Shown here in pieces: positions 1 to 41,384 of a DNA stretch of 41,384 nt (the first letter of the stretch is position 1; the number at the start of each line of letters is the position of its first letter). The position numbers were made by a program, and so were the translations under genes. The stretch is taken from contig LVBU01000072.1 in assembly GCA_001603185.1 (NCBI GenBank), positions 1 to 41,384 on the forward strand, written 5' to 3'. Origin of the DNA: Thermotogales bacterium Thermo_02 (GTDB lineage Bacteria > Thermotogota > Thermotogae > Petrotogales > Kosmotogaceae). The notes beneath the pieces are model-generated. The model saw only the letters and a list, made by a program, of their open reading frames with translations. It did no database searches and was not told the origin of the DNA.

Positions 1-10
1 CGGTTGTGCC

Positions 11-406
11 TTATATCCCTATAGCTGAAGCTAGGGGCTTTACGGCACTTTCGGTACTTTCTGTTGGAACCTCTGGACTGTAAGAGATTCCCCCACCGCG
101 CTGTTCCCAGTAGCAGACCGTGAAGATCTCTTCCAGACCCGTCGGATGCTTTTCCACAAGAAAATACTCGGAAAAACATGGCCCCCCGTGGACAAACAAC
201 AGGACGGGATTTTCAAGGTTCTTGCCCTTGATAAACATCCCCTGCTTCACTCCGCCGATATCCACAAAAACCTTCTCTGAAATACTTCGTGCAAGAGGAT
301 TCCCTGCATCATCCAGAAAAGGGCGTATCTTCCCGGGGCTATATAGGAGTATCAAGCAAGCTATGAGAAGGGCAAAACCGATCAAAACAGAAAATACAAT
401 CAGCAT
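11..406 (-). pseudogene. Alpha/beta hydrolase, N-terminal fragment (probably broken)
   Basis: The 131-residue frame starts with a membrane segment (about residues 1-22), followed by a short linker and the start of an alpha/beta-hydrolase fold. The oxyanion-hole motif HGGP is at 73-76 and WEQRGGG at 100-106, as in prolyl aminopeptidase-like hydrolases. After YSPEVPTES the sequence loses family character and stops at TAA (11-13), well before any nucleophile elbow (GxSxG) or catalytic Asp/His. A whole enzyme would need roughly 200 more residues, so this is either a truncated or frameshifted gene, or its remainder lies beyond the window edge in another frame. ATG at 406 is preferred over GTG at 427 because GGAGG and GGTGAG lie just ahead of it. 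No function can be assigned to the fragment. Confidence 0.55.
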
Positions 407-515
407 GAACTCACCAAACCTCCACACAATTGACTCTTGATTAGCAGACTGTCTTCTATCACTACGGGTAAGAAAAACAAGGTTAGAAAACTCGAGGGAC
501 AGCTCTTGATGATCT

Positions 516-1238
516 TCACTTCTTCTTTTTGAGTAGCTCTACTTCCTTTTTGCTGAGTTTCTTTATGTCGCCGGGATTCGGTACAAGGGAGATATGAAGA
601 CCGCCGATCGAGACTCTTACGAGGTTTTGGACCCTTTTCCCGATAACTCGCAACATCTCCCTTATCTCTCGTTTGTGGCCTTCGGAGATCGTCAGCCTGA
701 GAGTTGTGGTTTCTCTGTCTTTTCTGGTTATATAGGCGTCGGCTGGCGATGTGGTGAAGCCGTCCTGAAGTGTTATTCCATTTCGGATTAGCTGCAGCTC
801 TTCGTCTTTCAAGCTCCCCTTGATCTTCACTATGTAGGTCTTTCTTATTTCGGAGCTCGGGTGACTTATGAGATTTGCTAGGTCGCCGTCATTTGTCATT
901 ATTATGATTCCGGAAGTCCCCTGATCAAGTCTTCCTACGTGAAAAACACGTTCCTTTATCCTTCCTTCTATCAGGTCTGCCAGAGTCTTCCGCCCCCGGT
1001 CATCTGTCATTGCACTGAGGACGCCTGCAGGTTTGTTGAGAAGATAGACCACTTTCTGGTCGGCCCTGTATTGAAGCGGTGTATCATCAATAGTTAGCTT
1101 TGAAACCGCGGGGTCTAGCTCCCGTCTTGGATAGAATTCGACTTGTCCGTCAATCTTGATTCTGCCGTCCAGTATCGCCTGTGTCGACTTCCTCCTGGAC
1201 AGTCCCGTCAACTGTGATACTATCTCCTGAAGCTTCAA
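516..1238 (-). CDS. rluB: Pseudouridine synthase, RsuA/RluB family
   Basis: Isomerises uridine to pseudouridine in rRNA. An N-terminal S4 RNA-binding domain (about 1-50, with LSRRKSTQAILDGRIKIDG) is followed by the catalytic domain. The GRLDQGTSG motif at 102-110 supplies the catalytic Asp105. The length of 240 aa is normal for RsuA/RluB/RluE proteins; RluB is the usual partner of scpA-scpB, but the exact target uridine cannot be read from sequence. The TTG start is supported by AAGGAG about 7 nt upstream and by correct alignment of the S4 domain from residue 1. That start lies inside scpB, giving an 89-bp overlap. It is the last gene of the trpS-scpA-scpB-rluB run. Confidence 0.88.
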   Translation of the reverse strand: MKLQEIVSQLTGLSRRKSTQAILDGRIKIDGQVEFYPRRELDPAVSKLTIDDTPLQYRADQKVVYLLNKPAGVLSAMTDDRGRKTLADLIEGRIKERVFHVGRLDQGTSGIIIMTNDGDLANLISHPSSEIRKTYIVKIKGSLKDEELQLIRNGITLQDGFTTSPADAYITRKDRETTTLRLTISEGHKREIREMLRVIGKRVQNLVRVSIGGLHISLVPNPGDIKKLSKKEVELLKKKK

Positions 1239-1758
1239 CCTTTTCTCCTTCTCCCAGGAACAGACCCTGTACCACTTCCGCTAGATCGTCCAGCTGGAAG
1301 AGGTCGTAGAATTTTCTACTCACTCTGTACAGATACGGCCGCCCGGGTAGTTTGGATTTGCGTTTGCCGATAAGTCCCATACGAGAGAGTTCTAGCAGCT
1401 GGTTCTGTGAGGAACGTCCCCTTATGAGTTCGACATCGTTTTTGGTAAGCGGCCCCTTTATCGCAACTATCGCCAGGGTCTCCATCTGCGTATCCGTTAT
1501 GCTTACTATGGGCCTTGTGGTTATCTGGTTAACGTAGGACTGTATTTCCGCCTTAGTGTAGAACCTCAACTTGCCGTTTACGGACTTTATGAAGACTCCT
1601 CTGTCGAGGCTCTCGTACTCCCTTTCCATCTCATCCAGCAAAACCATTACCTGGTTGTACTTAAGTCCAACTATCGAAGCGATTTTCTTTGGTTCTATAC
1701 CGCTTCGGGCAGAGAATATCAGCGCCTCGATTATCGCCTTTTTTGAGAGTTCGCTCAA
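1150..1758 (-). CDS. scpB: Segregation and condensation protein ScpB
   Basis: Winged-helix kleisin-associated subunit that binds ScpA and SMC in the chromosome-condensing complex. The 202-aa product shows the two winged-helix modules typical of ScpB: about 5-80, and about 85-160 with the conserved stretch around TDTQMETLAIVAIKGPLTK. The last 40 residues are a poorly conserved acidic tail, and its coding sequence doubles as the 5' end of rluB. The start is TTG, with GGAGG 8 nt upstream, and shares the four bases TTGA (1755-1758) with the scpA stop codon, so the two subunits are probably translationally coupled. Confidence 0.93.
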   Translation of the reverse strand: MSELSKKAIIEALIFSARSGIEPKKIASIVGLKYNQVMVLLDEMEREYESLDRGVFIKSVNGKLRFYTKAEIQSYVNQITTRPIVSITDTQMETLAIVAIKGPLTKNDVELIRGRSSQNQLLELSRMGLIGKRKSKLPGRPYLYRVSRKFYDLFQLDDLAEVVQGLFLGEGEKVEASGDSITVDGTVQEEVDTGDTGRQNQD

Positions 1759-2447
1759 GAGGCACGCCTCCTGATCACGAGCGGTTCCATACTTTCGAGG
1801 ATGTACCGGTTAAGCTTCAGCAGCTCAAGTACGGCGAGAAAAGTAGCGATGATCTCGGTTCTGCTTTCCAGACCCATGAGAAACTCGTAGAGCTCTATAG
1901 TTTCGTACAGGTCTTCGATCTGCAACATTCGATCTTCAACGTTTATGCTTTCGGCGACTATGGTATATACTTTGTCTCTGAGAGCAGCCTCTTTCAGGAT
2001 CGACTTGAAGGCAACCATAAGCTTATCAGGGAGGTCTGCACTGTCGTCCGTACCGGCCGTCGCCCTCGCCGTCGCTCTTTCGTGACTGTAAGCTTCGTAA
2101 AGCTTGTTTCTGAATCGCTTCGAGAGCTCCTTGAGTGTCTGGTACTCTTCAACTCTATTGAATAGCTCTCTCTGCTGTTTATCGAAGACCTCGGCCTCTT
2201 TGTCGCTCAGTCTCGGGAGCAGCGCCCTGGACTTCATTTCCATTAGTGTCGAAGCCATCACGAGAAAGTCGGAAGTCACGTCCATATCCAGCGATTTCAT
2301 CTTGCTTATGTGATTCATGAATTCATCGGCGATTACTGTTATCGGGATGGAGCGGATATCGACCCGGTGTTTTCTTACGAGGAAGAGTAGAAGGTCCAAC
2401 GGTCCTTCGAACTCGGGCAAGTTGAATACAAACTTCATCTGTTCCAT
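1755..2447 (-). CDS. scpA: Segregation and condensation protein ScpA (kleisin)
   Basis: Kleisin subunit that bridges SMC heads and binds ScpB during chromosome segregation. The N-terminus shows the family hallmark EFEGPLDLLLFLVRKH, followed by the helical linker and a C-terminal winged helix. About 230 residues is normal. I prefer ATG at 2447 because a GGGTGG stretch sits just ahead of it; GTG at 2456 in the same frame would add three residues and overlap the trpS stop by 7 bases. It is followed directly by scpB through a TTGA overlap. The trpS-scpA-scpB order is shared with other Thermotogota, as I recall. Confidence 0.93.
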   Translation of the reverse strand: MEQMKFVFNLPEFEGPLDLLLFLVRKHRVDIRSIPITVIADEFMNHISKMKSLDMDVTSDFLVMASTLMEMKSRALLPRLSDKEAEVFDKQQRELFNRVEEYQTLKELSKRFRNKLYEAYSHERATARATAGTDDSADLPDKLMVAFKSILKEAALRDKVYTIVAESINVEDRMLQIEDLYETIELYEFLMGLESRTEIIATFLAVLELLKLNRYILESMEPLVIRRRAS

Positions 2448-2449
2448 TC

Positions 2450-3433
2450 TTACCACCCCAGCTTCGTTACACCGAGAACCCTGCGCATAGTCTCTTTTGC
2501 AACGGTTCTCGCTCTTGAATTGCCATCTTCAATGATGTCATCCAGGAGTCGGGGATTTTCTCTGAGATAGTTGAATTTCTCCCATACGGGTGAGAGTCTC
2601 TCCACTAAGTTCTTCTGGAGCACCTTCTTGCAGTCGAGGCAACCGATTCCGGCAGTCTTGCAGCCATTCACTACCCAGTCTCTCTCTTCTTGTGAGGAAG
2701 TGAAGGCCTTGTGATAGTCCCATACGGGGCACTTCTCGGGATCGCCCGGGTCGGTCCTTCTCTTCCTTGCAGGATCGGTCATCATCGGTGCAAGCATCTT
2801 CCACAGTTCCTTTTCGTTTGTGTCCACGAGTATGAAGTTCCCATAGCTCTTCGACATTTTTCGGCCGTCGGTTCCCGGGAGCTTCGGGACTCTTGCAAGC
2901 AGCGGCTCCGGTTCGGGAAAGACCTCTCCGAACTGAGCGTTAAACTTTCTGGCTATCTCTCTGGTCAGTTCGACGTGATATATTTGATCCTCTCCAACAG
3001 GGACTCCATTGGCCAGATACATGAGTATGTCGGCAGCTTGAAGTACCGGATACAGCAGGAACCCACCGCTGGATAGGTCTCTGTCAGTTATCTGTTCCTT
3101 CTGATCTTTGAATGTGGGGACTCTTTCCAGTCTCGAAACCGAGACGAGCATCGAAAAGTACAGAAACAGCTCGGCGTGTTCTTTGATCGCAGATTGAACG
3201 AAGAGAACTGATTTCTCCGGATCAAGACCAACTGATACGTAAGTTCTTACAATATCCAGAGTCCATTCTCGAAAACTGGCGGTCTCCTCAATATGTGAAG
3301 TTAGACCATGCCAGTTGGCAATGAAGTAAAAGCATTCATTTCCTCCATCTTGAAGTTCTTTCCACTTTTCAAGAGTAACGAGATGTCCCAGATGAAGTCT
3401 GCCCGTAGAACGCATGCCACTAAGAATTCGCAT
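2450..3433 (-). CDS. trpS: Tryptophanyl-tRNA synthetase with [4Fe-4S]-type cysteine motif
   Basis: Class I synthetase charging tRNA-Trp. The 327-aa protein begins MRILSGMRSTGRLHLGH; the HIGH-type signature is HLGH at 14-17 and KMSKS is at 192-196. Cysteines 235, 258, 265 and 268 form C-x22-C-x6-C-x2-C, the motif that binds a [4Fe-4S] cluster near the anticodon site in T. maritima TrpRS; most bacterial TrpRS lack it. The start at 3433 is chosen over a 35-residue upstream extension because GGAGGG lies 7 nt ahead and the family begins here. The upstream stretch has no tryptophan codons and no T-box features. It heads the trpS-scpA-scpB-rluB run. Confidence 0.96.
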   Translation of the reverse strand: MRILSGMRSTGRLHLGHLVTLEKWKELQDGGNECFYFIANWHGLTSHIEETASFREWTLDIVRTYVSVGLDPEKSVLFVQSAIKEHAELFLYFSMLVSVSRLERVPTFKDQKEQITDRDLSSGGFLLYPVLQAADILMYLANGVPVGEDQIYHVELTREIARKFNAQFGEVFPEPEPLLARVPKLPGTDGRKMSKSYGNFILVDTNEKELWKMLAPMMTDPARKRRTDPGDPEKCPVWDYHKAFTSSQEERDWVVNGCKTAGIGCLDCKKVLQKNLVERLSPVWEKFNYLRENPRLLDDIIEDGNSRARTVAKETMRRVLGVTKLGW

Positions 3434-3511
3434 CAGAAATCCCTCCAAACCCGAAAAGCCTTGAAATATGCCGACCACCGATCTTCTTAGGTCGAATGGT
3501 GTCTCCTCACA

Positions 3512-3521
3512 AAAGCGCTTT
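3512..3521. promoter_or_regulatory. Perfect 10-bp palindrome upstream of trpS (possible operator)
   Basis: AAAGCGCTTT is a perfect palindrome in the 163-bp divergent gap between trpS (minus) and the anchored-protein/sirtuin pair (plus). It lies about 7-17 bases downstream of a TAAAAT -10-like hexamer (3529-3534, minus strand), so it would cover the transcription start of trpS. The core resembles LacI/CcpA-type operators (AA-CG-TT). No convincing -35 box accompanies the hexamer, so both promoter and operator are tentative. Confidence 0.25.
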
Positions 3522-3596
3522 ACCATGTATTTTAGCACAGAATGATGTTATCATATTCACAGGATCGATCTTACTCAGACGTTAGGGAGGTAATTT

Positions 3597-4184
3597 ATGA
3601 AGTTCAACACCCTTCTAATCATACTCGTTGTAGTTATGGTAGGTATGACCGCCGTAAATATGTTTATGGCATTCAATAACAGACTGGATATCGACACGCT
3701 TTCATCGATAAGTTACTATACATACGATTATGAAGGTCGCGCAACACTAGACATAGAGACCGAGATTCTCTTCAAGAAGCCAAATCAGATGACGCAGTTT
3801 CTTGAGCAGTACGATAAGCCCAAGCAGGAGCAGCTTGCCGATTTTCAGGAATCAATTACGAAATTTGCCGAGAGTTTCAAGAGGTTAATGACTGTAGAGG
3901 ATTTTCAGTCTACGGCCACCGTTCTGAGCAATAACAGGGTTAAGGTAGTCGAATATGCCGTCATCGCAGGTTTTTCCGCAGTTGAAGATGGTGTTGTGAA
4001 CACGGATATGGGAGATATGGAGTTCAATCTCGTCGGTGTTCAGTCCTCCCTTACGCTGAGAGTTCCTTCCGACGCTAACGTTTTAAGTGTGGAACCGCAA
4101 CCTTCGAACACGGTTGGTGGATCTGTCTTCATATGGACCGATACCGGGAAGACCCCCTTCCCTAAGATAAGATTCAGCAGATGA
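3597..4184 (+). CDS. Membrane-anchored extracytoplasmic protein of unknown function (DUF4897-like)
   Basis: This 195-aa protein has one N-terminal hydrophobic segment (about 5-27, rich in I/L/V/M) and then a soluble domain predicted to face outside the cytoplasm. It contains no cysteines and no recognisable catalytic motif. The position between TrpRS and Sir2 matches the small hypothetical gene at the equivalent place in T. maritima, and the family is probably the Thermotogota-restricted DUF4897; that label is from memory and should be verified. The start is ATG with GGGAGG upstream. The stop overlaps the sirtuin start (ATGA, 4181-4184), so the two are co-translated. Confidence 0.82.
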   Translation: MKFNTLLIILVVVMVGMTAVNMFMAFNNRLDIDTLSSISYYTYDYEGRATLDIETEILFKKPNQMTQFLEQYDKPKQEQLADFQESITKFAESFKRLMTVEDFQSTATVLSNNRVKVVEYAVIAGFSAVEDGVVNTDMGDMEFNLVGVQSSLTLRVPSDANVLSVEPQPSNTVGGSVFIWTDTGKTPFPKIRFSR

Positions 4185-4945
4185 AAGATTCCATCCCCGA
4201 GGCACCAGACGCGAAACTCTTCCTCGACCTGATAAAGGGTTCACGGAGGGTTGCCGTACTGACCGGGGCAGGGGTTTCGGTTGCCAGCGGAATACCGGAC
4301 TTCAGAAGTCCAGAGGGACTTTACAGCAAAGTCTCGCCCGAAATCTTCGAAATAGATTTCTTTCTGCGTAACCCGGCCGGTTACTATAGAATTGCCAGGG
4401 AACGGATTCATGTGATGACCGACAGAAAACCTAATCCATCTCATTACCTTCTCGCAGAGCTTCAAGAAAAGGGCTACATAAGTGAGATTATCACCCAGAA
4501 TATAGATAGCCTTCACCAGCAGGCTGGAGCCAGCGAGGTTATCGAGCTGCATGGGAACGCCTCGTCTTTCAGCTGTATGGATTGTGGCAGAAGATACTCA
4601 CGTTCTGCCCTCGAAAGGCTTCTAGATATTGATGAGATTCCAAGATGCTCCTGTTCGGGACTTATAAAACCGGATATAGTCTTCTTCGGAGAGATGCTTC
4701 CGGCCGAGGCGATTCAGAGAGCCGAAGCTGCAGCTGTTGAAGCGGACTTATTTGTATCCATGGGTTCTTCGCTGGTGGTATATCCGGCTGCCCAGTTACC
4801 GATAATCTCCAGGTCCTCGGGGGCGAGTTTAGTTATAGTCAACCGCGACCAAACCGGTCTCGACTATCTTGCAGACAGGGTCTTCAAAGTCACGCTCGAA
4901 GATTTCTCCTCGCAGGTTCTCGCTATACTGGATAGAGAATCATGA
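4181..4945 (+). CDS. cobB: NAD-dependent protein deacylase, Sir2 family
   Basis: Removes acetyl (or other acyl) groups from lysines using NAD+, producing nicotinamide and O-acetyl-ADP-ribose. The 254-aa protein has the NAD-binding GAGVSVASGIPDFR at 29-42, TQNIDSLH at 105-112 and catalytic His124 in ELHGN. KPDIVFFGE and GSSLVVYPA follow. The structural zinc site is Cys132-x2-Cys135 and Cys156-x-Cys158; the second pair is one residue tighter than the CxxC of T. maritima Sir2. The product is close in length to the T. maritima enzyme. Its 3' end overlaps the convergent prmC gene by 23 bp, leaving no space for a terminator. Confidence 0.95.
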   Translation: MKDSIPEAPDAKLFLDLIKGSRRVAVLTGAGVSVASGIPDFRSPEGLYSKVSPEIFEIDFFLRNPAGYYRIARERIHVMTDRKPNPSHYLLAELQEKGYISEIITQNIDSLHQQAGASEVIELHGNASSFSCMDCGRRYSRSALERLLDIDEIPRCSCSGLIKPDIVFFGEMLPAEAIQRAEAAAVEADLFVSMGSSLVVYPAAQLPIISRSSGASLVIVNRDQTGLDYLADRVFKVTLEDFSSQVLAILDRES

Positions 4946-5753
4946 ACCTGTAGAGGCCGTAGAAGTCTCTTTCGAATTTATATGAGTAGCCCACAAGGTT
5001 TTCCGAAAGTTTTGACAGTTCATCGACCGCGTACTCTGCAATCTCCATATACACTTTCTTACCTTCGGGAAGCAATGAAAAGAAGCTCCTGTAGAAGTGA
5101 AGTCCGTCTTCGCCCCCGTCAAGAGCGAGCATAGGTTCATATTCCCTGACGTTGCTCTCAAGGGAACCGAGAAGTCCAGTCTTTATATATGGCGGGTTGG
5201 AGACGATAACTTCTATCTCTTTTAGATAAGGTTCAACAGGAGTCAGATTATCACCCTGAAGAAAGATGATACTGTTTATTCCGTTTGCAAGAGCGTTTTG
5301 CCTGGCCAGAGATAACGCTTCTGGTGAGATATCGGACGCGTAGACCTTCGAATCAGGCAGACGCTTCGCCAGAGAACAGGCGATTATCCCGCTGCCTGTA
5401 GCAATATCGGCAAATATTCTGTGTCGACTCTCTCCGTCAAGCACTAGCTCAATCAGTTCTTCGGTTTCAGGTCTCGGGATCAGTACGGAACGGTCTAACT
5501 TTAGCCTGATTCCATTTGAGTCGCGGTATCCAATCACGTAATCAATCGGCTCGCCGGCTACGAGTCTTTTGATGGACTCGCGGAGTTTTTCCCAGTAGTC
5601 ACCGGACAATTCGCAGTCGCTGCCTCTTACGATTATCGAATCATCCAATCCAAGAATCTCCCGGCAAAGCAACCTCAAAACAAAGCGGGAATTCGAAATT
5701 CCCGCCCTCACAAGCTCTTCGTCGAAGAAGTCTATAGCTTTTTCAATCTTCAA
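4923..5753 (-). CDS. prmC: Release factor glutamine methyltransferase PrmC (HemK)
   Basis: SAM-dependent N5-methylation of the glutamine in the GGQ motif of peptide-chain release factors. The 276-aa protein has an N-terminal helical domain (1-75), then IPRPETEELIE, the SAM-binding DIATGSGIIA and the catalytic NPPY motif (VSNPPYIKTG), ending with the ALDGGEDGL family signature. The TTG start shares TTGA (5750-5753) with the stop of the DUF59 gene; AAGGA lies about 12 nt upstream. The pairing with the DUF59 gene mirrors TM0488-TM0487. Its end overlaps the sirtuin gene tail to tail. Confidence 0.95.
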   Translation of the reverse strand: MKIEKAIDFFDEELVRAGISNSRFVLRLLCREILGLDDSIIVRGSDCELSGDYWEKLRESIKRLVAGEPIDYVIGYRDSNGIRLKLDRSVLIPRPETEELIELVLDGESRHRIFADIATGSGIIACSLAKRLPDSKVYASDISPEALSLARQNALANGINSIIFLQGDNLTPVEPYLKEIEVIVSNPPYIKTGLLGSLESNVREYEPMLALDGGEDGLHFYRSFFSLLPEGKKVYMEIAEYAVDELSKLSENLVGYSYKFERDFYGLYRFMILYPV

Positions 5754-6052
5754 AGTCCAAGTATCTTCCTTACATCATCGCTCGCCATATCCGGCGTCCA
5801 TGGAGGATCGAAGGTGAGCTCCATTTTCACTTCGCCTATACCCTCGATCTCGCTGACTTTTCTTCTTGCGTCTTCTAGCATCAGACCGGCAAGGGGACAC
5901 ATCGGCGTCGTAAGCGTCATTTTTATCCTGGCGTCGTTTTCCTCCGTTACTTCCACGTTGTATATAAGGCCCAGAGAGACTATGTCGAACCCTATCTCGA
6001 GATCATAGACCTGTCCAAGCGCTTCCATTACCCTTTCTTTTGTTATGGCCAT
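5750..6052 (-). CDS. DUF59/MIP18-family iron-sulfur assembly factor (SufT-like)
   Basis: A 100-residue stand-alone DUF59 domain, the type found in SufT and the MIP18 family and involved in maturing iron-sulfur proteins. Visible markers are the YDLEIGFDIVSLGLIY segment near the N-terminus, the conserved cysteine in TTPMCP and the DPPW motif (TFDPPWTP) near the end. The start at 6052 (MAITKERV) is supported by GGGAG about 6 nt upstream; a longer frame to 6142 would run into the SurA-like gene and lacks family character. It is co-translated with prmC. With no suf genes in view, its partner is unknown; the iron-sulfur TrpRS nearby is one conceivable client, but that is only inference. Confidence 0.9.
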   Translation of the reverse strand: MAITKERVMEALGQVYDLEIGFDIVSLGLIYNVEVTEENDARIKMTLTTPMCPLAGLMLEDARRKVSEIEGIGEVKMELTFDPPWTPDMASDDVRKILGL

Positions 6053-6066
6053 GGCTTTCTCCCTTC

Positions 6067-7077
6067 TCAGTTTTCGTAATATCTGGTAATAATAGCTGCT
6101 TCCTTGAATGGTTTGAATTCCTGCTCTTGCCACAGCTTCCAAATCATGCTCTTCTTTTCGCCGAGCAGTATGTTCTCAATCTCGGCACTAACTTCCTGAA
6201 GGTGCTTGACTCCAGCAGGTGAGTAAGAGATCAGATATATGACAGCGTATTTGTTTCCCAGAGTTACCACTGAAGAGAGTAGCTCACCTCTTGTGGTCTT
6301 GAAAAGAGACTTTACTAAATCTGGATTAAGACCTTCTACCTCGGCTCTCGTGAGCGCTTTGTTCTGAACATCGGGAAAGGTGTCCAACACTGTCATAGGG
6401 TTAGAGTCTCTTGAGGCTGCCTTCCAGGCCGTGTATGCTTCCGAGAAGGAATCGAACTGCAGCAGTTTGATCGAGATCTTCTCCTCGGCAACTGAGTATC
6501 TGGAAGCGTTTGCCTGGTAGAACTGGGCTATCTCTTCTTCGCTTACAGTCAAATCGCCAGTGATGGCAGCGTACAGAGTGTTTAGAGCTTCCTTATAAGC
6601 CAGATCTCTGACGACTTTTGCCTCATACGAACTGAGTCCATCTATGTAGCCCCTCAATATGTAGAAAAGATCGGCATCGGATTTGTTAATGTTCATCTCG
6701 GCCAGAGTATCTGTGATAGACTTGTTCACGGTCATTCTCAGAGAGGCAGTATCTACTTTGATTCCTTTGGATTCTGCGTACTGCATAAGAAGTGTTTCCT
6801 CTATAAGGATTTCCAGGGATCTCTTCTCGTACTCTTCGAGGAGTCTCTGGCCGGCCTCTGAGTTAAGCAGAATGTCCGAGAACATGGGGTCAATTGCCTC
6901 AATGCTCTTGGAGATCTCTGTGTAGCTTGGTAGAACCTTTGAAAGAAAGGTATCCATGTAGATAACATCACCGTTTACCGTGGCCGCAACAGTGCTGTCG
7001 GGAGTGTTTTCTGTCTGACCAAGCAGTGGCAAGGAGATGGAAAGAATAAACAGGGCAAAGATTAGCAGTTTCTTCAA
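6067..7077 (-). CDS. Exported SurA/PrsA-like peptidyl-prolyl isomerase-type chaperone
   Basis: The 336-aa product has a clean signal peptide (start, KK, then LLIFALFILSISLPLLG) and a SurA-N-like helical domain (AATVNGDVIYMDTFLSKVL onward). A weakly conserved parvulin-like region follows near residues 190-310. It probably assists folding of exported or envelope proteins; isomerase activity is uncertain because the parvulin core is degenerate. The start is TTG at 7077, not an upstream ATG: AGGAGG lies 7 nt ahead, the signal peptide begins there, and the start shares TTGA (7074-7077) with the mazG stop. Thermotogota have an outer sheath that needs such a chaperone. Confidence 0.8.
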   Translation of the reverse strand: MKKLLIFALFILSISLPLLGQTENTPDSTVAATVNGDVIYMDTFLSKVLPSYTEISKSIEAIDPMFSDILLNSEAGQRLLEEYEKRSLEILIEETLLMQYAESKGIKVDTASLRMTVNKSITDTLAEMNINKSDADLFYILRGYIDGLSSYEAKVVRDLAYKEALNTLYAAITGDLTVSEEEIAQFYQANASRYSVAEEKISIKLLQFDSFSEAYTAWKAASRDSNPMTVLDTFPDVQNKALTRAEVEGLNPDLVKSLFKTTRGELLSSVVTLGNKYAVIYLISYSPAGVKHLQEVSAEIENILLGEKKSMIWKLWQEQEFKPFKEAAIITRYYEN

Positions 7078-7859
7078 TTTGTACCCTCCTTCGCTTTTTC
7101 CCAAAGACGATTCAACTCGTCAATCGTTAGACTTTCTATTTCTAAACCGTACTTCTGTATATGACTCTCCATTTCGCGAAAACGGTTCACAAATTTCTCA
7201 GTCGACTTTCTCAAAGCAGATTCCGGATCGACATCAACGAAACGCGAGAGATTAACTACAGTAAAGAGAAGATCGCCGATCTCTTCTTCAATCTCGTCTC
7301 TCATGCCAGACTTTATTGCAGAATCGACCTCGTGGAGCTCTTCATCTATCTTGTCACGTGGTCCATCGACTCTGGTCCAGTCAAATCCTACGGCCGCTGC
7401 GTTTTCCTGGACCCTTCTCGCAAGGCTCAAGGCTGGAAGTGCTTTGTTTATCTTTCCTATTGAGGAAACGACCTCGGTTCCATGTTTCTTCTCCTTAGCC
7501 TTTATCTCCTCCCACTGTCGATAGGAGTAGCCCGGAGACTTCGCGAAGACATGAGGATGCCTTCTTATGAGCTTATCGGTAAGAATCCTGACAACCTCTC
7601 CAATATCGAAGGCGGCTCTGTCATTGGCTACCTGAGCATGAAACACAACCTGCAGAAGAACATCTCCGAGTTCTTCTGACAGCTCCGCATCGTTACCGCT
7701 ATCTATTGCATCAAGTACTTCGTAAGCCTCTTCTACCAAGTAGGGCTTCAAGCTCTCATGTGTTTGCAGCAGATCCCACTCGCAGCCTCCCGGAGAGCGT
7801 AGAGTCTTCATTGTCTCTATGAGTTTTATCCAGTCGTTCTTCAATTGCTCTTCATTCAC
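7074..7859 (-). CDS. mazG: Nucleoside triphosphate pyrophosphohydrolase MazG
   Basis: Hydrolyses (d)NTPs to NMP and PPi, a house-cleaning role. The 261-aa protein carries two MazG modules. The first has Glu43, Glu44, Glu47 (EEAYE) and Glu63/Asp66 (SEELGD) for Mg2+ binding; the second repeats the pattern with EELHE and EEEIGD in the C-terminal half. The opening SPGGCEWDLLQTHESLKPYL is the usual MazG signature. The gene overlaps rnhB by 8 bp and the SurA-like gene by 4 bp, so the three are one transcription unit. Confidence 0.95.
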   Translation of the reverse strand: MNEEQLKNDWIKLIETMKTLRSPGGCEWDLLQTHESLKPYLVEEAYEVLDAIDSGNDAELSEELGDVLLQVVFHAQVANDRAAFDIGEVVRILTDKLIRRHPHVFAKSPGYSYRQWEEIKAKEKKHGTEVVSSIGKINKALPALSLARRVQENAAAVGFDWTRVDGPRDKIDEELHEVDSAIKSGMRDEIEEEIGDLLFTVVNLSRFVDVDPESALRKSTEKFVNRFREMESHIQKYGLEIESLTIDELNRLWEKAKEGTN

Positions 7860-8634
7860 TCCTGTGCCTCCCAGTTAATCCCGCTCTGAACAATCTGTTC
7901 TCCGCGATAAGATTATGCTTCAACCAGCCAGAGATTATTTCTGGGTTCGCCATTTCTCTGATCGGTCTGTAAGTCAATCTGTGCCAGGTGCTGGGCCCGT
8001 GCAGAGAGATCGCATCCAAATGCTTCTTCGTCCCGTATCCCTTATGATGATCGTAACCGTACTCGGGGTAGAGAACTGCCAGGTCTCTCATAAGCCCGTC
8101 TCTATAGACTTTTGCTACTATCGAGGCAGCGGCTATAGACATGCTTAACCTGTCTCCGCCGACAATACATTCTCCCCTGATATCTAAAGTAAGATGCTTA
8201 CCGTCAACTAGCACGAATGAGGGTCTATACTGCAGCGCTTTCAGGGCCCTGTTCATCGCAAGTTTTGTCGCATTGAGAATATTTAGAAGATCAATCTCTT
8301 CGGGTGTCGAAAGACCGATTCCCACGCTCGCACTACCGACTATCTCTTCATATAGCTCTTCTCTCCGTCTCTCCGTCAGGGCCTTTGAATCATAGATCCC
8401 TACAATGGGTTTGTCAATGACAACGGCCGCTGCGACCACAGGACCTGCAAGCGGTCCCCTTCCGGCTTCGTCAAGACCTGCAACGGTCTTGAAGCTTCTC
8501 TTGAAATGAAGATCGAAACTGCTAAGCTCTTCGTAGTCTACTTCTGTCAACCTCATACGAAGATTATACAGCAGACTTCCCAAGGCTTCATGTATCGGAT
8601 TTCTTTCGGTCGTCCAATCCGTTGAACGTTCCAC
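7852..8634 (-). CDS. rnhB: Ribonuclease HII
   Basis: Cleaves RNA in RNA-DNA hybrids, including single embedded ribonucleotides. The active-site signature LDEAGRGPLAGPV is at 54-66 (Asp55, Glu56), followed by LVDGKH and the GYDHHKGYGTKKH segment. Counted from GTG at 8634 the protein is 260 aa, with about 25 more N-terminal residues than the T. maritima enzyme. ATG at 8556 (MRLTEVDYEE) would fit the family better, but neither start has a clear ribosome-binding site and a TATAAT sits just ahead of 8556. The true start is unresolved. It is the first gene of the rnhB-mazG-surA-like-DUF59-prmC run and diverges from the MarR gene. Confidence 0.92.
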   Translation of the reverse strand: MERSTDWTTERNPIHEALGSLLYNLRMRLTEVDYEELSSFDLHFKRSFKTVAGLDEAGRGPLAGPVVAAAVVIDKPIVGIYDSKALTERRREELYEEIVGSASVGIGLSTPEEIDLLNILNATKLAMNRALKALQYRPSFVLVDGKHLTLDIRGECIVGGDRLSMSIAAASIVAKVYRDGLMRDLAVLYPEYGYDHHKGYGTKKHLDAISLHGPSTWHRLTYRPIREMANPEIISGWLKHNLIAENRLFRAGLTGRHRSE

Positions 8635-8672
8635 AGATGTGTATGTGTCATAAAGAGTAGCGCGGGTGGTGA

Positions 8673-8711
8673 TATAATCTCATGGAGAAGCCTGAGTAGT
8701 TATCAATTTGA
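8673..8711 (+). promoter_or_regulatory. Probable marR promoter -10 and operator-like half-dyad
   Basis: TATAAT is perfect at 8673-8678, about 50 bases ahead of the MarR start; a matching -35 is weak. Downstream, at 8700-8711, TTATCAA-T-TTGA is a partial inverted repeat of the type bound by MarR proteins, which often repress their own gene. The site lies in the transcribed leader between -10 and the GGAGG ribosome-binding site. Confidence 0.35.
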
Positions 8712-8729
8712 GGTTTTGGAGGTGCGAAA

Positions 8730-9188
8730 ATGCCCCAAAGTGAAGTGAAAAGAGAAGAAGCCGCAACTCTGGAAAAGGATTTTAGAGCCATTTCAACCAG
8801 ACTCAGAAGAGAAGGCAGAAAAGTCCTCAGAGATTTCCCCATAACGCCTGCGCAGTTCGATGTCCTTCAGACGCTGTTCTTCCACGGAGAAAAGCGGATG
8901 AGTGACATAAGTCGCTGGCTTGGAATTACCAAGAGCACAACAACTGGACTGGTGAAGAGGCTGATCGATGCAGAATTCGTTGAGAGACGGCGTTCCCAGA
9001 AAGACAGGAGGTCATTCATTATAGACCTAACGGAATCCGGACACTCTCTGATCGAGAGAGTTATCTCAAGAAGAGTTGACTATCTTCAGTCAGTGATGAC
9101 GGAAATCAGCCCTGAGCAGGTCGTGTTTTTCGAGAAAACTATAGCTCTCCTTCTTGAGGTTATGGATAGAAAGGAAGAAAAACAATAG
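8730..9188 (+). CDS. MarR-family transcriptional regulator
   Basis: A 152-aa dimeric winged-helix regulator. The DNA-binding part runs from about 45 to 105: ISRWLGITKSTTTGLVKRL is the recognition helix region, followed by the wing with RRSQKDRRSFIIDLTESG, a textbook MarR wing. The flanking helices would form the dimer interface. The ligand is unknown. ATG is preceded by GGAGGTG. It lies only 20 bp before the OstA-like envelope gene, so envelope stress or a small hydrophobic effector is conceivable, but serS and rsmE follow in the same run and the target genes cannot be read from sequence. Confidence 0.9.
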   Translation: MPQSEVKREEAATLEKDFRAISTRLRREGRKVLRDFPITPAQFDVLQTLFFHGEKRMSDISRWLGITKSTTTGLVKRLIDAEFVERRRSQKDRRSFIIDLTESGHSLIERVISRRVDYLQSVMTEISPEQVVFFEKTIALLLEVMDRKEEKQ

Positions 9189-9208
9189 TCACTCTCTGGA
9201 GGTAAATT

Positions 9209-9874
9209 ATGAGAAGAAAGATTTTTATTCTGGCGGCTGCGGTTCTGCTTTTCACAGTTGTTATTGTTGCTGCGAGCAGGGTTAACATCTCGGCAGATAA
9301 GGTAGTGGGCTCTTTCCGAAAAGACGTCTATACGTTCATGGGGAATGTGTTTATCGATCGTGACGGCGAGATTTATGTCGAGACACAGCTTGCAACTGCA
9401 ACAAAAGGAACATCTGACTGGCAGAGTTTCATAACCGAAGGCGAGACCTTTGTCAGATTCCAGACGGGCGAGGCGACTGCGACATCGCTTGACTATAATC
9501 TGGATCTGTCGACCGGTTTAATGACCGGCGATGTTCAGGCTATGATCTATGCCAAAGAAGAAGGCGAACAGAACATATACATATACAAGACAGACATTCT
9601 GAAGTTCGATCAGAAGAACGAGTACTATGAGGGATTTGCAAAGGAAACAGAAAACGCAACGCCCGAACTTATCTTCATAGATTATAAAGGCGATCTAAAG
9701 GTCGATACTCGTTACTTCGAGTACTTCGGTGATACCGGTATGCTGAATCTCAAAGGCGACGTATTTGTCGATGACTTCAAGAACAGCAGAAAGATCTGGG
9801 CGACCGAACTGATATATGATACTGAAGACGATTCGTTCGAAGGACTGAACGTAAGGATAGAACTGGTATTCTAA
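9209..9874 (+). CDS. OstA/LptA-like exported envelope protein
   Basis: The 221-aa product starts with a signal peptide or membrane anchor (residues 3-22) and continues as repeated short beta segments such as ADKVVGSFRKDVYTFMGNVF and ETQLATATKG. These are typical of OstA-type beta-jellyroll domains (LptA, LptC and the LptD N-terminus), which pass lipids across the periplasm. A second copy of the pattern (DILKFDQKNEYYEGF... VDTRYFEYFGDTGMLNLKGDVF) fills the C-terminal half. Assignment rests on the repeat pattern only. Thermotogota have an outer membrane-like sheath but no classical LPS, so the cargo is unknown. It is probably co-transcribed with marR and serS (30 bp to serS). Confidence 0.7.
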   Translation: MRRKIFILAAAVLLFTVVIVAASRVNISADKVVGSFRKDVYTFMGNVFIDRDGEIYVETQLATATKGTSDWQSFITEGETFVRFQTGEATATSLDYNLDLSTGLMTGDVQAMIYAKEEGEQNIYIYKTDILKFDQKNEYYEGFAKETENATPELIFIDYKGDLKVDTRYFEYFGDTGMLNLKGDVFVDDFKNSRKIWATELIYDTEDDSFEGLNVRIELVF

Positions 9875-9904
9875 AGGTTTCCCGGACGCTATAGGAGGAG
9901 AAAG

Positions 9905-11173
9905 ATGCTGGACGCAAAACTGATTCGCGAAAATCCTGAACTCGTAAGAAAGGCGCTTAAAGACAGACAGATGGGCACAGAGTTTCTTGAAGAGATAATC
10001 TCCCTGGACTCTCAGAGAAGAGAGGCTCTTCAGGTAGTTGAGCAGAGGAAGGCCGAAAGAAACAGCATCTCCTCCGAGATTGCCCGCGCCAAGGCGAGCA
10101 AAGACAACGAAAAGGCTCAGGCACTTATGGAAAGGGCAAAAGAGATCTCTTCGGAAGTGAAGGACCTGGATACCAGATCTTCGTCTATCGAAGAGGAACT
10201 GAAGAATAAACTACTGTACCTGCCCAATATCCCCTCTGACAAAACACCTTTTGGAAAGGGCGAGCACGATAACGTCGTTGTTAGAACCTGGGGCGAGCCG
10301 AAGAAACCGGTTTTCGAAGTGAAACCCCACTGGGATTACGGTCCAGAAACCGGACTGATAGATTTCGAAAGGGCGGCAAAGCTCTCGGGAGCTAGATTCG
10401 TTATTCTAAGGAGAGATCTAGCCAGGCTGGAGAGGGCCATCGCGAACTTCATGTTAGATCTCCATCACTCAAAGGGATATGAAGAAGTTGCCCTGCCATT
10501 CATGGTCAAGAGAGAGACTATGCAGGCCACAGGTCAACTTCCGAAGTTCGAAGAAGAGGCCTACAGGATAGAACCAGACGACATGTTCATGATACCTACG
10601 GCCGAAGTTCCTCTGGTGGCACAGCATATGGACGAGATTCTCGACGGCGACTTGCCTAAGAAGTACACGGCTTACAGCGCCTGTTTCAGGAGAGAGGCAG
10701 GTTCTTATGGAAAGGACGTACGTGGAATGATTCGCGTACACCAATTCGACAAGGTCGAACTTGTCTGGTTCACCCATCCAGACAGTTCGTACGAAGCGCT
10801 TGAGCAACTTACAGCCGATGCTGAAGACGTCTTGCAGAAACTTAAACTGCCTTACCGTGTTGTGGCACTGTGTACCGGAGACATAGGATTCGCATCCGCG
10901 AAGACATATGACCTGGAAGTGTGGCTACCTTCTTACGAAACGTATAGAGAAATATCTTCGTGCTCGAACGTCGAAGAATTCCAGCCTAGACGGGCAAATA
11001 TAAGATTCAGAGACAGTGACAATAAACTGAAGTTCGTACATTGTCTTAACGGCTCTGGCCTTGCTGTCGGAAGAACGCTCGTCGCGATTGTGGAGAACTA
11101 CCAGAGGGAAGACGGAAGAATCGACGTTCCCGAAGTCCTTGTCCCATATATGCGGCAGGAGGTAATTGGTTAG
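9905..11173 (+). CDS. serS: Seryl-tRNA synthetase
   Basis: Class II synthetase charging tRNA-Ser (and tRNA-Sec where present). The 422-aa protein begins [18 protein letters not shown] and has the N-terminal antiparallel coiled-coil arm (about 30-100) that grips the long variable arm of the tRNA. Motif 2 ([20 protein letters not shown]) and motif 3 ([18 protein letters not shown]) are intact. The start has GGAGGAG upstream. The stop codon is immediately followed by the TTG start of rsmE with no spacer, and the rsmE ribosome-binding site lies inside the serS 3' end, suggesting tight translational coupling. Confidence 0.97.
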
Positions 11174-11860
11174 TTGCCCAACGCATTTTTCCTGAAGGTG
11201 TCAGGGGAAAAGGCGATTCTCGACAGCGCAGAGACTCATCACCTTAGAGTTATGCGTTCAAGAGAGGGCGATACCCTAACCGGTATAGATGGAATGGGTT
11301 TTATATACGCTTTCGTGCTGGAGAGAATCTCGAAGACCGAAGCTTCAGGTAGGATAATCAAAAGAGAGTTCATTCAGAGCGATCAAAGAGAGATAATAAT
11401 AGCCGTGGCCTCGACTAAGTGGCCGCGGCTTCGCATTATACTTGAAAAGGCGACGGAACTTGGAGTCGATACTATCGAACTCTTCGAAAGCAAACGCTCT
11501 GTAGTGAAGCTCGAAGAGGAAAAGTTGACACGGCACGAGCAAGTCATAAGAGAGGCCTCAAAGCAGAGCGTAAATCCCTATCTTCCGGAAATAAGACTCG
11601 TGAAAAAGCCAGTTCTGGAAGACGCCTTCAATATCCTTCTGGACTTTGGCGGAACTAGCTTGAATAGCGTCTCGAAAACACTCGAACTGCAACGAAGAGT
11701 CCGGATCATAGTGGGCCCGGAGGGTGGGTTCTCGCCTGAAGAGATCAGAGAGTTCTCTTCAAAGAGCACGAAAGTCTCTCTGGGCAGAAGAACTCTCAGG
11801 GTTGAGACATCGATAATAGTGACGCTCGGGATAATAAACGCCTATACGGGAAGGATGTGA
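11174..11860 (+). CDS. rsmE: 16S rRNA (uracil-1498-N3)-methyltransferase RsmE
   Basis: SAM-dependent SPOUT methyltransferase that modifies U1498 of 16S rRNA. The 228-aa product has an N-terminal PUA-like domain and a C-terminal trefoil-knot domain with VGPEGGFSPEEIREF and LGRRTLRVETSI, the two family motifs forming the SAM pocket. The start is TTG directly abutting the serS stop, with AGGAGG about 10 nt upstream. Its TGA stop overlaps the GTG start of the sugar-kinase gene (GTGA, 11857-11860). Confidence 0.95.
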   Translation: MPNAFFLKVSGEKAILDSAETHHLRVMRSREGDTLTGIDGMGFIYAFVLERISKTEASGRIIKREFIQSDQREIIIAVASTKWPRLRIILEKATELGVDTIELFESKRSVVKLEEEKLTRHEQVIREASKQSVNPYLPEIRLVKKPVLEDAFNILLDFGGTSLNSVSKTLELQRRVRIIVGPEGGFSPEEIREFSSKSTKVSLGRRTLRVETSIIVTLGIINAYTGRM

Positions 11861-12786
11861 AAAACGTGATATTTACACTGACTCTCAATCCAGCTTTAGA
11901 TAGGTTTCTATACGCAAACAGACTTGTGCAAGACGACACCGTTAGAATCAGACAGGTAAGAGACTATCCGGCGGGAAAGGGGATAGACGTTTCAAGGGCC
12001 ATAAATGAGCTCGATGGGCATTCTGTGGCTATTTCGTTTCTGGGGGGCCACAACGGTAGAGAGATCGAAGAGATGCTCGATGAAGAGGGAGTAGTCTATG
12101 CTACCGTGAGAAGCGAATTTGAGACGAGAATGAATATACTCGTCGAGACCGATGAGGGACAGTATAGAATGAGTCTTCCCGGCCCTAGAATAAGCGAACG
12201 CGAAATCGAGAAGCTCTGCAAGACTGTGGACGTCCTTCTTCGCGAGGGCGATACGCTTCTTCTTTGCGGAAGCGTACCCGAAGGCGTCGATCCATCGATC
12301 TACAGAAAGATCTGTTCGAACATGAAGGAGAAGTCGGTAAGTGTCTATCTTGACTCTGACAAGGAGCCCTTTGCCGAAGGCGTGAAGGCTTCCCCTAAGG
12401 GAATAAAACCGAATACTCACGAACTCCAGAGGCTTCTCGGAAGGGAAGTCGAAGATCGAACCGAAGAAGCAGTAAGAGAAGTCGCATCGAAATACTCCGT
12501 AGAAGAAATACTGCTTACTATGGGAGCCAGAGGTGCGATGGCTCTCGTAAATGGCGAACTCTACACCGTGAGAGTACCGAAAGTGCCAGTAAAGAGTGCC
12601 GTAGGTGCCGGCGACTCCTTTCTCGGAGCTTACTGTATGCACAGAGAGAGTGGGGCCTCGGTTGAAGAATCTTTGAGAATGGCCGGGGCCGCGAGTTCAG
12701 CCGCCGTTATGACCCCCGGAACCGAACTGTGCCGAAAAGAAGACGTTCTGGAACTCCTGTCCAAAGTCGAAGTGACTCTCAGATAG
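11857..12786 (+). CDS. PfkB-family sugar kinase, 1-phosphofructokinase type
   Basis: ATP-dependent kinase of the ribokinase fold, closest to the 1-phosphofructokinase / tagatose-6-phosphate kinase / PfkB group. At 309 aa it has the N-terminal LTLNPALDRFL, the substrate-binding AGKGIDVSRAINEL at 39-52 and the catalytic GAGDS (Asp253) near the C-terminus. Substrate specificity cannot be fixed: no PTS fructose genes are adjacent. The GTG start overlaps the rsmE stop by 4 bases; GTG four codons later is an alternative that would remove residues MKN. Linkage to translation genes looks like simple operon packing. Confidence 0.87.
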   Translation: MKNVIFTLTLNPALDRFLYANRLVQDDTVRIRQVRDYPAGKGIDVSRAINELDGHSVAISFLGGHNGREIEEMLDEEGVVYATVRSEFETRMNILVETDEGQYRMSLPGPRISEREIEKLCKTVDVLLREGDTLLLCGSVPEGVDPSIYRKICSNMKEKSVSVYLDSDKEPFAEGVKASPKGIKPNTHELQRLLGREVEDRTEEAVREVASKYSVEEILLTMGARGAMALVNGELYTVRVPKVPVKSAVGAGDSFLGAYCMHRESGASVEESLRMAGAASSAAVMTPGTELCRKEDVLELLSKVEVTLR

Positions 12787-12870
12787 CCAGAAACTTTGGT
12801 CTGCGATATCCAGAGTCTTTATGCAGTGGCTACATTGGACTTCTTGTTCAGGCTTTGAGGAGGATTCCGC

Positions 12871-13548
12871 TTGAGCGAAAAGATGGAGGAAATGCGATCT
12901 TTTTTCGATAAGAGAGCCGATACCTATGAGAGTCACATGAGGGAGAACGTACATGGTTCTCGCATGTACTATGAAGCAGTGGCCCATCTGATTCCAGATA
13001 CTGGTTGTGTGAAGATACTTGATCTAGGCTGTGGAACTGGACTGGAACTCGATGAGATCTTCAAGGTCAATTCACAGGCGACCGTGACAGGAATAGATCT
13101 CTCTGAAAATATGCTTGAAGTTCTCAAAAGAAAGCATTTCGACAAGCTCGATAGACTAACCCTTATTCGTGGTTCCTACTTCGAGATTGACTTCCCGGCA
13201 GACAGCTTCGATATCGCCATCTCTGTACAGTCAATGCACCACTTCAACCGCAATCAGAAGTTGCTCTTGTACACAAAGATCTTGAACTGTCTCGTGACTG
13301 AAGGATTCTATATCGAAGCCGATTATGTCGTCGAAACCAAACTTGAGGAGAGAAAATCCAGAGAGAGTTACGAAAAATCGAAGGATTTGTCGAATGCCCC
13401 TGACGGGTTCTACCACTTTGATCTACCCTTCTGTATTGACAGCCAGGAGAAGATTCTCAAAGAATCTGGCTTTCACCGGGTTGAACATCACTCCAGATTC
13501 GGTAATACAAGCATCTTCGTCGCTCACAAAAACAGTGCTAGCTTATAG
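12871..13548 (+). CDS. Class I SAM-dependent methyltransferase
   Basis: The 225-aa protein has motif I ILDLGCGTGLELDEI (about 49-63), an acidic residue after the second strand (TGIDLSENML) and the DIAISVQSMHHF motif typical of UbiE/methyltransferase-11 type enzymes. The substrate is unknown. The start is TTG with GAGGAGG 8 nt upstream. It lies 84 bp after the sugar-kinase gene and is probably transcribed with it. The lid region (about 150-190) is rich in Lys and Glu and gives no substrate clue. Confidence 0.85.
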   Translation: MSEKMEEMRSFFDKRADTYESHMRENVHGSRMYYEAVAHLIPDTGCVKILDLGCGTGLELDEIFKVNSQATVTGIDLSENMLEVLKRKHFDKLDRLTLIRGSYFEIDFPADSFDIAISVQSMHHFNRNQKLLLYTKILNCLVTEGFYIEADYVVETKLEERKSRESYEKSKDLSNAPDGFYHFDLPFCIDSQEKILKESGFHRVEHHSRFGNTSIFVAHKNSASL

Positions 13549-13699
13549 ACTAATTTCGTAGCGGGAACGGTATTAAGACGGCTGTTTCCTGAAGAGAATA
13601 GGGGAAGATATTCTGAAGCGTTGCATAGTACGATAACATTCTGTTCTATACTTGAGTTAGTGCAGATGAATTCATTTCAGCACTTTCAAGGAGGTTCTT

Positions 13700-14203
13700 A
13701 TGAGCAAGAAGCTTGTTTTGTACTACTCATACTTCGGTAATACCAGAAAGATCGCCGAAGCAATCGCGGAGAGTCTGGACGCGGACATCTGCGAAGTCAA
13801 GATCAAGAATGAGAAGAAGAACCAGGGACTACTGGGAAAGATATTCACTGAAATGAGAAAGGGGAGCAAAACCGAACTGGAACCCATAAGACTCGATTTA
13901 GATGCCTACGACACAGTCTTTCTTGGCTCACCAATCTGGGGAGGAGGTCCGGCTACTCCCATCGATATGATACTGAGAGACGGGACTGTTTCCGGGAAGA
14001 AGATAGCCTGGTTCTACTGTACCGGGGGCGAGAGTGATAACAAGAGTACTGAACGCATTATTGAAAAGGGAAAAGCGAAGATCAATAAGCATAACTCCTT
14101 TGTCTCTGCGGCCGGGTTCGCGAGGGTATTAAAAAGACCTGAACAGGCTCTGGAAATTGCAGTCGCATGGGCCAAAGAAGCGACAAGTCTGGGTTCAGAG
14201 TAG
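13700..14203 (+). CDS. Flavodoxin-family protein
   Basis: A 167-aa FMN-binding electron-transfer or NAD(P)H-quinone-oxidoreductase-like protein. The phosphate-binding loop is YSYFGNTRKIAEA (about 9-21). LGSPIWGGGPATPI supplies the first isoalloxazine loop, and WFYCTGGESDN the later ring-binding loop. It looks like the flavodoxin_4 group rather than a classical short-chain flavodoxin. It is a single-gene unit: 151 bp of gap upstream with a possible TATACT -10 at 13647-13652, and AAGGAGG before ATG. Confidence 0.88.
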   Translation: MSKKLVLYYSYFGNTRKIAEAIAESLDADICEVKIKNEKKNQGLLGKIFTEMRKGSKTELEPIRLDLDAYDTVFLGSPIWGGGPATPIDMILRDGTVSGKKIAWFYCTGGESDNKSTERIIEKGKAKINKHNSFVSAAGFARVLKRPEQALEIAVAWAKEATSLGSE

Positions 14204-14494
14204 AAAGAGCTCTGCATATACCCTCTGAGAACGCTCTTCAATCACCTCATTGAAGTATCTTGCGCGGATACTCCTGGATTTATTATGGGATTGGCGCCCC
14301 TGCTTTCCAGCAACTGCACAATATCGGGTTTGTGAGATAGCGTGCAGCGATTTGAAGTTACTCCTCTATTCTCGGCTTACGCCGCTTAATTCCACCTCGC
14401 CAATACTATCAACAATGCTGATCTTTGTCCCCAACCGCTATGATTAACTGTTGACCGCGGGGTCTATGAGTGTGACTTTGCAGTGCTATTTACA
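14204..14494. other. Intergenic region with small hairpin (14236-14255)
   Basis: 291 bp between the flavodoxin gene and the convergent Nudix gene. At 14236-14255, CTTCAAT and ATTGAAG form a perfect 7-bp stem with a 6-base loop, 33 bases after the flavodoxin stop. There is no T-run after it, so it would be a weak terminator at best. Nothing else coding or RNA-like was recognised. Confidence 0.35.
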
Positions 14495-15109
14495 TTATTG
14501 GGCATTAGTTGTATTGCTCTTCAAAAGATGAGCAAGCGCGACGGCAGTTCCCAAAGGAAAGAGGTGTGTATCGTCTTCGAGATAGCCCGCCACTATCATG
14601 CCGCCAGAATCGACAATGTCTTTGGCTTCGATCTTTCGTTCAAGACTTTGAATAAGTAACTCCGCCGGAATGGCAATCAGAGCGCTAACCTCCTCCGGAT
14701 CGAGGTCAAACGGGCAATCATCTGCTATTTCGGCCTCAAAACAGGCAATGAAGTATGTTTTATCCTCCAGCCTGTTTCTATGGAAATCGATCATTTTGTA
14801 GATCATCTTTGGCGCAAAGAGGGAAAACTTCAGAATGTCGATTATTTCTCCTTCTGAGGCTACCAAATAGGTCTTTGCCGAATGAACTATTCTTACATTT
14901 CTTCCTATCTCCTCGATCGCTTCACGTTGTACCGCATCGATGAAGCTCTCTCCGGCTTCGCAATGACCGCCAACTCCGGCGAAGAATCTTTCACCAGGTT
15001 TAGTGAGGTGTTTTCTTCCAGATACGTGAAAGAGGTACAGGTCTCGGTGCTTCAAAATCAATCCGGTACCTCTCTCCGAGTCGAAGGGAATATATTCGTT
15101 CAGATCCAC
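14495..15109 (-). CDS. Nudix hydrolase
   Basis: Hydrolyses a nucleoside-diphosphate-linked compound. The full Nudix box G-x5-E-x7-REAIEEIG spans 48-69 of 204 residues; the catalytic Glu pair is intact. The N-terminal ERGTGLILKHRDLYLFHVSG is strand 1 of the fold. About 70 residues follow the domain without recognisable motifs (pattern DCPFDLDPEEVSALIAIP), so substrate prediction is not possible. The start is GTG with GAGGAGAG 7 nt upstream. It is separated from the VanX-like gene by 231 bp that contains no gene. A second Nudix domain occurs in the fusion gene about 3 kb away. Confidence 0.88.
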   Translation of the reverse strand: MDLNEYIPFDSERGTGLILKHRDLYLFHVSGRKHLTKPGERFFAGVGGHCEAGESFIDAVQREAIEEIGRNVRIVHSAKTYLVASEGEIIDILKFSLFAPKMIYKMIDFHRNRLEDKTYFIACFEAEIADDCPFDLDPEEVSALIAIPAELLIQSLERKIEAKDIVDSGGMIVAGYLEDDTHLFPLGTAVALAHLLKSNTTNAQ

Positions 15110-15340
15110 CGCTAACTCTCCTCTTTCTAGAAGCGACCTTGTTAGAAGCTCTTTTAGTCTCTTCTGTTGAGAGAATACAATATTCTTCTAGTAGTCTTTT
15201 TCGGGAACCCTTCCTTTGGAGGGCTTCAAAGAGACATAGCATACGGTCGATAACAAAGGCATTGCTTTTGTATAATGAGCACGGCTATTATCCTTGGCTG
15301 GAAGGTCTTACTTCTAATGGTATCCACTAACCTGTGTCTC

Positions 15341-16363
15341 TTATCGACTCCGCTCGAGTTCTTCGAAGGTTATGTTTCCTATTGGATACCTCTCCCAGCC
15401 TTCGAAATCGAAGTGCCACCACTCTTCTTTGAGGGGTTGAAACCCAACGGTCGCCATAGTCTCTCTCAGGAGTTCCCGGTAGTATCTCTGGAGAGTTGAT
15501 CCACCCGGGAAGTCGATATAGGATCTTTCAGAGAACTCGTCGTATCCGCCCCCAAAGTCTAAGAATTCCCCCGTCTCCAGAGAATAAAGAGACACGTCAA
15601 CTGCACAGCCTCTGTTGTGCCTGGAACCCTTCTCTGGATCGGCGACGAATTCTTTCAACTCGTCGGGAGTCGCATCCCAGAACATCTTTGTCACATACCA
15701 CGGCCTGTAGGCATCATGAACGACGAGACCTAATCCTCTTTCATTCAAGATTTCACTTGCCTTCACGAGTGCATATGCCGCCGGTCTTTGAAGGAAGGCC
15801 TTTTCTTCAGTGTACAGAGAGCTTCCCATGAAGTTGTCCTCTCTTGCATAGCGTATGTCAAGCTTGATTTTTGGGTCAAGCATCTCGATATCCACAAGAT
15901 CCATAGGTAGCAATTCGCCAGCTTCTTCAGGTGGTCTCGCTTCAAGTGCTTGTGGCAGAAGTTCTTTCACTGGCCTTACCGGTGTGATTTTGAAAACATC
16001 TCCTCCTTCCGGTCCGTAAAACAGTCTTACGAAGACTTCTCGGTCGATCTTGCAACGTATTCCAAACCGCTCTTCATCTCTCTGGAAGACGGCCACCACG
16101 AAATTGAGAGGATTGGCTTCCAAGAGATAAGTATCGCTATGTATCTTGACACATTCTACTGGCATATAGTTTAATCCGTTGAAGCTTATCGTTCCTCGTG
16201 TGCTCTCAAAAAGGAACTCGAAGGAACCGTCGATCTCTCTGAAGAAGAAGTGAGACTCCGCGCCTTCATACCTGCCAAGAAGAAGCAACCAGTCGCCGGT
16301 TGCAGAAATCGCCAGTGCAGTCGCAACAATCAAGAGCAACAGTAAAGTCACCGTACGCTTCAT
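15341..16363 (-). CDS. Exported D-alanyl-D-alanine dipeptidase (VanX/DdpX-like) with extra N-terminal domain
   Basis: Zinc dipeptidase of peptidase family M15D. The C-terminal 190 residues carry all VanX landmarks: HDAYRPW at 216-222 (Arg220), SRHNRGCAVDV at 247-257 (ligands His249 and Asp256) and EWWHF at 314-318 (catalytic Glu314, ligand His317). Ahead of it are a signal peptide (MKRTVTLLLLLIVATALAIS) and about 130 residues of unrecognised domain, making 340 aa against about 200 for VanX. No vanH/vanA-like genes are adjacent, so a role in peptidoglycan D-Ala-D-Ala recycling or nutrition is more likely than glycopeptide resistance. ATG is preceded by GAGGTG. It lies 35 bp after the metallopeptidase gene. 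Confidence 0.88.
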   Translation of the reverse strand: MKRTVTLLLLLIVATALAISATGDWLLLLGRYEGAESHFFFREIDGSFEFLFESTRGTISFNGLNYMPVECVKIHSDTYLLEANPLNFVVAVFQRDEERFGIRCKIDREVFVRLFYGPEGGDVFKITPVRPVKELLPQALEARPPEEAGELLPMDLVDIEMLDPKIKLDIRYAREDNFMGSSLYTEEKAFLQRPAAYALVKASEILNERGLGLVVHDAYRPWYVTKMFWDATPDELKEFVADPEKGSRHNRGCAVDVSLYSLETGEFLDFGGGYDEFSERSYIDFPGGSTLQRYYRELLRETMATVGFQPLKEEWWHFDFEGWERYPIGNITFEELERSR

Positions 16364-16398
16364 ATTTCACCTCATTTCTTTGTGTGGAGTCAAAAACA

Positions 16399-17673
16399 TT
16401 AGCCATCGGGTTCACAGGCCTCTTCATAAATGTCATACCCTCTATCTGATTCTTCCAGTCTCGCTTTTACTATTCCAATGCAGGGAATCTCCACGAAACC
16501 TTCCGTTATAACAGGCTTAGAATCTGAATAAAAAACGATCTCATCAAATCGAAAGCCTTCCCCGGTCCTTCTAGCCCTGCTCTTCCCTGATATAACAACT
16601 GGAGTTCTATTGAATTCGGTGGCGAAGAAATGCTCGCTGAGTATGTATCGATCTTTCCACTTTATATTCAGCGGGTCAATTCCCTTGAGCGGGAATTCAC
16701 CTAGCAGAGCTATTCTGTATCCTCCGGAATTCTCGAAACTGTTGAATTCCTCATCTATGAGCTTTCTATATCTGGAGACAGCGTTTTCTGACTTCTCTAG
16801 AATCTCCTCCGGGATCTCTGCAACATTGAATTCAGCTACTTTTATGCCGGCTAGATCTCTGAGGAAGTCATAGATGTATCTCTCTGAATTCATGTAGTCC
16901 TTCTGCCATTGACTGTCTAGTTTATCAAGAACGAAAGCCATACACATCCCCGGAGCATAGCAGCTGAGTCTGAGTTTTTCAAGGTTTGCTTCAAGCTCAC
17001 CCATGTCTTTACTCTGCAAAGCAATCGAATAGGCCAGCGGCATTACCTCATAATCGCTATAGACCTTTGTCTCAACGTAAAGAGCCGTCCCTTCGATGCT
17101 TTCCTGTGCGAGTTCATAGTTCAAGGCATCGCCAGTAATCATGCGCCTGCGTTCTCTGAGACCTACAAAACTTGCCAGTCTCTCTCTAATATCCATTCTG
17201 GAACTCGAATACAGGGCTCTCAACAACTCACGCCTTTCGAGAAACCTTATAGCGGTGTTTTCCACAGTGAAAGGATATTCTAGAATCTGGAGCTCGTTGG
17301 CCCAGCGCCTTTCTCCTTTCAGCCTCTGATAGCCGTGATATGCTTCGTGAAAAATGAATGAAAGCAGTTTTCCGTAGGAGATAGATGACTCTAAGGTTGT
17401 CAGATACCATATGGCTACCTGTTGTCCTTCGAGCTCAATGGCTGTATTGCCATAGAATCTACTATCTCGTTTGCCTGTGAGAACACCATCCTGCTCTTTG
17501 AAACCATCAAGCACACCTGCATAACCTGTCAGAAAAACTCTTTCTTCATCATACAGAGCTATCGGTATTTTGGGAAAGTCATGCCAAAATTTCTTCCTGT
17601 AACTCTCATCACTCATCTCTTGCTGGAGTCTTTTCAGGGTAGAAATAGTGTTCTCATAATCTGTGTAATTCAT
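16399..17673 (-). CDS. Putative HExxH zinc metallopeptidase, unrecognised family
   Basis: I do not recognise this 424-aa family. It has HEAYH at 109-113 in the context LSFIFHEAYHGYQ, and about 80 residues later AQESIEGTALYVE (Glu191, Glu195), where an EG-(T/L)-A segment would supply the third zinc ligand as in gluzincins. There is no signal peptide or membrane segment, so it is probably cytoplasmic. The start at 17673 (MNYTDYEN) is preferred over 17715 because GGAGG lies 7 nt upstream. It sits 35 bp before the VanX-like peptidase gene, suggesting co-transcription. The C-terminal third (about 300-424) shows beta-rich character without motifs. Peptidase activity is inferred from the zinc motif alone. 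Confidence 0.75.
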   Translation of the reverse strand: MNYTDYENTISTLKRLQQEMSDESYRKKFWHDFPKIPIALYDEERVFLTGYAGVLDGFKEQDGVLTGKRDSRFYGNTAIELEGQQVAIWYLTTLESSISYGKLLSFIFHEAYHGYQRLKGERRWANELQILEYPFTVENTAIRFLERRELLRALYSSSRMDIRERLASFVGLRERRRMITGDALNYELAQESIEGTALYVETKVYSDYEVMPLAYSIALQSKDMGELEANLEKLRLSCYAPGMCMAFVLDKLDSQWQKDYMNSERYIYDFLRDLAGIKVAEFNVAEIPEEILEKSENAVSRYRKLIDEEFNSFENSGGYRIALLGEFPLKGIDPLNIKWKDRYILSEHFFATEFNRTPVVISGKSRARRTGEGFRFDEIVFYSDSKPVITEGFVEIPCIGIVKARLEESDRGYDIYEEACEPDG

Positions 17674-17817
17674 GAGACGGCCTCCTCGGCTGGCTGCTTT
17701 GTGGACTCTAATCACTATTCTACAAAAAAAACATCCGCATAGAAAAGAATGGAGAGAGCTATACGATTACATATCCCGACATTCAGCAAACTGCCTTTCA
17801 GCTTCTTGAATCCTATA

Positions 17818-19092
17818 TCAGCCTTCTACACTAATCAGATAGCCCCTGATCACTTCGAGTCTTTCTCGCATATCCGGGAATCTCTTGTACTCGTCATCAA
17901 TCAGCGATAAATCGCTCAGATCGATCCACTTCACTTCGGAAATTGTGTAGTAGTTTTCGTCCACATCTTCCGGTTCCGATCCCGGAGATGGTTCTGAAGA
18001 ACCGTCATAGACGAAATGGAACATTCTCGCCGAAGAGTACAGAATGTTACCGGGCAGCTCGATCTCTTCGATCATTCTCTGAGGTTCAATATCGAGTCTT
18101 GTTTCCTCGAGAATCTCTCTCTTCACCGCTTCTTCATCGGTCTCGCCCGCCAGTTTTCCTCCACCTGGAAGAGTCCATTCGTCCGGTCTGCCGTCCTTGC
18201 GGCTATGCTTTATGAGCAGTACCTTCATCCCGTCAGAGACAACACCCTCAAGCCTGTAAGATCTCTCAATTACTCTCTCGACAATTGCTCTCCTCGCGCC
18301 GGCAAGATCCCTGTCTCCAATCTCTTGTGCAATTACTGAGGAGAAGGAGGCCATTTTCTGAAGGGCGGTCCTCAACGAATCGAAATCCAGCCCCGCAAAG
18401 CATCCAGAAAGGTTCTCATACTCTTCTCTACTCAAGAACCTCTCCAGAAGCCTCGGTGAATAGAGATGGTCGGTTTGACCGTGTATAATCAAGAGCAATC
18501 TTGCCAGATAATTGAGATTCATGCTGTGGAGCGTGCTGGCCCTGAAAAGATCTCTTCTATTGAGAACGCCCCACTCCAGGATGATTCCATTTGCAAGTTC
18601 GTAGAAGTTCTCCTTGAACGCCACCTCTCTATCTATTGCGAGCGTGGTCTTGCAGAACTCCTCGATCTTTCTTCTGAACGCACCGGATTTGTCAACCAGA
18701 ACTGTTTTCTCTATCTCCCCGGGAAGCACTACGCCCTTCCAGCTATCGAGAATGGAGATCTCACTCTCCGAATGGAAGTGAAATTCTCCCCTGACAAAGA
18801 ATTCGGAAAAGACCGCGCTCTTAACGCCAAAAGAGTTGGTGAAATAGAACCACATCGGAGCCACGTCTCTAACCCACTCTTCGTCGTTGAAGCCTGCCAA
18901 ATAATCATCTTTTATGAAGAAGTAGAACTCGATATCGGAAAACCTGTCAAAGTCATCTCTGGTAAATGATCCGTAAGAGACTATCGAGACGATTCTGTCG
19001 TCTGCTCTTGCGGCATTGACTATCCTGTTCAGAATCTGAAGGTTTTTGGGGTTCTCGTAAGGTTCATTTGCGCTTTTCTGCTGTATCTCCAT
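17818..19092 (-). CDS. Lincosamide nucleotidyltransferase-like domain fused to Nudix hydrolase domain
   Basis: A 424-aa two-domain protein. Residues 1-280 resemble Lnu(F)/Lnu(B)-type antibiotic nucleotidyltransferases throughout. GS at 41-42, then SDIEF (Asp53, Glu55), gives the metal-binding GSx10DxE motif, followed by WVRDVAPMWFYFTNSFG and the hallmark RGEFHF at 101-106. Residues 281-424 form a Nudix domain whose box runs from Gly311 to Leu333 (G-x5-E317-x7-REILEETRL); the usual Gly near the end of the box is Arg332. ATG at 19092 is preferred over GTG at 19101 because GAGGTGAG lies 4-5 nt upstream of it. The domains would make and break nucleotide-phosphate bonds respectively. The substrate is unknown; resistance is not demonstrated. 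Confidence 0.85.
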   Translation of the reverse strand: MEIQQKSANEPYENPKNLQILNRIVNAARADDRIVSIVSYGSFTRDDFDRFSDIEFYFFIKDDYLAGFNDEEWVRDVAPMWFYFTNSFGVKSAVFSEFFVRGEFHFHSESEISILDSWKGVVLPGEIEKTVLVDKSGAFRRKIEEFCKTTLAIDREVAFKENFYELANGIILEWGVLNRRDLFRASTLHSMNLNYLARLLLIIHGQTDHLYSPRLLERFLSREEYENLSGCFAGLDFDSLRTALQKMASFSSVIAQEIGDRDLAGARRAIVERVIERSYRLEGVVSDGMKVLLIKHSRKDGRPDEWTLPGGGKLAGETDEEAVKREILEETRLDIEPQRMIEEIELPGNILYSSARMFHFVYDGSSEPSPGSEPEDVDENYYTISEVKWIDLSDLSLIDDEYKRFPDMRERLEVIRGYLISVEG

Positions 19093-19513
19093 TTGCCTCA
19101 CCTCATTTTGCAGACCATCCGGCCGGAACTCTCCTCCAGTAGCCGAGGAGTGTTTCCAGATGCTTCAAGCACTTATGCATTTAGCTGTCCTTGTCATAGC
19201 TACTCTAACCGGTAGGTAGTTCCATCCAAAACATGATAATTATAAACTGGCAGGTATCTCTAATCATAAGCCTCAATGATTCGAGATTGACTGGAATCTC
19301 GAAGAGCGGAACGCAAATTGCTACGATTCTTCCGCTCTTCCTCTTATCCTTTAGCAATCTCGGTACTTGTTGAGGTTGCTGCCTATCGAGTCTTCTTAGT
19401 TCAACTGCTCAAGTTCTCGCATTCTACATATTCTTTCTGTTTTGCTTTTCAACTGGAGAATTAGTATACTTTGTAGTATAATACTTTACAGTATAATAAG
19501 AGGGGTGTTAACG
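19093..19513. other. Intergenic region with overlapping perfect inverted repeats
   Basis: About 420 bp between divergent genes, with no gene recognised. Two perfect stems overlap: TTCGAGATT/AATCTCGAA (19280-19288 with 19295-19303, loop 6) and GAAGAGCGGAA/TTCCGCTCTTC (19301-19311 with 19330-19340, loop 18). They share the bases 19301-19303, so only one can fully form in RNA. This could be a relic of a palindromic repeat element or a regulatory RNA switch. Operator-like dyads follow at 19466-19494. Confidence 0.6.
19466..19497 (+). promoter_or_regulatory. Two tandem operator-like dyads overlapping -10 boxes of the ATPase gene
   Basis: ATACT-TTGT-AGTAT (19466-19479) and ATACT-TTAC-AGTAT (19481-19494) are two 14-bp dyads with identical arms, centred 15 bp apart. 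Each runs into a TATAAT hexamer (19477-19482 and 19492-19497). The second TATAAT is 17 bases ahead of the ATG at 19514. A regulator binding either dyad would block the promoter. No good -35 box is seen, which suggests either an activator-dependent or a weak promoter. Confidence 0.55.
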
Positions 19514-20881
19514 ATGTTTGTGGGTAGGAAAAGGGAACTGGCATATCTCGAGGAAAGATTCAACAGGGAAAGACCGGAACTATTAATTCTGTACGGTCGC
19601 AGAAGGATTGGAAAGACAGAGCTCACAAAGGAATTCTTGAGAGAGAAGCGAGGTATTTACTATCTTGCTGAGAAACTGCCGGAGCGGCTTCAGCTGAAGA
19701 AGCTTTCGGAAAAAGTCATAGATTTCTTTAGGGAAGAGATCATAAGCGAATTTACCGACTGGGAGATGCTATTCAAATACCTGGCTTCAAAGCGGGATCG
19801 ATACGTTCTTGTGATAGACGAGTTTCCTTATATCATCGAAAGGGAACCGGAGCTTATCACGGTCTTTCAGAAGGGCTGGGATGAATATTTGTCAAAGTCA
19901 AGAGTACTTCTCATTCTTACGGGTTCAAGTATCTCAATCATGGAAAACAGTTTCCTGAACTACAAGAGCCCATTATATGGTAGGCGAACTGGGCAGGTGT
20001 TCTTGAATCAGTTCTCTTTTGGTGAGATTAACGATTTCTTCGAGAAGAAACTTGAATTTGATGATTTGCTCAAGATATGGGGTACCCTGGGAGGAGTTCC
20101 ATTCTACCTGGAGCAGTTCGACGACAATCTTGATTACTATGGGAATGTAAAGGAGAAAATATTCGACCAAGGAGAGATTTTATTCGCTGAAGCCGAGTTC
20201 ATTCTCAATGAAGAGCTGAGAGAACCCAGAAACTACTTTGCCATCTTGCGAGCAATCTCACTCGGAAAGAGAAAACTGGGAGAGATACTCAACGAAACGG
20301 GAATCGACAAGAGCAGTATCATGAAGTATATTTCAGTTCTCAACCTGCTAGGCATTGTCGAGAAGGAAGTTCCCGCTGGAGAAGATGCAATGAAGAGCAA
20401 GAAAGGGTTGTATAGAATAGCCGATAACTTCTTCAGATTCTACTTCCGCTATGTATTCTACTACAAGGATCTAATACTGACCGACCAGAAGGAAATGGCT
20501 CTGAAGATTTTGAGAGATACCGAAAGCCAGTTCTTCGCGCTCACTTATGAGGATTTAGCACGCAGCATGGCAAACTATTTCAGCCAATCACGTTACTTCG
20601 AAATCGGTCGCTGGTGGGACAGAAAAACTGAAATCGATCTGGTAGGTATAGATAAAGAGGAAAAACGAATTCTGTTTGGAGAAGTCAAGTGGAGTGGAAA
20701 AGCCGTTGGGACAGATATTCTGAGGAATCTACGAGAGAAAGGTAATCTTTCTCAATGGAGTAACTTTGAAAAGATACAGTACGTAATCTTCAGTAGATCG
20801 GGTTTCACAGAAGCCCTTATGAACGAGGCAAAATCCGATAGATCAATAATTCTTGTTCATGGCACCAAAAGAGTCGTCTAG
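19514..20881 (+). CDS. ATPase with C-terminal DUF234 nuclease-like domain
   Basis: A 455-aa member of the archaeal-type ATPase family (ATPase_2 plus DUF234), common in archaea and Thermotogota and of unknown function. Walker A is GRRRIGKT at 28-35 and Walker B is YVLVIDEFP with Asp102/Glu103. A winged-helix region (about 240-310) follows. The C-terminal DUF234 domain has the PD-(D/E)xK-type residues Glu346, Asp375 and Glu390-V-Lys392. ATG at 19514 is chosen over an upstream TTG because FVGRKREL is the usual N-terminus and GAGGGG lies ahead. It is a single-gene unit between long gaps. The nuclease-like signature is visible, but activity is unproven in most family members. Confidence 0.9.
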   Translation: MFVGRKRELAYLEERFNRERPELLILYGRRRIGKTELTKEFLREKRGIYYLAEKLPERLQLKKLSEKVIDFFREEIISEFTDWEMLFKYLASKRDRYVLVIDEFPYIIEREPELITVFQKGWDEYLSKSRVLLILTGSSISIMENSFLNYKSPLYGRRTGQVFLNQFSFGEINDFFEKKLEFDDLLKIWGTLGGVPFYLEQFDDNLDYYGNVKEKIFDQGEILFAEAEFILNEELREPRNYFAILRAISLGKRKLGEILNETGIDKSSIMKYISVLNLLGIVEKEVPAGEDAMKSKKGLYRIADNFFRFYFRYVFYYKDLILTDQKEMALKILRDTESQFFALTYEDLARSMANYFSQSRYFEIGRWWDRKTEIDLVGIDKEEKRILFGEVKWSGKAVGTDILRNLREKGNLSQWSNFEKIQYVIFSRSGFTEALMNEAKSDRSIILVHGTKRVV

Positions 20882-21350
20882 CCTTCTCGCGATGGGCTTT
20901 TCTGCAGAACACTCTCACAGAGTCTACCGCATGATGTCCCTGACTTCGGTAATGGGAGGAGCACAGCGCATTCTGTTATTTGCTGTATAACAGTTTCATT
21001 GATGGCCTCGTATATTGAAGAGAATCCGGTTTGCTTCTCAGGTCCTGGTCAAAGAAGTCTGGTTTACGGGAGAAACTGCTAACCATTAGAAACATCGTCT
21101 TGTGCCAGTCTAGTCTTTCAGTCCCCGGTCTTCGCCTTTCTACTATTCAGCTCCGATAGATTCGCTCACAGACGCTTTGACGGCGATATCTACAGTTTGA
21201 AGCATACTCTCTGTTGAGGCAAAAGCGATTATCGATATACTCTACAGAACGGGGAGTGAGATTCACACTTTTCTTGCTTTCCTCATCTGTTCTCAAGGCT
21301 GCATCGATCTACAGAAAGGAGTATAATCTTACTTCAAGGGAGGGCTTACA
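20882..21350. other. Intergenic region with hairpin (20973-20993) and mgtC promoter (21322-21327)
   Basis: This 469-bp gap has no gene recognised. A perfect 7-bp stem CTGTTAT/ATAACAG with a 7-base loop lies about 90 bases after the ATPase stop and is followed by TTTCATT, so it may act as a weak terminator. A perfect TATAAT at 21322-21327 lies 23 bases before the MgtC-family start and is the probable -10 of that gene; the -35 is poor. Confidence 0.5.
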
Positions 21351-21995
21351 ATGTTATATCTTGATCTCATTCTCAGGCTTTTCAGCGCGCTGTTTGCCGG
21401 TGCGCTGATAGGAGTAACACGAGAGAGAATTCATAAACCGGCTGGCCTCAGGACACACGCTTTGATCTGCGTGGGCGCGGCTTTTATTACGGTGCTGTCG
21501 ACAACAGCCTTTGTTACTCCAGAACATGGAGATCCCGGGCGGGTTGCCGCTCAGATAGTATCCGGTATCGGTTTCCTTGGCGCCGGCACGATATTGAAGA
21601 AGGGATTGTCGGTTAGGGGACTAACGACGGCGGCCACTCTCTGGGTTACCGCGGCTGTTGGAATGGGGTTTGGCGCGGGAGAGTATCTGTTGTCCGCTAT
21701 CGTCACGGGCTTCGCGCTGGCCATAGTTCTCTTCCTGAAAAAAATCGAGCTCTTTATTGGAGGCAGCTCTCTACCAAGAGTGATAATAATCGCCGACAAT
21801 TCGGAAGATCTCTTGAGTGATATTTCAAACTGGTTTCGTGATAACGTCATCGTTGTTGAATCGATCAATGTGGAAAGCGATGAAGATAATATAAGTGTCC
21901 TGGTCGAAATAAGCAAGAACGATGTGATAAAGGCCAAGCAGCTTATGGTGGGGCTTATAGAAATAAAAGGCGTTAGAAACGCTGAAGTACGGTAG
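21351..21995 (+). CDS. MgtC/SapB-family membrane protein
   Basis: A 214-aa inner-membrane protein. The first 130 residues form about four membrane helices carrying the MgtC signature GALIGVTRERIHKPAGLRTH and VSGIGFLGAGTILKKG. The last 80 residues form a soluble ACT-like domain (VIIIADNSEDLL... VEISKNDVIKAKQLM). Family members modulate Mg2+ homeostasis or ATP synthase activity, but many orthologues are uncharacterised. ATG is preceded by GGGAGGG, and a TATAAT lies 23 bases before the ATG. No magnesium riboswitch features were recognised in the very short leader. Transcription ends at the strong hairpin just downstream. Confidence 0.92.
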   Translation: MLYLDLILRLFSALFAGALIGVTRERIHKPAGLRTHALICVGAAFITVLSTTAFVTPEHGDPGRVAAQIVSGIGFLGAGTILKKGLSVRGLTTAATLWVTAAVGMGFGAGEYLLSAIVTGFALAIVLFLKKIELFIGGSSLPRVIIIADNSEDLLSDISNWFRDNVIVVESINVESDEDNISVLVEISKNDVIKAKQLMVGLIEIKGVRNAEVR

Positions 21996-22006
21996 AAATG
22001 TCTTCT

Positions 22007-22049
22007 TAATAACAGAGAAGAGAGGAGCCCCCTCTCTTCTCTGTTATTA
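22007..22049. terminator. Bidirectional terminator, 19-bp perfect stem
   Basis: TAATAACAGAGAAGAGAGG (22007-22025) pairs perfectly with its inverse complement at 22031-22049 around a 5-base AGCCC loop. It sits between the convergent MgtC-family gene (stop 21995) and the Gfo/Idh gene (stop 22063). A/T-rich ends on both sides of the stem allow it to terminate both transcripts. Confidence 0.9.
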
Positions 22050-22062
22050 GCTGACTCAAAAC

Positions 22063-23109
22063 TTACGCCCTGGAAGAAATCTCTCCGTCTCTAGCCCTGT
22101 TTGCGGAGTCGATTATCGCATTCATGACTTCGAGTACATGGAGAGCCCTCTTTCCGCTTGCAATGGGTTCTCTATCAGCTTCGATCGCTTCGACCATCTC
22201 CGAAAGACCCAATCCCCTCGAATTGTCCGAATAGGGGAGGTTAAGCGGAATCTCCTTCCAGATGCTACTGCCCGCCTTTCTTATCAAAACGGGACCACCG
22301 AACGAATTCGGGTCCGGAACCGTCAACGTTCCCTTCGAACCGTATATCTCAATATAGGGTAAGTGCGTGTACCAGGTATCGAAGCTCATAATGATGTTCC
22401 CGGTCGCCCCATTTTCGAATTCAAAGATTGAATTGATATGTGTTAGGACCTCTACATTGAATTCCTTTCCAGCCTTTGGTCCACTGTGTATCTTTCGTGT
22501 CTTCTGTGGCATGGTTCCTATTCCGTTAACTGCCGTTATCGAACCTATAAGATAGGTCATGGCCGTCAAATAGTAAGGGCCCATATCCAGCAGAGGACCC
22601 CCACCCTTTTGATAGTAGAACTCTGGATCCGGATGCCAGCTCTCATGACCCGGACAAGTCATGAATCCTACGGCACCGATAATTTGACCGATTTCTTCGG
22701 CGTCCAGAATCTCCTTGCAGGTCTGTATGCCCGCGCCGAGTATGGTATCGGGAGCCGACCCAACAGTAAGGTTGCTCTTTGCTGCTATATCCATTACTGC
22801 TCTGGCCTCTTCATCAGTTATGCACAGAGGTTTTTCGCAGTAAACGTGTTTCCCCGAGAGAAGGGCCTTCTTGTTTATCTCATAATGGGCTTTCGGAGTT
22901 GTGATATTCAGTATTGCTTCGATTTCTCTACTGTTTAGCATCTCTTCAAGGGTCATGATTCTGGAGATTCCAAACTTCTCCGCCTTTTCAAGGGCCTTTT
23001 CATGTATCAGGTCGGAAATGGCCACCACCTCTGTGTTCTCGAAACGTTTGGTAAGGTTTTCGAGGTATATACTGCTTATGTTGCCGCACCCGATAACTCC
23101 TATTTTCAA
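22063..23109 (-). CDS. Gfo/Idh/MocA-family oxidoreductase
   Basis: NAD(P)-dependent sugar or cyclitol dehydrogenase. The N-terminal Rossmann fold has GVIGCGNIS (4-12) and the EKP motif at 92-94 (CEKPL). The C-terminal sheet domain carries GGGPLLDMGPYYLTAM, where the usual catalytic His of the DxGxH motif is replaced by Tyr. The start is TTG, preceded by GAGGTGACC and one base after the thuA-like stop, so the two are co-translated. Pairing with a ThuA-type protein recalls the thuAB pair that oxidises disaccharides to 3-keto sugars in Sinorhizobium. It is the last gene of the glycan operon, directly before the bidirectional terminator. Confidence 0.9.
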   Translation of the reverse strand: MKIGVIGCGNISSIYLENLTKRFENTEVVAISDLIHEKALEKAEKFGISRIMTLEEMLNSREIEAILNITTPKAHYEINKKALLSGKHVYCEKPLCITDEEARAVMDIAAKSNLTVGSAPDTILGAGIQTCKEILDAEEIGQIIGAVGFMTCPGHESWHPDPEFYYQKGGGPLLDMGPYYLTAMTYLIGSITAVNGIGTMPQKTRKIHSGPKAGKEFNVEVLTHINSIFEFENGATGNIIMSFDTWYTHLPYIEIYGSKGTLTVPDPNSFGGPVLIRKAGSSIWKEIPLNLPYSDNSRGLGLSEMVEAIEADREPIASGKRALHVLEVMNAIIDSANRARDGEISSRA

Positions 23110-23110
23110 G

Positions 23111-23791
23111 TCAGGTCACCTCGTTTTCTTTCTTTCTCGCCGCCCAGCTGAAGCCTCGCTTCATCGTCTCCGCGACTTCGGGAATACTGAAGATCTCAAC
23201 ATTGTGACCGAGCGAGTTATAGAAGACACGCCCCTTTCCCCAGCGCTTGGTCCATATTACGGGTACATCGACTTCTCCGTTGGTCGTATGTGGTCCTCTG
23301 GCTGGATCAGAGGAGAAGCGTGTCGTCGCCAGGACTTCTATCGCCGGATCAACGTGCATGTAATACTGCTCGCTCTTAAGCGTGAAGTCTTCGATATCTT
23401 CGACAATCGGACTCGACCCACGCCTGATATTCACGGTGTACTCGGTACCATCGTTCCCCGGATGGGCCACGAATTGACCCCCGGTAAGAAACTGCCACTC
23501 TGTGTTGTTTCTAAACGCATCGCACATTCCTCCGTGACAACCGGCGATCCCAAGACCATCTGATACGGCTCCCAGTACTGATCTGGTAGCATCGCCGCTT
23601 AGCTCGCCCATAGTCCACATCGGAATGAGAAGATCGATTCCCGAAAGTTCCTCGAAGCTTTCCATCACCGATAGATCATCAAATAGAGAACACTTCCAAC
23701 CCTTATCCTCGAGCATCTTGCAAAATAGACGCGATATCTCTTCGGGTTGATGACCCTCCCAGCCTCCATATACTATCCAAGCTTTATTCAA
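23111..23791 (-). CDS. ThuA-like (trehalose-utilisation family) protein
   Basis: A 226-aa class-I glutamine-amidotransferase-like fold. Visible landmarks are VYGGWEGHQPEE at the N-terminus, the GLGIAGCHGGMCDAF nucleophile-elbow region, FVAHPGND, and the KRWGKGRVFYNSLGH C-terminal motif common in ThuA proteins. ThuA acts with the dehydrogenase ThuB in disaccharide (trehalose, maltitol, sucrose) catabolism; the exact reaction is debated. The start is TTG with GGGAGGTG 8 nt upstream. It is followed after one base by the Gfo/Idh gene. A hairpin lies between it and the preceding binding-protein gene. Confidence 0.88.
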   Translation of the reverse strand: MNKAWIVYGGWEGHQPEEISRLFCKMLEDKGWKCSLFDDLSVMESFEELSGIDLLIPMWTMGELSGDATRSVLGAVSDGLGIAGCHGGMCDAFRNNTEWQFLTGGQFVAHPGNDGTEYTVNIRRGSSPIVEDIEDFTLKSEQYYMHVDPAIEVLATTRFSSDPARGPHTTNGEVDVPVIWTKRWGKGRVFYNSLGHNVEIFSIPEVAETMKRGFSWAARKKENEVT

Positions 23792-23872
23792 AACCGAACA
23801 CCTCCCTGAATCAAAGTCATGCCAGAAATCACTCTTTATGCTTTGTGGAACAATCCTATGCTACTACATAAA

Positions 23873-23895
23873 GAGAGGGGGGAGTTCCCCCTCTC
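23873..23895 (-). terminator. Hairpin behind the system-2 binding-protein gene
   Basis: A 9-bp GC-rich stem GAGAGGGGG/CCCCCTCTC with a 5-base loop lies 17 bases beyond the stop of the binding-protein gene. On the minus strand it is followed by TTTATGTAG, a poor T-run, so it may only partly terminate. It may also protect the 3' end of the upstream message. ThuA begins 81 bases further on. Confidence 0.7.
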
Positions 23896-23912
23896 CTGAA
23901 AGACTAGTAAGA

Positions 23913-25526
23913 TTACTCTTTAGCTATGTAGGTATTGCACCATGTGTAATAGATTGACTGAGGATAGAGACCGTACTTGTTCGCTTCCTGACCGGGACCC
24001 TTGAGATAAGCGGCGACGAGTTTGTTTTCTAAAGCATGAACAAGATAGACTGCCGCGGCATCATCGACGATCAGTTGCTCTGCCTGAATATAGAGAGGCT
24101 CTCTCACTGCCCATTCCGAAAGACTATTCGCTTCTCTTACCAGCGCATCATATTCGGCATTGTTCCAGTTGTGTCTTCCTCCACTCTGGAAGATACTGAA
24201 GAAGTTGCTGGCATCTACGTAGTCGTACATGTAAGGAGAGAGGAAGAAGTTGTGTTCCCTGCTTGTTAGTCCGTCCATCCAGGTCTTCAACTCCATACCC
24301 TTGACGCCGATATCTATACCGAGTATCTTTTTGAACTGGGCCTGAAGGTATTCGGCCAGAGGCTTAACTATCGGCGCATGATAACCGCCTTCGATTCTGT
24401 ACCAGAGATCTACCTTCGGGAAGCCCTTTCCGTCTGGATATCCGGCCTTCGCGAGGTATTCCTTCGCAAGAGTCGGATTGAAACCGGTCTGAGAAGCGAT
24501 CTCTTCACTGTAGCCGGGGAAGCCGGGAGAACAGAGTGTCCGGGCCGGAACGGCGACGTCTTTCAGTATCGTAGAAGTTACTTCGTCTCGATTCACCGCG
24601 TAGAAGAGCGCCTTTCTCACGTTGGCATCGTTGAACGGAGGTTTCTCGTAATCGAATGCAAGATAGTAAACCTGGAACAATGCGTTAGGCCTCATTAGCT
24701 CAGGGAACCTTCTGCTTGCAAAGGCGAGCTGTCCGACATTCAGGGCCGTACCGTCTATATCGCCTGCCAGGAAGGCCGGGAACGCGACTTCGGGGTTGTC
24801 AAGAGACGGATACAGGATTATCCTCTCAAGCATTGGCTGCCACGGACCGATGTAGTGGGGGTTCTTCTCGAGAACGATCCTGTCACCCTTAACCCACTGA
24901 GTGACCATGAATGGTCCGCTGCACGGAAGCGTTTCTGCCTTTGTCGCATACTCGTCACCGTACTTGTCGACTGCGTGCTTTGGAACCGGGAACCAGAAGG
25001 CAGCGACACCGGGGAAGTAAGGCTTTGGATCGGTAGTCTCTACGGTTATCGTGATGTCGTCGACGGCCTTTACCCCGAACTCTGCAAGCGGTAGCTCACC
25101 GGATTCCACCGCTCCCCAGTTCTTGACACCGCCTGCCCAGCTCCAGTACCAGGCGAAGTCGTATCCCTGCGTGACGGCTCTTTCGAGTGCGAAGACATAG
25201 TCTTTCGCGGTAAGAGGAGTGCCGTCGGACCACTTCATTCCCGGTCTCAGTTTGAAGGTCCATGTCAGACCATCCTCAGATACAGACCAGCTTTCGGCGG
25301 CGACTGGATGGAGTTCGAAGTTGTTGTCGTAAGTCGAGATGGGCATCTGAATTACGTCAGGGTTTCCGGCCCTGTTGTAGACGGTCTTCATCCAATCCAT
25401 GTAGGTACCGCCCTCCATGGTCGTGCCTCTCATTACCTGTTCCTTTGCAGCGTCCGCAGGCAGTGCGGCAATGGCTATCATACCTGCCAGAAGTACCAGA
25501 ACGAGCATCAACACAAGTTTCTTCAT
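23913..25526 (-). CDS. Family-5 extracellular solute-binding protein (Opp system 2)
   Basis: Substrate-binding protein of an Opp/Dpp-type ABC importer, 537 aa. It has a Sec signal peptide (MKKLVLMLVLVLLAGMIAIA) cleaved near PADAA, with no lipobox cysteine, so it is soluble in the periplasm or under the toga. The SBP_bac_5 core shows LHPVAAESWSVSEDGLTWTF and LRPGMKWSDGTPLTAKDYVF. Thermotogota proteins of this class often bind oligosaccharides rather than peptides. The sequence differs strongly from the other binding protein in this locus, so a different ligand is expected. It is translated last within system 2 and followed by a hairpin. ATG has GGGAGGTG upstream. Confidence 0.93.
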   Translation of the reverse strand: MKKLVLMLVLVLLAGMIAIAALPADAAKEQVMRGTTMEGGTYMDWMKTVYNRAGNPDVIQMPISTYDNNFELHPVAAESWSVSEDGLTWTFKLRPGMKWSDGTPLTAKDYVFALERAVTQGYDFAWYWSWAGGVKNWGAVESGELPLAEFGVKAVDDITITVETTDPKPYFPGVAAFWFPVPKHAVDKYGDEYATKAETLPCSGPFMVTQWVKGDRIVLEKNPHYIGPWQPMLERIILYPSLDNPEVAFPAFLAGDIDGTALNVGQLAFASRRFPELMRPNALFQVYYLAFDYEKPPFNDANVRKALFYAVNRDEVTSTILKDVAVPARTLCSPGFPGYSEEIASQTGFNPTLAKEYLAKAGYPDGKGFPKVDLWYRIEGGYHAPIVKPLAEYLQAQFKKILGIDIGVKGMELKTWMDGLTSREHNFFLSPYMYDYVDASNFFSIFQSGGRHNWNNAEYDALVREANSLSEWAVREPLYIQAEQLIVDDAAAVYLVHALENKLVAAYLKGPGQEANKYGLYPQSIYYTWCNTYIAKE

Positions 25527-25577
25527 AAGTTACACCTCCCATTCGGTTTTACCTCTCTCCCGTAGGAGCAGGTTTAT

Positions 25578-26507
25578 TCAGTCTTTCGATTTCACCCTTA
25601 TCCTGGGATCTATAAGCGTATAGAGAATATCCGTGATCATGTACGCAAACCCGACCATAAGAGTAAGCAATAGAATTAAAGCCATTTCCAGGGGATAGTC
25701 CCTCCTGAAGATACTGGTTACAAAATAATTCCCCAGCCCCGGCACCCTGAACATTTTCTCCACGAATATACTTCCCGTCGCTATTCCTATGAACATGGGG
25801 AAAAACACAGTTACCATCGGAATCGCGGCGTTCTTAAGCACGTGTTTCATTATGACCTTCCATTCGGAGAGACCCTTCGATCTCAGGACTACAACGAATT
25901 GCTTGTTTAGGGCATCGAGAACACTGGAACGGGTATATCTGGCGAAAATTGAAACCGGTACTATTGCGTAAGCGGCAATCGGCAAAATCCAGTTTCTGGG
26001 ACTTCCCCAGCCGTTGGTCGGGAGCCACTTAAGCCAGATTGCAAAGACGAGCATGAGGACCAAACTTATGACATATACGGGAACGGTTATTCCCAGAGTC
26101 GATACAATCGAAGCGATATAGTCTATCCAGCTGTTTCTCTTCAGAGCGGCGGCGATTCCAAGCATGATTCCAATAGGAGTTCCGATAAGCATTCCGAGTC
26201 CTCCAAGTACAAGACTTGGCGGCCAAGCTCTTGCGAGCAACTCGGTGACCGTTTCTCCCGGACTCTGGTACGGGATCCCAAAATCGAAGCGTATCACTCC
26301 CCACATATACTTCAGATATTGCATATACAAAGGTCCATCCAGACCGTACTGCTGCATCAGTTTGGCCCTGGTCTCAGGTGAAAGCGGCATCTTGTCCTCA
26401 TCGAAGGGTCCTCCGGGAATTGATCTCATCATCACGAAGATCACTATGGATACTATGAAAAAGGTTATCATCAGAGAACCTATACGTTTCAGGATATACA
26501 AAAGCAT
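25578..26507 (-). CDS. ABC permease, OppB/DppB type (system 2)
   Basis: The 309-aa permease has an N-terminal membrane segment (KRIGSLMITFFIVSIVIFVM), a large extracytoplasmic loop with PGGPFDEDKMPLSPE and five further helices. The cytoplasmic EAA-like loop is in ALNKQFVVVLRSKGLSEWKVIMKHVLKNA (read from about residue 190), contacting the ATPases. The start at 26507 (MLLYILKRIG) is preferred over the longer frame because AAGGAG lies 9 nt upstream. Unusually, this OppB gene stands after the two ATPase genes rather than first. Confidence 0.93.
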   Translation of the reverse strand: MLLYILKRIGSLMITFFIVSIVIFVMMRSIPGGPFDEDKMPLSPETRAKLMQQYGLDGPLYMQYLKYMWGVIRFDFGIPYQSPGETVTELLARAWPPSLVLGGLGMLIGTPIGIMLGIAAALKRNSWIDYIASIVSTLGITVPVYVISLVLMLVFAIWLKWLPTNGWGSPRNWILPIAAYAIVPVSIFARYTRSSVLDALNKQFVVVLRSKGLSEWKVIMKHVLKNAAIPMVTVFFPMFIGIATGSIFVEKMFRVPGLGNYFVTSIFRRDYPLEMALILLLTLMVGFAYMITDILYTLIDPRIRVKSKD

Positions 26508-26520
26508 CTCGCTCAACTCC

Positions 26521-27480
26521 TTATAGCCTGTAGCAGGCAACGTGGTGACCGGGCCGAATCTCTCTTAAAGCCGGTTCTTCGAGACAGTCTTTGCCTGCTT
26601 CTTTGCACCTTGGATAAAACCTGCAACCGCCCTCGGGCGGTGTTACGGTAGAAAGCTCAGTCTCGGAGTAACGTCTCTTTCTTCGCCTTTCGGGATCTGG
26701 TACTGGAATCGCTTCAAGAAGGACTCTCGTGTAGGGGTGCAAGGGGTCTGCGAAGAGTTCTTCGGTAGAACACTTTTCGACGATCTTCCCCAGATACATG
26801 ACGATGATCTCGTCACTAATGTGCTTGACCACGCTCAAATCGTGAGATATGAATATCAGCGACAGCCTTATTCTCTCCTTCAGTTCCTCGAGAAGATTTA
26901 TAATCTGTGCCTTTACAGATACATCGAGCGCCGAAGTGGGCTCATCTGCCACGATCAACTCCGGATCCATCGCCAGCGCTCTGGCGACCGCAACTCTCTG
27001 CCTCATTCCACCGGAGAGTTCGTGGGGATACTTTATTCCGTACGCCGGGTCGAGTCCCACGGTCTGAAGAAGTTTCGCAGATTTTTCAAGTCTTTCGCTC
27101 TTCGAGTGAAGCCTGTATATATCGTATGGCTCGCTCACAATCTCGTTCAGCGTCATCATAGGATCGAGCGATGCGAAGGGATCCTGAAAGATGATCTGCA
27201 TCTTTCTGCGGACTTCCTTCATCCCGTATTCTTCCAGACCGGTTATCTCTTTGCCTCTGTAGAGAATCCTTCCCCCGCTCGGTTCGACTAGTCTGAGAAT
27301 CATCATTCCAGTAGTCGTCTTTCCACAGCCGGATTCACCTACTATGCCGAGCACTCGGTTCTCGTCCAGACTGAAGTCGATGCCGTCTACCGCCCTGACG
27401 TAGTGTATCTTCCTCTTCCAGATCGCTCCGCGTCTGCTGCTGAAGTACTTTTTCAGTCCCTCTACTCTCAATATCTCCAT
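26521..27480 (-). CDS. ABC ATP-binding protein, OppF/DppF type (system 2)
   Basis: The 319-aa ATPase has Walker [10 protein letters not shown] at 48-56, Q-loop FQDPFASLDP, signature LSGGMRQR and Walker B LIVADEPTSALD. The C-terminal oligopeptide-transporter extension has cysteines in the pattern CRFYPRC... C... C, thought to bind an iron-sulfur cluster in this family. The start at 27480 has GGAGG 8 nt upstream, and its ATG shares one base with the stop of the OppD gene (TGATG). It pairs with the OppD subunit as a heterodimer. Confidence 0.95.
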   Translation of the reverse strand: MEILRVEGLKKYFSSRRGAIWKRKIHYVRAVDGIDFSLDENRVLGIVGESGCGKTTTGMMILRLVEPSGGRILYRGKEITGLEEYGMKEVRRKMQIIFQDPFASLDPMMTLNEIVSEPYDIYRLHSKSERLEKSAKLLQTVGLDPAYGIKYPHELSGGMRQRVAVARALAMDPELIVADEPTSALDVSVKAQIINLLEELKERIRLSLIFISHDLSVVKHISDEIIVMYLGKIVEKCSTEELFADPLHPYTRVLLEAIPVPDPERRRKRRYSETELSTVTPPEGGCRFYPRCKEAGKDCLEEPALREIRPGHHVACYRL

Positions 27481-28451
27481 CACTGTAACCTCCAGCAACA
27501 GGCTTTGTGTGTAGGGCTCAGTACTTTCACCGGCGGGAAGTCCTTCATACACTGATCCATGACTATGGGACACCTTGGATTAAAAGGACAACCTTCAGGC
27601 GGGTTCATGGGATTGGGAGGATTTCCGGGTATGGCATAGAGTTTCTTTCCCTTTTCATCGTCCACTCCGGGAATGCTTTTCAGGAGTGCCCTGGTATATG
27701 GCTGGGCGGTATCCTTGAAGATTTCAAAGACGGTTCCGACTTCCAGGACTTTGCCGCCATACATAACAACGACTCTGTCGGTGGTCTCTGCTATGACGCC
27801 AAGGTCGTGCGTTATCATCACAAGAGACATTCCAAATTCTGCTTGAAGGTCCTTTATCAGCTGCAGTACCTGTGCCTGTATTGTTACGTCTAGAGCTGTG
27901 GTCGGCTCATCGGCAATCAGTATTCTCGGTCTGCATGAGAGTGCCATGGCGATCATCGCCCTCTGCCTCATTCCTCCCGACAATTCGTGAGGGTAGTTCT
28001 TCAGAGTGTTTTCCGGAGACGGGATTCGAACCTTTTCAAGCATCTCTCTAGCGATTCTGGTGGACTCTCTCTTGCTTAACCCCTGATGAAGCATTATTGT
28101 CTCATTAAGCTGCTGTCCTATTGTGAAGACCGGATCGAACGAAGTCATGGGCTCCTGAAAGATCATGCTGATCTCTTTTCCCCTTATGCTTCTCATATCT
28201 CTCGATCTGATCTTGCTGACATCTCTGCCTTCAAAGAGGAGTCTGTCGGCCCGCACCTCTCCGGGTGGCTCCTTTATCAGTCTCATTATCGCCAGGGAGG
28301 TCACGCTCTTTCCGGAACCAGACTCCCCGACAATCCCAAGACTCTCTCTATCGTTGACTTCAAGTGACGCGCCCCTTACCGCCCTTACACTGCCCTCTTT
28401 CAAGTGGAAGGTAACATGAAGATTGTCGACTCTCAAAAGGCTTTCGTTCAT
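27480..28451 (-). CDS. ABC ATP-binding protein, OppD/DppD type (system 2)
   Basis: The 323-aa ATPase has Walker A GESGSGKS, Q-loop FQEPMTSFDP, signature LSGGMRQRAMIAMAL and Walker B ILIADEPTTALD. It ends with the Cys-rich family extension (CPFNPRCP... C... CC). Two starts are possible: ATG at 28451, preceded by GTGAGG, or GTG at 28460, which would overlap the upstream permease stop as GTGA (28457-28460). I list the ATG. It forms the ATPase pair with the following OppF. Confidence 0.94.
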   Translation of the reverse strand: MNESLLRVDNLHVTFHLKEGSVRAVRGASLEVNDRESLGIVGESGSGKSVTSLAIMRLIKEPPGEVRADRLLFEGRDVSKIRSRDMRSIRGKEISMIFQEPMTSFDPVFTIGQQLNETIMLHQGLSKRESTRIAREMLEKVRIPSPENTLKNYPHELSGGMRQRAMIAMALSCRPRILIADEPTTALDVTIQAQVLQLIKDLQAEFGMSLVMITHDLGVIAETTDRVVVMYGGKVLEVGTVFEIFKDTAQPYTRALLKSIPGVDDEKGKKLYAIPGNPPNPMNPPEGCPFNPRCPIVMDQCMKDFPPVKVLSPTHKACCWRLQ

Positions 28452-28456
28452 AAGCC

Positions 28457-29329
28457 TCACTTACCCTTCATTGTGGGATCGAGAGCATCTCGAAGCCCGT
28501 CGCCGAACAGAGAAGTCGAAAGAACGGTGATGGCCAGAAAGAGTGTTGGGAAGACTGCCAGATGCCAGTAGTAGAACATATAGTAGAGGCCGTCGCTGAT
28601 CATCTGTCCCCAGCTGGGAGTAGGTGGATTGATCCCCACTCCAAGAAAACTCAAGCTCGCTTCCATCATCATCGCGCCGGGAATCGCCAGTACAAAGCCC
28701 ACAATGATCGGCGATATACTGTTCTTCACGAGGTGCTTTCTCATAATATACATCGGGCTCGCTCCCAGAGCCTTTGAGGCGGCAACAAACTCTTTCTTCT
28801 TAAGAGACATTACCTGACCCCTCACCAGCCTGCAGACATTTACCCAGCCGAAGGCCGAAGAGATCAGTATGACATTCAAAACGCTCCCGCCGACAAGAGA
28901 GGCTATCAGTATTGCCACAAGAAGCGGGGGTATCACGGAGAATATCTCCACAACCCTCATGACAAACCAGTCGACTCTTCCACCTTTGAAGCCGGCGACC
29001 GCGCCAAGAGGCAGTCCTATAACGAGACTTATCAACGCTGACAATACTCCCACGCCCAGAGAGACTCTTGCGCCGTAGACTATCCTCGAATAGAGATCTC
29101 TTCCAACTGCATCGACGCCAAACCAATTCTGCCACGACGGGAAATCCAGTACTCTGGTTATGTAAGCCTGTTCGGCGTATCCGGTCTTGGTAACTAGCGG
29201 GGCAAAGACCGCCATAAAGATCAGTACCAAGAGGATTACTCCCGACACCAGAGCGGCTTTGTTGTCCAGGAATCGCAGCCACGCATAGTAGAGTGGTCCT
29301 CTAGATTTTTCGACGGCGAATTTTTCCAT
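28457..29329 (-). CDS. ABC permease, OppC/DppC type (system 2)
   Basis: The 290-aa permease has the typical OppC N-terminal helix (RFLDNKAALVSGVILLVLIF), the GVDAVGRDLYSRIVYGARVSL motif, and the EAA-like loop near ASKALGASPMYIMRKHLVKN. It ends LFGDGLRDALDPTMKGK, the usual OppC C-terminus. ATG is preceded by GGAGG. It is the first gene of transport system 2, 32 bp after the alpha-mannosidase gene, suggesting the mannosidase and this transporter act on the same glycan. Confidence 0.94.
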   Translation of the reverse strand: MEKFAVEKSRGPLYYAWLRFLDNKAALVSGVILLVLIFMAVFAPLVTKTGYAEQAYITRVLDFPSWQNWFGVDAVGRDLYSRIVYGARVSLGVGVLSALISLVIGLPLGAVAGFKGGRVDWFVMRVVEIFSVIPPLLVAILIASLVGGSVLNVILISSAFGWVNVCRLVRGQVMSLKKKEFVAASKALGASPMYIMRKHLVKNSISPIIVGFVLAIPGAMMMEASLSFLGVGINPPTPSWGQMISDGLYYMFYYWHLAVFPTLFLAITVLSTSLFGDGLRDALDPTMKGK

Positions 29330-29361
29330 CTTTCACTACCTCCGGAGCGGAATACAACCTT

Positions 29362-31953
29362 CTAAGCCTTCCACGAAAAGAGAAAGGATCTTATCTCTCC
29401 AGCGTTCATCTCTATGTCCTCAAAATCGCTCCCCTCGAGTTTATTCTCGGCCATATCCGAAAGATAGATTGACTCAAAGTCACCTTCCAGATAGACCTTT
29501 TGGTCTTCTCCGGTTTTGAAGACACGGAGTAAAAAACTGCCATCTGAAGAGGGCTTCAGTGCTGAGAGAGAAACTCCCTCGATTCGTGATAGCATCGAGT
29601 GTCTGGCTTCAACGTCCATATTGTGGTGAATGGCCGCTGGCTTTAGCAGCGTTCGATTCTTGTTCCTGTAGAGTTCTGCGGTAGTCTTCCCGGTGATACA
29701 GAATGAATAACTGAGAGTATAAGTCCCGATGCACTGTCCTTCAGGCGTTTCGATATACGGCCCGGCCTCTCCCCTGCGGGTCTTCAAATTAGGTCTGCTC
29801 ACCCAGCCGACGCTTCTGAGAAGCGTCAGGTAAAGACCGGTCTCTTTGCTTCTCCTGCAGACTTCGTACTCATGAATTCCTCTTGTAAGTATCTGCAGAC
29901 CACGTTTTCCACCGAGATATACGAAACTCTCCATGGCGTATCTCGGTACATCGTCTTCGATCTGGTCCTCTCTATTTGTCAGAGATGTCGGATGTGAGAC
30001 AAGCCCGAAGTAACCGTCGTTTATCACTTCATCACAGGGAAACGGGATGACCGAAAGCATTCTGAGTCTGTGATCCTTTGATCTGTTCTGCAAAACAAGT
30101 TTCACATCGATTTCCGGCCTGTCCCTGTAGAGAGTATAGGTAAACGTCGCTATGGATAAAGCAACTTTAGAACTCCTGCCCTCTCTAGACGACTCCGCCG
30201 GAATAGTCAGGGTCTTCTCAAGAGCAATCTCTCTGAGAAATCCGTAATCTCTGATTGATAATATCTTGCAAGGTTCTTGAAAGTGGATTGCCGAGTCTTT
30301 TTCTATGTAATCGAAATTGTATTCGTCTCCAACATCTGCTTCATCCTCCAGACCGTTCAGGTCTCTGTATTCTATTCCCGATTCCCGGTCGGTAAGATTA
30401 AACGAACCGTCTGAATTTAGCCTGAAGGAGTAGTAGTCGTTCTCATATTCGGTGACCGATAGTTCTTTCACGGCATCGACGGCTTCGGCTCTCTCGAGGC
30501 TGAAGGTCTCCAGAGAAAGCGGTTCAAGCTCTGTCTGAAATGTCAATAGATACGGCTGTCGTGTCCGATCATCTGCGAGCGTCTTGACGGACTGGAATCT
30601 GGCTATGCTCGATACCATCTTAAGGTAATCGTCTCCACCGATAGATGACAGCTCATCGTTTACTCTGAAATACCAGCGCCTGTCTTCTTCAAGAATAGAG
30701 GGTATAATCCGTCCGCTGGTATCTCTGACTATGTAAGAAGGACTATCGAGTTCAATCAGTACTCTGACAACGGTCTTTTCTTTGCTCTCGGACGGGCTGA
30801 ATACGGTAAGACTCTCTTTTCCGTAATCACTTCCAATTGCCTGTACTATCTTCCTGAGAGAAGAGGCGACCGTCGAGACTCCATTCTCCAGAGAGGAGTA
30901 AAGCCTTACCAGAACATCCTGATGAACTCTGTCAACACTGCAGCCGCAGATGCTATCATGGGGCTGGCTCTTCAACAGCTGCTTCCAGCCATAATCTATT
31001 TCGTGCTGCGGCACCGGTACACCGAAACGACCGGCCATAACCGCCAACGGCTCCAGATAACGACTGTATAGCTGTTCGGCCTCCCAGTTCAAGAGCTTCA
31101 GGTATATTCTGGAAGACGTAACATCTTTCAAGACTACGTCTTTTGAGGGATCTCGCAGCTCTCCTGTCAGTGTCTCCAGGAAAGGGTTCTCCCTCAGAAC
31201 GGCATGGAGGTAATCCTCGACTGTTGAGTGTACGATCTCAGATCCCAGCTCCCGGCTCCACTTCTCAAAGTTTGAAGGAAGCCCAAAGTCCGGGAGCTCA
31301 TGATCTATGCCGTTCATCAGAAGGCAATTGTCGCTCGTCGCTCTGTCTTTGAAGAACTCTATCTCCCTTCTGAATTGCTCTTTGATCTCGTCTGTCTCTC
31401 GCCAGAAGTTCGCTACGTTGGCGTATCCGTGGATGAGATTAACTACCGGTATCTCTTCACCAGAGGGCGAACGCCACAGAAACTCAGACCTGTCAGTGAG
31501 ATCACCCACTCCTCTCCATACAACGGCACCTTCCAGACCCAGTCCTTTCAGGATAGCCGGCATATAGGCGTTGTGACCGAACATGTCGGGAAGATAGCCG
31601 ATATTCATTACTTTCACACCGAGTTTTCGGGCAGTCTCTTTTCCGTAGAGATAGTTTCTAATAAAGGCCTCTCCGGTCACGAGAAATTCGTCGGGCAGCA
31701 TGTACCAGGGACCGACAGCAATCCTTTTCTGTCGGATTAGATCGACCAGCTCCTGCTCCTTTTCCGGCCTGAGTTCGAGATAGTCTTCCAGAATCACAGT
31801 CTGACCATCCAGCAGAAAGGAAACGAATTCCGGATGATCTCTCATCTTCTCTAGAAGCGAATCTACAAGCTCGAGAAGCCTGTGCCTGAAGTATTCAAAA
31901 GTCGCATACCATTCCCTGTCCCAGTGAGTATGAGTTACTACGTGTGCTTTCAT
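29362..31953 (-). CDS. GH38 alpha-mannosidase, cytoplasmic
   Basis: Retaining alpha-mannosidase of glycoside hydrolase family 38, 863 aa, without signal peptide. Zinc ligands are His10 and Asp12 in HTHWDREW, nucleophile/ligand Asp123 in PDMFGHNA, and His332 in PHDSICGCS. The C-terminal half is the beta-sandwich supradomain. The best-known bacterial relatives cleave alpha-mannosyl linkages or mannosylglycerate phosphate. The position between two Opp transporters suggests it trims mannose from imported oligosaccharides. ATG is preceded by GAGGTG, and the hairpin behind the previous binding-protein gene ends only 22 bases upstream, so its transcription probably depends on readthrough. Confidence 0.95.
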   Translation of the reverse strand: MKAHVVTHTHWDREWYATFEYFRHRLLELVDSLLEKMRDHPEFVSFLLDGQTVILEDYLELRPEKEQELVDLIRQKRIAVGPWYMLPDEFLVTGEAFIRNYLYGKETARKLGVKVMNIGYLPDMFGHNAYMPAILKGLGLEGAVVWRGVGDLTDRSEFLWRSPSGEEIPVVNLIHGYANVANFWRETDEIKEQFRREIEFFKDRATSDNCLLMNGIDHELPDFGLPSNFEKWSRELGSEIVHSTVEDYLHAVLRENPFLETLTGELRDPSKDVVLKDVTSSRIYLKLLNWEAEQLYSRYLEPLAVMAGRFGVPVPQHEIDYGWKQLLKSQPHDSICGCSVDRVHQDVLVRLYSSLENGVSTVASSLRKIVQAIGSDYGKESLTVFSPSESKEKTVVRVLIELDSPSYIVRDTSGRIIPSILEEDRRWYFRVNDELSSIGGDDYLKMVSSIARFQSVKTLADDRTRQPYLLTFQTELEPLSLETFSLERAEAVDAVKELSVTEYENDYYSFRLNSDGSFNLTDRESGIEYRDLNGLEDEADVGDEYNFDYIEKDSAIHFQEPCKILSIRDYGFLREIALEKTLTIPAESSREGRSSKVALSIATFTYTLYRDRPEIDVKLVLQNRSKDHRLRMLSVIPFPCDEVINDGYFGLVSHPTSLTNREDQIEDDVPRYAMESFVYLGGKRGLQILTRGIHEYEVCRRSKETGLYLTLLRSVGWVSRPNLKTRRGEAGPYIETPEGQCIGTYTLSYSFCITGKTTAELYRNKNRTLLKPAAIHHNMDVEARHSMLSRIEGVSLSALKPSSDGSFLLRVFKTGEDQKVYLEGDFESIYLSDMAENKLEGSDFEDIEMNAGEIRSFLFSWKA

Positions 31954-31975
31954 AAATGCACCTCAGAAGATGAAA

Positions 31976-31998
31976 AGGGGAGGGGTACTCCCTCCCCT
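31976..31998 (-). terminator. Terminator-like hairpin behind the system-1 binding-protein gene
   Basis: A 9-bp stem AGGGGAGGG/CCCTCCCCT (plus-strand reading) with a 5-base loop lies 10 bases beyond the stop of the binding-protein gene. On the minus strand the stem is followed by TTTTC, giving an acceptable Rho-independent terminator. Only 22 bases separate it from the GH38 start codon, leaving no space for a separate promoter between them. Confidence 0.8.
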
Positions 31999-32008
31999 CA
32001 GAATCGTA

Positions 32009-33637
32009 TTACTCTCTGTATGCCCACTTGAAGAAGATTGAACCGCTGGGTAGTCTCACCACATCGTGGATATCCTTCTGCATCGCGAATACTCTGGTGT
32101 AGTAGAACACCGGTATTACCGGCATCTCTTCCATGAGCACATCTTCCGCCATCCTGTATAGCGCTGCCATTCTGGCGACGTCGGTCGATCTCTCGGCTGC
32201 ATCGATAAGTGCAACGTACTCGGGGTTGACCCACTGAGGATCGTTAGTTGCTATCCCAAACTTGAAGAGACCGAGGATAGAAGGGTAAAGAGTGTCGCAG
32301 GTGTTACCGGATCTTGCGATCTGATACTGACCCCTGCCCCTTTCATGAGCAAACACGTTGGTTTCCTTGTTTACGAGCCTTACGGTTATGCCTAGGTTTC
32401 TCCTCCACATGTCCTGTACCGCCTGAGCGACTGCGGCATGCATTTCACTGGTGTTGTAGAAGATTTCGAACACGGGGAAGCCCTGGCCTCCAGGGTAGCC
32501 GGCCTCTGCGAGCAGTCTCTGGGCCTCGGCGACGTCGCCTCTCGGGTCGAAATACGATTTCCCCATTCTGAAGTCTTCACCGTTTATTACTACGCCTTCG
32601 GGTGCGAAGCCGTATGCCGGGACCTGTCCGCCTCTCAATACTACGTCCGTTATAGCGACTCTATCGATGGCCAGAGAGAGCGCGTGACGGACGTTCTTGT
32701 CCCAGAGAACCTTTCTCACGGTTTCGTCGGCAGGTGTTCTCGGCTCTTTGAGGTCGGCCCATTCGTCACCGCCCATGTTTATGGAGTAGTAGTATGTGGC
32801 TACGAGAGGGACGATTAGGGCGTAACCGTCTTTAATGAGCTGTTCGGTGGCGAAGGCCGGAACTGTTTCGTTGACATCGATTTCGCCTGTCAAGAACGCT
32901 GCGTGTGCCGTGGTTGCCTCTTCAACGAATACGTATCTAAGTGTTGAGAGCTTAACGCTATCGGCATCGTAGTAGTTCGGATTCTTCTCGAATGTCATGT
33001 AGTCTTTCGCTCTCCACTCGACCATCTTGAAGGGACCGTTACCGATGAAAGTCCTGGGGTTAATCGTCCATCCCTCCGGATCTTTTTCGGCGATATCCTT
33101 TCTCACCGGATAGAACGAGACCCCGGCGAAGTTCTCGAGAGAGAACGGAGAAGCGTACTCGAGTCTGACTTCAAGCGTCTTGTCGTCTAGAGCCTTTACT
33201 CCGACTTCGTCGACCTTTGCTTCGCCTTTATTGTATTTCTCTGCATTCCTTAGAATGAACAGTCTCTCATTACTTGCAGATGCGAAGTCAGGATCGAGCT
33301 GGCTCTTCCATGCATACTCGAAATCGTGTGCGGTTACGGGCTTTCCGTCGGACCATTTGGCGTCTCTCAGATGGAAGATGATTCTTGTGCCGTTGTCCAA
33401 CATATCCCAGCTTTCGGCTATACCTGGAACTGAAGCGCCGTTCATATCGGTCTTTAGAAGTCCTTCAAAGACCTGGTTTATCACCTGTCTTTGATTGAGT
33501 CCGGCCGAGCTCCTGGGATCATAGGCATTAGCTTCGGAAGCAAGGTTGTAGGTTATTTCCTGCTTGACGGCAAATGCGAAACTTCCAAGAAGAACCAGCG
33601 TTGCGACCAGGGCAACAAGTACTTTTCTTTTCAACAT
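32009..33637 (-). CDS. Family-5 extracellular solute-binding protein (Opp system 1)
   Basis: 542-aa binding protein with a Sec signal peptide (KRKVLVALVATLVLLGSFAFA) cut before VKQEI, and no lipobox. The N-terminal domain NQVFEGLLKTDMNGASVPGIAESW and the later VRHALSLAIDR match OppA/MppA peptide-binding proteins closely, more so than the system-2 protein. Ligand type is therefore uncertain: the genomic setting argues for an oligosaccharide, the sequence style for peptides. ATG is preceded by GGAGGG. An 18-bp dyad lies just upstream and a terminator-like hairpin downstream. Confidence 0.93.
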   Translation of the reverse strand: MLKRKVLVALVATLVLLGSFAFAVKQEITYNLASEANAYDPRSSAGLNQRQVINQVFEGLLKTDMNGASVPGIAESWDMLDNGTRIIFHLRDAKWSDGKPVTAHDFEYAWKSQLDPDFASASNERLFILRNAEKYNKGEAKVDEVGVKALDDKTLEVRLEYASPFSLENFAGVSFYPVRKDIAEKDPEGWTINPRTFIGNGPFKMVEWRAKDYMTFEKNPNYYDADSVKLSTLRYVFVEEATTAHAAFLTGEIDVNETVPAFATEQLIKDGYALIVPLVATYYYSINMGGDEWADLKEPRTPADETVRKVLWDKNVRHALSLAIDRVAITDVVLRGGQVPAYGFAPEGVVINGEDFRMGKSYFDPRGDVAEAQRLLAEAGYPGGQGFPVFEIFYNTSEMHAAVAQAVQDMWRRNLGITVRLVNKETNVFAHERGRGQYQIARSGNTCDTLYPSILGLFKFGIATNDPQWVNPEYVALIDAAERSTDVARMAALYRMAEDVLMEEMPVIPVFYYTRVFAMQKDIHDVVRLPSGSIFFKWAYRE

Positions 33638-33652
33638 ACGAACCCTCCTTTT

Positions 33653-33670
33653 GTTCTGATAGATCAGAAC
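33653..33670. promoter_or_regulatory. 18-bp dyad between oppF and the system-1 binding-protein gene
   Basis: GTTCTGAT-AG-ATCAGAAC: 8-bp perfect arms around two bases, in the 39-bp gap between the oppF stop (33677) and the AAGGAGGG ribosome-binding site. It could be an operator, or an RNA hairpin at the 5' side of the binding-protein message that limits decay. The 2-base loop would be tight in RNA, which favours DNA binding or opening of the top pairs. Confidence 0.55.
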
Positions 33671-33676
33671 CGTTAG

Positions 33677-34648
33677 TTATTTCTTCGTTAAATAGCAGGC
33701 CACGAAGTGGCCGGGATCGATCTCTTCAAGTACGGGTGTTTCCTTACCGCAGATTTCCATCGCATACCTGCACCTGCTTCTGAACCTGCAACCGGGTGGT
33801 ATGTCTATCGGGCTGGGAACGTCTCCCTGAAGAATGATTCTTTTCGATTGTCTGGCCTCCACAGGATCGGGAATTGGAACCGACGATAGAAGCGCCTGCG
33901 TATAAGGGTGTACTGATCTGTTGTAGAGCTCATTGCTCTCAGCAACTTCTACGATCTTTCCAAGATACATAACGGCTATTCTGTCTGAAATGTGTTTTAC
34001 CATGGAGATGTCGTGGGCAATGAAGAGATAGGTGAGCCCAAAATCGTCCTGAAGTTCCTCAAGCATATTCACTACCTGGGCCTGAATCGAAACGTCGAGC
34101 GCTGAAATCGGCTCGTCACAGACGATGAACTCGGGTTCGACGGCCAGGGCCCGGGCGATACCTATTCTCTGCCGCTGCCCGCCGGAAAACTCGTGCGGGA
34201 ATCTGTTCGCGTGTTCGGAATTCAACCCGACCTTTGAAAGGAGAAATGCCACTTTTTTCTGGACCTCCCGTTTCGTCAGGCTCTTGTCCATGCCTTCGCT
34301 TATGATCTCCTTGACCAGGAGTCTTGGATCGAGAGAGGCGTACGGATCCTGAAATATGATCTGCATTCTCTTTCTGTACGGAAGCATATCTTTTTGAGAA
34401 ATCCGCGCTATGTTTTCTCCGGAGAAGAAGATCTCACCATCGGTAGGTTCATAGAGTCTCAATATCGTTCTTCCGACAGTGGTCTTACCGCAGCCCGATT
34501 CTCCAACCAGACCCACCGTCTCGCCCTTCATTATGGCCAGATCGACATCATCTACCGCTTGTAGATAACTGTGTTCCCTGCTGAACAGCCTCTTCTTCAT
34601 AGTGAAGTACTTTTTCAAGTTCTTTATTTCAACTAACGCTTCACCCAT
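33677..34648 (-). CDS. ABC ATP-binding protein, OppF/DppF type (system 1)
   Basis: The 323-aa ATPase has Walker [11 protein letters not shown]-loop [10 protein letters not shown], signature [15 protein letters not shown] and Walker [13 protein letters not shown]. The C-terminal extension has [17 protein letters not shown] and a final CYLTKK, keeping the four-cysteine pattern. ATG is two bases after the oppD stop, with GGGTGG upstream. Relative to the system-2 OppF the middle region differs in many positions, so the two transporters are not a recent duplication. Confidence 0.95.
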
Positions 34649-34650
34649 AG

Positions 34651-35664
34651 TCAGTTACCACCCTTCCCGGTACTGCTCAGAGAGAGTTTCGGAGCCTTTT
34701 CGTGCATCAACCAGCAGGCGACCCGGTGGTCTCCTTCGAACTTAAATTCCGGTGGCATCTCCTTTTCACAAATACGCATGCTGTATTCGCATCTTGGAGT
34801 GAAGGGACAACCGACAGGGGGTTTTAGAAGATCTGGTGGCTGGCCTTCTATAGGGATAAGTTTCTCTTTGGACGACTTCTTTGGGTTCGGGACGCTCTTC
34901 AGCAGGCCCCAGGTGTAAGGGTGCTTTGGGTTGTGATAGACTTCTATCGCGGAGGCCGTCTCCACTATCTTTCCGCCATACATTACGTTTACCCGATCAC
35001 AAATGCTTGCGACAACGCCCAAATCGTGAGTGATGAGGATTATGGAAGTGTCTAGTTCCTTCCTGATATTCTTCATTACTTCAAGTATCTGAGCCTGGAT
35101 TGTGACGTCGAGCGCAGTGGTCGGCTCATCGGCGATCAGAAGCTTAGGATTGTTCACCAGAGCCATAGCGATCATCGCTCTCTGCCTCATACCTCCGGAA
35201 AACTCGTGAGGGTACTGCTTTATCCTCTTCTCGGGATAAGGCAGTCCGACTAACTTGAGCATATCTACGGCCTTCTTGGTGGCTTCGCTCTTGCTGATCT
35301 TCTTATGCCTTATCTGGTGCTCTATCATCTGATTTCCAATCGTATAGACCGGATTCAGAGAAGTCATGGGGTCCTGAAATATCATAGTCATTTCGTTACC
35401 GCGTATCTTCTGCATTCTTCTATCGGAAAGTCCGGCGAGTTTCTTGCCGTTGAAGATTATCTCCCCGGCCGTGACCTTTCCCACTTCGTCGAGTATTCCC
35501 ATCACAGAGAGCATTGTGACACTCTTTCCACAACCAGATTCGCCGACAAATCCTACCGCTTCGCCCAATTCGACGTCAAAGGAGACGCCTCTCACTGCCT
35601 TTACCTCACCGGCGTAGGTGAAGAAGGATGTGTGCATATCTTTAACCTCAAGTACTTTGGTCAT
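34651..35664 (-). CDS. ABC ATP-binding protein, OppD/DppD type (system 1)
   Basis: The 337-aa ATPase has Walker A GESGCGKSV, Q-loop FQDPMTSLNP, signature FSGGMRQRAMIAMAL and Walker B LLIADEPTTALD. The C-terminal extension includes CPFTPRCEYSMRICEKE. ATG is preceded by AGGTGAG and lies 8 bases after the oppC stop. It partners with OppF of the same system to power import. Confidence 0.95.
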   Translation of the reverse strand: MTKVLEVKDMHTSFFTYAGEVKAVRGVSFDVELGEAVGFVGESGCGKSVTMLSVMGILDEVGKVTAGEIIFNGKKLAGLSDRRMQKIRGNEMTMIFQDPMTSLNPVYTIGNQMIEHQIRHKKISKSEATKKAVDMLKLVGLPYPEKRIKQYPHEFSGGMRQRAMIAMALVNNPKLLIADEPTTALDVTIQAQILEVMKNIRKELDTSIILITHDLGVVASICDRVNVMYGGKIVETASAIEVYHNPKHPYTWGLLKSVPNPKKSSKEKLIPIEGQPPDLLKPPVGCPFTPRCEYSMRICEKEMPPEFKFEGDHRVACWLMHEKAPKLSLSSTGKGGN

Positions 35665-35672
35665 GAACTCAC

Positions 35673-36599
35673 CTACTTCCTCATTTTGGGATCGAGGGCG
35701 TCTCTCAAGCCGTCACCCAAAAAGTTGAATCCGAGAATAGTTATACAGATCGCCAGAGCAGGCCAGAAGAGATTCATCGGAAAGATCATGAACATCTGCA
35801 TGGCTTCCGAAACGAGAACTCCCCAGGAGGCCTGTGGAGCCGATACCCCCAAACCGATGAAACTCAGGAAGGCTTCGGCAAATATGGCGCCCGGGACTGC
35901 AAACGTAAGATTTACAATAATCGTCCCCATACTATTTGGCAGAAGATGTTTTGTGAGAATCTTTCTGTTGCTTACACCCAGTGCTCTGGCCGCCATTACA
36001 AACTCTTGATTCTTAAGCTTCATGACTTCGGCTCTCACCATTCTGGCCATTCCGATCCAGCTGGAGATACCCATGGCTATGATTATCGTCACAAGTCCAG
36101 GCCCCAGTACCACCATCAGCAGGATCAAGTAGAGCATTCCCGGAACGCCGCTCAGGATATCTGCTATCCTCATCAGAACGTTATCGACCCTTCCTCCGAA
36201 GTAACCGGCCACTCCTCCATAGATGACACCGATTATCAGGATAAGCAGAGTCGACGCATAAGCCACCGTCATGGAGATGCGTGCTCCGTAGAGAACTCTA
36301 GTGAGCAGGTCGCGCCCGAATTGATCCAGTCCAAGTATGTGTTCTCTGCTCGGTCTCTGATTCGCGCTGTATAGGTTCTGGCTGAAGTAATCGTACGGCG
36401 TCAGTAATGGAGCAAAAACCGCCAGAAATGTCATAAATATGACTATTGCCAGACCCAGCATCGCCAGTTTGTTTTTCTTCAGGCGCCGCCAGGCGTCCTG
36501 CCAGTAAGACATCGAAGGCCTCACTATTTCGTTTAGTCTCTTCTCGTCTTCGGGAATTCTCTGGAAAAGTTCTTCTCTTATCTCAACGGCTTCTCTCAT
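35673..36599 (-). CDS. ABC permease, OppC/DppC type (system 1)
   Basis: The 308-aa permease has a 35-residue cytoplasmic N-terminus, then KNKLAMLGLAIVIFMTFLAV as the first helix. GLDQFGRDLLTRVLYGARISM, the EAA-like loop in AARALGVSNRKILTKHLLPN, and the typical end FLGDGLRDALDPKMRK follow. The start ATG at 36599 is preferred over an in-frame TTG one codon earlier because GAGGTGAG lies 5-6 nt upstream of the ATG. Confidence 0.94.
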   Translation of the reverse strand: MREAVEIREELFQRIPEDEKRLNEIVRPSMSYWQDAWRRLKKNKLAMLGLAIVIFMTFLAVFAPLLTPYDYFSQNLYSANQRPSREHILGLDQFGRDLLTRVLYGARISMTVAYASTLLILIIGVIYGGVAGYFGGRVDNVLMRIADILSGVPGMLYLILLMVVLGPGLVTIIIAMGISSWIGMARMVRAEVMKLKNQEFVMAARALGVSNRKILTKHLLPNSMGTIIVNLTFAVPGAIFAEAFLSFIGLGVSAPQASWGVLVSEAMQMFMIFPMNLFWPALAICITILGFNFLGDGLRDALDPKMRK

Positions 36600-36610
36600 C
36601 AATTCTCACC

Positions 36611-37537
36611 TCACTTACCGAGTTTTATTCTGGGATCCAAAACCGCGTAAAGCACGTCGGTAATTATGAAGGTGAAAACGATGATCGCGCTGTAGAAGAC
36701 TGTTAGTCCCATGATCATCATGTAATCCCTGTTACCGATAGCAAGAACCATTTCCCTTCCCAGTCCAGGAATAGCGAAGATTCGTTCGATTATGAAGCTT
36801 CCGGTCAGCATACCGGCTATCAGAGGAGCGACATAGGTCACAATCGGAAGCATCGAGTTCTTCAGAGCATGCTTGTAGATTACCGAACTTCTGGGAAGCC
36901 CTTTGGCTTTCGCCGTCTTTATGTAGTCCTGCCTTATAACGTCGAGAAGACTCGATCTGGTCAATCTCGCAAGATAAGCTATCGGCCCGAATGAAAGCGC
37001 GACTGCAGGCATCACATAGTGTCTCCATGAGCGTAGTCCCATCGTTGGCAGCCAGCGCAGCCTAACCGCGAACAGGTATATGAGGAGAGTGGCGAGCACG
37101 AAACCGGGTATAGTGATTCCAATCGCAGTGAGTACACGCATGGTGTTGTCCTGCCACTTTCCCTGTTTAAGACCCGAGATGACGCCCCAGACTATTCCGA
37201 AAACAATACTGATAATGATTGCGACCGCTCCGAGTTTGGCAGAAGTTGGCAGACCCAGAGTGATTATCTGGGAGACTGTTCTCGGGTAGTATGTTGTAGA
37301 CAGCCCCAGTTCTCCCTTCAGAAGATTTCCAAGATATATCAAGTACTGCTCCGACAGCGATTTGTCCAGACCGAATCGCTCCTGCATAACTCTCTTCCAG
37401 CCTGCACCTCTCGCCTCCAGAGTATCCTGATCGAATGGACCTCCTGGAACTGCGTGCATGAGGAAGAAAGTGATGGTTATTACGACTAAAAGGGTCAAAA
37501 GACCGAACAGAACTCTCTTAATTATGTACCTGAGCAT
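36611..37537 (-). CDS. ABC permease, OppB/DppB type (system 1)
   Basis: The 308-aa permease begins MLRYIIKRVLFGLLTLLVV, followed by the periplasmic PGGPFDQDTLEARGAG and five further helices. The EAA-like loop is DYIKTAKAKGLPRSSVIYKH. It ends AVLDPRIKLGK, as usual for OppB. ATG is preceded by AGGTGGG. It is the first transporter gene of the operon, 17 bp after the alpha-rhamnosidase gene; system 1 keeps the canonical B-C-D-F order with the binding protein last. Confidence 0.95.
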   Translation of the reverse strand: MLRYIIKRVLFGLLTLLVVITITFFLMHAVPGGPFDQDTLEARGAGWKRVMQERFGLDKSLSEQYLIYLGNLLKGELGLSTTYYPRTVSQIITLGLPTSAKLGAVAIIISIVFGIVWGVISGLKQGKWQDNTMRVLTAIGITIPGFVLATLLIYLFAVRLRWLPTMGLRSWRHYVMPAVALSFGPIAYLARLTRSSLLDVIRQDYIKTAKAKGLPRSSVIYKHALKNSMLPIVTYVAPLIAGMLTGSFIIERIFAIPGLGREMVLAIGNRDYMMIMGLTVFYSAIIVFTFIITDVLYAVLDPRIKLGK

Positions 37538-37554
37538 TCATCATCCCACCTAGA

Positions 37555-40215
37555 CTATATTTCCGATCGGAAACTGTAGAGCCCGCTCCCGATTTCAATA
37601 AGGATTTTGCCCTCTTTCTCTTCAAGAACTTTAATACCTCTGTCTGCCAGACTCCGCTCAGATTCGAGCACAGCTCCCTTTGGCTTTACAGGTATCTCGA
37701 CTAGAGCGGTCGTTGAAACTGGAACTGAAAGGCAGAGAATCAGGTAACCGTAGAATCTCTCCCATGATATTGAAGCCGTGCCAAAAGGAGTCCTCACACC
37801 GGCACTCGCGAATCCAAGGTTTTTATATAGCGGAACGGAGAACCTTATCTTCTTCCAGCCCGGTTCAAGCGGGGCAAGTCCGCCGATGTTTTTGTAGAAC
37901 CACGCATCGACACTTCCAAGCATTATATGATTGTGGGAGTTCATTGAAGATCCCGTAAGATACTCCCAGCGCTCCCAAAGTGTGGTAGCCCCCTGATTTA
38001 TCATGTAACCCCAGCCGGGATAAGACTCCTGAGAGACCATTCTGTAGGCTATATCGGCCCTGCCGCCTTCGGAGAGGACTTCGAGAATATACTTGGTACC
38101 GACAATTCCGGTATCTACGTGGCAGTCCGTTCGCCTTACAATGTAATCTACAAGTCTTTCGAAAAGTCCCTTTCCGATCTCTTCGGGGACCATATCAAGC
38201 GCCAGTGGCAGAGCGTTCGATGTCTGTCCCAGCAGGGCGTTGTCGAGACTCTCGCGCGGACTCATTTTGGTAACTGCATAGTGGTCTTTCTTCAGAAACT
38301 CACGATTGAAGGCCTGTTTTACCTGGTTAGCCCTTTCTAAGTAGAGAAGACTATCTCCTTCAAGACCGATTACTCCGGCTATCTTAGAGAGGAGGAATGT
38401 ATCGTGGTAGTAGTACCACGTAGAAGTGAGGGCTACCGGAGTTCTCTTGGGAAGTATCGACCCGGGCGGACACCAGTCACCGTACTTTCCGAACTCTATG
38501 ATTCCGTTGTTGGAGAGCGTGGAAAGAAAATCGACGTACTTTTTCATGCCGGTATAGTGTCTGCACAGAAAGCTCCTGTCACCATAGAAGTTAAACAGAT
38601 CCCAGGCGATCGTTATATACGCCGTCCCCCACGCCGGATCGGCCGGATATAGCTTGTAATAACCGGGAACGACATCTGGCAGAGCTCCGTCATCTCTCTG
38701 AGAGGCGGCTATGTCGTCAAGAAACTTCTCGTAGAAGGCCTTCATCGAGAAGTTGTACATCGACTCCTCTGCAGCGAGGTGGGCGTCTCCAAGCCATCCA
38801 TGCCTTTCATCGCGCTGAGGGCAGTCAGTCGGGATACTCATAAGATTCGATTTCTGACCCCAGAGCACGCATTCGTGTACTCTATTTATCAGCTCGTTTT
38901 CACAGAAGAAATCCCCTGTCTTCTCTACCGAAGAATGAACGACTATGCCTGTAATACTCTCCAGAGTAGGAACACCGGGATAACCTGTGACTTCAGCATA
39001 CCTGAATCCGTGGTACGTGAAAGTAGGTTCATAGAGCTCCGTTCCCTCACCTTTCAACACATAAGTGTCGGTCGCTTCGGCGTTTTCCATCGGGAGGGTA
39101 TTTATCGAACCGTCTTTGTTGAGCAGTTCGGAAAACCTTAGCCGAACGCAAGAACCTCTCGGACCCCTCACCTTCAATCTGACCCAGCCGGTGAAGTTCT
39201 GGCCAAAGTCGAAGATGAACACTCCCGGTTCCTGCCTCTCCAAAGCGATGGGGGCGAGTTCCTCGATTACCTTTATTGGCTCCAGAGACTGGGATCTCAG
39301 TTCTGAACCCCTTCCGGGGACAGACGTTCCCCAGCCAGAGTCGTCGAATCCCGGTCTGTCCCATCCGAAAATCTCTTTCGTGGCATCGTAGGTCTCACCG
39401 TAGTAGATACCGTTCTCTCTTATAGGTCCACCCGAACACTTCCACGTTGTATCACTGCAAAGGTTCTCGACCCGTCCATCTGCATATTCGAGTCTCAGCT
39501 GGAAGATCGCTTCGGGTATGCCGTAGCCGTAACTGTCTATATGTCGCCCATTTCCAAGAATCATTCCCACCGCGTTCTCTTTGCCAAGATAATGTGTGAC
39601 ATCAAAGGTGGAGTACATAGCGTATTTCTCGTAGGCCGTCTGAGCTGGATCAAGTACCCTGTCTCCGACTTTCTCTCCGTTGATATGAAGCTCATAGTAA
39701 CCTACTCCCGAAACATAGGCAGTCGCCCTGCTGATCTGATCCGAAGTGTTGAACTCTTTTCTCAGATAGATACCCATTGTATGAAGATGGCCTTCAATAT
39801 ACTCTCCCAGAATATAAGTTCCCTTCGTTCTGAAAAACTCCGGTTCTGAGGTAGTTATCCAGCGTGCCTGCCATTGCGTGGCGAGAAATCCGGTCGAAAA
39901 GGTTGAGAAGTCGCTAAAATCACTCCATACTCCCTTTTCATCGCGCCATCTGACCCTCCAGCCGTATAGAGAGTGTTCTTCAAGAATCTCTTCCGGACAG
40001 ATCACGGAGGGAAAGTCTGTATCGACTTCGCCACTTTTCCAGACGGCGCTTTCTCTTGAATCTGCGAGATACCTGTAGATCTCTATTTCGCATCTAGACA
40101 AAGCAACATTCCTATCAGAAGAGTCTACCGACCAGCTCAGAACCGGTCTGGGATTGTCGATTCCTTCGGGACTCCTCAGAGAGTCGCATCTTAGATCTTC
40201 TGGCCTTCTTAGCAT
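37555..40215 (-). CDS. GH78 alpha-L-rhamnosidase, cytoplasmic
   Basis: Inverting alpha-L-rhamnosidase of glycoside hydrolase family 78, 886 aa, without signal peptide. The N-terminal LRCDSLRSPEGIDNPRPVLS matches the opening beta domain of the family, the middle has the carbohydrate-binding-like sandwich (about 110-300), and the (alpha/alpha)6 barrel carries TDCPQRDERHGWLGDA at 463-478 with the catalytic acidic residues. The C-terminal sandwich starts near 790. It releases terminal rhamnose from imported glycans or glycosides. ATG is preceded by GAGGTG, 8 bp after the UroD-family gene. No rhamnose isomerase or kinase genes are in this window, so the released sugar must be handled elsewhere. 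Confidence 0.96.
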   Translation of the reverse strand: MLRRPEDLRCDSLRSPEGIDNPRPVLSWSVDSSDRNVALSRCEIEIYRYLADSRESAVWKSGEVDTDFPSVICPEEILEEHSLYGWRVRWRDEKGVWSDFSDFSTFSTGFLATQWQARWITTSEPEFFRTKGTYILGEYIEGHLHTMGIYLRKEFNTSDQISRATAYVSGVGYYELHINGEKVGDRVLDPAQTAYEKYAMYSTFDVTHYLGKENAVGMILGNGRHIDSYGYGIPEAIFQLRLEYADGRVENLCSDTTWKCSGGPIRENGIYYGETYDATKEIFGWDRPGFDDSGWGTSVPGRGSELRSQSLEPIKVIEELAPIALERQEPGVFIFDFGQNFTGWVRLKVRGPRGSCVRLRFSELLNKDGSINTLPMENAEATDTYVLKGEGTELYEPTFTYHGFRYAEVTGYPGVPTLESITGIVVHSSVEKTGDFFCENELINRVHECVLWGQKSNLMSIPTDCPQRDERHGWLGDAHLAAEESMYNFSMKAFYEKFLDDIAASQRDDGALPDVVPGYYKLYPADPAWGTAYITIAWDLFNFYGDRSFLCRHYTGMKKYVDFLSTLSNNGIIEFGKYGDWCPPGSILPKRTPVALTSTWYYYHDTFLLSKIAGVIGLEGDSLLYLERANQVKQAFNREFLKKDHYAVTKMSPRESLDNALLGQTSNALPLALDMVPEEIGKGLFERLVDYIVRRTDCHVDTGIVGTKYILEVLSEGGRADIAYRMVSQESYPGWGYMINQGATTLWERWEYLTGSSMNSHNHIMLGSVDAWFYKNIGGLAPLEPGWKKIRFSVPLYKNLGFASAGVRTPFGTASISWERFYGYLILCLSVPVSTTALVEIPVKPKGAVLESERSLADRGIKVLEEKEGKILIEIGSGLYSFRSEI

Positions 40216-40223
40216 CTTTCACC

Positions 40224-41294
40224 TCAGAGTTTGAATTCTCTCGCCTCTGCGAGCATCGCCAGATAGTTCTCTACTGGAATATAGTTAGCCACGGTATTAC
40301 CCGATCCGAGAGCGAACCTTCCGTCTCTTGCGCAGCGCTCGAGTACCTTTCTGACATACTTGTGAACGTCTTCGGCGTGCAGCCGCGCCAGTTTATCGAT
40401 ATCTATACCGCCCAGAGCGGCAATTGAAGGATACTTCATCTTGAACTCGGTAATCGGCATTATCTCGTCTTGAAAGGAGTGGAGTGCATCGATTCTCACA
40501 TAATCTATAAGGTCGTCCATAACACTTTCCAGATTCCCGCAGGAATGGAGAATGAAGAGTTTACCGCAATCGTGAGCCAGTTCGCCGATCTCTTTGAGCC
40601 ACGGGAAGAGATACTTTTTCAGCATCTTCGGACTTATCATCGTCGAAGTCTTGAAACCCATATCATCGGCGTGCATAATGCCCCCGACACTGTCATCTTC
40701 AATAAAAGCGGAGTAGAAGTCAAGGACCTTCTTTCCAAGAGCGCTGAACATGTCTTCCACAAGCGTCGGATCTTCAATCAGGTTGTTGAAAAGACCTTCA
40801 TATCCCATCCATCTCTCCAGAACACTCTCGAAAAGCGTCGTGAAGAGTAGCAGCTTCATCCCGGGTTTAAGGTTAGCCTTATAGGAGTCGAAGGAAGCGC
40901 GTTCGACCTTTATGGCCTGCCAGTCTATTCTCTCCAGGTCTTCTCTAGTGCGGATTATTCCGGTCCCTTCTTCGGCCCAGTTTCTTCTTCCTCGAGAGAG
41001 AACGGCAGTGTCTTCTGCGGAGTGTTCGGCAAATTCAGGAACATTGAGAAACCTTGAGGAATAGACAACCGTTTCATATCCGAGAGAGTAGTAGAAATCA
41101 ACTTCCTGTCGTACCAAAGCTCCGGGATCTTCTCTCCACTCTCTTCCAAGATGAGACACTGTGATCTCTTTCATCACTTCGATATCTACACCCAGCTCTA
41201 TGAGGTGAACTCTTTCCGGTCTCTTCTCTCCCCTGATTACGGATCGAAAGACCTCGAAATCTGGTTCAGCCCGTGTACCAAATATGCCTCTCAA
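40224..41294 (-). CDS. Uroporphyrinogen decarboxylase-family protein (not haem-type)
   Basis: A 356-aa (beta/alpha)8 protein of the UroD/MtaA/CmuA superfamily. Numbering here is from GTG 41297. It has IRGEKRPERVHL near the N-terminus, DDMGFKTSTMISPKM in the middle, and His251-Ser-Cys253-Gly, the first two zinc ligands of the corrinoid methyltransferase branch. The third position, usually Cys, is Asn334 (GSGNTVANYIPVENYLAM). The haem-enzyme substrate residues are not evident. It is therefore neither classical HemE nor a standard MtaA. As the first gene of a glycan operon it may act on sugars or a methylated derivative, but the reaction is unknown. TTG at 41294 is 6 nt after GAGG; GTG at 41297 is the alternative. 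Confidence 0.85.
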   Translation of the reverse strand: MRGIFGTRAEPDFEVFRSVIRGEKRPERVHLIELGVDIEVMKEITVSHLGREWREDPGALVRQEVDFYYSLGYETVVYSSRFLNVPEFAEHSAEDTAVLSRGRRNWAEEGTGIIRTREDLERIDWQAIKVERASFDSYKANLKPGMKLLLFTTLFESVLERWMGYEGLFNNLIEDPTLVEDMFSALGKKVLDFYSAFIEDDSVGGIMHADDMGFKTSTMISPKMLKKYLFPWLKEIGELAHDCGKLFILHSCGNLESVMDDLIDYVRIDALHSFQDEIMPITEFKMKYPSIAALGGIDIDKLARLHAEDVHKYVRKVLERCARDGRFALGSGNTVANYIPVENYLAMLAEAREFKL

Positions 41295-41348
41295 CACCCA
41301 CCTCGCGGATAATCCGAAAATAAATCATAAGATGATAATGATAACTCA

Positions 41349-41377
41349 ATGATATATAATAGCATAATTATGATCAA
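41349..41377 (-). promoter_or_regulatory. Candidate promoter of the glycan operon, with a palindrome in the spacer
   Basis: On the minus strand, TTGATC (41372-41377) and TATCAT (41349-41354) are separated by 17 bases, a sigma-70-type layout. The perfect palindrome CATAATTATG (41363-41372) abuts the -35 and could be an operator. The leader to the UroD-family start is about 50 bases. The surrounding 80 bases are very A/T-rich compared with the genes. Confidence 0.5.
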
Positions 41378-41384
41378 ATAATGA

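Follow-up and report, generated by a model that had tools for sequence, protein, structure and literature searches.

A fusion gene on the minus strand

The window, that is, the whole stretch of 41,384 nucleotides analyzed from Thermotogales bacterium Thermo_02 (contig LVBU01000072.1), contains at positions 17818..19092 a gene for a protein of 424 amino acids, in which a LinB-type nucleotidyltransferase is joined to a Nudix hydrolase. The first-pass annotation had placed the reading frame at these same limits and left its strand unstated; the frame lies on the minus strand, where a single ORF runs uninterrupted from the ATG at 19092 to the stop at 17818. Just 5' of this ATG, a likely ribosome-binding site is present (GAGGTGAGG, 19096..19104, minus strand), and a GTG at 19101 falls within it. 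Orthologs with the same architecture are found in six other genomes.

The nucleotidyltransferase half

The nucleotidyltransferase part spans residues 11-275 (18268..19062, minus strand) and consists of a catalytic domain and a LinB-like helical C-terminal domain. A profile of the fusion proteins aligned these residues with residues 18-282 of LinB (PDB 3jyy) over 265 amino acids (E 7.3e-38); the window protein by itself, without the profile, matched the same structure with an E-value of 4.1e-25. The nearest NCBIfam families are Lnu(H) (5.8e-31) and Lnu(F) (2e-30), followed by Lnu(G) and Lnu(B). The scores of 91-108 bits are far under the cut-offs of 450-540 (at best 107.9 vs. 540, for Lnu(H)); hence, this part is a relative of these enzymes and not a named Lnu. 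Weaker Pfam matches were obtained with Adenyl_transf (PF04439; residues 19-75) and LinB-like_C, the latter on its own remaining below its cut-off (21.2 vs. 27 bits). An Lnu(F)/Lnu(B) pattern had been read earlier in residues 1-280: both NCBIfam and the LinB profile match bear this out, and the domain searches lead again to LinB/Lnu relatives, not to another family.

The GSx10DxE motif, also named in the first-pass annotation, occupies residues 41-55 (18928..18972, minus strand) and, in the alignment with Lnu(B/F/H/I), covers the positions of LinB Ser29, Ser39, Asp40 and Glu42. The second motif named there, RGEFHF, is found at residues 101-106 (18775..18792, minus strand), is invariant in 10 out of 10 aligned proteins and includes the proposed catalytic base, Glu103 (LinB Glu89). 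Arg179 and Arg184 (18541..18558, minus strand) align with LinB Arg165 and Arg170. In LinB, these two arginines extend to the nucleotide of the other subunit, and Glu89 is the proposed catalytic base (PMC4631478). All the LinB residues listed here are kept in the fusions, the one exception being Asp in place of Glu42 in G018, the most distant fusion. The fusions show the signature of the LinB-type fold: GSx10D[ILV][DE] with a third carboxylate, and a helical domain with both arginines aligned. In the helical domain, the fusions have invariant residues of their own, e.g., EW at 173-174 and HxYSPRLLE at 209-217, at which the Lnu proteins differ.

The AlphaFold model of the fusion has a mean pLDDT of 57.6, with values below 50 over much of the Nudix half, and this low confidence limits its interpretation to the transferase half. 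In the comparison with LinB proposed earlier, LinB 3jyy was indeed the top Foldseek match of this low-confidence model (E 3.5e-14, TM-score 0.63 by target length). In the tree, the transferase parts of the fusions group together as a single clade next to Lnu(B/F/H/I), with a support of 99/99; the exact root is unsure because of long branches.

Compared with LinB/Lnu(B), Lnu(F), Lnu(G), Lnu(H) and Lnu(I) (3jyy, 3jz0), the homology extends over the whole length of residues 11-275, including the nucleotide-binding and catalytic residues. On the contrary, the identity is only 25-33%, the invariant helical residues are different, a Nudix domain is added and the gene is chromosomal in Thermotogota. 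The ANT(6)/AadK-type streptomycin adenylyltransferases (PF04439) belong to the same nucleotidyltransferase superfamily, with the weak match mentioned above, but they form a separate clade: the ANT(6)-like proteins of the phylum branch apart from the fusions and are unfused.

The Nudix half

The Nudix domain extends over about residues 284-401 (17890..18243, minus strand), and the Pfam NUDIX match (residues 286-401, E 1.1e-14) reaches 55 bits against a cut-off of 21.1. The Nudix box, Gx5Ex7REUXEEx(R332)L, lies at residues 311-333 (18094..18162, minus strand), in agreement with the earlier description of a C-terminal Nudix domain with a nearly complete box and a Gly-to-Arg change at 332. The acids E317, E326, E329 and E330, as well as R325, are invariant across the fusions: the metal-binding acids and the arginine are all kept, and only the second glycine of the box is changed. 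This position is never Gly in the fusions (Arg here, Cys or Asp in the relatives), and its replacement in every one of them could lower the Nudix activity.

Among the solved structures, a MutT-type protein (3id9), an Ap4A hydrolase (3i7u) and Nudix hydrolase 1 are the closest relatives in the profile search. The fusion shares their fold, box and metal-binding acids, and is distinguished from them by the replaced glycine, the attached transferase and a conserved motif of its own, PxPGxEPED. A standalone copy of the same Nudix domain was also sought, and only distant Nudix proteins were found (best E about 5e-14).

Distribution and selection

The fusion is present in 7 of the 103 Thermotogota genomes, namely in 6 of the 10 genomes of the window's genus, probably Mesotoga, and in one of a sister genus of the same family. 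The six other proteins are 39-72% identical to that of the window, the sister-genus copy (G018) 41%. The copy in G026 is interrupted, within its nucleotidyltransferase half, by a stretch of unread bases. A genome scan for close relatives returned one locus, in Kosmotogaceae bacterium UBA1373, of the same family. All Lnu(F)-type matches in the two carrier genera are fused, and the only other weak Lnu(F) matches in the phylum (G077, G082 and G085) are unfused ANT-like proteins. No homologs encoded as two separate genes were found among the 103 genomes, so that the fusion stands. Two ANT(6)-like genes of other Thermotogota (L061 in G032 and L062 in G016) contain in-frame stops and are likely decayed.

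No record covering 80% of the fusion protein was found among plasmids (535 records with a match) or phages. Viral contigs with Lnu relatives, three recognized by alignment and one by pattern, are all devoid of the Nudix half. The unfused Lnu-type genes on L048, L049 and L052 are ~29-33% identical to the window protein; those of L048 and L049 are Lnu(F)-like, and the one of L052 adjoins a phage portal-like gene.

The pairwise dN/dS values, about 0.07-0.18 in the nucleotidyltransferase half and 0.06-0.14 in the Nudix half, show purifying selection on both; in many pairs dS approaches saturation, and in three Nudix pairs it is undefined. The literature yielded no account of a Nudix domain attached to a LinB-type transferase. 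The architecture is a new combination of two known families, apparently restricted to this lineage, as judged from a search that covered the 103 genomes of the phylum and the plasmid, phage and viral records and hardly reached other phyla.

Genomic setting

The fusion gene stands alone, in at least four chromosomal settings and with no constant neighbor. An ABC-transporter operon adjoins it in three genomes, another place is common to two genomes, and the window copy and the sister-genus copy are each in a further, different setting. The transporter operon is also present without an adjoining fusion (G028 and G023). When settings are compared, DNA similarity is lost roughly where the gene begins and ends. 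Such a picture is in keeping with relocation or transfer of an accessory gene by itself.

In the window, the gene directly downstream of the fusion (16399-17715, minus strand) encodes a 438-amino-acid protein with an HEAYH motif of the HExxH type; Pfam gave no match for it, and none of the nine other genomes of the genus contains a relative. Further on, a Peptidase M15 protein resembling D-Ala-D-Ala dipeptidases (15341-16363, minus strand; E 2.3e-30), with a signal-like N-terminus, is encoded close to two Nudix-containing genes. A second, separate Nudix protein is encoded at 14495-15109 (minus strand), about 3 kb from the fusion. In the sister-genus genome (G018, L027:4060-5926), a downstream gene for a HAD-type phosphatase overlaps the end of the fusion by 29 bases, an arrangement seen once.

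Function of the fusion protein

We estimate at about one in two the probability that the protein is a bifunctional accessory enzyme, the halves of which share a nucleotide pool or side products and do not reverse each other. From the retained LinB residues and the invariant Nudix acids and arginine, both halves look catalytically competent. The N-terminal half, probably a LinB-like dimer, would move a nucleoside monophosphate onto the hydroxyl of a small molecule and release pyrophosphate; the donor is most likely Mg-ATP, in which case AMP would be transferred. In LinB, the counterpart of the helical domain helps to form the drug-binding cleft. As this domain carries invariant residues peculiar to the fusions, a non-lincosamide acceptor is quite possible. 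The Nudix half probably retains activity as a pyrophosphohydrolase, dependent on Mg and of the MutT/Ap4A-hydrolase type. Its putative substrate is a nucleoside polyphosphate or an NDP-X compound; substrates are hard to predict from membership of the Nudix family. The side products shared by the two halves would be unwanted NTPs or dinucleotide polyphosphates that the transferase forms or binds. The kept residues, the selection, the conservation in two genera, the Nudix relatives and the position of the clade beside Lnu argue for this bifunctional enzyme; against it, no conserved neighbor indicates a pathway, and the glycine of the Nudix box is lost in all the fusions.

A true resistance enzyme for lincosamides or similar ribosome-targeting drugs, with an incidental or stabilizing Nudix half, appears rather unlikely. 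The closest named families of the N-terminal half are indeed Lnu enzymes, and a gene that is patchy in the genus, solitary and found in several chromosomal settings is a frequent pattern among accessory resistance genes. However, the identity to Lnu is about 30%, the NCBIfam scores stay well short of their cut-offs, the helical domain has invariant residues other than those of Lnu proteins, and the Nudix half is itself under purifying selection. A literature search on the antibiotic response of the genus returned nothing useful. A role in conflict or signaling is highly improbable: the transferase would modify a cellular target or a phage-derived molecule, and the Nudix half would degrade an ADP-ribose or nucleotide-type signal. 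It would accord with the ADP-ribosylglycohydrolase gene that follows the fusion by 17 bases on the same strand in G026 (L026:8684-10770), a possible operon, and with the match of the Nudix domain to the PADLOC candidate PDC-S07 (E 1.4e-9). The former occurs in one genome only, however, the latter is confined to the common Nudix core, and no defense genes were recognized adjoining the window copy. As for an artifact joining two genes, the genome of the window is a fragmented assembly with an estimated contamination of 6%, but the same join recurs as one ORF across two genera, in seven genomes that include one made up of a single contig. This rules out an artifact for practical purposes, and the joined halves of the first-pass annotation are genuine.

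That annotation had also proposed that the Nudix half clears the pyrophosphate or reverses the modification. To our knowledge, Nudix enzymes do not usually act on free pyrophosphate, which argues against the former. A modify-and-undo cycle is chemically unlikely: the expected product of a LinB-type enzyme, acting on a hydroxyl, is an AMP-O-R phosphodiester, normally left uncut by Nudix enzymes, which cut NDP-X diphosphates (PMC9503650). A precedent for one half making an adduct and the other cleaving it is NadM-Nudix (NCBIfam PRK05379), in which nucleotidyl transfer is likewise N-terminal and the Nudix domain, C-terminal in the same chain, acts on the product of the adenylyltransferase (PMC9503650). 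The NadM transferase, however, is of the HIGH superfamily, unrelated to the polymerase-beta-type LinB. The fusion is not a NadM-Nudix protein: its N-terminal half matches LinB and not an NMN adenylyltransferase of the HIGH superfamily, and the PRK05379 models match its Nudix half only (residues 283-336, E 0.015-0.046). A similar cycle would need a phosphate as acceptor, since its product must be an NDP-X diphosphate, and nothing in the analysis points to a phosphorylated acceptor; it is improbable. Slightly more doubtful still is that the two halves act on a new small molecule as a self-contained cycle or a proofreading unit, perhaps with the adduct on a phosphate and the Nudix half removing or editing it. 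If true, we know of no earlier case of a small-molecule transferase of the polymerase-beta type that carries its own eraser.

The maintenance of both halves of the fusion by selection suggests that each chemistry benefits the other in these bacteria, which are far removed from the hosts in which lnu genes occur clinically. The fusion offers a single protein for asking what the environmental relatives of Lnu act on, and whether the reaction is improved or limited by a partner that cleaves nucleotides.
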